From a virus, in the IMG/VR virus record IMGVR_UViG_3300021403_000030, positions 1 through 39,038 of that record: DNA of 39,038 nucleotides; one strand, 5' to 3'. Both the position numbers and the translations under genes were made by a program. Shown one piece after another: positions 1 to 39,038 of the stretch (the first letter of the stretch is position 1; the number at the start of each line of letters is the position of its first letter). The notes beneath the pieces were generated by a model. That model worked only from the letters and a program-made list of their open reading frames with translations, did not search any database and was not told where the DNA came from.

Positions 1-139
1 TTTTGTCCGGCGGACGACAACCAACTCGCACCTATGTATTGCTTAGCTAGATGGATACTAAGACTTTAAAATTCGCATCTATATTTAAATTAAATCATGA
101 GAAATTAACTTTGGGAATCCCCCCCCCTATTTTGTATAT
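1..139. repeat. terminal direct repeat, left copy (circular closure)
   Basis: This stretch matches 38901-39038 base for base except that the C run at about 119-127 has nine Cs here and eight in the right copy. An overlap of this kind at both contig ends means a circular (or circularly permuted) genome of about 38.9 kb, as expected for headful packaging of a P22-like phage. It lies in the spacer between the gene ending at 127 and the coat gene, which starts at 38850. It contains a GTCC-GGC-GGAC hairpin near 5-15. Confidence 0.92.
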
Positions 140-531
140 ATTTTTTTACTACTATAATTACGTTTCCCAGATTGCGCTTTGATTTTAAGCTTTTCTTTTT
201 CATTTAATGATTCATTAATATCTAATAAATCTTCATGAATTGTTTTATTATGTTCAAAAATGCCTTCTACTGGATCGTAAAAACCTTTTTTTATTGCTAC
301 TAAAACTTCAGCACTAATCCCAAAAGCCTCCATAATGTCATAATCTGCATATTTATTATTCAAATAAAAATAAATTCTCTTTAAATCGTGAAATCCAGGC
401 TGCTGATTAAAGTCATTACTAATTTGCTTTCTTCGCCATGCAGATTTAGGAATTTTCCTTATTTTAGGAGTAGGTTTCCAATTATCTATGCTACTTACAT
501 CTTCAATTTTTAAAATATCCATATCTTTCAC
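127..531 (-). CDS. hypothetical protein between scaffold and coat genes (134 aa)
   Basis: I do not recognise this protein. It is basic at both ends, with a lysine-rich C-terminus, and has no membrane segment. The start is GTG at 531, six bases after GGAG, and a later ATG (522) has a poorer site. On the circular map it lies between the scaffold gene, which ends 12 bp upstream, and the major coat gene, so it is transcribed with the head genes. P22 itself has no gene in this slot. A minor head or assembly role is only an inference from position. Confidence 0.75.
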   Translation of the reverse strand: MKDMDILKIEDVSSIDNWKPTPKIRKIPKSAWRRKQISNDFNQQPGFHDLKRIYFYLNNKYADYDIMEAFGISAEVLVAIKKGFYDPVEGIFEHNKTIHEDLLDINESLNEKEKLKIKAQSGKRNYSSKKIYTK

Positions 532-542
532 TTAAATCTCCA

Positions 543-1472
543 CTATCTTTTAAATTTAGAACGTGCATTTGCAAGTCTTTTAGCATCATTTCTTGCTATT
601 AATTCATCGCCATTGAGTTCTTTATTTTCTTTTGCCTTAGGTTGAGCAATAATTGCATCTGCTTTTAATTTATCCAATGGTCTAGGGGCTGATGATATAG
701 GTTTATTTTTTCTCATTTTCTCTTCTAACTTACCCATTTCTCGTATTTGAGCATATGGATCGCTTAATTTAGATATTCGTTGCAATTCGTCTGGATGTCT
801 TTTTGCTGCTGCATACAAAAATGCCGCTGGATCTTCAAGAGAACGCGTAGCGTTTGTCATATAATTCGTGATATCACAACCTACATCTCTTATAGCCTCT
901 CGAAAATCGCTAAACCTGTCCATTCCACTTAATAATTTTCTTTGAAAATCCTGATCGAGCCGCATTTCTTCATTTCTTTGTACTTCTTGTTGTTTTTTAG
1001 CATGCATATTATTAACAGTTTGTTCTACCATTGACTCAAATTGACGTTGCCAATCTTCATCAGAATTGGGGTCGGCTTGAAAATTCTTGGCTTCTTGTTG
1101 TAATTGTTGATGCTGCAAAGGCGTAAGTTGTGATATTTGAGATTCTAAAGCTTGGATTCGCGATTCATATTTTTCAGCTTGTTTTTTAAGCCTACTTTTC
1201 ATAACTTCAGTCATGCTTTCAGTTTCATTTCCATATTCATCTATTTCTTTTGAGGATTTCTCTTCAATTTTTTCGTGATTCTCTTCCGGCTCATGTGTTT
1301 TAGGAATAATAGGCGAAGCATCAATCCCATAATCATCGCTGGACTCAACATTTTCCTCATTAATTTCTTGCCTTTCTTCTTGCTCATCTATATGTTCAGG
1401 AGTTGGGGGTTGCTGCGAATTACCTTGTCCTGTTATTAATAAATCATCAATATTACTTATGTTGCCTGACAT
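543..1472 (-). CDS. P22-like scaffolding protein (309 aa)
   Basis: This is very likely the scaffolding protein that guides coat assembly and then leaves the procapsid. It follows the portal gene and precedes coat on the circle, as gene 8 does in P22, and its length is close to P22 scaffold (303 aa). The first 100 residues are acidic and rich in Q, E and P. The middle is predicted coiled coil with long Q runs. The C-terminus is a short basic helix (KRLANARSKFKR), the part that binds coat in P22. I chose ATG 1472 rather than 1481 because AGGAG lies nine bases upstream of it. The gene start overlaps the end of the portal gene by 20 bp. Confidence 0.82.
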   Translation of the reverse strand: MSGNISNIDDLLITGQGNSQQPPTPEHIDEQEERQEINEENVESSDDYGIDASPIIPKTHEPEENHEKIEEKSSKEIDEYGNETESMTEVMKSRLKKQAEKYESRIQALESQISQLTPLQHQQLQQEAKNFQADPNSDEDWQRQFESMVEQTVNNMHAKKQQEVQRNEEMRLDQDFQRKLLSGMDRFSDFREAIRDVGCDITNYMTNATRSLEDPAAFLYAAAKRHPDELQRISKLSDPYAQIREMGKLEEKMRKNKPISSAPRPLDKLKADAIIAQPKAKENKELNGDELIARNDAKRLANARSKFKR

Positions 1473-3783
1473 TGCCTGCATCTCCTGTATTATGTGTTAA
1501 TATTTTTACCATGTTGTCAGCATGTGCAATAGCATTATCACTTTGAGTCCTTTCTGTTTCTGCCATATAACGCATTCTTTGCTCTTCAATATTGCCAGCA
1601 AGCTCTAATTTGGCTATTTCCAACTTCATTTGTTCAATTTCAATTTCGGCTTGCATTTGTTGCTGCTTAAGCGCCAATTCTTGCTGTTTAATCTGTATTT
1701 GTTGCTGCTTAAATTGAGCATCTACTGCTAAAGCTTCTTGTTCGGGGGATGGGCCTTGTTGCTGTGGCATTTCTCCCGTTTTGCCAGCTTCGATAATCTG
1801 AGGGGGTACACGTGTCTTAAGTCTATTTTTAATTTCAATAGTATTGGCAAGAGGCAAGTTTTCAGCGTAGAGATCGGCAATAAGATTAAATGCAGTTGGG
1901 TCAGCTTGGAGTACTTCCCGCAAGCTTTGTAATGCCTGTTCTTTTTGTCCTTCATAACTTGGCCCCGGTTTAAGCCTAACTTGATACGTACCCTTTCTAA
2001 TATCATTTTCAATTTGTTCGCCATATGGATCTGTCTCTTTATTAATTGTAATGTTTTGGAATCCCTTGTCCGGCATCATAAGAGTCATAACACGTTCAGT
2101 GTCATAAACATTAGGAATCATTTCATTGATAACTTCGCCCCCAGCTTCAATTGCCATATTTATAGAATTGAAGAATCCATAGGTTACAAATGATCCCTGG
2201 CGGGTGCGAGCGTCTAACGCCTTACCACTAGCCTCATCTCCATTATTACCCATACGAGCCGGATAAAGACCAGTAGATGTATAAAGGTCTTGCATTGCAA
2301 GATTATATTGGGTCTCCAATGACTGAGACAGCTCTGGAGGCCTGATTTGTTCTGGTTTAAGCCCATCTGGATCTTTATCATAAGCCAATAAGCCTTGGGT
2401 ATTAGTTGGATCTGCCCAGTTTCTTCTTGTATCAAGACTTGAGACTACTGTTTTTGGACCAAACCATTGATCATATCTGCTAACTTTTAAAACATAAGCC
2501 GACTGGGTACGTAAATAATTTATATACCTTTGAGTATCACGGCAATCTTGGAAAAATGATCGGCAAATTTGTTTCCCGGTCTTATCGTAATAAGAATTAT
2601 TATCAACAAAAATTATAGGAAGACTTTGACTAGGAAAGACAGTTTTATCTAGTTCATAATTACCAGCAATGCGGTAATGAATAATCTTATAACGGTCTTT
2701 AGGTCTTTGATTTACAATACGGACAATTTCATTATTACGCCAAAGCGTAATAACTTCTGGCTCTTCTTCTATAACTACTTCATTGGCTTTAAATTTATTT
2801 AAATTCATTCCTTTAGGTTGAGGCAAAATTTCATGCGATCCTGCAACCCCAATGCCGTCCAATGGCAAATTCAAAGGCTCTTCATCTACTAAATTTAATT
2901 GGCCATCCATGGCCATAGCGGAATTTAAATCACCGCCTAACATCTCCCTATCAACTAAGCGATTACGATCGTTAATCGCCTTGGAACTCTTTATTAACTC
3001 GTCCATCTCCTCTTGATTGAGCGTCTCACCATTAGATAATCCATATAATCTGTCCTTTTCATATTCTCGCACATAATAATCAATAATAGTAATATGCTCA
3101 TCATCAGCCCAATTAAATGGATTTGTAGATTCATCAGGCTGCACAGCTAAGGCGATTTCTTCTTGTGTCTGTGTAATACTGCTAGATTTTAATATATTTT
3201 GCTCTACATCTTTACCATATTTCTGCCTAAACTTTTTACGAGACATACATGATATAAAACCACAATGCATACCGTCAGTTTTATTTTTCTTCTCCGCACT
3301 CAAATCCCAAAAAGCTCGAGTTGAATCTTTAAAATGAAAATGAACTATTTTTTGATTGAGAGATTTTTCATGCTCATAATCTGTACCAATCCCATAAGCA
3401 CCATATCCACCAATGGCAGCTTGTCCTGCCGAAACCTGGTAAGCAATAGTTGCATCAGGAGAAAAGACAATGTCTTTTGTAATAATTTCTCTGAGAGAAG
3501 CCACCTTTTCATCACAATTAACCATTGGTACAACTTGTAATTGTGGGGTGTTTTGCTGCTGTTCTCCAATTAGAGCATTTGACATTGTAGCAAGTTTATT
3601 TGCTGTAAGAGCTACCTTGCGGTAGGTCTTAATCATATCGTCCTCTTCTTCTTGATCCCATTGCCTGCCGAGAATAAAAGAGTGCATCAAATGATAATTA
3701 TCAATATTAACTTTAAATTGTTCCTGAAATTTCTCGCAAGCAATACGAGCTTCACGAGCTATCTTCTCGTTTTCTTTAGCCAT
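1453..3783 (-). CDS. portal protein, P22 gp1 type (776 aa)
   Basis: This is the dodecameric portal of the P22 family, through which DNA enters and leaves the head. The length fits (P22 portal is 725 aa), and the N-terminal third carries the family pattern of a QWD-containing helix followed by a segment rich in T, A, N and K. The last 100 residues are an almost unbroken Q/E-rich helix (about 680-750), matching the coiled-coil barrel that projects into the P22 head. The start at 3783 has AAAAGGA seven bases upstream. It sits between a coiled-coil gene and the scaffold gene in the late operon. Confidence 0.92.
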   Translation of the reverse strand: MAKENEKIAREARIACEKFQEQFKVNIDNYHLMHSFILGRQWDQEEEDDMIKTYRKVALTANKLATMSNALIGEQQQNTPQLQVVPMVNCDEKVASLREIITKDIVFSPDATIAYQVSAGQAAIGGYGAYGIGTDYEHEKSLNQKIVHFHFKDSTRAFWDLSAEKKNKTDGMHCGFISCMSRKKFRQKYGKDVEQNILKSSSITQTQEEIALAVQPDESTNPFNWADDEHITIIDYYVREYEKDRLYGLSNGETLNQEEMDELIKSSKAINDRNRLVDREMLGGDLNSAMAMDGQLNLVDEEPLNLPLDGIGVAGSHEILPQPKGMNLNKFKANEVVIEEEPEVITLWRNNEIVRIVNQRPKDRYKIIHYRIAGNYELDKTVFPSQSLPIIFVDNNSYYDKTGKQICRSFFQDCRDTQRYINYLRTQSAYVLKVSRYDQWFGPKTVVSSLDTRRNWADPTNTQGLLAYDKDPDGLKPEQIRPPELSQSLETQYNLAMQDLYTSTGLYPARMGNNGDEASGKALDARTRQGSFVTYGFFNSINMAIEAGGEVINEMIPNVYDTERVMTLMMPDKGFQNITINKETDPYGEQIENDIRKGTYQVRLKPGPSYEGQKEQALQSLREVLQADPTAFNLIADLYAENLPLANTIEIKNRLKTRVPPQIIEAGKTGEMPQQQGPSPEQEALAVDAQFKQQQIQIKQQELALKQQQMQAEIEIEQMKLEIAKLELAGNIEEQRMRYMAETERTQSDNAIAHADNMVKILTHNTGDAGNVRQHK

Positions 3784-3809
3784 ATCAAATCCTTTTGATA
3801 TATGATTTT

Positions 3810-4271
3810 TTATTCTAAATGTTTGCTATCATCATGTGCCTCTAATTTATCTCTTATTTCTCTAATACTGTCCCCATGCCATTCGACTGCAACCCTCAAT
3901 CTATTTATTTCATCTGGCATTCTTAATGCAACTTCATCCACAAGAGATTTAAGTCTTATTTCCAAATACCTTTTCAAATAATCACTTTTCACATCATCTA
4001 AGTTTGCTGTGTAGGCATGCGCCATATTCTGTATTTTTTCTTCAAATTGTTTTAGATGTTCAGATAATATTTTAGTGAACTCAGATTCGGGCTTAGAAAT
4101 AAGTAACTCAACTTTTTGTAGTTTTTCTAGATACAAATCACTATGTTCTCTCATTACTCTACCAACATCGTAATTTAATTGCCTTTTCTGCTCATCAAAA
4201 ATAGTTATATATTTAGAGATTTTTTTTACATATTTATTTAAATTATACAAAGTTTTAATAAATTTTATCAT
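3810..4271 (-). CDS. hypothetical coiled-coil protein (153 aa)
   Basis: This protein is not recognised. Nearly the whole chain is charged and helical with heptad-like leucines, and it has no membrane segment or cysteine motif. The ATG at 4271 overlaps the stop of the large terminase (ATGA), so translation is probably coupled, and the portal gene follows 26 bp later. The position between terminase and portal suggests a structural or packaging accessory protein, but nothing in the sequence proves it. Confidence 0.75.
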   Translation of the reverse strand: MIKFIKTLYNLNKYVKKISKYITIFDEQKRQLNYDVGRVMREHSDLYLEKLQKVELLISKPESEFTKILSEHLKQFEEKIQNMAHAYTANLDDVKSDYLKRYLEIRLKSLVDEVALRMPDEINRLRVAVEWHGDSIREIRDKLEAHDDSKHLE

Positions 4272-5791
4272 ATAAACATCCCCGCCATCCTTTCCGGTAA
4301 TTTCCTAACCTGATATCCACCATCAACTACATACTCTCCGCCATAAAATGTAAGCATTAATGCATCTCCTGTGTCTGGAGACTGGCCTATTCTTTTTTTA
4401 GTATCATCTTTGCCTTCAATCTTTAATTTGTCACTAGAATCATATTTATATCCAAAAAGTGTCAAATCTGTCTGTAATTCATCAGAGTCGGGTATTTCTA
4501 CGGGCGAATCTTGTATTAGCCATTCTCTTACTCTATCCCATAGTTCAGCCCGAGTATTAGCATAATGAGTCTTATCTTCTGCTGTTTTGGCAACATTAAC
4601 ACCGATGACAATATCCGAATATCCCAATTCATGTAATCGGTCAACAACTCCGGCTCCAATGCCTATATCATCAATACAAACCCGACTAGGATTTTCTTTT
4701 TCTATTATTTTCCTAATAATGCCTGCTAATTCCATTGTATCGATATGATAATGCGTCTGCAAATTGTAGGCTCTTCTGCCTCTACGCCTAATAATAGCCG
4801 TTCTATCATCACCCATTCTAGCAGGATCAACCCCTATAACCAAATTAGACTGACTATCTACTATATTTTTACGCGCTTTAATGACATGCTCTACATGAAT
4901 AAACGTATCAAGCATAGAGCTTAAAAAAGCCTCTGAATCGTTAAAAGGATATTCTTGCCTAAACTTACGACATTTTTGTTCATAATCACCCTTGAAATCA
5001 TCAAGCTTTAATCTTCTCCAATTTAAGTGTCCAGTAGTAAGACCATTAGAGCTATATAATGCTAGCCACTCTTTTTCTTCATCATGTGCAACAAAATGAG
5101 GATTTTCGATGCAATATTTGTCTTCCCAATACCAGGGCACAAATATTGCTTGATATTGTGATTTGCCATTCTTAGCTTCACACCACTCACGATAAAAGTC
5201 ATTGTCCTGGCCATTAGCCGTGGATTCTTTTATGATTTCAGTACCACCCCCATGAGCTACAGTTTGCAGCAATCCAAGAGTAATACGAGCTGGGTCTTTG
5301 TAAAATGCATATTCTGATAAATGTAGATACTGATTAGTCATTGAGCGGCCAATTTCTGCGTTACCCGCCGTACCGACACGATAACCAGAGCCGATATCAT
5401 TGAACATCAATGTATTTTCATTATTTTTAGAGGCCTTACTAAATAATTCCACCGGCAAATTTTCATCAAATCTTTTAGTAATACTAAATATAGTACGTGT
5501 AGCATCAGCTGAATGAGTAAGAATAAAAGCTTGCTTCCCTTTTTTTGTCCTTATTTTTGATAAATCTCTGCCTTGCACATAAGTGCTAACTCCCTGCTGA
5601 CGTCCTTTTAATATCAACGCTCTTATCATGCCTACAGCTTTTAATTGCTTATCTAATCGTTGGTCTATGTATCTTTGTGCGCGATTAAAAATGAAAGGAC
5701 GCGAGACGCCATAGCTATCATGTATAATTAGGAAATTCTTAGCAAACAACTCTGGTGACTTTAATATTTTTATCAGCTTTTCATCTGACAT
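4268..5791 (-). CDS. terminase large subunit (507 aa)
   Basis: This is the DNA-packaging motor, an ATPase joined to a headful nuclease. A Walker-A-like motif KGRQQGVST lies near residues 61-69. A Walker-B-like region (LHLSEYAF) lies near 160, with a TANG-type coupling motif near 190. The nuclease half shows the expected acidic residues in GVDPARMGDD (about 322), CIDDIGIG (about 370) and SPDTGDA (about 475). I chose ATG 5791 because AGGA lies eight bases upstream, rather than the in-frame TTG two codons earlier. The small terminase gene lies 3.3 kb upstream instead of next to it. Confidence 0.94.
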   Translation of the reverse strand: MSDEKLIKILKSPELFAKNFLIIHDSYGVSRPFIFNRAQRYIDQRLDKQLKAVGMIRALILKGRQQGVSTYVQGRDLSKIRTKKGKQAFILTHSADATRTIFSITKRFDENLPVELFSKASKNNENTLMFNDIGSGYRVGTAGNAEIGRSMTNQYLHLSEYAFYKDPARITLGLLQTVAHGGGTEIIKESTANGQDNDFYREWCEAKNGKSQYQAIFVPWYWEDKYCIENPHFVAHDEEKEWLALYSSNGLTTGHLNWRRLKLDDFKGDYEQKCRKFRQEYPFNDSEAFLSSMLDTFIHVEHVIKARKNIVDSQSNLVIGVDPARMGDDRTAIIRRRGRRAYNLQTHYHIDTMELAGIIRKIIEKENPSRVCIDDIGIGAGVVDRLHELGYSDIVIGVNVAKTAEDKTHYANTRAELWDRVREWLIQDSPVEIPDSDELQTDLTLFGYKYDSSDKLKIEGKDDTKKRIGQSPDTGDALMLTFYGGEYVVDGGYQVRKLPERMAGMFI

Positions 5792-5815
5792 TAACAAATC
5801 CTTTTGTTATTAATT

Positions 5816-5907
5816 TGGCGAACCGGAGGGATTTGCACCCTCACCTGAAGCCTCTACGGGTCCGGATCTCATATCTTCCTGGCATCCTCCGCCAGTACAG
5901 ACGTTTC
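5816..5907 (-). ncRNA. tRNA-like RNA candidate B ahead of the terminase gene
   Basis: No ORF fits the 130-bp gap here. Read on the minus strand it ends in an encoded CCA (5818-5816), preceded by CGGTTCG. A perfect 5-bp T-arm-like hairpin, GAGGG with loop TGCAAAT and CCCTC, lies at 5842-5826. Further 5' are a 5-bp hairpin CTGGC/GCCAG (5895-5879) and a GAAG/CTTC stem (5878-5847). The best 5' partner for the acceptor is GAAACG (5907-5902), with one mismatch. No normal D arm or anticodon arm can be drawn. It could be a degenerate tRNA or a distinct structured RNA. Confidence 0.4.
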
Positions 5908-5927
5908 TGCATTGCTGCAAGAAATCT

Positions 5928-6209
5928 TTAATTATTCTCTTTAACTAAATGCCCATAAGCAAACTTAGGGCTAGAAGCCCAAGTAGTTTCGTCATAAATA
6001 TCGTATTTCCAAAGCGGGGGAGGCATCTTATATTTATGTCTATTTAGATAATTAGTAATGCGTGCATGTATCCGGTTGATATGCTCTATATATTCAATGA
6101 CCCTAGGGTCTTCTATCTGCATATACGCACCATCTTTCATTCTCGGACATTTATGAGCTTTTAAACTATTGTAATGCCGCAACCATCCCTTGTATATTAA
6201 GTTATCCAT
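5928..6209 (-). CDS. hypothetical protein (93 aa)
   Basis: This protein is not recognised. It is rich in H, Y, W, K and N, and basic in its first half, with a proline run (MPPPLW) near residue 62. There is no membrane segment. It is the last gene of the accessory block before tRNA-like element B and the large terminase. The ribosome site is weak. Similar small aromatic-rich proteins near terminase genes are sometimes HNH-like, but no HNH motif is visible. Confidence 0.65.
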   Translation of the reverse strand: MDNLIYKGWLRHYNSLKAHKCPRMKDGAYMQIEDPRVIEYIEHINRIHARITNYLNRHKYKMPPPLWKYDIYDETTWASSPKFAYGHLVKENN

Positions 6210-6228
6210 AACTTTATATTGTCCTGAT

Positions 6229-6297
6229 TTAAAATAAAAAATATCCTATCGCAAATCCAATCATAAATAAGACTAATACTCCTAGCAATTCTTCCAT
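6229..6297 (-). CDS. 22-residue membrane peptide
   Basis: A very short ORF begins MEELLG and then runs as one hydrophobic helix to its end. The site GGGAAG lies eight bases before the ATG, and the gene fills the gap between its neighbours without overlap. The composition and the ribosome site suggest a real single-span peptide, perhaps acting at the inner membrane. At this length chance cannot be excluded. Confidence 0.45.
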   Translation of the reverse strand: MEELLGVLVLFMIGFAIGYFLF

Positions 6298-6308
6298 TAT
6301 TTACTTCC

Positions 6309-7115
6309 CTATTCGATTGATTTTATAAATTTATCTCTAGCCCTCTCGGCCTCTTCTAAGGAATTAAATATTTCATTATCGGCAATAGTGACTGAGTCTC
6401 CTTCAATAAGCACATTGCAAACAACATAAAAAAAATCTCTTTTGTATTCACCTCTGTCCCACATCTCCCCGCACCCTACTTTAATCGGAATAATATCTTT
6501 AATCTTAGTTTTAAATATATCTCTAAAGCTAAAAAATCTCGAATAAATATAAACCTCGTCTCCGACTTTAAATTTAGGAGTAGGTGTTTCTTCTTTTAAT
6601 GACTCCAAATATTCAATTTGTGCATTTAGTGCTTGGCCAAGGGTAGGATAAAGATATTTCTCTAAATAAGTGTGAAGATTATTATCTTTCTCCTTAATGA
6701 TAGCTGAACAGTAATAACCCCTTTCGTTAGTACCTGATATTATAAGGTTCTCTACTACGCGCCAATTTTTGGGTTGTGCTGATAAACCCGGTACAAAACT
6801 CCAAACTTCTTGTCCTATTTCATATTTTGGTTTTGGTTCATACCCTATATTATTACGCAATGAATCTAAAAACTTTAAATGCATCTCAATACAATCGGGA
6901 AGGCTTTCTCTTTTGGGTTTAAGTTCATAACTTAGATTGGGCTTATCATTCTCTTTCATAATTCTATCTGTATGAAAATAAACAGTATCATAAACAAATT
7001 TAATCGCACCGCGTATGTCAATATCAATAGATTCCTTGCCATCTATGCGCCCAACTAAAAATTTCATCATTTCTTGTATGGTCTTGCAACTTTTTTCAAT
7101 ATCCTTATTGTTCAT
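6309..7115 (-). CDS. hypothetical protein with two IGxEVW / AQIxYL modules (268 aa)
   Basis: The function is unknown. The chain contains two copies of a module also seen in neighbouring small genes: an SH3/KOW-like strand pattern (KYEIGQEVW near 98, KFKVGDEVYIY near 185), each followed by a C-terminal helix (QALNAQIEYLESL near 165, SLEEAERARDKF near 255). The N-terminal 90 residues are a separate helical part. The ATG at 7115 touches the stop of the preceding gene, so translation is coupled. It looks like a duplication-derived relative of 7115-7504. Confidence 0.75.
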   Translation of the reverse strand: MNNKDIEKSCKTIQEMMKFLVGRIDGKESIDIDIRGAIKFVYDTVYFHTDRIMKENDKPNLSYELKPKRESLPDCIEMHLKFLDSLRNNIGYEPKPKYEIGQEVWSFVPGLSAQPKNWRVVENLIISGTNERGYYCSAIIKEKDNNLHTYLEKYLYPTLGQALNAQIEYLESLKEETPTPKFKVGDEVYIYSRFFSFRDIFKTKIKDIIPIKVGCGEMWDRGEYKRDFFYVVCNVLIEGDSVTIADNEIFNSLEEAERARDKFIKSIE

Positions 7116-7504
7116 TATGCCTCCTTCTCTCTTAATTGTTCTAAATATGATATTTGAGCATCTATTGCCTCATTACGTGTCTTAAAAAGATTATGTTCTG
7201 AAACAGACTTGTAAGAATTTTCAGGGAATTCCTTAAAACTACAATTACACCATATTGTTTGGCAAGGTGACTCATATATGTCTTGAATAATCATTTCTTG
7301 CGGAGTCAAATTCACCGGAGTCCAAACTATATCACCTATCCTAAATTTACGTTCCGAGCCAAGTAAAATATATAACTGTTCTGTACGATTTAATTTAGCA
7401 AAATTATTAATTTCATTGATTAATTTATCCACAGTATTTATTCTTGTTGGTGTAGAGATAAATGTAACACTATGCATAAATTTAACAAATTCATCGTCTG
7501 TCAT
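7115..7504 (-). CDS. hypothetical protein, IGDxVW / AQIxYL family (129 aa)
   Basis: This is an unknown protein of the same small family as 6309-7115 and 10799-11113. It has a helical N-terminus, then KFRIGDIVW near residue 54, a CxC pair (WCNCSF) near 85, and a C-terminal helix RNEAIDAQISYLEQL. The start at 7504 overlaps the stop of the membrane protein upstream by four bases. The family looks like a phage accessory protein with a small beta-barrel; its target is unknown. Confidence 0.75.
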   Translation of the reverse strand: MTDDEFVKFMHSVTFISTPTRINTVDKLINEINNFAKLNRTEQLYILLGSERKFRIGDIVWTPVNLTPQEMIIQDIYESPCQTIWCNCSFKEFPENSYKSVSEHNLFKTRNEAIDAQISYLEQLREKEA

Positions 7505-7857
7505 TCTTTGCTCTTACTTGTGATATCATTAATATACTCATCCATCTTTAACGAAATAACCTTTTCAACTTTAGCAGGCAATTCTGATTGTGATAGATAT
7601 TTAGCTCCTAGCATTACATACATTGACTCTTTAGAGGGTATAATGATTGCGAATAAGCTCAATAGTAAAAATATCCAATATTTATTTAAAATCTTTAAAG
7701 CCTCCAATCGCATATCTTCATCGCCTTCTTTAGCAGCTAGATATAACAAATAAAAAGCTCCAATAAAAAATAATGATGCTAAAATCCATAGTATAGTTAC
7801 TATACAACCCAAACTACCTAACAACTCTATTAAATATATTGCTAATGCTGCACTCAT
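7501..7857 (-). CDS. two-span membrane protein, possible holin (118 aa)
   Basis: There are two strongly hydrophobic segments, one broad span at residues 6-42 and another near 60-74, followed by a soluble charged tail of about 40 residues. The short charged loop KEGDEDMR separates them. No other obvious holin is encoded beside the endolysin, so this is one candidate, but it lies 23 kb upstream on the late transcript and has no specific holin motif. It overlaps both neighbours by 1-4 bases. Confidence 0.7.
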   Translation of the reverse strand: MSAALAIYLIELLGSLGCIVTILWILASLFFIGAFYLLYLAAKEGDEDMRLEALKILNKYWIFLLLSLFAIIIPSKESMYVMLGAKYLSQSELPAKVEKVISLKMDEYINDITSKSKE

Positions 7858-8120
7858 TATTCTTTCCTCAATATATTAACTTTCTCAGTTAAATCATTGA
7901 TTTTTTCTTCTAGAGCATCAATTCTATCTAGTTTAATATTTTCTTCTAAGGATGATTGTATTGTTTTGCGCAAAGATGATATTTGCTGATTATAATACAT
8001 TAAGATATCAGACGGCTTTTGTTTGGCGTCGTATTGAATGAAGTTATCACCTCCATATGCAATACCTGATAATTCTTTTAAAATATTATCCATTAATTCT
8101 TTATATCTATTATTATCCAT
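7857..8120 (-). CDS. hypothetical coiled-coil protein (87 aa)
   Basis: An unknown small protein. The last 35 residues form a clear leucine/isoleucine heptad helix (DALEEKINDLTEKV), and the first half is helical and polar. The start at 8120 abuts the ParD-like gene upstream (17 bp gap), and the stop shares a base with the next start, so it is part of the coupled accessory block. Confidence 0.7.
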   Translation of the reverse strand: MDNNRYKELMDNILKELSGIAYGGDNFIQYDAKQKPSDILMYYNQQISSLRKTIQSSLEENIKLDRIDALEEKINDLTEKVNILRKE

Positions 8121-8137
8121 CTATATTTATCTCCATA

Positions 8138-8317
8138 TCAATCAAGCAACTCAGTCATCAAAAGACAATCCAATGGAAGCTGGGGATTTTCTTCACATAA
8201 TTTACCTATCCTAGCCCAGTATTCTATCTGCTTCCCAATAGAACGAAACTCTGCTAATGCAACTTTTTTCGCATCATTGTAAAGCTCCTCATTGATTCTT
8301 ATTGGGATACTAGCCAT
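8138..8317 (-). CDS. ParD-like (ribbon-helix-helix) protein (59 aa)
   Basis: The chain begins MASIPIRINEELYNDAKK and continues AEFRSIGKQIEYWARIGK, the signature of the short ParD_like family (PF11903), thought to be ribbon-helix-helix DNA-binding proteins related to antitoxins. The length is typical. No toxin gene of the ParE type is next to it: the next gene encodes a coiled-coil protein. It may therefore be an orphan antitoxin, an autoregulator or an anti-defence factor. The gene sits 30 bp downstream of tRNA-Pro on the same strand. Confidence 0.72.
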   Translation of the reverse strand: MASIPIRINEELYNDAKKVALAEFRSIGKQIEYWARIGKLCEENPQLPLDCLLMTELLD

Positions 8318-8346
8318 AAAAATTTATACCTCTTTTGTCATAAAAC

Positions 8347-8423
8347 TGGTCTCCCGGGGTGGATTTGAACCACCGACTTCTCGGTTCCAAACCGAGCTCG
8401 CTACCAGGCTGCGCTACCGAGAG
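8347..8423 (-). tRNA. tRNA-Pro (anticodon UGG)
   Basis: A full cloverleaf reads on the minus strand. The 7-bp acceptor is CTCTCGG/CCGGGAG. The anticodon arm is CTCGG-TTTGGAA-CCGAG, with anticodon TGG. The T arm is GGTGG-TTCAAAT-CCACC, followed by A and an encoded CCA (8349-8347). The D stem has one G-A mismatch at its base. It is transcribed within the late accessory block and would read CCA and other CCN codons. Confidence 0.96.
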
Positions 8424-8576
8424 ATTAATTAATATCGGCCTTTCACCGATTCGTAGCTACTAGTACTGCCAGCTATAGCAGGCTGATACTTATGGCTGTA
8501 TAGCATAGCCTTTCAATATAGAGCTATAGAAATAGACCTGGTTTAATCCTCTCCCCCCATGACTGCCATAATCATC
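8424..8576 (-). ncRNA. non-coding stretch with stacked hairpins upstream of tRNA-Pro (element G)
   Basis: I see no gene in these 153 bases. On the minus strand they hold several hairpins: GGCT/AGCC around ATGCTATAC, CTGC/GCAG around TATAGCTG, and just before the tRNA a 5-bp stem ATCGG/CCGAT with the 7-base loop TGAAAGG. That last hairpin resembles the T-arm-like hairpins of the other tRNA-like candidates. An acceptor stem is only weakly possible (ATTAA/TTAAT). It may be a structured leader or an RNA co-processed with tRNA-Pro. Confidence 0.25.
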
Positions 8577-8666
8577 TTAACCGCACAAACTTTGAATAAT
8601 CCATGGATCTGCATGGATTATTTTCTCTAAATACCTAATTTGTGCATCAATTATCCTATAATAGTT
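8577..8666 (-). pseudogene. start-less remnant of an AQIxYL-family gene
   Basis: An open frame without a start codon encodes a tail containing IIDAQIRYLEKI. This matches the C-terminal helix of the small family at 7115-7504 (IDAQISYLEQL) and 6309-7115 (LNAQIEYLESL). It overlaps the 3' end of the acidic gene at 8651. A hairpin with 11-bp arms (8595-8605 with 8612-8622) lies inside it. It looks like the surviving 3' end of a duplicated family member. Confidence 0.4.
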
Positions 8667-8842
8667 TTTTGTAGGTTTAGTGCATCTTCTGAACTAATAC
8701 CAAAATCTCCCAGCCAAGATTCAAGAGTTATGACAGGATCGTCGTAATTTGGCTCGCCATCATCATCTAGCCAATATTCATCGCCATTTTCGTCACGATA
8801 GTATTCAGCACCATCGTCCATACTATATATTCCACTTTCCAT
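8651..8842 (-). CDS. small acidic protein (63 aa)
   Basis: An unknown protein dominated by D, E, Y and G, with no basic patch, as in acidic DNA-mimic-like phage proteins; that role is only a possibility. I chose ATG 8842 (AGGA six to seven bases upstream), since the codon before it is TTG. The gene directly follows a Cys-rich gene, with three bases between that gene's stop and this start. Confidence 0.6.
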   Translation of the reverse strand: MESGIYSMDDGAEYYRDENGDEYWLDDDGEPNYDDPVITLESWLGDFGISSEDALNLQKTIIG

Positions 8843-8845
8843 CAA

Positions 8846-9043
8846 CTATCCTTTAAAATTATCTTCTACTTTATCAATCTCTTCTAACAAACACGCACAA
8901 GAAATTGGAACCGTTGGAGATTCGCAGAAATCACACACGGCAATCAAACTACCCTTATAATTTGCTATCATAAATAAATCACACTCGCATTTTGCGCACA
9001 TATATTGCTGACACATTTCAGATGATGGGAATTCGATAATCAT
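8846..9043 (-). CDS. small cysteine-rich, probable zinc-binding protein (65 aa)
   Basis: Two CxxC pairs (CAKC near 18, CDFC near 39) and extra cysteines (ISCACLL) point to a zinc ribbon. An acidic helix ends the chain. The start is taken as ATG 9043, eight bases downstream of the small terminase stop; a TTG two codons earlier is also open. The function is unknown. Confidence 0.65.
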   Translation of the reverse strand: MIIEFPSSEMCQQYMCAKCECDLFMIANYKGSLIAVCDFCESPTVPISCACLLEEIDKVEDNFKG

Positions 9044-9051
9044 ATTCAACT

Positions 9052-9381
9052 TTAATCCGCCAACTTATCAATCAATTGTTCCACACGAGTCTCAAGCCGA
9101 GTCTTGTCCTCAGCATCCTTCTCACGCCAACGTCCACGAGTCTTAAGCCAAAAAATCTGAGCAGCAAGCTCATCGCCCTCAGTGGCTTTCTTGAATAGCT
9201 TATTAGCAACCATAGAATTAGCGTGAGTAACAGCAGTGTCTAGTTCAAAGCGGTAATGTTTAGCCAGTGTGTCTACGCAAATGCCAAGGTATAGAGCTAT
9301 ATCTTCTTGCGTAATGCCAAAAGATGTAAGCGCACATACCTTGCTGCGACTGGCGTCTGTGGGTTCATGCTTGGCTGTCAT
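9052..9381 (-). CDS. terminase small subunit-like protein (109 aa)
   Basis: The N-terminal half carries a helix-turn-helix (GITQEDIALYLGICVDTLAKHY), followed by an amphipathic helix with AATEGDELAA-like spacing and the end LKTRGRWREKD. This arrangement is common in small terminase (DNA-recognition) subunits of podoviruses. The reading frame stays open to 9525, but the upstream part overlaps another ORF that has a strong ribosome site. I therefore chose ATG 9381, 16 bases after that ORF's stop. As the first clear head gene of the late operon it would select DNA for packaging with the large subunit at 4268. Confidence 0.75.
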   Translation of the reverse strand: MTAKHEPTDASRSKVCALTSFGITQEDIALYLGICVDTLAKHYRFELDTAVTHANSMVANKLFKKATEGDELAAQIFWLKTRGRWREKDAEDKTRLETRVEQLIDKLAD

Positions 9382-9397
9382 CTTTATAATCCCGATG

Positions 9398-9580
9398 TCA
9401 AGCGCCAGCTTGCTTATTGCTTTTCTCGCCCCGCATATCGCCACCAGCTTCTCCTGGCTCACAATATTTAGGCTGCATACGATTTTGTTCTTCGACTCGT
9501 TTGCCGTAAGAGCTTTCAACACCATTATAGTGTGTGTTGCCCTCAGCAGAATCTTTAGATGTATAGTCCTTTACTTCCAT
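9398..9580 (-). CDS. first gene of the late transcript, small hydrophilic protein (60 aa)
   Basis: An unknown hydrophilic protein (G, E, K and N rich, one cysteine). It is called as real because AGGAGGG, the strongest ribosome site in the region, lies six bases upstream of its ATG, and its stop is 16 bases from the small terminase ATG. A competing longer frame for the terminase runs through the same DNA. Its position suggests the start of the late operon. Confidence 0.6.
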   Translation of the reverse strand: MEVKDYTSKDSAEGNTHYNGVESSYGKRVEEQNRMQPKYCEPGEAGGDMRGEKSNKQAGA

Positions 9581-9613
9581 TTTCTAACCCTCCTGGTTAT
9601 ATATAGAATAAGG

Positions 9614-9704
9614 GGAAATAACGGATTAGAACCGCCGCAGGACTCTTGGTTGTACCGCCCTTTATGGTAACGTAAGTCCACATCATAATGATGCTAAGTT
9701 TTCC
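9614..9704 (-). ncRNA. tRNA-like RNA candidate D in the late leader
   Basis: Read on the minus strand, GGAAA (9704-9700) can pair with TTTCC (9618-9614) as a short acceptor. Inside are a 5-bp hairpin CATCA/TGATG (9693-9681), a 5-bp stem GGACT/AGTCC (9679-9640) with an inner TACC/GGTA pair, and a T-arm-like hairpin GGCGG-TTCTAAT-CCGTT (9636-9620). The order copies a tRNA, but arm sizes do not and no anticodon arm is clear. It would lie in the 5' leader of the late transcript. Confidence 0.33.
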
Positions 9705-9733
9705 GCTTCTTATTAATTTCCCATTCTTAAAAT

Positions 9734-9761
9734 AGCATAATATGAATATAAATAAAAGCAA
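9734..9761 (-). promoter_or_regulatory. candidate late promoter
   Basis: On the minus strand TTGCTT (9761-9756) and TATGCT (9739-9734) are 16 bases apart, a fair match to sigma70 boxes. Transcription would start near 9727, run through tRNA-like element D and enter the late genes. Phage late promoters often need an activator; none was identified. Confidence 0.35.
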
Positions 9762-9780
9762 ATTAGAATTATTTAAAATA

Positions 9781-9833
9781 TATTAAAAATATATTAATAT
9801 AACTATTGCATTATAAATTATTTATGTTAATAT
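9781..9833 (+). promoter_or_regulatory. early promoter P1 with AT-rich upstream element
   Basis: TTGCAT (9806-9811) and TAATAT (9828-9833), 16 bases apart, lie about 40 bp before the first plus-strand gene. Eight bases upstream of the -35 box is the 17-mer TATTAAAAATATATTAA (9781-9797). The same 17-mer is found at the same distance from the -35 box of the promoter at 15110, which suggests a shared UP element or operator. Confidence 0.5.
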
Positions 9834-9874
9834 ATGTTTTGTAGATTACAGATAAATAACGAAAGGGGAAAAAA

Positions 9875-10078
9875 ATGAATATAGAAGATTTGCAGTTAAC
9901 ACAAAATGCTTACGTAACTGGCTCCTTAGAGACGCCATATTACGCTGCCCATGCTTTAGATAAAGACGGCAACGAATATGAGGTTAGATGGAAAATAATA
10001 TGTGATGACTTTGATAATTTAGAAGACGAATCAAATGCTTGTAATTGGGCCAAACCTTCTTCAATAACAAAATTATAA
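9875..10078 (+). CDS. first gene of the left early operon, hypothetical (67 aa)
   Basis: This protein is not recognised. It is acidic, with tyrosine and tryptophan residues and no membrane segment. GAAAGGGG precedes the ATG. It is the first gene after promoter P1 and therefore among the earliest made. Early first genes in phages often encode host-takeover or anti-defence factors, but nothing specific is visible. Confidence 0.7.
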   Translation: MNIEDLQLTQNAYVTGSLETPYYAAHALDKDGNEYEVRWKIICDDFDNLEDESNACNWAKPSSITKL

Positions 10079-10104
10079 ATAACTTAAAAGTGGGGAACAA
10101 GAAA

Positions 10105-10422
10105 ATGAAATCTAAACAAGAGTTAAAATACATACTCAATAATCATCCCAAATTGCGCTGGATGGACGATAAACCAGATTATTTTTACTTTAGGGGTTAT
10201 TATTCTTTGGAGCACGGAGAATATGCGCGCCCCAATTATAAAATCGTGCGATACAAAGATGGATGGGACATCAAGAGGTTTGATTATCACTATAACAATG
10301 ATTCTGCGTGCAGAATCAACCAGCAGGAGAAAGCTAATATATTAAGCGAGTGCTATTACAATCAAGAAATAGAACACCCAGAAGCTGACGAAGGATATGT
10401 AAATAACAAAAGTGGAGAATAG
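10105..10422 (+). CDS. hypothetical early protein (105 aa)
   Basis: An unknown hydrophilic protein rich in tyrosine, aspartate and asparagine, with the repeated pattern YxFRGYY / YKIVRYKDGW, which suggests beta strands. I chose ATG 10105 because GTGGGGAA lies upstream; the frame is open back to 10045 but that part overlaps the preceding gene. Confidence 0.68.
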   Translation: MKSKQELKYILNNHPKLRWMDDKPDYFYFRGYYSLEHGEYARPNYKIVRYKDGWDIKRFDYHYNNDSACRINQQEKANILSECYYNQEIEHPEADEGYVNNKSGE

Positions 10423-10425
10423 AAA

Positions 10426-10626
10426 ATGAAAATAGTCGCTGAAAATGACAAATACAAGGTTATGGACTGTAGAGGAACTAATTATTCTAGTAATTGGCAA
10501 TTACTAGAAATCACGAAGGATTATTGTAAAGGAGAAACCATTGGAGAATATCAGTACAAAAAAGATGCAATAGAGATGTTTAATAACTTAAGCATCAAAT
10601 ACGGAATTAAAAAGAGGAAAAAATAG
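10426..10626 (+). CDS. hypothetical early protein (66 aa)
   Basis: An unknown basic protein, with a lysine-rich C-terminal tail. It starts three bases after the preceding stop with GTGGAGAA upstream. The pattern KYKVMDCRG plus YKKDAIEMFNN is reminiscent of small phage proteins that end in an AIE-helix. Confidence 0.65.
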   Translation: MKIVAENDKYKVMDCRGTNYSSNWQLLEITKDYCKGETIGEYQYKKDAIEMFNNLSIKYGIKKRKK

Positions 10627-10652
10627 AAAATGAAATATGGGGAGCGTGGAAA

Positions 10653-10805
10653 ATGCCAATTATTATTGTAGTTCTAGTATTTTTTGTTCTGATGGGAGCC
10701 GTAATCTTTGAAAAAGAAACAATAACTGTGAAGGCCTGCAAAGAATTAAGATGCGACTGTAAATGCAGAGACCTAAATACTGCGGGAGAAAATAGAAAAT
10801 GTTAA
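10653..10805 (+). CDS. small membrane protein with Cys-rich tail (50 aa)
   Basis: One N-terminal hydrophobic helix (PIIIVVLVFFVLMGAVIF) is followed by a short tail with four cysteines (CKELRCDCKC) and a final cysteine. GGAGCG lies upstream. The stop overlaps the next ATG by seven bases. The helix could be a membrane anchor or uncleaved signal, with the cysteines outside. The function is unknown. Confidence 0.55.
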   Translation: MPIIIVVLVFFVLMGAVIFEKETITVKACKELRCDCKCRDLNTAGENRKC

Positions 10806-11113
10806 AAAATAAATACAATATCGGCAATACAGTGTGGTTTGTAGGTGACGGTGTATATCCATTAAAAATAAAAGAAGGATTAGTATTGCAAGTGAAAGGC
10901 GTAACTCAGCGGTTAAATTGCATAAGATGCATGGATGATGTCTTTGCTGATATACATTATGTAATTTATCCGATTTCTGTGAAAGAAAACGGAGAAAAGT
11001 ACTTATGTGAGGAAGACAATCATAATTTGTTTTGTGAATACGAATTATTCTTAACCAAGCAAGAAGCCATAGAATATCTACAACATCAAATTAATAAGCA
11101 ACGTGCCGTTTAA
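10799..11113 (+). CDS. hypothetical protein, IGNTVW / AIExLQ family (104 aa)
   Basis: This is an early-operon member of the same loose family as the late genes at 6309 and 7115. It opens with KYNIGNTVWF near residue 5, has beta-rich middle strands with a CxxC (CIRC), and ends in a helix FLTKQEAIEYLQHQI. The function is unknown. It overlaps the membrane-protein gene upstream by seven bases. Confidence 0.7.
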   Translation: MLKNKYNIGNTVWFVGDGVYPLKIKEGLVLQVKGVTQRLNCIRCMDDVFADIHYVIYPISVKENGEKYLCEEDNHNLFCEYELFLTKQEAIEYLQHQINKQRAV

Positions 11114-11138
11114 TAATTAAACTCAAAGGACTAATAAA

Positions 11139-11294
11139 ATGACAGTATGGATATTAAAGCAAAAACAATACGTGGACTGGGATGACTTAACAATATTTGC
11201 AAGCAAAGTTGATGCGCTAGATGAACTTACTTGCCTGCAAATAGATTTTCCACAAGGAGAATTTATCATACAAGAAATGGAGGTAGTTAAATGA
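11139..11294 (+). CDS. small hypothetical protein carrying the EMEVVK end module (51 aa)
   Basis: An unknown protein that begins MTVWILKQKQYV. Its second half, DELTCLQIDFPQGEFIIQ plus EMEVVK, is repeated as a separate 25-codon frame at 11864. The codons for EMEVV contain GGAGG, which serves as the ribosome site of the next gene, whose ATG overlaps this stop (ATGA). Confidence 0.6.
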   Translation: MTVWILKQKQYVDWDDLTIFASKVDALDELTCLQIDFPQGEFIIQEMEVVK

Positions 11295-11509
11295 CTGAGG
11301 ATTTGATACTTAAAGCAAAATTAGATACTTTAGACAAAATTGAGGAGTCAATTATGTTTTGGCAAAAAGTACAGAAAGCATGGGGAGAGAGTCTACTTAA
11401 ACGTAGAGTAGAAGATACAGAAATACACCACCTTAATGGTAGGCTGCGTTCTTACCAAGAAATTATTGGCATGCTAAGAGATTTAAGAAGGGAGGAAATA
11501 CAAAAATGA
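11291..11509 (+). CDS. hypothetical helical protein (72 aa)
   Basis: An unknown all-helical protein with charged heptads (DTLDKIEESIMFW, RRVEDTEIHHL). Its ribosome site lies inside the end of the upstream gene. The stop overlaps the Cro-like gene by four bases, and AGGGAGGAAA inside its own last codons serves that next start. Confidence 0.65.
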   Translation: MTEDLILKAKLDTLDKIEESIMFWQKVQKAWGESLLKRRVEDTEIHHLNGRLRSYQEIIGMLRDLRREEIQK

Positions 11510-11859
11510 CACCAGAAGATGTAAGAAAATATTACAGAACCCCATATAATATGCAAAAAGAAACAGGATTGTGGGGAGGTAACTTGTTCAATTGGATAAG
11601 GATGGGATTTGTCCCTGCTAGTGCTCAACAGGAAATTGAACAAATTACAAAGCACGCTCTTAAAGTAGGGCGTCCATTCTCAGACCCCATAAAAACTAAG
11701 GAAGCTGCAAAAAAATCTTTGAAAAGAAAATTACTGAAATTAACTAATGCTTTCATGGATAAATATTCTCCTTGCGATGCAGTACGTGGATTTCCCAATG
11801 CTGATTACGCTTTAATAGATGTTTTAGAAGAATGCTTATTAGAGCTTAAATATGGTTAA
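11506..11859 (+). CDS. Cro/YdaS-like regulator, copy 1 (117 aa)
   Basis: The N-terminal 50 residues (MTPEDVRKYY...NMQKETG...NLFNWIRMGFVP) align closely with the protein encoded at 14653-15057. They form a small Cro-like fold: a helix, a short turn and a recognition helix, then GFVPxxxQxExExIT. A separate helical C-terminal part of about 55 residues follows. It probably binds an operator in the early control region. Gene starts overlap on both sides in this operon. Confidence 0.68.
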   Translation: MTPEDVRKYYRTPYNMQKETGLWGGNLFNWIRMGFVPASAQQEIEQITKHALKVGRPFSDPIKTKEAAKKSLKRKLLKLTNAFMDKYSPCDAVRGFPNADYALIDVLEECLLELKYG

Positions 11860-11863
11860 ATAT

Positions 11864-11941
11864 ATGGACGAATTAACATGCTTGCAAATAGATTTCCCAG
11901 ACGAAGAGTATACTATACAAGAAATGGAGGTGGTTAAGTGA
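11864..11941 (+). pseudogene. 25-codon truncated copy of the EMEVVK module
   Basis: The frame begins MDELTCLQIDFP and ends EMEVVK, matching the second half of the gene at 11139-11294 (19 of 25 residues by eye), with the N-terminal half missing. As in the full copy, the GGAGG inside its last codons serves as the ribosome site of the next gene, whose GTG start overlaps the stop. It may persist only as a translation cassette. Confidence 0.55.
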
Positions 11942-12189
11942 ACTTAAATGATATAACGCTTTACGATCTCATGGCCGCAGACCATGATATTTGGATAACA
12001 CCTAATAAAAAATTCGGATTCGATATCCAAATAGATAACGAAGACGGGGAAACAATAATTGACGACAAGGGGCTACATCCCTTTGCCGTCGAGGGTTTTG
12101 CAAATATATGTAGAAGATTCTTAAACTTTTATGAATGCGCAAACGATAAAATAGAAAAAGGAGATTTTAAAAATGATGAAAAGAATTAA
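11938..12189 (+). CDS. hypothetical acidic protein (83 aa)
   Basis: An unknown acidic protein (D, N and I rich, with the start LNDITLYDLM). The start is GTG 11938, preceded by GGAGGTGG and overlapping the stop of the truncated module by four bases. It overlaps the following Cys/His gene by 17 bases. Confidence 0.65.
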   Translation: MNLNDITLYDLMAADHDIWITPNKKFGFDIQIDNEDGETIIDDKGLHPFAVEGFANICRRFLNFYECANDKIEKGDFKNDEKN

Positions 12190-12310
12190 ATGCTTATTTA
12201 AAGGACATAAATATGTGATGAGCTATATCATAGACTATCGCAGTCATTACCCATCAAGCAATGATAGATGTCAGTGTTGCCAAAAGACAAGAAAAAATTT
12301 AATTATCTAG
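12173..12310 (+). CDS. DUF1660-like small zinc-site protein (45 aa)
   Basis: The pattern [10 protein letters not shown] followed by CQCCQK matches the small phage family DUF1660 (a C...GH...CxxC arrangement that probably holds zinc). AGGAG lies nine bases before the first ATG. It is the last gene of the left early operon, and its end overlaps the opposing cold-shock gene by 12 bases. The function is unknown. Confidence 0.62.
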
Positions 12311-12499
12311 ATGCACATTCTTTGCGACTGGGCCTTTAATGGCGGTCGCAGCATCAAATGTAACCACATCTTTTTCTTTCAAGCTCTTAAAACCATCAGA
12401 ATTTATTTCTTTGTAATGAACAAAATAATCCTTGCCCTGACTCTCGATAAATCCAAAACCTTTGGAGTCATTAAACCACTTTACAATACCTTTTTGCAT
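12299..12499 (-). CDS. cold-shock (CspA-type) protein (66 aa)
   Basis: A complete single cold-shock domain with RNP1 KGFGFI near residue 14 and RNP2 DYFVHY near 24, starting MQKGIVKWF as usual. It binds single-stranded RNA or DNA and acts as an RNA chaperone or antiterminator. AGGATGG precedes the ATG. The gene stands alone on the minus strand after a 100-base leader, downstream of the initiator-operon terminator and converging on the left early operon. Phage copies may aid phage mRNA translation; that is inferred. Confidence 0.93.
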
Positions 12500-12603
12500 T
12501 TATTTGCCATCCTATGCTTAAAAATCAAATTTAACACGTCAAATTCAATCGAGATTCAATTTTCTAGTGTTACCCTATACGTTTGCCTATGGTTACAAAA
12601 ATA

Positions 12604-12631
12604 ATGCCTCTAAGAAGGAATTTAGAGGCAT
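12604..12631 (-). terminator. intrinsic terminator of the initiator operon
   Basis: Ten perfect base pairs (ATGCCTCTAA with TTAGAGGCAT, loop of eight) are followed on the minus strand by TATTTTTGT. It lies just after the stop of the 12638 gene and separates the initiator operon from the cold-shock gene. Confidence 0.85.
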
Positions 12632-12637
12632 CAACAT

Positions 12638-12850
12638 TTAGAAATCATTTACATAATCACACATTCCGTTATTCATCCACACTATCACAGCTGTTTCTAA
12701 GTATTCGGAATCTATGACGCCTGCCATTATATCTTCTTTGTCCTCAATGCTCAATAGCCTGCTAGAAATCAGCTTTGGAGAAACCCCAAGTTTCATCCCA
12801 ATTTTAAACAGCAACTGCTGACATTGGCGCTGCGTTAGCTGCATTTCCAC
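12638..12850 (-). CDS. hypothetical protein coupled to the initiator (70 aa)
   Basis: An unknown helical protein. The sequence LGVSPKLISSRLLSIEDKEDI suggests a small DNA- or protein-binding helical bundle. The start is a GTG at 12850 with GGAGA six bases upstream, 46 bases inside the end of the initiator gene, so the two are made together. In lambda the gene in this slot (P) loads the helicase, but the size and sequence here do not support that role directly. Confidence 0.65.
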   Translation of the reverse strand: MEMQLTQRQCQQLLFKIGMKLGVSPKLISSRLLSIEDKEDIMAGVIDSEYLETAVIVWMNNGMCDYVNDF

Positions 12851-13763
12851 AGAACTCTCCTTTTAATTTTCTAAAAGCCTCTTGAAAGCCTTTAAATCCT
12901 TCTCCAGTTGCCACAGCAGCAAATACCTGTTTAGCGGCTTGAGCCTCTTCCCTGTATTGTTTCTGTTTTTCTATGTGATCCAGTTCTTCTTTGTCTCGTA
13001 GTGATTGAGAAGTGATTCCGTTGTAGCCCTGAGGGATTAGCCATTTTCCTTCGCGTACTTTCTTTAGAAAAATATTTATGCGTTTGTTCACTGATTCGAA
13101 GCTTTTGTCTTTGTTAGTTTCAAATGCGTAGTAGATACCCTGATCAACAATCTCTTCTTCGAGAAAAATCTCTCTACTGACAACGATCTGTTCTATGTGG
13201 GTTTTAACAATTTGTTTGTCAGAAAAAACAGAAACAGGGGGTTTAACAGAGTTCCCTTGTTTTTGTTTTTTCTTGAAAACCTCTTGTAAAGACTCTTGTT
13301 TATATAAGTCTGCATATTGTGCAGTACCCTCTGCACGTGGTGCAGTACCCTCTGCATATTGTGCAGTAGATGGCAAATTTTGAGCAAAGTTATCCACAGG
13401 GTCTGAATGTGGTGCAGGGTTAATTTTTTGTTCGGGTTTAAAAAACCCATAGGTCTGAGAAACACTAAATATGTTGGTTTTGCCAAATTTGAAGTTATAA
13501 ATATTTGAGCGTTGGATTAAATAATGTTCGAACTCTAGTTCGTTTAGAACATCGTAAACTTTTCTTTCTGAGATTCCAGAAGAAAGCGCGAGATTTTTTA
13601 CAGTTATTTCAGTTTCATCTACTTCTCTTTTGAAACTAGTTAGCTTTCTAAGTTGCCCGTAAACTTTTAGTGCGTAGGGAGATAATTTATCAAATACAAT
13701 TTCATCAACTATTAAAAAACTAGTTTCTTTTGCGCGTCTGAACTTTACATTATCGTTTTGCAT
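12804..13763 (-). CDS. replication initiator, O/replisome-organiser type (319 aa)
   Basis: The N-terminal 110 residues form a winged-helix DNA-binding domain (SPYALKVYGQL, then TVKNLALSSGISERKVYDVLNEL), as in phage and plasmid initiators that bind repeated origin sites. The middle (residues 115-155) is a low-complexity stretch whose codons are themselves the origin iterons, as in lambda O. The C-terminal half is charged helix, probably for helicase recruitment. It is read after three small genes, and the leader contains an antisense RNA unit. No other replication origin protein is seen. Confidence 0.8.
   Translation of the reverse strand: MQNDNVKFRRAKETSFLIVDEIVFDKLSPYALKVYGQLRKLTSFKREVDETEITVKNLALSSGISERKVYDVLNELEFEHYLIQRSNIYNFKFGKTNIFSVSQTYGFFKPEQKINPAPHSDPVDNFAQNLPSTAQYAEGTAPRAEGTAQYADLYKQESLQEVFKKKQKQGNSVKPPVSVFSDKQIVKTHIEQIVVSREIFLEEEIVDQGIYYAFETNKDKSFESVNKRINIFLKKVREGKWLIPQGYNGITSQSLRDKEELDHIEKQKQYREEAQAAKQVFAAVATGEGFKGFQEAFRKLKGEFCGNAANAAPMSAVAV
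13310..13417. other. replication origin iterons inside the initiator gene
   Basis: Four copies of a 15-bp partly palindromic unit, CTG-N9-CAG with core CTGCA-N5-TGCAG, lie at 13310-13324, 13331-13345, 13352-13366 and, more diverged, 13403-13417. The first three are spaced exactly 21 bp apart, two helical turns, so an initiator would bind one face. The third and fourth are separated by a DnaA box. The layout is that of the lambda origin. Confidence 0.8.
13390..13398 (+). promoter_or_regulatory. DnaA box
   Basis: TTATCCACA is a perfect match to the DnaA 9-mer. It sits between the third and fourth iterons, so host DnaA probably helps open the origin. Confidence 0.72.
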
Positions 13764-13771
13764 GTTATAAT
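13744..13771 (+). promoter_or_regulatory. promoter for antisense RNA over the initiator leader
   Basis: TTTACA (13744-13749) and the perfect -10 box TATAAT (13766-13771) are 16 bases apart on the plus strand, overlapping the initiator start codon and reading away from the gene. Transcription would begin near 13778. Confidence 0.65.
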
Positions 13772-13777
13772 AACCTC

Positions 13778-13868
13778 GTTATGTATGTGCCCGTCTAAAG
13801 CACTATTAGGGATATCGACAAAGGACGGCTAATCCTTTGAAGTTGGGCATGATGCCCAAATTTATTTT
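13778..13868 (+). ncRNA. OOP/ctRNA-like antisense RNA (about 90 nt)
   Basis: Between a strong plus-strand promoter and an intrinsic terminator lies a predicted 90-base RNA antisense to the leader of the initiator mRNA. It folds into GTGC/GCAC (13787-13802), a 7-bp stem CAAAGGA/TCCTTTG with the 7-base loop CGGCTAA (13819-13839), and the terminator hairpin. The mRNA side of the loop reads TTAGCCG, which contains a YUNR U-turn motif typical of plasmid copy-control loops, and CTAAT in the leader can pair with it. It would limit initiator synthesis. Lambda OOP RNA has a similar place beside O. Confidence 0.6.
13843..13868 (+). terminator. intrinsic terminator of the antisense RNA
   Basis: TTGGGCA and TGCCCAA form a perfect 7-bp stem with a three-base loop, followed by TTTATTTTTT on the plus strand. 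Confidence 0.82.
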
Positions 13869-13885
13869 TTCATATATTTATTCTC

Positions 13886-13918
13886 TATGTGGGTACCCAC
13901 ATAATTCTTATGTAGGTA
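13886..13918. promoter_or_regulatory. palindromic operator with a second half-site
   Basis: TATGTGGGTACCCACATA (13886-13903) is a perfect 18-bp palindrome. A 9-of-10 match to its left arm, TATGTAGGTA, begins 23 bp further on (13909), about two helical turns away. The sites lie where a promoter for the initiator gene would be expected. The binding protein could be a Cro-like protein or the initiator itself. Confidence 0.5.
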
Positions 13919-13966
13919 GTAGTACATGATAACAACTCAGTATTATATTTCCTAGTACGGCCAACA

Positions 13967-13986
13967 GGTGACTATCAGAAGTCACC
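13967..13986. other. hairpin upstream of the initiator leader
   Basis: GGTGACT and AGTCACC form a 7-bp stem with a six-base loop, just after the stop of the 57-residue gene on the minus strand. No T run follows on either strand, so it is not a typical terminator. It may attenuate or protect RNA between the upstream genes and the initiator. Confidence 0.4.
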
Positions 13987-13995
13987 CACCTTGAT

Positions 13996-14169
13996 TTAAG
14001 ATTTTAATTCTTCTTTTATTTCATCAGCAAAATTAGTAAGAAATTCTGCTGCAACTGATAACTGTTCTGGACGAAAACAAAACATTCCGCCTCCTCTCTT
14101 TAAGACTTCGTCATATATTGAATTTGCCAGTTTAGTCAGTAGTTCCTCAGCTTTTTTATTAATATCCAT
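13996..14169 (-). CDS. hypothetical helical protein (57 aa)
   Basis: An unknown protein with two helices (KKAEELLTKLANSI, SVAAEFLTNFADEI) around a glycine turn (RGGGMF). GGGAGA precedes the ATG, and the start abuts the stop of the gene upstream. Confidence 0.62.
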   Translation of the reverse strand: MDINKKAEELLTKLANSIYDEVLKRGGGMFCFRPEQLSVAAEFLTNFADEIKEELKS

Positions 14170-14379
14170 TTAATCTCCCTCAAATGCATTACAAATTATA
14201 GTTATTACGCCAACTACAAAAGACATTCCAGCTAGGACGCATACAACAAAAGATAAATTTTCTCTCACAATGTCCGATAAATTCATTAATGAGCATAATA
14301 AACTTAACAAAAGAACAATAGAAAAAGATATTGCTGTAGTATATCTTAATGCTTTAACTGCCAATTTTCTATTTTTCAT
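14170..14379 (-). CDS. two-span membrane protein (69 aa)
   Basis: Two hydrophobic helices (about residues 16-34 and 43-63) flank a short polar loop, with a basic N-terminus, so both ends probably lie in the cytoplasm. It is an early gene next to the Cro-like regulator, which argues against a lysis role. A superinfection-exclusion role is possible but unproven. Confidence 0.65.
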   Translation of the reverse strand: MKNRKLAVKALRYTTAISFSIVLLLSLLCSLMNLSDIVRENLSFVVCVLAGMSFVVGVITIICNAFEGD

Positions 14380-14663
14380 GGTTTGGCCACCTTGGGGAAT
14401 AATATCCCAATTTTTTCATCTGATGATGAAAATAAATTGCCTTCATTATCTGTATATAGGCAGATAATACTTTTTCCTTTTTTGCCTTCCATTAATGTGG
14501 TAATATTAACCCATGTACCTCCGCTCTTGCCTTCCGTCTTAGTTCCATCCCCACCCTTGGAACAAACTGTATAATTACGGCCATCCTTTTCATTAAGAGA
14601 ATTTCCTTCTTTGGTATGAAAATACCAAATTTCATCTCCTACTTTTAAGTCTTTAATTTCCAT
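14376..14663 (-). CDS. hypothetical protein starting with KVGDEIWYF (95 aa)
   Basis: It opens with MEIKDLKVGDEIWYF, the same beta pattern as the other IGDxVW proteins of this phage, then is rich in G, K and T with no cysteine cluster. I chose ATG 14663 (AAGGAG upstream), which overlaps the Cro-like gene by 11 bases. The function is unknown. Confidence 0.65.
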   Translation of the reverse strand: MEIKDLKVGDEIWYFHTKEGNSLNEKDGRNYTVCSKGGDGTKTEGKSGGTWVNITTLMEGKKGKSIICLYTDNEGNLFSSSDEKIGILFPKVAKP

Positions 14664-15057
14664 TTGCTGTTTTCTCCTTATGTGCATCATATTCAATAGC
14701 CTTTTCAATATCTCTTCCTAATTCAATATTTATATATCTATCAAGACACCAAGCAGTAAACATAGCTCTACTCAACAGCGGCTCTCTTTGCCTAACTATA
14801 TGTCTTTGTACTGTTTGTAAAAATTTAATGCTTTTCTTAAGACTTAGCTTGGCATCTTTGATAATTTGTTCGTCCATATCAGTTTTATCCTCCGTAAATT
14901 TAAGTTTTCCCTTTGTAATTCTTTCTAGTTCAAGCTGAGATCCCCTAGGAACAAATCCCCACTTTATCCAGTTTGCAAAAGATACATTTGACATCCCGGT
15001 TTCTTTCGCAAATCTGTACCCATTTCCATAATATTTCTTAACTTCATCTGGTGTCAT
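14653..15057 (-). CDS. Cro/YdaS-like regulator, copy 2 (134 aa)
   Basis: The first 50 residues (MTPDEVKKYYG, AKETGMSNVSFANWIKWGFVP) match the regulator at 11506. A helical tail of about 75 residues (QTVQRHIVRQREPLL) probably oligomerises. I chose ATG 15057, with AGGGG six bases upstream; the frame is open to 15081. It is divergent from the replication operon, and its promoter overlaps the opposing early promoter. This is the place of a lambda-like control gene, so it probably represses one or both early promoters. Confidence 0.72.
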   Translation of the reverse strand: MTPDEVKKYYGNGYRFAKETGMSNVSFANWIKWGFVPRGSQLELERITKGKLKFTEDKTDMDEQIIKDAKLSLKKSIKFLQTVQRHIVRQREPLLSRAMFTAWCLDRYINIELGRDIEKAIEYDAHKEKTANGN

Positions 15058-15084
15058 CTGATCCCCTTGTTTATTTTTCAAAAA

Positions 15085-15138
15085 TATTAAAAATATATTA
15101 AAATATTACTTGCAATAAATCAATAGGTATTATATTAT
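15085..15138 (+). promoter_or_regulatory. early promoter P2 (replication operon) with the AT-rich element
   Basis: TTGCAA (15110-15115) and TATTAT (15133-15138) are 17 bases apart. The 17-mer TATTAAAAATATATTAA (15085-15101) lies exactly eight bases upstream of the -35 box, as at P1. The leader to the first ATG is about 45 bases. Confidence 0.55.
15095..15123 (-). promoter_or_regulatory. divergent promoter of the Cro-like gene
   Basis: On the minus strand TTGATT (15123-15118) and TAATAT (15100-15095) are 17 bases apart. The boxes interlock with those of P2 and with its AT-rich element, so the two promoters cannot easily both be occupied. Confidence 0.45.
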
Positions 15139-15186
15139 ATATTTACGTCAATGCCGACGCTAACTTAAAATTTAAAAGGTAATAAA

Positions 15187-15606
15187 ATGCAAGAATATGA
15201 AGATACAACTGAAAGAATGCATATATTAGAAGAAAGTATTAACGAACTTAGGCAGATAAATAGGAATATTGCTAAACTTTCCTTAAGAAAGGAAGCTCTA
15301 ACAAATGTAATTGTTGGTGCATTTGGCCATGAAAAAGATGGTCAAAAAACTTATGAGCATGGAATGTGGAAGATAGAAATTAGAACCCCTTTTATTTACT
15401 CATTAAATAAAAAGCTATATGAATCTGGTGAATTTAAATTGCCTACCAAATTTAATCCAATTAAAGAATCTGTATCTTATTCGATTGATAAAAGACTGTG
15501 CGAAGAGTATTTATTAAATTCTCCTGAAAAAGTAAGAAATTCCTTGGTTTCTCTTATTGAGAAAAAGCCAGGTAAAGTGTCTATTGCTATTAAGGAGAAT
15601 GTGTAA
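15187..15606 (+). CDS. hypothetical protein ahead of Sak4-type ATPase, DUF7173-like (139 aa)
   Basis: The N-terminal 45 residues are a coiled coil (LEESINELRQINRNIAKL), followed by a beta domain with EHGMWKIEIRTP and a C-terminus rich in lysine. Proteins of this look commonly sit just before the annealing ATPase in phage recombination operons and resemble host-nuclease inhibitors in layout. The exact function is unknown. It is the first gene of the operon and its stop overlaps the next ATG (TAATG). Confidence 0.65.
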   Translation: MQEYEDTTERMHILEESINELRQINRNIAKLSLRKEALTNVIVGAFGHEKDGQKTYEHGMWKIEIRTPFIYSLNKKLYESGEFKLPTKFNPIKESVSYSIDKRLCEEYLLNSPEKVRNSLVSLIEKKPGKVSIAIKENV

Positions 15607-16298
15607 TGTCTAATACAGTACTAGTAATTGGTCAGTCCGGCAGCGGAAAATCTACTTCTTTAAGAAATCTAGACCCTAAAAGTACATTTATCATTAATGT
15701 ACTTGATAAACCATTGCCATTTAGAGGATTTAAAAAGAATTACTATCCCATTCAGTCCATCAAAGATGAAAATGGTAACCGTACAGGAGAAACCACAGGT
15801 AATTATTTTGCCTCAGATAATTGGGAAGATGTAATTAAGACTATAAATTTTGTTAATTTAAAACGCTTAGATATGACTACTTTAATTATTGATGACTGGC
15901 AATATATTTTAGCATATGAATTTATGCGCAGAGCTAGCGAAAAAGGATACGATAAATTTTCCGAGCTTGCTAACCATGGATGGGCAACAATAGATAATTG
16001 CCTGCGTACAAGATCAGACCTAACTTGTTTTATTTTGGCACACAGTGATACGGACATGAATGGCAAGTCAAAGTGCAAGACCATCGGTAAAATGTTGGAT
16101 GAAAAAATATCCATAGAAGGACTTTTTACAACTGTGTTGCATTCTAGATTTGTTGATGGGGAATATATATTCCAAACTCAAAATGACGGCGACTTTTTAG
16201 CTAAGTCACCCATGGGCATGTTTGATGATTTGCTTATTCCAAATGATTTAGTAGAGGTTAAGGGAGCTGTTGAAAATTACTTTAATGAAGGGGCTTAA
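15606..16298 (+). CDS. Sak4-type RecA-fold recombination ATPase (230 aa)
   Basis: This has a RecA-like fold: Walker A GQSGSGKS at residues 8-15, Walker B TTLIIDDW near 95-102, and a strand CFILAHSD near 140. The length and the order Walker A, Walker B, AHSD fit the Sak4 family of single-strand annealing ATPases of phages, which work with an ssDNA-binding protein. The following gene encodes just such a protein. It would act in recombination-dependent replication and in making concatemers for packaging. Confidence 0.85.
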   Translation: MSNTVLVIGQSGSGKSTSLRNLDPKSTFIINVLDKPLPFRGFKKNYYPIQSIKDENGNRTGETTGNYFASDNWEDVIKTINFVNLKRLDMTTLIIDDWQYILAYEFMRRASEKGYDKFSELANHGWATIDNCLRTRSDLTCFILAHSDTDMNGKSKCKTIGKMLDEKISIEGLFTTVLHSRFVDGEYIFQTQNDGDFLAKSPMGMFDDLLIPNDLVEVKGAVENYFNEGA

Positions 16299-16299
16299 A

Positions 16300-16854
16300 A
16301 TGAGTTTTTGGGAATCAGAAATAGGTGAAATAACAGGAAATGCTAATGATGCTTTTGTTAAGAGCTTCACGCAAATACCAGACGGTACAATGGCTTTAGC
16401 TAAAATTGATTCGTTTTTGAATGGAGAGTATCAAGGATTTAAATATCTAGTTATTGAGTGGTTATTAATAGATGGCGACTTTAAAGGTCAAAAAGTACAG
16501 CAGAAACTTAAAGTATATGGTGGTAATAGCTACGATAAGGATTCGGCTAAAACTAAACATCGCGCTTTAAATATGTTTAAGCTTTTGTACGAACTCTTTG
16601 CTATTAAGCCAAAACATTCAAATGACCCAACTGACCAAGACTTGTCCTCATTTGGAGGGAAGATAGCTGGTATTAAAATAAGAGAAACTCCTGACGGAAA
16701 GTATAATTGGATATCTGAAGTTCATCCTTCCAAAGGATTTAAATGTGAAACTGGCATTAGCTTAATAGTACATAAGAAGAATTCATTTAATGAAGATATG
16801 CCATTTTCTAATAATGGAGACCCAGGAGCTATTGCTGATGATATACCTTGGTAA
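16300..16854 (+). CDS. ssDNA-binding protein, DUF669-like (184 aa)
   Basis: The protein begins MSFWESEIGEITG and has an OB-like strand series (TMALAKIDSFLNG, YLVIEWLLIDGDFKGQKVQQKLKV, IAGIKIRETPDG), with an acidic C-terminal tip (DPGAIADDIPW) as in single-stranded DNA-binding proteins. The family commonly pairs with Sak4. I chose ATG 16300, one base after the preceding stop, with GAAGGGG upstream. Confidence 0.8.
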   Translation: MSFWESEIGEITGNANDAFVKSFTQIPDGTMALAKIDSFLNGEYQGFKYLVIEWLLIDGDFKGQKVQQKLKVYGGNSYDKDSAKTKHRALNMFKLLYELFAIKPKHSNDPTDQDLSSFGGKIAGIKIRETPDGKYNWISEVHPSKGFKCETGISLIVHKKNSFNEDMPFSNNGDPGAIADDIPW

Positions 16855-16876
16855 ATTTATAAATTAAAAAAGTTTT

Positions 16877-16972
16877 GACAATAGCATCGTGGACAGTGAC
16901 ACGACAAGTAGCAACATAAGAACCTACAAGCCCCTAGAAGGCAAGCGGGTGCAATTCCTGCCTATTGTCACC
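16877..16972 (+). ncRNA. tRNA-like RNA candidate C in the replication operon
   Basis: GACAATAG (16877-16884) and CTATTGTC (16962-16969) form a perfect 8-bp acceptor, followed by ACC. A 5-bp T arm GCGGG-TGCAATT-CCTGC (16945-16961) stacks directly on it. Other hairpins are TCGTG/CACGA (16887-16904), GTAG/CTAC with a 12-base loop, and GCC/GGC in the place of a long variable arm. No 7-base anticodon loop can be formed, so it is not a normal tRNA. It fills a gap between two genes of the operon and could also cleave or stabilise the mRNA. Confidence 0.5.
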
Positions 16973-16991
16973 TCTATTGAGGAATAGATAA

Positions 16992-17642
16992 ATGCAAAAA
17001 AATATATTAACAAAACAAATAGAAATATATCAGCAAAATATCCAAGATGCCCCTAGGGATTATATAGGGGCATCTAGTATAGGTGCAGATTGTTGGCGTC
17101 AAATTTGGTATGAATTTAAGGGGGAGAAATCCACAAGTGTAATTCCGCAAACTAGACGCACGTGGGATATTGGGAGGCATCTTGAGGGGCTTGTAATAGA
17201 ATGGTTGACAAAATCAGGATTAGAAATTTCAACTGCACCATGGAGTTTGCAATCATCAGAAATAAGTATATTCAAAGGGCATATAGATGCTCTTTTGATA
17301 GATAAAGAAAAAAAAGTAATTGTGGAAATCAAGACCGCTAAATATTCTAGCTTTAATAATTTTGTAGCTAAAGGATTAAAGCTATGGAGTCCGCAATATT
17401 ATGCTCAGGTTCAATCTTATATGGGCATGAGTGGTATATTTAGTGCATATATAGTTGTACTAAATAAGGATAATAGTGATATTTCTGATGAAAAAGTAGA
17501 ATTTGACCATGTTTTTTATAAAACATTGGAACAAAAAGCTAAAGAAATTTCTGAGGCTATAACTCCTCCTCCTAGGATTAATAGCTCTCCTTTTTGGTAT
17601 CAATGTAAGATGTGCAAATATCATGGGGTATGTCACGTATGA
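16992..17642 (+). CDS. PD-(D/E)XK nuclease with Fe-S cluster, Cas4/AddB-type (216 aa)
   Basis: This is a RecB-family exonuclease. GHIDALLI (Asp near 97) and VEIKTA (Glu near 112, Lys near 114) form the catalytic core, and QYYAQVQSY the following helix. Cysteines at DCWRQ (near 34) and at CKMC...GVC near the end are placed to hold a 4Fe-4S cluster, as in Cas4 and AddB. It probably trims DNA ends for the annealing ATPase encoded just upstream. Confidence 0.87.
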   Translation: MQKNILTKQIEIYQQNIQDAPRDYIGASSIGADCWRQIWYEFKGEKSTSVIPQTRRTWDIGRHLEGLVIEWLTKSGLEISTAPWSLQSSEISIFKGHIDALLIDKEKKVIVEIKTAKYSSFNNFVAKGLKLWSPQYYAQVQSYMGMSGIFSAYIVVLNKDNSDISDEKVEFDHVFYKTLEQKAKEISEAITPPPRINSSPFWYQCKMCKYHGVCHV

Positions 17643-17710
17643 AATTTGAAGAAATTCTAGCTGCTTTGCGTGAAGTAGCAAAAATATGTGTGATAGATGG
17701 GAGGTTGTGA
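17639..17710 (+). CDS. possible 23-residue coupled peptide
   Basis: An ATG overlaps the nuclease stop (ATGA) and opens a 23-codon helical frame. GGGAGG near its end is the ribosome site of the next gene. It may serve only to carry ribosomes across the gap. Confidence 0.3.
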   Translation: MKFEEILAALREVAKICVIDGRL

Positions 17711-17714
17711 AATA

Positions 17715-18113
17715 ATGAGAGATAGGCATATTTATTATTTTTTAAATGAAGATAGAGCTTACAGGAAATGTTCACCGTCAGAATGTTTTAAACAAATGCA
17801 TAAAATGAATATAAACGATACTAAGCATGTTGCTAGCGATACCATAAAAGGTTATTACGTATCGACAGTATGGCTTGGGATAGATCATAACCATTGTGGA
17901 ATATTAAGCGACCTACCTCTTCTTTTTGAGAGCATGATATTTATTGAAGGAGATACTAATTGGCATGATAAATTTATGCGTCGTTATAGTTCGTGGGAAG
18001 ATGCCGAAAAAGGACATAAAATAATATGTGACTTGATTTTACAAAGAGGTAATGAGGATGCAGAGGGGTTTATAAAATTACTAGAAGGCTCAATAGAAAA
18101 TGAAATTCCTTAG
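17715..18113 (+). CDS. hypothetical protein (132 aa)
   Basis: An unknown protein with a YYVSTVWLGIDHNH segment near residue 48, then FESMIFIEGDTNWHDKF and WEDAEKGHKIICD. Proteins with this look are widespread small phage proteins without known function. I chose ATG 17715, with GGGAGG upstream. Its last codons overlap the relic helicase start. Confidence 0.7.
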   Translation: MRDRHIYYFLNEDRAYRKCSPSECFKQMHKMNINDTKHVASDTIKGYYVSTVWLGIDHNHCGILSDLPLLFESMIFIEGDTNWHDKFMRRYSSWEDAEKGHKIICDLILQRGNEDAEGFIKLLEGSIENEIP

Positions 18114-18144
18114 GCCTTATCAACAGCAAGCTATTAGAGTATGA
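18100..18144 (+). pseudogene. relic of a helicase gene start
   Basis: A 14-codon frame reads MKFLRPYQQQAIRV and stops. The real helicase, 240 bp downstream, begins MKTLRPYQQEAIKE. The DNA is equally similar over about 36 bases. It looks like the old or duplicated start of the helicase gene, left behind when the small gene at 18168 came in. Confidence 0.75.
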
Positions 18145-18167
18145 ATAAAAAAATAAGGGGCATCATA

Positions 18168-18353
18168 ATGAGTTTTAAGATTGGCGATAAAGTGCAATTT
18201 AAAGGGAAGCCGGTGCTTTTAGGATATGTGTCGGATGTTTACAAGGGTCAATTATTTTTATTAGAAGATTTTGAGGTAAGTATCCATCAAGGCAATGGCG
18301 TGCATCTTAAGGTTTTTGCTAGCGAAATAGAACACTATAATGAAAACTCTTAG
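18168..18353 (+). CDS. small KIGDKV protein inserted before the helicase (61 aa)
   Basis: It opens MSFKIGDKVQFKGKPV, a small SH3/KOW-like beta fold seen in several other proteins of this phage. I chose ATG 18168 (AAGGGG eight bases upstream) over 18141. The stop overlaps the helicase start by 14 bases. The relic helicase start on its left side suggests it was gained as a cassette. The function is unknown. Confidence 0.68.
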   Translation: MSFKIGDKVQFKGKPVLLGYVSDVYKGQLFLLEDFEVSIHQGNGVHLKVFASEIEHYNENS

Positions 18354-20061
18354 ACCATATCAACAAGAAGCTATTAAAGAATGCTGGGAATCATTAAATA
18401 AAAATAATCACCCAGTATTACTTATGGCAAGCGTAGGTGCAGGCAAAAGCCTAATGATTGCTCATATACTTCTAAAAATGCAATTAGCTGACAAGCGCAC
18501 CTTATGTCTTGTAAATAATTCTGAGTTGATACGCAATAATCATGCCGCTTATGTAGAAGTGGGCGGAAAGGCATCAATATATTGCGCTTCTTTGGGGATT
18601 AAAGATGTATCTAGCAATATAATATTTGGATCTCCGCAGTCAGTCTTAAATGGCATCAATAGAAACGAAAGCATCGCTGATATTAAATTTAACCTCATAA
18701 TTGTCGATGAGGCGCATACTATTAACTTTAACAACGAAAAATCATGCTTTGTGAGGATACTTCGACATTATAAGCACCAATATCCAGATATGCGCTTGCT
18801 TGGAGCCACAGGCACTAATTTCCGGTTTAAAGGAACTCCAATTGTTGGGGGTAATGCTTTGTTCAAAACTCAAATTGGCAACATTACTACAGAATGGCTT
18901 ATAGAAAATAATTACCTAATAAAGCCAGAGTTCGAAGTTGATAAAAACTTACTGCTAGATTTTTCCAAAGTTAAGATTAAATCAAATGGTATGTTTGATC
19001 AAAAACAATTAGAGGATGTAGTTTCTAAAAGCTCGAGGTTAACGGAACTTATATGCAAGCAAATAATACACATAATGGAATCTCAAAATAGATTTGGAAT
19101 CTTTATTTTTGCTACTACTAAAAAACATGCTTATGAAATTTTGGGGCACTTACCCCCCGATGAATCGGCAATAATTCTAGGAGAAACACTCCCTGAAGAC
19201 AGAACGAGGATATTGAACAATGCGCGTTCGGGATTTATTAAATACTTGGTTAACATTGCTATTATTAGCGTTGGCGTTGACGTTCCTGCCTTCGACACGC
19301 TCGCTTATCTTCGGCCCACTGAAAGTCTTGTTCTTCTTATACAAACAATGGGACGAGTCCTTAGATTATCACCACTCACAGGCAAATATGGAAGTCTCGT
19401 ACTCGACTTCGCAGGAAACATCGAGCGACATCAAGACTGGGATAATCCCATTTTACTTGAGGCCATTAAAAAGGGATTAGATAAAGATAAGCCACTTGTT
19501 ATTTTATGTCCTGCATGTAATCAAATGAATGCTGATACAGCTAGGCGATGCGTAGGTAAGGTGGAGGATAAGCGTTGTGCATACTATTTTGAGTTTAAAG
19601 AATGTCAAAATAGTATAAATGGTATTGTTTGTAATGCAAAAAATGATATTGTAGCTAGAGAGTGTCATGCTTGTAAAAGCGAATTAATAGACCCAAATGC
19701 TAAGCTTTCTTTAATGAAAGCTCCCACTAATGTTCAAGAGGTAACAGTATTAGAGGCCAAATATGGAATATCAGGAACAAGGACGCATTTCAGAATTAAT
19801 TGCGCTTATAGATGCGCAGATAAAAATGGACGTGTTGGCTCTATATTTGAGTATTACTCTCCGGTTTCAGAAAAAGCACAGAGAGTATTTTATGGTCAAT
19901 TCGTTAAGAAACATCTTAAAAATTCCAGCAAATGGTATCCGCACTTATATAAACGAAATAAGGTGGAAGAAATGTTACAAGAAGTTGAAACCCCTGCTAG
20001 ATTATTGATTTCGCTTGAGGGCAAAGGGGTTAAGATTAAGAAGAAATATTTTTATTTATGA
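18340..20061 (+). CDS. DEAH-box SF2 DNA helicase with zinc fingers (573 aa)
   Basis: The motor motifs are in order: Q-like LRPYQQEAI, Walker A SVGAGKS (near 31-37), DEAH in IIVDEAHT (near 124), SAT-like GATGT (near 152) and motif VI QTMGRVLR (near 341). From residue 385 on there are two cysteine clusters (CPAC...RC...RC and C...CNAK...CHAC) that probably bind zinc and DNA. The family resembles SSL2/RAD25-like helicases often found in phage replication operons. With the Sak4, SSB and nuclease genes it forms the replication and recombination set. Confidence 0.88.
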   Translation: MKTLRPYQQEAIKECWESLNKNNHPVLLMASVGAGKSLMIAHILLKMQLADKRTLCLVNNSELIRNNHAAYVEVGGKASIYCASLGIKDVSSNIIFGSPQSVLNGINRNESIADIKFNLIIVDEAHTINFNNEKSCFVRILRHYKHQYPDMRLLGATGTNFRFKGTPIVGGNALFKTQIGNITTEWLIENNYLIKPEFEVDKNLLLDFSKVKIKSNGMFDQKQLEDVVSKSSRLTELICKQIIHIMESQNRFGIFIFATTKKHAYEILGHLPPDESAIILGETLPEDRTRILNNARSGFIKYLVNIAIISVGVDVPAFDTLAYLRPTESLVLLIQTMGRVLRLSPLTGKYGSLVLDFAGNIERHQDWDNPILLEAIKKGLDKDKPLVILCPACNQMNADTARRCVGKVEDKRCAYYFEFKECQNSINGIVCNAKNDIVARECHACKSELIDPNAKLSLMKAPTNVQEVTVLEAKYGISGTRTHFRINCAYRCADKNGRVGSIFEYYSPVSEKAQRVFYGQFVKKHLKNSSKWYPHLYKRNKVEEMLQEVETPARLLISLEGKGVKIKKKYFYL

Positions 20062-20276
20062 ATATAGGATTGAAGTTGATGAATAATTTAAATGCAGAAG
20101 ACACCAATTATAATAATTGGATGCTACTTTTAAATCAAAAAACCAGAATTTGCGCACACACAAAAGAAATAGTTGAGCTGGATATGCTTGATAATAAGCC
20201 AAGAGCTTTAGTTATAAAGTGTGCCAAATGCAGAGCATGTTGGTCTTTGGATGGGTATAGTCACAATGAGGCATGA
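20058..20276 (+). CDS. small Cys-containing protein (72 aa)
   Basis: An unknown protein with IKCAKCRACWSLDGY near the end, a CxxCxxC group, and CAHTKE before it, so perhaps one zinc site. The ATG overlaps the helicase stop (ATGA). A start at 20079 is also possible. Confidence 0.62.
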   Translation: MNIGLKLMNNLNAEDTNYNNWMLLLNQKTRICAHTKEIVELDMLDNKPRALVIKCAKCRACWSLDGYSHNEA

Positions 20277-20301
20277 TCATGAATAATGTAAAGGTGATTG
20301 A

Positions 20302-20496
20302 ATGAATGATGAATTCAGCATGAGAAGATTGCGCGAAGAAATTATTTTTAGCACAAAGCAATTCCAAAAATATGCAAAAATGCAACATCTCGATAGAAAT
20401 AATTATGTTGTAACGGTTTTGGAGGAATTGTTAATTGAGGCTAAAAAATGGCAGCTTTACCATTCAGAGCTTGATGAGAAGTTATCGAATGAATGA
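20302..20496 (+). CDS. hypothetical helical protein (64 aa)
   Basis: An unknown all-helical charged protein. The start has AAAGGTGATTGA directly before ATG, a sequence nearly repeated before the genes at 22186 and 22410. The stop overlaps the next gene by eight bases. Confidence 0.62.
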   Translation: MNDEFSMRRLREEIIFSTKQFQKYAKMQHLDRNNYVVTVLEELLIEAKKWQLYHSELDEKLSNE

Positions 20497-20761
20497 TTTC
20501 ACTAAAGAAGAATTAAATCATATGGCTGATGGATTAGCATGCATACTTAATATATGCACAATAAATACTCCCGAGCTTGAAGACGAATTAATTAATCTTG
20601 GTGAAAAAATAGAATCCATGATTGATAATTATCCTAAATGTGACCACAGAACTAACAGGCCAGCATTTTATGAAAATGGCATTGAATATCTCTGGTGTAA
20701 ATATTGCGATTCTAAATATAGATTGATTATGAAAAATGGGGAATGTATAGGGTATGAATGA
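20489..20761 (+). CDS. MNDFTKEEL-family protein, copy 1 (90 aa)
   Basis: A small phage protein with the MNDFTKEEL start that recurs in the next gene. The C-terminal part has CDH...WCKYCDSKY, a probable zinc ribbon. I chose ATG 20489, where ATGAATGA joins the start to the stop of the upstream gene; the open frame back to 20435 is not used. The function is unknown. Confidence 0.68.
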   Translation: MNDFTKEELNHMADGLACILNICTINTPELEDELINLGEKIESMIDNYPKCDHRTNRPAFYENGIEYLWCKYCDSKYRLIMKNGECIGYE

Positions 20762-20966
20762 TTTCACTAAAGAAGAGCTATTTGACTTGCAATCTTGCGT
20801 CATGTTCTGGGGTATTAATGGCAATAAAAATAAGCAATATTTAAATGATAAAATCCAATCCATGAGGGACAACTATTGTGAGCATGAGGCATTCATGCAA
20901 TGTCATGAATGCGGAAGTTTTATTTGTAAACATTGTAAGAAGATATATCCAGATGACAATCAGTGA
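20754..20966 (+). CDS. MNDFTKEEL-family protein, copy 2 (70 aa)
   Basis: It begins with the same nine residues as its neighbour, then diverges but keeps the plan of a helix followed by cysteines. The end has CHECGSFICKHCKK, two CxxC pairs that form a zinc ribbon. It overlaps the first copy by eight bases, in the same ATGAATGA way. A tandem duplication is likely. Confidence 0.68.
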   Translation: MNDFTKEELFDLQSCVMFWGINGNKNKQYLNDKIQSMRDNYCEHEAFMQCHECGSFICKHCKKIYPDDNQ

Positions 20967-21156
20967 AAAACCACCGCTTGGCCTCCAACCAAGACATTTT
21001 TGGTTAAAAAATCGTATTAGGGATTGTATACTTGCATTGCAAAGGATTGAGGAGACTGAGGATTGGAATTTATATCTTAAGCAATCCCTTAATTTTGCAA
21101 ATGAAATAAAATATGCAGCAGAAGAATGGGAGAAATATTATAATGATAATCAGTGA
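20953..21156 (+). CDS. hypothetical protein (67 aa)
   Basis: An unknown helical protein starting MTISEKPPLG, with FWLKNRIRDCILALQRIEE in the middle and a tail ending DNQ. It overlaps both neighbours by the same 14 bases (ATGANAATCAGTGA), which encode DNQ-stop in one frame and M-x-I-S-E in the next. Confidence 0.65.
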   Translation: MTISEKPPLGLQPRHFWLKNRIRDCILALQRIEETEDWNLYLKQSLNFANEIKYAAEEWEKYYNDNQ

Positions 21157-21649
21157 AAATGATATAGATGCTGCTAAATGGTTTGCCATTGGAGCTCATG
21201 GTCAGCAAAAAAGAAAATATACCTACGAGCCTTATTGGACACACCTGCAAGAAGTAGTTTCTATCCTTAGAGAGAATGCTGTATGCACAACTGAAATGTT
21301 GCAGTCAGCTTGGCTGCATGATGTTGTAGAAGACACCCAGTTTAGTATTTTCGATATCAAAGAATTTTTTGGTAAAGTCGTAGCAGAATATGTGAGTGCT
21401 TTAACGGAGCCTGCAGGTCATAATCGATCTGCACGCAAATCCCATTATCTTGATCAACTATGTTCAGCTAGTCCTGAGGTGCAAACTATAAAGTATGCAG
21501 ATTTAATAAGCAATACATCTTCCATTGTTGAGCATGACCCAGATTTTGCAAAATTATATTTAAAAGAAAAGAGGACTTTACTTGAAGTAATGTTTAAAGG
21601 TGATCCCATATTACATAAGATGGCATGTCAATTAGCGGAGCGCATATGA
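21143..21649 (+). CDS. HD-domain hydrolase, Mesh1-type (p)ppGpp hydrolase (168 aa)
   Basis: The layout matches small alarmone hydrolases (Mesh1; RelA/SpoT HD domain, Mesh1 is 179 aa). It has a helix with AHGQQKRK, then PYWTHLQEV (His34), LHDVVEDT (His59-Asp60, then Glu63-Asp64) and IKYADLISN (Asp120), which are the four metal ligands and nearby acidic residues in register. No synthetase domain is present. It would remove 3'-phosphates of (p)ppGpp, lifting the stringent response or defence alarmones in the infected cell. It sits in a run of overlapping small genes. Confidence 0.82.
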   Translation: MIISENDIDAAKWFAIGAHGQQKRKYTYEPYWTHLQEVVSILRENAVCTTEMLQSAWLHDVVEDTQFSIFDIKEFFGKVVAEYVSALTEPAGHNRSARKSHYLDQLCSASPEVQTIKYADLISNTSSIVEHDPDFAKLYLKEKRTLLEVMFKGDPILHKMACQLAERI

Positions 21650-21810
21650 TAATCAGCGAAAAACAAATCATGCAGTTGATAGCCATTGCAAATTCTTATG
21701 TAACTATATGTTTCAGATTAGGAGCATATGAAAGAGAAATGCAAGATGTACAGGAATTGCTGGTTTCTATTAATGACCAACAATCCGAAGAATTAATAGA
21801 GGTTAAATAA
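21646..21810 (+). CDS. MIISE-start hypothetical protein (54 aa)
   Basis: An unknown small helical protein whose start MIISEKQIM copies the start of the hydrolase gene (MIISENDID). The ATG overlaps the hydrolase stop, and its own stop overlaps the next ATG (TAATG). Confidence 0.6.
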   Translation: MIISEKQIMQLIAIANSYVTICFRLGAYEREMQDVQELLVSINDQQSEELIEVK

Positions 21811-21896
21811 TGGAAGAAGATAAAAAATATTGTGTATGGACAGCAGAAATATTTGACATGCTAAAGAAATTTTTTGATATTAAAAGGATAGGCTAA
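21810..21896 (+). CDS. 28-residue coupled peptide
   Basis: A short frame (MEEDKKYCVW ... FFDIKRIG) fits exactly between two TAATG junctions, overlapping one base at each end. The tight coupling suggests it is translated. The function is unknown. Confidence 0.5.
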   Translation: MEEDKKYCVWTAEIFDMLKKFFDIKRIG

Positions 21897-22171
21897 TGAT
21901 TACTAGAGAAGAACTTATCGCCAATGAAAGTAACTGGCACAATATGAATGGGCTAAAGCCAGAGGTTTTTGATGAAATTAATAAAATTAGCAATTTATTT
22001 TATTTAAAAATAAAAGATTCTGATAGAATATATTTTGGCATATATAGTCCTGAATATAGATCATTTAACTGTCACGAGATGGGAACCCATAAACCAATTA
22101 AAATTCGAAGAGAAGATATATCTCACTTTATTTCATTGCCTGCCTTAAACTTTAATTTTGAAATAGTTTAA
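21896..22171 (+). CDS. hypothetical protein (91 aa)
   Basis: An unknown protein starting MITREELIANES, a start of the same REEL/KEEL kind as the nearby small proteins, with a beta-rich C-terminal half. AAAAGGA lies before the ATG. Confidence 0.65.
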   Translation: MITREELIANESNWHNMNGLKPEVFDEINKISNLFYLKIKDSDRIYFGIYSPEYRSFNCHEMGTHKPIKIRREDISHFISLPALNFNFEIV

Positions 22172-22185
22172 TTAAAGGTAATTGA

Positions 22186-22380
22186 ATGCAAATAAGCATT
22201 GCCAAAGAAAAGTCAGGGAATGAACTAACAGTAAAATTCACATTATCCTCTGGAGATTTTATAATTTTTAAAGCTGAAGAGAATATAGATAACAATTTTT
22301 TCTTTGAAATGAAATGTAATATCGATGATATCTCAATAAGGAATTGGCTTAATTGTAATATAAAACCAACAGAAAGATAA
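22186..22380 (+). CDS. hypothetical protein (64 aa)
   Basis: An unknown, mostly beta protein with alternating hydrophobic residues (LTVKFTLSSGDFIIFKA). AAAGGTAATTGA directly precedes the ATG, a start cassette repeated before 22410. Confidence 0.62.
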   Translation: MQISIAKEKSGNELTVKFTLSSGDFIIFKAEENIDNNFFFEMKCNIDDISIRNWLNCNIKPTER

Positions 22381-22409
22381 CTATGATAATTAAAGTAAAA
22401 GGTAATTGA

Positions 22410-22589
22410 ATGACAATTGAAATTACAACTAAAATAAATTGCGATTGCTGCGAAAAGGAAATAAAAGACAAAAGAGATATTAAATTTACTTTTTCAAGCG
22501 TAATTGCCGATATATTACTTGAAGCTCATTTTTGCACATGGCAATGTATGAAAAAATATGTAAATGAAAATTTTCCTAAGGAAAATTAA
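22410..22589 (+). CDS. small zinc-binding-type protein (59 aa)
   Basis: CDCC near residue 11 and C-x4-C (CTWQC) near 42 suggest one zinc site of the treble-clef kind. The start follows AAAGGTAATTGA. It is the last gene of the plus-strand operon, 12 bases before tRNA-like element A. The function is unknown. Confidence 0.62.
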   Translation: MTIEITTKINCDCCEKEIKDKRDIKFTFSSVIADILLEAHFCTWQCMKKYVNENFPKEN

Positions 22590-22601
22590 GACTTAAAATA
22601 T

Positions 22602-22730
22602 GGCAATTCAGCGGTATCTCACCGCTTGTTCGGAGTTGCACCGACTTTGTTATCGAAAATAATCAGCTAGCCTACTAAGTTTCCACGCGCTCGCAGCGTC
22701 CACGGCTCTACTCTGAGCTTCTAAATTGCC
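22602..22730 (-). ncRNA. tRNA-like RNA candidate A at the end of the early operon
   Basis: On the minus strand GGCAATT (22730-22724) pairs perfectly with AATTGCC (22608-22602). Inside are a D-arm-like GCTC-AGAGTA-GAGC, an anticodon-arm-like ACGC-TGCGAGC-GCGT, a TTAT/ATAA hairpin, a T-arm-like CGG-TGCAACT-CCG, and an extra 6-bp hairpin AGCGGT/ACCGCT between the T arm and the acceptor. At 129 bases it is too long for a tRNA and too short for tmRNA. The plus strand would also fold, and the plus-strand operon ends just before it, so the strand is uncertain. Confidence 0.45.
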
Positions 22731-22769
22731 GTTATCTAAGTGTGGCATAAATCTAAAATATTAGCAATA

Positions 22770-22811
22770 ATACTTTAAGTCTGATTATCTTAATAATCAG
22801 ACTTAAAGTAT
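22770..22811. terminator. bidirectional hairpin between converging operons
   Basis: An 18-bp perfect stem (22770-22787 with 22794-22811) and a six-base loop lie in AT-rich DNA where the early and late operons meet. No long T run follows, so it may act as a terminator, an RNase III site or an end stabiliser for both transcripts. The 3' end of the membrane peptide gene overlaps it. Confidence 0.7.
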
Positions 22812-22889
22812 AAATACTATATAAATCCATACAATAAATATGGCAATTATGCAAAATGATATTAAATCAATCAATTTATCTTTGTTCAT
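22803..22889 (-). CDS. 28-residue membrane peptide, last late gene
   Basis: MNKDKLIDLI is followed by one hydrophobic span with tryptophan and tyrosine near its end (IVWIYIVF). AGGTCAAAAT precedes the ATG, and the stop is inside the operon-end hairpin. Coming after the endolysin and nuclease genes it could be a small lysis helper, which is only an inference. Confidence 0.48.
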   Translation of the reverse strand: MNKDKLIDLISFCIIAIFIVWIYIVFIL

Positions 22890-22913
22890 ATTTTGACCTA
22901 CAAATTGTATATA

Positions 22914-23309
22914 TTAAACACATAAATATGGTATATTATTAATACTTTTAGAATAAATAGGTTCCAAATATAGCAAGATCATTCTTTTCGCCGCTTCAAA
23001 TCCCCATGCGAATCCAAATTCATAATTTCTTCGAATTTTTCTTTCTGCAAATTCTTGTTGTTCTTTTGTTGGTTTATTTTTTCCTATTTTTAACTCTATC
23101 CAGAGACCAGCTTTCCCATTTACCGGAATAGCCAAAAAAAAATCAGGAACACCTTTTTTGACGCCCATGCGTTTTAATAATCTTCCTTGTTGAATTGAGC
23201 ATTTTCTTTCATTAGCAAAATGATGAAAATCTTCTGCAAGTTCTGGGAACTCATAATGAAACCAATTTATTAAATTTATATGATCTATTTGTTCTGGAGT
23301 AAGGGGCAT
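22914..23309 (-). CDS. VRR-NUC nuclease (131 aa)
   Basis: The VRR-NUC core is visible: GVPDFFLAIP (Asp near 54), then LWIELKIGKN (ExK near 70-72) and KPTKEQQEF with the conserved Gln. These small nucleases cut branched DNA and are common in phages as Holliday-junction-type resolvases. Resolving branches before packaging would fit its place at the end of the late operon. The ATG overlaps the stop of the endolysin gene. Confidence 0.87.
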   Translation of the reverse strand: MPLTPEQIDHINLINWFHYEFPELAEDFHHFANERKCSIQQGRLLKRMGVKKGVPDFFLAIPVNGKAGLWIELKIGKNKPTKEQQEFAERKIRRNYEFGFAWGFEAAKRMILLYLEPIYSKSINNIPYLCV

Positions 23310-23716
23310 TATTTGCCTTCTCTAATCATTAAAGCTATATCTTTCGCCCGGTCGCCTACTTGTTTAGCCCATGAACTATTTACGGCCTCGTAAGCTGCGA
23401 TAACATAATTTTTATCTCGCAAGGCATCTATCATCTTTTTAAATAAGCAAACTCTTTCAATTCCAAGGTTGAATGTCATATTTATGAGGGCTTTCTGGAC
23501 TCCATCAGGTTGAATATTAAACCATTTATATCTTTTTAAATCGTTTATGGTATCACGATAATCATTTTCGAACATTAATTCAGCTTCATCTAAATTAATG
23601 CCTCCCCCAAGAAATCTACCCCATCCAATGGTTAAGTTGCCTAATACATCAGAATAAGGGATAAGTTTTAATTCTTCATTTTTTTTAATCCAAAGTTTCA
23701 ATTCTTCTTCTGTCAT
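23309..23716 (-). CDS. endolysin, T4-type lysozyme (135 aa)
   Basis: A GH24 lysozyme that cuts peptidoglycan at the end of infection. Glu14, Asp23 and Thr29 (KKNEELKL, YSD, LTIGWGR) have the same spacing as the T4 lysozyme triad (E11, D20, T26). The C-terminal helices (NMTFNLG, SSWAKQVGDRA) also match. I chose ATG 23716, with AAAGGA seven bases upstream. The frame is open to 23902, but that part overlaps the fibre gene and a terminator. Without a signal sequence it needs a holin. Confidence 0.9.
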   Translation of the reverse strand: MTEEELKLWIKKNEELKLIPYSDVLGNLTIGWGRFLGGGINLDEAELMFENDYRDTINDLKRYKWFNIQPDGVQKALINMTFNLGIERVCLFKKMIDALRDKNYVIAAYEAVNSSWAKQVGDRAKDIALMIREGK

Positions 23717-23735
23717 TGCAAAGTCCTTTGCAAAA

Positions 23736-23754
23736 AGGGTGCCTACAGCACCCT
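23736..23754 (-). terminator. intrinsic terminator between tail and lysis genes
   Basis: AGGGTGC and GCACCCT form a 7-bp stem with a five-base loop, followed on the minus strand by five Ts. It sits just ahead of the endolysin ribosome site and would lower or delay endolysin expression unless read through. Confidence 0.72.
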
Positions 23755-23759
23755 CGTAA

Positions 23760-24614
23760 TTAAGCTGCCTGTATTCTATATCTAATATATAAAACCATAG
23801 CAGAATTCCCAGTAGCATATGCAGCATTATTATTAGAAAGATATACGGCTGTATTGACCACGGATGTTCTATTGGCAACCACCGCATTAGCTCCTCCGGC
23901 AATTAATATGCAAGTATCAGCGGTTAAGCCGTTTATTGTAGCGTTATCAATTCTTGCAGAGGCTTTGGGGCCAGCGCCATGATTAGCATTACCATATTGA
24001 GCTGCCGTATCTCCTCCTCCTGTGAATTGAGTTCCGCCGTAGAAGAAGTCAGTAAATATATCGTCTATTAAAATAACATTTCCTGGGCCAGGAGAATCTA
24101 TCAATAAAAATGGCGTAGTATACATATCTTGTATATCTGTTGCTGTTAATGACACAGGTATTAATTTTGAGACATCAGATTTAAGGTTGCTGTAATCTAC
24201 GACATTATTACCAAGGGTTGCAACTCCAGCGTTATTCAAAGTAAAGGCGCCTGATGCTGCGACTGGAGTGGCAATGTTTGATGCATTACCCACAAATATT
24301 TCTGCGGATGGCAAGGTATTAGAAAGATTGCCATTATCTGCTAAAGAAACAAATGATTGCGTACTTTCATCAAAAGTGAAAAATCCTATTTGTGCAGGAG
24401 AATAAAATATTAAAATTAAATCTGTAATTTCTCCTAAATCATTTCTTTCCCATTGCCATACACCATTATTTAGAAATTCTATGTTATTTTTTTCGTTTGC
24501 AAAATAATCAGTTGTAGTGATAGTTGCCAGATCGGCTGTTGTTTGGATACCAACAAAATTTGGGCTAAGATTGAATTCTCTCTTAATACTAGTGATAGTA
24601 GATGTTTGTGTCAT
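23760..24614 (-). CDS. tail-associated beta-rich protein (284 aa)
   Basis: An N-terminal part rich in T and I, then a repeat-poor beta region with G, N and A (ASGAFTLNNAGVATLGNNVVDYSNLKSD is of the kind found in fibre shafts). The C-terminal third has alternating small and aromatic residues (YRIQAA end). It is the last structural gene before lysis, and a fibre tip or decoration protein is likely but not shown. Confidence 0.6.
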   Translation of the reverse strand: MTQTSTITSIKREFNLSPNFVGIQTTADLATITTTDYFANEKNNIEFLNNGVWQWERNDLGEITDLILIFYSPAQIGFFTFDESTQSFVSLADNGNLSNTLPSAEIFVGNASNIATPVAASGAFTLNNAGVATLGNNVVDYSNLKSDVSKLIPVSLTATDIQDMYTTPFLLIDSPGPGNVILIDDIFTDFFYGGTQFTGGGDTAAQYGNANHGAGPKASARIDNATINGLTADTCILIAGGANAVVANRTSVVNTAVYLSNNNAAYATGNSAMVLYIRYRIQAA

Positions 24615-24649
24615 TTTAATTATCTCCCTATAATTTATTGACTAATTAA

Positions 24650-24844
24650 TTATCTTAATTTTCTGCGTCTTATCCTGTCCATATCATCAACACCTAGGTA
24701 ACCTACTCCCTCAGCATAAGCATCAGTACGCTCATAATTTCCAGATTTTTTGGCATTTTCGATACACTCATCATGACTGTATCGCTTAGGTCTATCTTCT
24801 CCATCCGTATCATTACGTCTAATTTTAGGTTCTTCATAAGCCAT
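24650..24844 (-). CDS. small charged protein (64 aa)
   Basis: An unknown D/E/R-rich protein starting MAYEEPKIRR and ending RRRKLR. I chose ATG 24844 with AAGGAGG upstream, not the earlier in-frame start at 24868. Confidence 0.6.
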   Translation of the reverse strand: MAYEEPKIRRNDTDGEDRPKRYSHDECIENAKKSGNYERTDAYAEGVGYLGVDDMDRIRRRKLR

Positions 24845-24855
24845 GATTAGCCTCC

Positions 24856-24954
24856 TTAGTAACCACAATCTTTAGTTTTCTTCTCCATCTTGCGTTTTTT
24901 CCCATCTTCCTTTCTTTCAGATTTCTTTTCTTTATCTTTACTTTCCTTTTTCAT
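24856..24954 (-). CDS. lysine-rich peptide (32 aa)
   Basis: A very basic short frame (K, E and R) with a final CGY. GGAGAGGA lies just before its ATG inside the end of the preceding gene. Its reality rests on the fit between neighbours. Confidence 0.38.
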   Translation of the reverse strand: MKKESKDKEKKSERKEDGKKRKMEKKTKDCGY

Positions 24955-25114
24955 TTTCCTCTCCCATTTTAGATTCAATCCATTTGATCACACTAAGAGC
25001 AAGAACTTTTATTTCCTTTAAAAAGAAAGCTTGAAGCTGGGGTTCATGTGAAGCTAGCTCCTGTTCAAGCGTCTTTAAAAGATGATTATTAAAAAAAGAT
25101 GACAATAGACTCAT
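24938..25114 (-). CDS. small amphipathic protein (58 aa)
   Basis: A helical protein, MSLLSSFFNNHLLKTLEQEL, with a second amphipathic helix (EIKVLALSVIKWIESKM). I chose ATG 25114, with GGGAG upstream. It lies with other small genes between the fibre genes and the endolysin, where lysis helpers are common, but it has no clear span. Confidence 0.6.
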   Translation of the reverse strand: MSLLSSFFNNHLLKTLEQELASHEPQLQAFFLKEIKVLALSVIKWIESKMGEENEKGK

Positions 25115-25115
25115 T

Positions 25116-25361
25116 TTATTTTCTCCCTTTTTTATCTGAGGCTTTAATATCTTCAGCCTCGGATTTCTCTTCTGCAACTTCTTTTTGCAAGTTTTTATTT
25201 TCCTCTGCTATCAAAAAAGATATTTCATTATTATGACCTTCCAACATATGAAAATAAACTTTGCTACTATCTAATTGTTCTTGCAAAGAAGAAATATTTT
25301 GTTTGGTTTTTAATAATGCTTCTTGCAATACTCTAGCTCTCTCATGTAAAATTGCATTCAT
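25116..25361 (-). CDS. small coiled-coil protein, spanin-like in layout only (81 aa)
   Basis: A charged coiled coil (LHERARVLQEALLKTKQNISSLQEQL, heptads) with a lysine- and glutamate-rich end. There is no N-terminal membrane segment, so it is not a typical inner-membrane spanin. AAGGAACA precedes the ATG. The function is unknown. Confidence 0.6.
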   Translation of the reverse strand: MNAILHERARVLQEALLKTKQNISSLQEQLDSSKVYFHMLEGHNNEISFLIAEENKNLQKEVAEEKSEAEDIKASDKKGRK

Positions 25362-25384
25362 TTGTAATGTTCCTTAAAAATTTG

Positions 25385-26000
25385 TTAAATTGACATACAT
25401 ATTTGCCCGATAATGCTAGCACTTATAGTACCTGATGTACTTAATTTAGCATAGTAATTAGCTGGTAAATAAATGCTAATTGGCACGATACTTAGTGCGG
25501 CCAATGTTATCCCTGAGACAATAGTTTGTTGGTCGGGACTATCATTATTACCAACCCCCAATAAAATGTTACCAACCAGGGCAGAAGTTACAGATAAGTA
25601 AACTGTAAGCATTACATCATAGCCCAAAGTATTTTGATAAGCTGTTCCCAGACTTAAAGTAGAGGCTGAAGAAGCTGGCGGATTCGTAATTAAAGTTGTT
25701 ATGATTATGGGGCTCAATGGAATCAAATTTATATTTGATAATTCATCTACTTCTATTTGCAATTCTACTACACCCTGGTCAGTTGTTGTAACCTCCGCTA
25801 TTTGGCCGGCTTGGAATATAGGTTCTTGACTAAAAAATCCCGTAGCTGATAATGTTTGACCATTTAAATATCCTATACCCGTAACCTCAGCAAGTGTGTC
25901 TGATGTATTGATATAAATCAATACCTGGTATATTAGGACTTGACTCAACATTGTATAGTAATGTTGTAGAGCATGATGCATATGCACTTATAAATGACAT
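25385..26000 (-). pseudogene. tail protein gene with a frameshift near codon 33
   Basis: The 199-codon downstream frame lacks a good start. Upstream, ATG 26000 with AAGGA opens a frame MSFISAYASCSTT ... VPGIDLYQYI-type (written PNIPGIDLYQYI here) that runs off after 37 codons, while INTSDTLAEVTGIGYLNGQ continues in the next frame. Adding one 8-bp unit (ATATCAAT) near 25905-25918 restores one continuous protein, so one repeat unit seems to be lost. Beta-rich sequence and position indicate a tail or fibre decoration protein. It could be phase-variable, a strain mutation or an assembly error. Confidence 0.62.
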
Positions 26001-26018
26001 TTTGCTTCCTTATATTAA

Positions 26019-28670
26019 TTATTGAAAATAAGCCCATACATATATAGCGCCGTTGCCTCCTGCGCCTCCTGCTGCTCCTCCGGTGCCAGCGGTGCCAGCG
26101 GTGCCACCTGCTGCGACGGAATATGAATAAGAACTAACCGGACTGCTCACAATTACATCAACAAATCCGCCAGCTGACCCAGCTGCTGCCCCCGCCACTG
26201 CCGCACTACCACCACCTCCTCCTCCTCCAGAGCCGCTATTAGAGGCGGCAGCAGTTCCTGGAGTGGGAGTTCCTTGGCCTCCAGTGCCTGCGCCAACAAT
26301 AGCACTTTGACCTCCATTACCACCACTTCCCGACGCCGAAAGAGATCCCTGAGCACCTCTAGAGCCTGTAACTTGCATTCCTACTGCCGGAGCGCCGATT
26401 ATTCCTGATCCCGGAGTTCCACCATTAATTGCCCCTCCCTGGCAAGATAAAAATGCCCCAAAAGTGCTCACTCCGCCAGCGGTAGCAGCACCGGGACTTG
26501 TCCCGCTACCGGAACCACCAGCACCTCCTCCGATCATTATAATGCGTATATATAATGTACCTGCAGGAGTGGTGTAAGTGCCTGAACCACTAGTAAATGC
26601 CTGGAAATTTGGAGCAGTATATGTGGGTGCCGCCCAGGTTCCATCTCCGCGCCAGAATGTACTTGAACTAGCGCTTGTACCACTATTGAGATTGGTAACC
26701 GGAAGATTTCCAGTTACGCCAGTAGTTAATGGCAGCCCAGTGCAGTTAGTTAAAACGCCAGCACTTGGCGTACCAAGATTTGGCGTGCTAGTAAATGATG
26801 GTAATAAAGTAGAGCCAAGTGACTGTAATAATTGACCCGAGGTACCTGCGGGTATTTGTTGTAATGGCCCCGTAAATGTGGCTCCGCCTGCTAAAAGAGT
26901 ATTGGTGACAAATGTGGTTAACCCTGTACCTCCATGTGCTGCATTTAGAGTGCCTGCAATGTTGAGTGTAGATGTAGCGCCCGAGGTTGTTAATCCAGTT
27001 ATGCCGCCAGAAATTGTTACGGCTCCCGCAGAAGGTGTTGCAGAGCCTGAATCGCCTGTTATGGTAGTGATAGCACCTGAAGCACTTACAGCCTGCCAAG
27101 AGGGCGGAGCACCAGAATTGGCAGTAAGAACAAAGCCTGGAGTGCCACTATTAGCTAGCCAGGAAGGCACTCCAGTATTGCTTGAAATCAATACTCCATT
27201 ATTGCCCGCAGTTAATGCAGACATGGTATTGGCTGCAGAAGCATATAATAATGTGTTAATGGCATTGGTAGCTGGATAGGTGCTAGTTGACCATGTAGGC
27301 GCAGCACTTGAGCCGGACTGCAACATTTGACCCGCTGTAGCAGTACCAGCCAGCACAGCCAACGCGGAAGAAGTACTGTATACTATACCTCCATTCGAAG
27401 CCGTTAAACTAGCATTCGTACCACCCCTTGCTAATCCTAATTGTCCCGTCCATCCTAAGGTCAATGATGCGGCACGTAATAGAGCTGTACTGGGGCTTCC
27501 TCCGAGACTAACAGTTACATTGATATCATCTGTTTTTGTAAGGGCAGCTCCCGTGATATCTCCCCCTGAGATTGTTGCCCACGCTGGGGCTGCTGATATC
27601 GCTCCGTTACCAGTTTGGGATAAATATTGTTTTGCTGTAGTTGTATTGCCAGCTAGTTTTGATAATGTATTTGCCGCACTAGCATATAATGTATCTCCCA
27701 ATACATAGGTTGATTGACCAGTACCCCCATTTGCTGCGGTCAAAGGAGAGCTAAGAGTTAATCCTGCAAAGGTAGGGGATGATAAAGAATCTATATTCTG
27801 TGGTAATGTTAATATTATAGCCCCCGTTATCGGACTCCCGAAAGTTCCATTAACGAATACTTGTTGCGCGGTTCCCGCAGCACTTGTAACTGTATTCGTT
27901 ACGTCTGAGAGCCATGCTACTGTCCCGCTTGAATCTTGCCAGGTAGCAGTTACAGTATTAGCGGTATTAGAGAATGAAAATAATGTATGATGCTGATAAC
28001 CTGTACCTGTATACCATGAAATAGCACTTGAAGATGCTAAAGTGCTAAAGGCAATTTGGCCTGCATTTTTACTCGTTAAATTAAGTTGTATGTCCGTACC
28101 TGAGCCATCTACTGTAACCATAGATGGAGTTGTAGAGTTGCCATTTCTAAGTACTAACCAATCTGTAGCTGTAATACCTATGGTATTAAATTGCACTATA
28201 TTAAAATTATTAATATCTTTAACGCCAGCAGGGGCTGCTAGATAACCACTCATGCCTGGCCCATAATAATCGGTATCTACTAGAGCAATTGCGGGAGTAG
28301 ATACCCCGAGTGATACGGTCTGTTTTAATATGCCGCTTGTTAGGGCGCCAAGATTAAAAGCATCGGGAAGACTAAGGGAGGCCGTGTAGGTTACAAATGG
28401 CCCTGTTGTAGAAGTATTTTCCTGCAACTGTGTCCATTGTCCCAAAACGGCGTCGTAATATTCGTACAATTGTACGTCTGTATTAAAGCGCAAACGATAA
28501 TTAATAATACTGGACGGCGCGGGTCTCTCGGCTGTAGTACCTGGTGGCAAGAAAGTCCAAGGATTGTTAAAAAGTACATTCCCCCCTCCTAGTAGTCCTG
28601 GAAATTTAGTATTATTATTTATATCTCCGCCATCAGTCATTTGACTGAATTTTATCGTCTCTATAGCCAT
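26019..28670 (-). CDS. tail fibre with Gly-rich receptor-binding tip (883 aa)
   Basis: A long fibre. The N-terminal 100 residues are an attachment domain ([25 protein letters not shown]). The shaft has fibre repeats of the kind ANGGTGQ / [16 protein letters not shown] (near 310, 470 and 590). From residue 740 on is an almost pure glycine, serine and alanine tip ([10 protein letters not shown]), ending [11 protein letters not shown]. Such Gly-rich tips bind receptors in other phages. ATG 28670 (AAGGA before it) was chosen over the GTG one codon upstream. Confidence 0.82.
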
Positions 28671-28700
28671 CACTAATCCTTGTGAATTGATTGAGATTTA

Positions 28701-29039
28701 TTAGCTTTGTATTTGTCTTAATGAAACTCCCATATATACTCCAGCTGAATCTGAGGTAATAAATGAGAGGATGTCTCCCCCTTTTGCATATCTTTTCATG
28801 GGCTTGAATTCATTATATTGCACTGTACTTTGCGAACCTCCAGCTGGTAATATAGCGGTTCCATTTTTATTCACAAAAACACTTGCATTTGATGGATATT
28901 CAAATAAAGCTTGAAATTGTTGCGTACTTGTTCCTGGAATTGTCCAAGATTGAGGTGTATTAGCAACTAAATTAAGAGATAAGCATGTGTCGCTAAAAGG
29001 CATAGTCTCGTTATAATTATTATTCCATTGTGTAGTCAT
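28701..29039 (-). CDS. tail fibre-associated protein (112 aa)
   Basis: A beta-rich protein that looks like a capping or decoration domain (SWTIPGTSTQQFQALFEYPSNASVFV). It lies between the collar-containing tailspike and the long fibre. The exact role is unknown. Confidence 0.6.
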   Translation of the reverse strand: MTTQWNNNYNETMPFSDTCLSLNLVANTPQSWTIPGTSTQQFQALFEYPSNASVFVNKNGTAILPAGGSQSTVQYNEFKPMKRYAKGGDILSFITSDSAGVYMGVSLRQIQS

Positions 29040-29051
29040 TCTAATCTCCCG

Positions 29052-30674
29052 TTATTCAAACCTGATTAATTTTCTTGCTAATTTTGTAGGTTGTACTATA
29101 GAAAATGGTGTTGATGTTCCTCCTCCAACTCCAGTCAATCTATTAATATCTCCATTGGCATTAATTAATGTTGATCCTCCTCCGCCTAAGAAAGTTGATC
29201 CTGGAAATGCATAAACATGCTGATGAGGCGGCAAATTTGCTTCTATAAGTGTAACTTTGTCGCTGCCACCAGATGAACCCACTCCAGAACTCGGTAAAAG
29301 ATTGCCAAACGCACCCGCAAGTACATTGCCGCTTAACATTGGAGTATTAAAAGTAGTTGAGCCATTCCCATTATTGGTTGAGAAAAATGTTATAGGATGT
29401 GCGCCATTAGCGATAGCGGCTAAATTCATAGTAATTACATTGCCTACTATATTGGCAATTACACTTCCTGCTTGAATTCCTGTGCCTTCCAGGGGCAATC
29501 CTATGCTATAAATTAATCCTGATGCTACTGTGAAGGTAGTCAATCCAGATGTTAAAGTCACAGTCTCTACATTTGTCAATGCATCAAATAATAATGCATA
29601 TTGAGTTCTGCTAATTTCTGTACCTAAACAATCAAGATAATGGTCGACTGAACTTTTAAATCCAAAATAATCTATAACTGTACCAACTGGCACTATAGGA
29701 TATGCAGTATTATAAGTGTGATCTGTTTGCCTATTGATTGAATCTTGGGTAAAGGATGGCTCTACAGGTTCATCTTCTACTATTATTTGTATGCTAGTAA
29801 CATAAACTACGGCATTGCTTGGTAAAGACAATTTATAATCTATATATGCCGCAGGTGGTACATCAGGATTTGTTGATGCTCCAAGCTGCGCATGACCTGT
29901 ATATTCTACAAATGAATTATTAATTAATTGTGGTGGCAATATCTGACCAAGAGTAGAATCATTAGAGTCAACCAAAGTGGCGCTAATATTTACATTTAAT
30001 CCTTGTACTCTTGCGGTAATAGCAGTAGATACAATCTTATTAGCCCATAACATACCATTTTGTTGAAATCTTTGTCTCAAAAAAACTGAATCTTCAGTCC
30101 ATCCTGTTAAAGAAATTTCTAGTGCATAAGGTGCATTACTGGGGTTTGGATTGGTATTATTTAAAGGAACTTGAGTCAATGTAACTGTTCCTGTTCCTGC
30201 TAACTCTAAAAACCATCCTGGAGCAATATTAATTGGATCTGGATCTGTACCCGAAAAGGTATAAGGTGAATTAAAATTAATTAATGCAAATTGAGGATTA
30301 GTAATTTGATTTTCAGTTGCAAAAGTTGCCGTATCTATAGGACTTGTGCCACTAGATTCAGGAACATAATCTTCAACTAAGTATATGAGTGGATCTTCCT
30401 GAGTTGGAACTCCTAGACCAATATGTTGACGAAATTCCAATCTATAAACTAAACCTGGAGCAAAAAATTTATCAATTGGCAGTGTTCCATTGCCTAAAAA
30501 TTGAACTGGATTAGATAAAGGAATAGATAAATTAGCATCTTCATAAATAGTTTCTGGAGCATAAGGTATTTGATTTTGCAATACCCACATCCAATATGTG
30601 TCATCAAATTGCTTGCCAGCTAGGTCTACTAAAGACCAAATCGGATTGCTTCCTCTTATTCCTAATGTTGACAT
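29052..30674 (-). CDS. tail protein with head-binding and collar domains (540 aa)
   Basis: The first 110 residues resemble the P22 tailspike head-binding domain (ETIYEDANLSIPLSNPVQFLGNG; then APGLVYRLEF), placing the protein at the tail hub. Residues 130-290 are a carbohydrate-binding-like beta domain (LVDSNDSTLGQ). From 330 on is a tail-collar domain (PVGTVIDYFG, FNTPMLSGN, ANLPPHQH) interrupted by a TVTLTSGLTTFTVAS module also present in the gp4-like protein. The gene probably encodes a tailspike or a fibre base. Confidence 0.75.
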   Translation of the reverse strand: MSTLGIRGSNPIWSLVDLAGKQFDDTYWMWVLQNQIPYAPETIYEDANLSIPLSNPVQFLGNGTLPIDKFFAPGLVYRLEFRQHIGLGVPTQEDPLIYLVEDYVPESSGTSPIDTATFATENQITNPQFALINFNSPYTFSGTDPDPINIAPGWFLELAGTGTVTLTQVPLNNTNPNPSNAPYALEISLTGWTEDSVFLRQRFQQNGMLWANKIVSTAITARVQGLNVNISATLVDSNDSTLGQILPPQLINNSFVEYTGHAQLGASTNPDVPPAAYIDYKLSLPSNAVVYVTSIQIIVEDEPVEPSFTQDSINRQTDHTYNTAYPIVPVGTVIDYFGFKSSVDHYLDCLGTEISRTQYALLFDALTNVETVTLTSGLTTFTVASGLIYSIGLPLEGTGIQAGSVIANIVGNVITMNLAAIANGAHPITFFSTNNGNGSTTFNTPMLSGNVLAGAFGNLLPSSGVGSSGGSDKVTLIEANLPPHQHVYAFPGSTFLGGGGSTLINANGDINRLTGVGGGTSTPFSIVQPTKLARKLIRFE

Positions 30675-30684
30675 AATAATATCC

Positions 30685-30834
30685 TTATTTTTTATGTTTT
30701 CTTTTCCCTTCCCCTGCCTCGCTATATGCTATGGCTACCGCCTGTTTTTGTGGTTTCCCGGCATCCATCTCACGGCGTACATTTTCAGAAAATCCTGCTC
30801 TAGTTTTAGCTTTTTTACCCTTTACTAGTGGCAT
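30685..30834 (-). CDS. small basic phage protein (49 aa)
   Basis: A short basic protein, PLVKGKKAKTRAGFSENVRREMDAGKPQKQAVAIAYSEA in outline (shown by the pieces MPLVKGKKAK and GKPQKQAVAIAYS). This is a very common small phage family, DUF6496-like, of unknown role. The ATG follows AAGGAGC. A 106-bp spacer with no gene separates it from the ejection gene upstream. Confidence 0.72.
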   Translation of the reverse strand: MPLVKGKKAKTRAGFSENVRREMDAGKPQKQAVAIAYSEAGEGKRKHKK

Positions 30835-30940
30835 TTTTTTGCTCCTTGTCTTATAATGCAATTTTTAGGAGATAAAAATTGACTTTATACATATGCTTGG
30901 GACTTTTCGTTTTTACAGTTTTTTGCTGGTGGCTAGCCCA

Positions 30941-32722
30941 TTAATGATTGCCGCCAGTTATTTCAATATTTAATGGCTTCTTTTGTTGCTGGCCTGCGCC
31001 TTGTCCAATACCCCGACTTAAAACCATTGCTATAGAAGCCAATTTTAATTGCTTATTAGATATTTTGCTTAAACTTTCCATTTGTTTTAGCCAATTTTTA
31101 CTAGTAATAAATTTAATAGCTTCTACATCATGCTTTCCGCCTGTGAAAGCGTGTTCTAATAGGTTTTCTAAAAATGCGCCAGAGCTTCTAGATTGATTCA
31201 TCCCACGCTCTTCTGTGCCTTTTGCTGTTTTTATCGTTGGTGGCCCCATTAAATCTTTAAATAGTAATCTCATGGCTTTCAGATTTTCTTGAGCTTCTGG
31301 GGCATTTTTAAGATGCCCCATTAGTTCATCGAATTTTTTTTGAGAAGCCAGCGCTCTGTAAAAATTAGTTCCATTAATTTCTTTCTGATCAAATACCTTT
31401 TCAAGTCCTTTGCGAACTATTTTGCGCTCATAAAGAGATCTGGCTTCTTTATATTCAGGAAAGGCTTCATCCATTTGATTGCGCATATTCGTACGCACTT
31501 CTGACATAATACGAGCCTCATTATTATTGCCAGAACGCTCTGCTTTACTTATCATGTCATCCAAAGCACGTTTAACGTGATCCCAGTAAACCAGACTAGT
31601 AGCTTGTGGATCATTTTGCCCAGGCTCAAGTTTAACATTTTTGGGCATTAACTCTTTTAGGCTTTCTTTATAGGCTGGTGTTTTTTCAACAATATGTTTA
31701 GCTTCATTAATAATTTCATTATTTTTAAATTGTAATGGAAATTCTGTAGGTAAATTAACCTCATTTAATGCTTGATATGCTTCCTTAACTTTACTATCCA
31801 TCTTGGAAGGTGAATAGATTTGATTAAGTACAACCTGAATAGCATCTTTCTCAGTTTGTTGTCTCTGCCTTCCTTTTTCATAAAGCATTCTACTGCCTTC
31901 TTCAGTTCTCCCTAACGCACCTTGTCTCTTAGCAGCCCAGGGACTTACTCCAGCTTCAGCCGGAGTGAGGTAAGATAGACCTAATTTTTTGGCAGCTTTT
32001 AATCTTTGATTCGCTATAAAAGGATCTACTCCTTCTGTAAGCTTTTCCATGCGTTCTTTTGGTGAAGTTAAGCCCCTGCTAGCCAGCGCCCCCGACAGAA
32101 CGGCTGCTAAATCAGCCCCTGTCTCTCCAAAACCTACAGTTTTTGCACCTTCCCTCCCTAATAAGGCGGCAAGACCACCAGCTCCAACTTTAGCAGCAGT
32201 ACGAATTTTCTTGCTTGGGCTTTTAATTAATTCAGAAAGAACGCTAAATGGAGCGACTACGGCTCCAGTTTCAGTCGCTGCTTTTAATGAGTCTTGAGGG
32301 GCTTGAACAGCACTATATAATGCCTGTGGAATGGCTTCCGAGACTGCTTTAGTTAAATATTCTCCCGCCTTCGGGATTTTATCTAAGGCCTGCCCAGCTT
32401 TTCCAAGACCTATTCCAGGAATAGCTAAAGATGGCCCATATTGACCTACAAATTGAAGTAACTTATCTGCTGCCTCTGGATGCTCAATGCCTAAGGCCTC
32501 TTCAAAATTAAATTCGCTAGGTGAAAGCTCGGGGATATAACCCCCGCTTATTTTGTGAGGTAAATTTGCAAACTCACGACCCATATTTAATATACCAATT
32601 GCTGGGTCTTTAACACCATATCGAATAAATTTTTGCAATAGATTATCTTTGGGAGCAGATGTTTTTTGACGTCGTGCTAATTCTCTCCTAGCTAATTCAG
32701 CCCTAGCTTGCGTAGGAGTCAT
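30941..32722 (-). CDS. gp16-type DNA ejection protein (593 aa)
   Basis: The length is close to P22 gp16 (609 aa), which is ejected into the host and helps DNA cross the envelope. The first 100 residues are helical and basic, residues 110-230 have an A/G-rich amphipathic region (AATETGAVVAPF, GGLAALLG) that could enter membranes, and the rest is charged helix with AEAGVSPWAAK near 255. It is the last of three ejection-type genes, matching the P22 order gp7-gp20-gp16. Confidence 0.65.
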   Translation of the reverse strand: MTPTQARAELARRELARRQKTSAPKDNLLQKFIRYGVKDPAIGILNMGREFANLPHKISGGYIPELSPSEFNFEEALGIEHPEAADKLLQFVGQYGPSLAIPGIGLGKAGQALDKIPKAGEYLTKAVSEAIPQALYSAVQAPQDSLKAATETGAVVAPFSVLSELIKSPSKKIRTAAKVGAGGLAALLGREGAKTVGFGETGADLAAVLSGALASRGLTSPKERMEKLTEGVDPFIANQRLKAAKKLGLSYLTPAEAGVSPWAAKRQGALGRTEEGSRMLYEKGRQRQQTEKDAIQVVLNQIYSPSKMDSKVKEAYQALNEVNLPTEFPLQFKNNEIINEAKHIVEKTPAYKESLKELMPKNVKLEPGQNDPQATSLVYWDHVKRALDDMISKAERSGNNNEARIMSEVRTNMRNQMDEAFPEYKEARSLYERKIVRKGLEKVFDQKEINGTNFYRALASQKKFDELMGHLKNAPEAQENLKAMRLLFKDLMGPPTIKTAKGTEERGMNQSRSSGAFLENLLEHAFTGGKHDVEAIKFITSKNWLKQMESLSKISNKQLKLASIAMVLSRGIGQGAGQQQKKPLNIEITGGNH

Positions 32723-33624
32723 TATTCTCCTCCTGCAATTTTCATAAGCTCTTCATTTGACATATGCGAAAAATCTTCTAATTTTCCTGTATTAACTTTT
32801 CTAGTTTTTAATAATGATTCAGATTTTTCACGCCTTAAAATTAAATCTTTTTTCAAATCTTTTAGTCTTTCAATATATGCATCATCACCCTCATTAGTAG
32901 CGCGGCGTATTTGTTGCTCTACTAAATCAATAGACGCCTGTACCTTAGGCAAAGATTGAGCGGCAACAAGCGTATCAATCATTCCGCTTGTTTTAGCATT
33001 ATAAGCCGCTTTTTTTGATGGACTAAAATCAAATCTACCATAAATTTTTTCTGGACTATTAATTAATTCATCTAGCATAGGTAATACTGTATTAATGCCC
33101 TGAAGAGCTTGTTGGTTCTGGGTCAATACAGTATTAGTTGGTACATCTCCGCCTTTATTTTGTTTTTTTATATTTTCTTTTTGTTGAAATAAATCAAGAG
33201 CAGCTTGCTGTCTTTCTTCAGGAGTTTCTTTATCCAAGTCAATTCCATACATACGTTTTGCCAGGCCTCTTAACAAAGGATTGCTCTTAATATTCTCTAT
33301 GCCACCTAATTTCTTAGAAAAATTAATAAAATTATTCATTTCCCAATTAGGATCATTTTTATGCTGTAAATTCTGTAATTGCTCACCCAAAATAGCCCTT
33401 TGCAAATCCATATTCTGACCACTTCTAGAAAATTGCTCTCTTCTAAGACCCATTTGCTCAGCAAATTGTCTCTTCTGCTCCTCTAATTGCCTTTTCCTAA
33501 TTTCTTGCTGCTCACGCTCTAGAATAGGCTGCATGATGCGTGAATATAATCCACCTCCTGTATTAACTCCTCTAAGCAAAGCATCGGCTGGCAGGCCAGG
33601 AATGGGAATATTTAAGGCCATCAT
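32722..33624 (-). CDS. ejection-type internal protein, gp20-like in position (300 aa)
   Basis: A Q/E/K-rich helical protein (QQEIRKRQLEEQKRQFAEQ near 35; NKGGDVPTN near 160) with a glycine-containing N-terminus (IPGLPADALLRG). Its composition and place between the gp7-like and gp16-like genes suggest an ejected head protein like P22 gp20. No enzyme motif is seen. Confidence 0.6.
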   Translation of the reverse strand: MMALNIPIPGLPADALLRGVNTGGGLYSRIMQPILEREQQEIRKRQLEEQKRQFAEQMGLRREQFSRSGQNMDLQRAILGEQLQNLQHKNDPNWEMNNFINFSKKLGGIENIKSNPLLRGLAKRMYGIDLDKETPEERQQAALDLFQQKENIKKQNKGGDVPTNTVLTQNQQALQGINTVLPMLDELINSPEKIYGRFDFSPSKKAAYNAKTSGMIDTLVAAQSLPKVQASIDLVEQQIRRATNEGDDAYIERLKDLKKDLILRREKSESLLKTRKVNTGKLEDFSHMSNEELMKIAGGE

Positions 33625-34241
33625 CTACCTCCTGCAAAATTCCAACGTTTAGCAAGTGCACCCCCAATTGGGCCTTTTAAGGCTCCAGTTCCTAGCCCAC
33701 CAATCAATCCTAATAATGTGCCCAGTGTATTTCCTCCAGCATTTTCCCGCCCAAAGGACAAATTAGCTGAATCTTCACCCATCCTAGAAGCATTATTAGA
33801 AAGATTAGAGGCCATGTTAGCCCCAGTATTATAAAGTCCAGAAGATAAACCCGCGCCCTTAATATATGTATCTAATATTCTATTAAGATAATTTTCTTTG
33901 TCTTGCATGCCTATTTGCGATGTTCCTCTTTGAATAGCATTTAATGCTGTATTTGAGCCATTTAATCCCAATGCAGTTGCTGCATTAAGCCCATGTTCTT
34001 GAGCTATCTGTTCTTGATTCTTCGCATAATCAGATTCTTGATATCCATTTGAAAACTTATCTAATAAATTTCCTGGATTCTTAAGAGAATCTATAAATTC
34101 CAGCAAAGTACCATATTGTTCAAGGCCATGCTGATTATATGGCTGCAAATATCCTTGGCCTTCTTGATAATGCTTATTAAGCTCATCTTGAGAATTTTCA
34201 TATCCTCTTCCAGGATTTAAAAAACTTGATAGCCAGGACAT
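33621..34241 (-). CDS. ejection-type internal protein, gp7-like in position (206 aa)
   Basis: N-, Q-, G- and Y-rich with few charged runs, and a C-terminal glycine-rich hydrophobic patch (TLLGLIGGLGTGALKGPIGGALAKRW) that could touch membranes. The first of three ejection genes. A short overlap (4 bases) links it to the next one. Confidence 0.58.
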   Translation of the reverse strand: MSWLSSFLNPGRGYENSQDELNKHYQEGQGYLQPYNQHGLEQYGTLLEFIDSLKNPGNLLDKFSNGYQESDYAKNQEQIAQEHGLNAATALGLNGSNTALNAIQRGTSQIGMQDKENYLNRILDTYIKGAGLSSGLYNTGANMASNLSNNASRMGEDSANLSFGRENAGGNTLGTLLGLIGGLGTGALKGPIGGALAKRWNFAGGR

Positions 34242-34250
34242 CTCATCTCC

Positions 34251-34547
34251 TTATGGATAGGGAGTAGTAGTAAATTTAACTAATACCCCACTTTGCATCC
34301 CTACATATTCATTATTTGTTGTGTCATATAAAAATATTCCATTTTTTAATGCACTCGCAGTGAATAAATCATTAATTTGTATTGCTGTAAGATTGGGGGC
34401 GGTTAAAAAATTAATTGCTCGCTCCATATCGTTTAAATTTTCATTTAATGTATCGATTAAAACCCAAATCCATTGTAAAAATTGTGGATCTAATTCTTCT
34501 TGACTGATGATTGGAGCTGAATCTATTCTATCTAGAGATAATGCCAT
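34251..34547 (-). CDS. hypothetical protein after gp10-like gene (98 aa)
   Basis: An unknown protein with a helix (FLQWIWVLIDTLNENLNDMERAINFL) in the first half and a beta tail. The slot after gp10 is that of the P22 tail needle (gp26), but this protein is much shorter and only the helical start would fit, so the match is weak. Confidence 0.5.
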   Translation of the reverse strand: MALSLDRIDSAPIISQEELDPQFLQWIWVLIDTLNENLNDMERAINFLTAPNLTAIQINDLFTASALKNGIFLYDTTNNEYVGMQSGVLVKFTTTPYP

Positions 34548-36346
34548 TAGTTAGCACCCCCAGAAACGCGCCTTGTGTTGCGGACTCCACCTAAAATCAC
34601 AATAGGAGCAGAACTCACACACACAAGTTTGTAACAACGATTGCGACTAACTGAAAGTTCATACCAACGCATACGCCATCGATATTGACCGAGTTGGCTA
34701 AACTCTCTTAAATCAGCACTGGTAAATGTCTCACCGCCGTCATCAGAATAATAAAGTTCAATATGAGGTTTAAAAAGAGCATAATAATGATTATCATCAA
34801 AAGTTGGCGTGTTCCCACCTTCTTCAATAAGAAATTTATCATCTTCTGAAAGTATGAAAATAGGAACTTGAGGTGTGCTATCTTCACCAACAATATAAGT
34901 TGTATTAAGAAATGGAGCATTGCTTTTATAAAAAGTTTGATTACCAAATACAAAATCAATTTCAACATACTCATCCATGAATTCCCCGTAATCATCCATA
35001 CAAATTTGCTTTGTGATTAACTCATACCGCATGGGGTATTTCAGAAATGCATCATCTGCTTGGTGGTTTGGCTGATTAGGATTAATCAACTCATTATAAT
35101 ATATATTACCCGCCATTTCATAAATGGCGGCATCTCCAAGAACCGTAACAAGATGTGTATTGTTAAAATATACATGCTTTGTGATCCTATTACGCTCCCC
35201 ATTTAATTCAATACATCGACCCCATTTACCGGTGGAGAAGTTATACTCAATGCAATTTGCATTATCTTCGATGTCTAAATTACCTGAATCTAAAAATTTA
35301 CCCGCAGAAGTCCTATAAAAAATTGTGTTTTCATATTGATATAAAAATCCATCGACTTCATTAGATAAAAATGGACTTATTTCCCCTTCATTAGCAGAAT
35401 TTTGCAATAAAACATTAATGGCCTGCGATGAAATGACATCCGGCTTTTGGCCTCCTGTCATCATAAACGTTATTAAGCCTGTGGAATTTCTGGCAAGCCA
35501 CACCATCATTCCGAAATCAACACTTAATGAATTTGGATCTGCTATCCCATAATCAAAATTATAAGAGCTATTAAGTTTCCATGGAAATTCTACAGTGACT
35601 CCACCAACTGTAAGCGTAGTAATAATATTAGCCCACACATCAGTAGTAAAATCACACATGATATACAATTGATTTTGCAAGACCGCAAATTGACCTATAA
35701 CACCAGATGCCCTTCCATTTAAAGCTGCGCTAGTAGATGGATTGGTAAAATAAGTATTAGCATTTCCAGCTAAATTAATTTGCGATAAATAGAAGTTAGG
35801 AGTTCCTGATTCACTTACGACAAATCTGTTACCAAAAGTCGCCACATATAAAGGCCTGCCTCCAGTGAATGTTCCTCCAGGAGCATTTGGATCTGTCACA
35901 ACCTCCGAGGTCACACTCGATCCGTTTTCTGTTATGACAAAAATATTAGCACCATCGATCAGCATATTATAAACAATGTTGTCTACAGCTAAAGTTGAAA
36001 ACCACAATGGCCCACCGAGAGCTACATTAATAGTCAAGGTTTTACGATTATAAAATCTATCGAATTGGTACACCTGTGTTCCATCTATCACATATAAGAA
36101 ATTGATAGATTTAAATTCAGCTCTAGGCTGAGCATTAAATATCAATCTATTTTGATTTAAAAAATGTACATGCTTGCGACCCATAGTAGGATATAATGCT
36201 AATTGTTTTTTACCAGACTCCACAGAAATACCGTACCAATTAGCGCAATCCATCGCACCAAATTGTACGAATCTTTGTTTGTCGTAATAACAAAATATCT
36301 CTAATGGCTCTATATGAGCTGATGTATCTTTCCTTAAAGCAACCAT
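34547..36346 (-). CDS. gp10-like packaged-DNA stabilisation protein (599 aa)
   Basis: This resembles P22 gp10 (472 aa), the tail factor that closes the portal after packaging. It shows blade-like repeats with YVATFGNRFVVSESG, QNQLYIMCDFTTDVWANI and AVDNIVYNML, typical of its beta-propeller body. The C-terminal 150 residues are extra compared with P22. It follows the gp4-like gene with a one-base overlap. Confidence 0.82.
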   Translation of the reverse strand: MVALRKDTSAHIEPLEIFCYYDKQRFVQFGAMDCANWYGISVESGKKQLALYPTMGRKHVHFLNQNRLIFNAQPRAEFKSINFLYVIDGTQVYQFDRFYNRKTLTINVALGGPLWFSTLAVDNIVYNMLIDGANIFVITENGSSVTSEVVTDPNAPGGTFTGGRPLYVATFGNRFVVSESGTPNFYLSQINLAGNANTYFTNPSTSAALNGRASGVIGQFAVLQNQLYIMCDFTTDVWANIITTLTVGGVTVEFPWKLNSSYNFDYGIADPNSLSVDFGMMVWLARNSTGLITFMMTGGQKPDVISSQAINVLLQNSANEGEISPFLSNEVDGFLYQYENTIFYRTSAGKFLDSGNLDIEDNANCIEYNFSTGKWGRCIELNGERNRITKHVYFNNTHLVTVLGDAAIYEMAGNIYYNELINPNQPNHQADDAFLKYPMRYELITKQICMDDYGEFMDEYVEIDFVFGNQTFYKSNAPFLNTTYIVGEDSTPQVPIFILSEDDKFLIEEGGNTPTFDDNHYYALFKPHIELYYSDDGGETFTSADLREFSQLGQYRWRMRWYELSVSRNRCYKLVCVSSAPIVILGGVRNTRRVSGGAN

Positions 36347-37287
36347 TATATGCCCGCCCTAACTCGCCAGGAGCCGTTTAGCAAGCTTTGCTCATCACCT
36401 GCAATTGAAAGATTAATTTCACTAGCGGCCTCCATTTGGGCTTTTAATTCTCTGTATTCCATCTCTAAATCATCTGTCCAGGCACTTCCTCTACCCTTAA
36501 ATTTAGAAACATATTTTGCAACTGCATAGAGAAAAAATAACTCAAAATATTCTGGCAAATCATCTAGGGAATCATTAGACGTCAATACCTGTAATTGAAA
36601 TTTACCTCTAGCATTAAATTCAAAAAATTGACTAGGAGCAGGATATAATTGCGTCTTTAAAATATTGGTATCTGGAAAAGTAATAATAAACCTTGGCAAT
36701 CCCTGTAAAGGCTGATATTTCCATGCAGCTAAATATTCATCACGAGACTTGTCAATCAAGGGATAAGTAACGCCGCTTAATAATAGCCATGCATTATCAA
36801 GATTTGCCATCCTTCCCTGTGCTATATAAGAAACATTAGGCAATCCAATATAATGAGCAAAGGTTAATAATGATACGCCACTTAACGTAGCATTTGCTGT
36901 TAATGTAATCGTATTAGTCGAAATTGATAATATTGATGTTAAAGTTGGTATCCCATTACCCGTTACAAGGTCTCCTACCTGGTATTTAGTGCCATCAGCA
37001 ACAACAAAGGAAGGCAAGCCATTAGTTAACGTCACTGTTTCAGTTTGGAAAGAATACAAAGGATAATCTTTAGGCACAAACCATACATCAGTAATTCCAA
37101 GATTAACAGGTACTGATACAGTTTTAGCAATAGTTAATAAAAGGCCATTGCTTGCGTAATTAGATAATATTTGATTCATAACCCGAATAGCTAACTTCTC
37201 ATCATCACCATGCAAAGGAACCGTGGGATTTGATGCCGTTATCAATCTATACATCTGCAAAACAAATTCACGCACCGTTGAAAACAT
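36346..37287 (-). CDS. gp4-like tail accessory factor (313 aa)
   Basis: The N-terminal 80 residues (TVREFVLQMYRLITASNPTVPLHG; MNQILSNYASNGLLL) and the C-terminal 110 (YRELKAQME, LPEYFELFFLYAVAKYV) match the helical P22 gp4 family, the first plug on the portal. P22 gp4 is only 166 aa: residues 90-150 are a beta insert (TVTLTNGLPSFVVADG ... LTFAHY) also found in the tailspike. Confidence 0.75.
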   Translation of the reverse strand: MFSTVREFVLQMYRLITASNPTVPLHGDDEKLAIRVMNQILSNYASNGLLLTIAKTVSVPVNLGITDVWFVPKDYPLYSFQTETVTLTNGLPSFVVADGTKYQVGDLVTGNGIPTLTSILSISTNTITLTANATLSGVSLLTFAHYIGLPNVSYIAQGRMANLDNAWLLLSGVTYPLIDKSRDEYLAAWKYQPLQGLPRFIITFPDTNILKTQLYPAPSQFFEFNARGKFQLQVLTSNDSLDDLPEYFELFFLYAVAKYVSKFKGRGSAWTDDLEMEYRELKAQMEAASEINLSIAGDEQSLLNGSWRVRAGI

Positions 37288-37289
37288 AA

Positions 37290-37553
37290 TTATGCCTTTG
37301 CCTTAGGCTTCCTGCCTGGTTTTTTAGATTGCTTTAATATTTCAATTGATTCATCTACATCATCACTTATTAATGGAATAATATAATTCTCAGCCTCTTT
37401 TGCTGTTGCAAACCAAATTCCCATTGCCATATGACGTTCAAATTCATCCCAAGACTCAACTAATTTCTTATTACCATTCGGTGAATAAATAAAAACTCTA
37501 AAATGAGATTTATCAACTATCTTTCCAAGATAAATGGTTGGTGTTCCTTGCAT
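37290..37553 (-). CDS. hypothetical head-region protein (87 aa)
   Basis: A small protein with a beta start (TIYLGKIVDKSHFRVFIY) and a lysine- and proline-rich tail (KKPGRKPKAKA). It lies between coat and the gp4-like gene, so a minor head or decoration role is possible. Confidence 0.6.
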   Translation of the reverse strand: MQGTPTIYLGKIVDKSHFRVFIYSPNGNKKLVESWDEFERHMAMGIWFATAKEAENYIIPLISDDVDESIEILKQSKKPGRKPKAKA

Positions 37554-37573
37554 GCTTAATCCTTAGTTAAATT

Positions 37574-37595
37574 TGGCTCTCTATTAAGAGAGCCA
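37574..37595 (-). terminator. weak terminator or attenuator after the coat gene
   Basis: TGGCTCTC and GAGAGCCA form an 8-bp stem with a six-base loop after the coat stop. On the minus strand only AATTT follows, so it probably stops a part of the transcripts and keeps coat in excess over later genes. Confidence 0.55.
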
Positions 37596-37602
37596 TATGT
37601 CA

Positions 37603-38850
37603 TTAAGAACGTATACGAACCGCAAATTCTGGGTTAATAGCCACACCACAGATAACGTCAATACGGTCTAACTGCTCATAATTGCGAATATCAGCACCAA
37701 GGGTATAAGTTAAAGAGAGCTTGTACAGATCGCTATAACGAGTCACAGCTTCCACGCCACCCCTTAATTCTTTGATAGGAGGAGCTGCGAATACTATGGA
37801 TTGAGTATGATAAGCAATACTTACATTATGGGTTCTAGCAAGTAATAGTTGAGCACCATTGGGGATAGCTGCTGAGATATTTTGGCGTGCACCATCTGTA
37901 ACTATCGTAGGATTGACAGGAATAGATGCCGTATCGCCATCAGCACTAATAACTTGAGCAGTTACAACGAATTGCGCTCTTTGTTCTAAAGGTTCGTAAG
38001 TAAGTGGATTGACCATGAAAACACCAGCACTGTCATCAATCTCTATACTATCGCCCGCATTAAATACTACAGTACCAGGGGCAACCCCCAATCCATTAAC
38101 ATCTATAATATTGCCGCCATTTATTGGCCCATTCGTTACAGTGCCTCCTAATACAAAGCCATCGGGAGGTGTTCCCCCTGATTGACCAGCACCCGCAACT
38201 TGACGACCCAGAAAATTAGTCTTAAAGAAGTCAAATCCTGATAAATGACCAACGAAGCCATCAATCAGAGCACCAGTGTTTACTGTAGGATTAAATACAT
38301 TAAATAAATCGTTTGATAATCCTGCGGCTGTTCTAGGTTGTACCGCGCAATAACGCTTACCGTCTTCAGGTATAGCCAATTCCGTCATATAGGCATCAGC
38401 AATTAGAATAGTATTTAAATCAACAGGCACACCCGGAGTACCAACAGCTTGATAAGTTTGCGGCCAGAAATTATCTCTAGCAATGAAGCCTTCAACTAAG
38501 TTAGCTAAGCGTTTAGCTCTAGGAGCATTTGCCATTTCTAAATATGGCTCATCTCGGGCACGATCGAAAGTAAGCTCAAAGCCTGTATATTCGATCATTG
38601 TTCTAAATTGTTTGGTAATAGAAAGAGGGCGTATAATTTGAACGCGTGCTTCAGAAGTTGCAGTTGCGCCTTCACCAGCTAAATAGCGCTCTTCTAAGCG
38701 ATAATCTATTGTTTGACCAGTTGCGAATCGTAAATTTTTAAAATCACCTTCTAAATTTCTATTAGAGGTTCTTGCAAATGATAAGCTATTCCAAAATCTT
38801 ACAAACACGTCATCCAGCACATACTGGGTTTCTCTAAATACATTAGACAT
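37603..38850 (-). CDS. major coat protein, P22 gp5 type (415 aa)
   Basis: This is the main capsid protein of the P22 family (P22 coat is 430 aa) with the HK97-like fold. An N-terminal arm precedes the TGQTIDYRLEERYLAGEGA region. ITKQFRTMIEYTGFELTFDRARDEPYLEM lies near residue 80-105. An insertion with LGGTVTNGPINGG and VVFNAGDSIEI follows near 240-280, where P22 has its I-domain. The end LSLTYTLGADIRNYEQLDRIDV is typical. GGAGAGAACAA precedes the ATG. It is the gene after the scaffold group across the junction. Confidence 0.92.
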   Translation of the reverse strand: MSNVFRETQYVLDDVFVRFWNSLSFARTSNRNLEGDFKNLRFATGQTIDYRLEERYLAGEGATATSEARVQIIRPLSITKQFRTMIEYTGFELTFDRARDEPYLEMANAPRAKRLANLVEGFIARDNFWPQTYQAVGTPGVPVDLNTILIADAYMTELAIPEDGKRYCAVQPRTAAGLSNDLFNVFNPTVNTGALIDGFVGHLSGFDFFKTNFLGRQVAGAGQSGGTPPDGFVLGGTVTNGPINGGNIIDVNGLGVAPGTVVFNAGDSIEIDDSAGVFMVNPLTYEPLEQRAQFVVTAQVISADGDTASIPVNPTIVTDGARQNISAAIPNGAQLLLARTHNVSIAYHTQSIVFAAPPIKELRGGVEAVTRYSDLYKLSLTYTLGADIRNYEQLDRIDVICGVAINPEFAVRIRS

Positions 38851-38900
38851 TTGTTCTCTCCGTGAACAAAATTAAAATTGCCTATAAAAGGCTCCTTTTC
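38851..38900 (-). promoter_or_regulatory. coat leader with two alternative hairpins
   Basis: GCCT/AGGC (38880-38892) and AAAAGG/CCTTTT (38886-38899) share bases, so only one can form. On the minus strand they lie 30-50 bases before the coat ATG, in a leader that also contains the end repeat. The pair could set coat translation or stop upstream transcripts. I see no promoter with good boxes. Confidence 0.35.
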
Positions 38901-39038
38901 TTTTGTCCGGCGGACGACAACCAACTCGCACCTATGTATTGCTTAGCTAGATGGATACTAAGACTTTAAAATTCGCATCTATATTTAAATTAAATCATGA
39001 GAAATTAACTTTGGGAATCCCCCCCCTATTTTGTATAT
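38901..39038. repeat. terminal direct repeat, right copy
   Basis: This is the same sequence as 1-139 with one C fewer in the C run. It shows that the contig wraps round, and no extra gene is present here. Confidence 0.92.

What the first reader, a model, noticed from the sequence alone, without database searches (positions are those of the whole stretch)
13744..13868. Antisense RNA unit over the initiator leader, plasmid- and OOP-like
A plus-strand promoter (TTTACA-16-TATAAT) at the start codon of the initiator and a perfect terminator 75 bases further enclose a 90-base RNA with a 7-bp stem and 7-base loop (CGGCTAA). The mRNA counterpart loop TTAGCCG contains a YUNR turn, and CTAAT in the mRNA leader can pair with it. 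Known family features: lambda OOP and IncB/IncF-type copy-control RNAs. Inference: this phage limits its own initiator by a counter-transcript, possibly as an episome.
Basis: partly seen in the sequence, partly recalled or inferred. Interest (0 to 1): 0.75.

Follow-up and report, generated by a model that had tools for sequence, protein, structure and literature searches.

The report
Antisense RNA throttling phage replication initiator
In a large group of uncultivated P22-like phages, a short RNA copied from the opposite DNA strand very probably shuts off production of the protein that starts phage DNA copying, and this RNA switch is found in front of many different starter proteins, much as in plasmids that control their copy number.

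Summary
The plus strand carries a near-consensus extended -10 promoter (TTTACA-16-TGtTATAAT, 13744-13771). After about 91 nt comes a terminator hairpin, and between them lies a perfect 7-bp stem with loop CGGCTAA, all inside the initiator's leader. Alone this could be chance; comparison makes it convincing. In a sample of related phages chosen only by their portal gene, about 16 of 22 contigs that reach the initiator keep the same layout. HP2 and HP3 stems are rewritten by compensatory changes. The antisense -10 occurs at 16/19 leader-bearing initiator starts but 3/920 other gene starts. The leader is uncoupled from the initiator type: its nearest leader belongs to another type in 19/23 cases. 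A second class puts the antisense promoter at a leader peptide coupled to the initiator, as in IncFII/IncB plasmids.

Best reading: a cis-encoded antisense RNA that blocks initiator translation. It sits where lambda OOP sits but works like ColE2/pMV158 plasmid control, as a swappable control module. Episomal life is plausible: no integrase in 18 genomes, ParA in 5, though not in this window. No Rfam family matches. No transcript has been shown.

The parts
13744..13771 (+). Antisense promoter: -35 TTTACA, 16-nt spacer, TGT + -10 TATAAT; overlaps the initiator start codon
   Evidence: -10 and TG kept at 16/19 leader-bearing initiator starts vs 3/920 other ORF starts
13778..13868 (+). Predicted antisense RNA, about 91 nt, complementary to the initiator leader
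   Evidence: promoter-to-terminator distance; transcript itself not shown
13787..13803 (.). Hairpin 3 (sense GTGC-TTTAGACGG-GCAC), next to the ribosome-binding site
   Evidence: covarying stem in relatives
13805..13817 (.). Conserved single-stranded linker (sense GATATCCCTA; family ACATCCnTA-like; antisense carries GGA)
13819..13839 (.). Hairpin 2, 7-bp stem; loop CGGCTAA in antisense, TTAGCCG in mRNA; probable recognition loop
13843..13871 (+). Hairpin 1 and T-rich tail: intrinsic terminator of the antisense RNA
   Evidence: T-rich only on the antisense side across 24 leaders (0.55 vs 0.25)
13774..13777 (-). Shine-Dalgarno GAGG of the initiator, directly abutting the antisense 5' end
   Evidence: sequence; kept as GAGG/GGAG in most relatives
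12804..13763 (-). Replication initiator gene, 319 aa, N-terminal winged-helix fold likely
   Evidence: phrog_428 4e-6 and phrog_270 2e-4; wHTH topology in a low-confidence model
13309..13419 (.). Iteron-like 18-nt repeats (4 copies) inside the initiator gene, likely origin
   Evidence: similar repeats in L003 and L005

Best explanation
The unit encodes a short self-terminated antisense RNA. It is made from an extended -10 promoter laid over the initiator's start codon. It is fully complementary to the roughly 90 nt of initiator mRNA just upstream of the Shine-Dalgarno sequence. Both strands fold into the same three hairpins, and pairing probably starts at the 7-nt loop of hairpin 2 (inferred). 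The resulting duplex would end at the Shine-Dalgarno and stop initiator translation, perhaps with RNase III cleavage (inferred). Because antisense RNA rises with genome copies, this would hold initiator, and hence replication, at a set level per cell (inferred). Shown by sequence: promoter, terminator, hairpins with compensatory changes, conservation in the lineage, and exchange among initiator types.
For: Same anatomy in at least 23 distinct leaders of one phage lineage. Hairpin 2 and hairpin 3 regions fold better than shuffles (mean z -2.80 and -2.24, Fisher P 8e-17 and 4e-11, not corrected for shared ancestry). Stem arms match their own partner (0.875, 0.95) far more than swapped partners (0.37, 0.32). 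The tool's pair count agrees: 13 double-change cells vs 5.0, 0/500 shuffles. Antisense -10 at 16/19 initiator starts vs 3/920, kept even where the coding sequence differs completely (L010, L021, L022, L026). T-rich tail only on the antisense side of hairpin 1. G-U and A-C stem pairs are about equal (18:15), as expected if both strands must fold. Class II phages carry the same -10 at a leader peptide coupled to the initiator in L053, L066, L107.
Against: No RNA data. The terminator T-run is imperfect in several relatives (L002, L024, L026). The -35 is poor in some (L021, L024), though extended -10 promoters tolerate that. Some same-lineage phages lack this leader class (L053, L066, L080, L109). 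RNA folding of the window's antisense RNA alone is no better than shuffled.
Confidence: 0.78

Rival explanations
1. The mRNA leader itself is a cis-acting structured control element (protein-bound or attenuator-like); the antisense promoter is incidental.
For: Hairpin 3 folds better as mRNA than as antisense (z -2.24 vs -1.20).
Against: A divergent extended -10 is conserved at the start codon irrespective of the protein encoded; T-rich tails occur only on the antisense side; G-U/A-C balance shows no strand preference.
Confidence: 0.1
2. It is a true OOP: its target is the upstream cII-position gene, not the initiator.
For: Same place and orientation as lambda oop; OOP opposes cII (PMC3349717). 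The lambda pO -10 CATAAT also overlaps the O start codon.
Against: The predicted RNA ends at about 13868 and the upstream ORF ends near 14003, so no overlap in the window; relatives share the leader but have different upstream ORFs; the leader HMM does not match lambda.
Confidence: 0.05
3. Transcription from the antisense promoter acts in cis (interference with the initiator mRNA, origin activation or priming), the RNA itself being irrelevant.
For: Iterons lie in the adjacent gene; lambda oop transcription has been linked to silencing of ori (PMC3349717).
Against: Does not explain compensatory stems in both internal hairpins or the loop variation.
Confidence: 0.05
4. The leader is conserved mainly as a homology junction for recombining replication modules.
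For: Leader identity is independent of initiator type (0.59 vs 0.57; nearest leader of another type 19/23).
Against: A pure junction would not keep stems through paired changes; compatible with, rather than opposed to, the antisense role.
Confidence: 0.02

Closest known systems
REx-C control module of Pseudomonas plasmids (PMC5304414)
   Same: Stem-loops upstream of a Rep gene, putative antisense RNA with its terminator in the first stem-loop, control module exchanged among several replication protein families, leader peptide coupled to Rep (as in the class II relatives).
   Different: Plasmid, not phage; no sequence match of the window leader in the plasmid collection; REx-C is longer (318 nt) and was tested by replication and incompatibility assays.
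ColE2 RNAI and pMV158 RNAII
   Same: Small antisense RNA complementary to the untranslated leader of the Rep mRNA, for pMV158 immediately upstream of the translation start (PMC5304414, PMC4485353).
   Different: Other initiators and replication modes; no sequence match found; pMV158 RNAII is 48 nt.
Lambda OOP RNA
   Same: Position between a cII-position gene and an O-like initiator, opposite transcription, promoter over the initiator start, short and self-terminating (77 nt; PMC3349717).
   Different: OOP overlaps and targets cII; this RNA lies inside the initiator leader; no HMM match.
IncB/IncI-alpha/IncFII RNAI-CopA systems
   Same: Hairpin-loop antisense RNA controlling an initiator; class II relatives even have a coupled leader peptide (I-complex arrangement in PMC10286972).
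   Different: The window leader has no leader peptide and no conserved loop-leader pseudoknot.
Extrachromosomal mycobacterial prophages, RepA and RNA-based (PMC7157519)
   Same: Phages with plasmid-like prophage replication and ParABS in place of an integrase.
   Different: Actinobacterial; no antisense leader module of this kind in the passages read.

Membership tests
Lambda OOP | Short self-terminating RNA from a promoter at the start of the O-like gene, transcribed against it | tested here: met
   (in silico)
Lambda OOP | Complementary to the 3' end of the upstream cII-like gene | tested here: not met
   predicted RNA ends about 13868, upstream ORF stop near 14003
Lambda OOP | Sequence homology to lambda oop/pO | tested here: not met
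   leader HMM has no hit in lambda 38300-38900
ColE2/pMV158-type antisense control | Antisense RNA complementary to the leader just upstream of the Rep translation start | tested here: met
   (in silico)
ColE2/pMV158-type antisense control | Antisense RNA made and inhibits Rep translation | not testable with these tools
   needs RNA and reporter data
ColE2/pMV158-type antisense control | Homologous Rep or leader sequence | tested here: not met
   no plasmid match for protein or leader
IncB/IncI-alpha pseudoknot type | Loop-leader pseudoknot needed for initiator translation | tested here: not met
   own loop vs own leader no better than permuted, 2.81 vs 2.98
IncB/IncI-alpha pseudoknot type | Coupled leader peptide | tested here: not met
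   absent in the window, where the antisense -10 abuts the initiator start itself; present in class II relatives L053, L066, L107
REx-C-like exchangeable control module | Same control region found before different initiator families | tested here: met
REx-C-like exchangeable control module | Module confers incompatibility through a stem-loop | not testable with these tools
   needs incompatibility assay
Phage-plasmid | No integrase, partition genes present | tested here: inconclusive
   no PF00589/PF00239 in 18 records; ParA in 5/18, not in the window
Any Rfam family | Match at gathering score | tested here: not met

The most novel reading that the evidence does not exclude
A whole lineage of phages carries a plasmid-type copy-control and incompatibility module: antisense RNAs with changing recognition loops (e.g. 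ACTTA-CTGCAAA/CCGCAAA/CGGCAAA-TAAGT) that are swapped freely among unrelated initiators. They would set the copy number of an extrachromosomal prophage and decide which related phages can share a cell.
Probability: 0.35. Interest if true: 0.8.

Novelty: new variant of a known kind. Interest (0 to 1): 0.62.

Why it matters
Antisense control of initiators is a plasmid hallmark; in phages, OOP is the main comparator and its role in replication is still debated. Here is a large, leader-blind set of phages in which the antisense unit lies entirely in the initiator leader, is rewritten by compensatory change, and moves between initiator types. It offers a new RNA family, a natural series for testing antisense-target recognition, and a testable link between phage and plasmid copy control.

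Tried and rejected
Nut-site reading (boxA-like CGTTCTTTA in hairpin 3 of L002/L005): the motif is lost in L010 and L087 while the hairpin remains. CsrA reading (GGA in the antisense linker and in 21/24 terminator loops): left open, but no CsrA is encoded by the phages and the host is unknown. Known RNA family: weak Bp1_162 hit at E 0.037, half its gathering score, not repeated in relatives. Protein relatives in isolate phages, plasmids and bacterial genomes: none. DNA pattern in bacterial genomes: one hit, L031, lies in GC-rich DNA without the other leader elements, judged chance. L027-L030: chance matches. ParM/StbA search uninformative, no control rang. Structure model of the initiator is weak (pLDDT 56) and only suggests a winged helix.

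Full report
OBSERVATION. The window is a virus record of a podovirus-like phage with P22-type portal and coat. On the minus strand lies a 319-aa gene (12804-13763) with weak but consistent matches to phage replication initiators (phrog_428, phrog_270). It has 18-nt iteron-like repeats inside the gene (13309-13419), and a low-confidence model suggests a winged-helix N-terminus. On the plus strand, over its start codon, sits TTTACA-16-TGtTATAAT (13744-13771), the best promoter-like match in the surrounding 10 kb. A terminator hairpin follows at 13843-13859 with a T-rich tail. Between them is the CAAAGGA-CGGCTAA-TCCTTTG hairpin. By single-sequence statistics the unit is unremarkable (fold z about -0.8; 1.2 such promoters per shuffled 39 kb), so comparison had to decide.

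RELATIVES. The initiator has no relative in isolate phages, plasmids or representative bacterial genomes, but has relatives in IMG/VR. Their leaders share three hairpins and a linker: HP1 (GGGCATCCAGCCC-like), HP2 (variable stem, 5-7 nt loop), linker (ACATCCCTA-like), HP3, Shine-Dalgarno, ATG. DNA-pattern searches found the same leader before quite different initiators. These phages belong to one lineage: portal proteins are 60-73% identical to the window's (100% in its near-twin L001) in 12 of 14 records, the other two being short contigs without the gene.

LEADER-BLIND SAMPLE. To avoid choosing phages by their leader, I collected 80 loci by portal protein. Among the 22 with at least 8 kb upstream of the portal, my tally is 16 with the class I leader (some with insertions between HP3 and the start codon, one reduced). 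Two (L073, L091) have a different, longer hairpin leader with the same antisense -10. Two (L053, L066) are class II, and two (L080, L109) are unclear. In class II the antisense -10 sits at the start of a short ORF whose stop overlaps or adjoins the initiator's Shine-Dalgarno or start codon: L053 27 aa, L066 37 aa and, outside the 22, L107 52 aa with an ATGA overlap. That is the arrangement of IncFII/IncB-type leader peptides.

STRUCTURE AND STRAND. Across 23 leaders the HP2 and HP3 regions fold better than their own shuffles. Stem arms fit their own partners far better than partners from other leaders (HP2 0.875 vs 0.37 +/- 0.06, HP3 0.95 vs 0.32 +/- 0.07); the stem finder chooses the best stem, so one search is the cleaner test. 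The independent pair count on 11 leaders gives 93.5% pairs vs 80.8% shuffled, and 13 double changes vs 5.0 (0 of 500). HP1 is almost invariant in sequence and gives little covariation evidence. Stems are mostly Watson-Crick, with G-U and A-C about equal (18:15), which fits both strands needing the fold. The T-rich tail is on the antisense side of HP1 only (0.55 vs 0.25). YUNR is in the antisense HP2 loop in 13 of 16 distinct hairpins and in the mRNA loop in 5; such a motif is reported in recognition loops of antisense systems (PMC4485353).

PROMOTER. The antisense extended -10 (A.TATA.CATG read on the mRNA strand) is at 16 of 19 leader-bearing initiator starts and at 3 of 920 other ORF starts in the same DNA. 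Those three are at ORFs several hundred bases upstream of the initiator. It is kept where initiator coding sequences differ completely, so protein conservation cannot explain it.

MODULARITY. Initiators fall into at least three unlinked N-terminal groups and hit several PHROG initiator/helicase-loader families. Leader similarity ignores initiator type: 0.59 within types vs 0.57 between, and the nearest leader is of another type in 19 of 23 (types assigned by eye from sequence). HP2 stem alleles such as ACTTA..TAAGT and ATCAA..TTGAT occur before several initiator types with different loops. This is the behaviour reported for the REx-C control module of Pseudomonas plasmids (PMC5304414).

MECHANISM. 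The antisense 5' end abuts GAGG at 13774-13777. Full pairing would therefore cover the leader up to the ribosome-binding site, as described for pMV158 RNAII (PMC4485353) and, for the Rep leader, ColE2 (PMC5304414). I infer translation block, possibly with RNase III. The OOP comparison is right for position: the lambda pO -10 also overlaps the O start. It is not right for target, since OOP overlaps cII (PMC3349717) while this RNA ends about 135 nt short of the upstream ORF.

LIFESTYLE. None of 18 near full-length records has a tyrosine integrase or serine recombinase or an S24 repressor. Five have ParA, one of them with a class I leader (L026; ParA in L120). This favours extrachromosomal prophages for at least part of the lineage, but the window phage shows no ParA and its host is unknown.

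VERDICT. A real and very probably functional antisense control unit of a known kind, in a new family and a new setting. Function is inferred from sequence only.

Noticed in passing
L053 4330-4590, L066 4750-5000, L056, L089, L107: Class II leaders: antisense extended -10 at the start of a short leader-peptide ORF coupled to the initiator; L053/L056/L066/L089 share a GTAAATG..CATTTAC hairpin whose TTTGG-type loop resembles (from memory) the IncB/IncI-alpha target loop.
   Followed up: partly
L003 4625, L064 4156, L092 3911, L077 4131, L018 4720: The gene upstream of the initiator often also starts with an antisense -10 (ACAACAGGAAAACTATAACATG), and in most of these loci a strong terminator with a GTGGAGACAC loop (GNRA-like) lies upstream: a possible second antisense unit.
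   Followed up: partly
window 13805-13817 and 13843-13859; 24 leaders: The antisense linker and 21 of 24 terminator loops carry GGA, like CsrA/RsmA sites; the linker AGGGAUGU resembles (from memory) the CsrA consensus. Unexplained.
   Followed up: partly
L120 2183-2824 (G014), also G017, G023, G024, G025: ParA-type partition ATPase in 5 of 18 phages (in G014 near the lysis genes), with no integrase in any.
   Followed up: yes
window 13309-13419: Iteron-like repeats TCTGCATATTGTGCAGTA inside the initiator gene, as in lambda O: likely origin.
   Followed up: partly
window 12299-12499: Cold-shock (CSD) protein gene close downstream of the initiator; a nucleic-acid-binding protein next to an RNA-controlled gene.
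   Followed up: no
window 8347-8423: Phage-borne tRNA-Pro (TGG).
   Followed up: no
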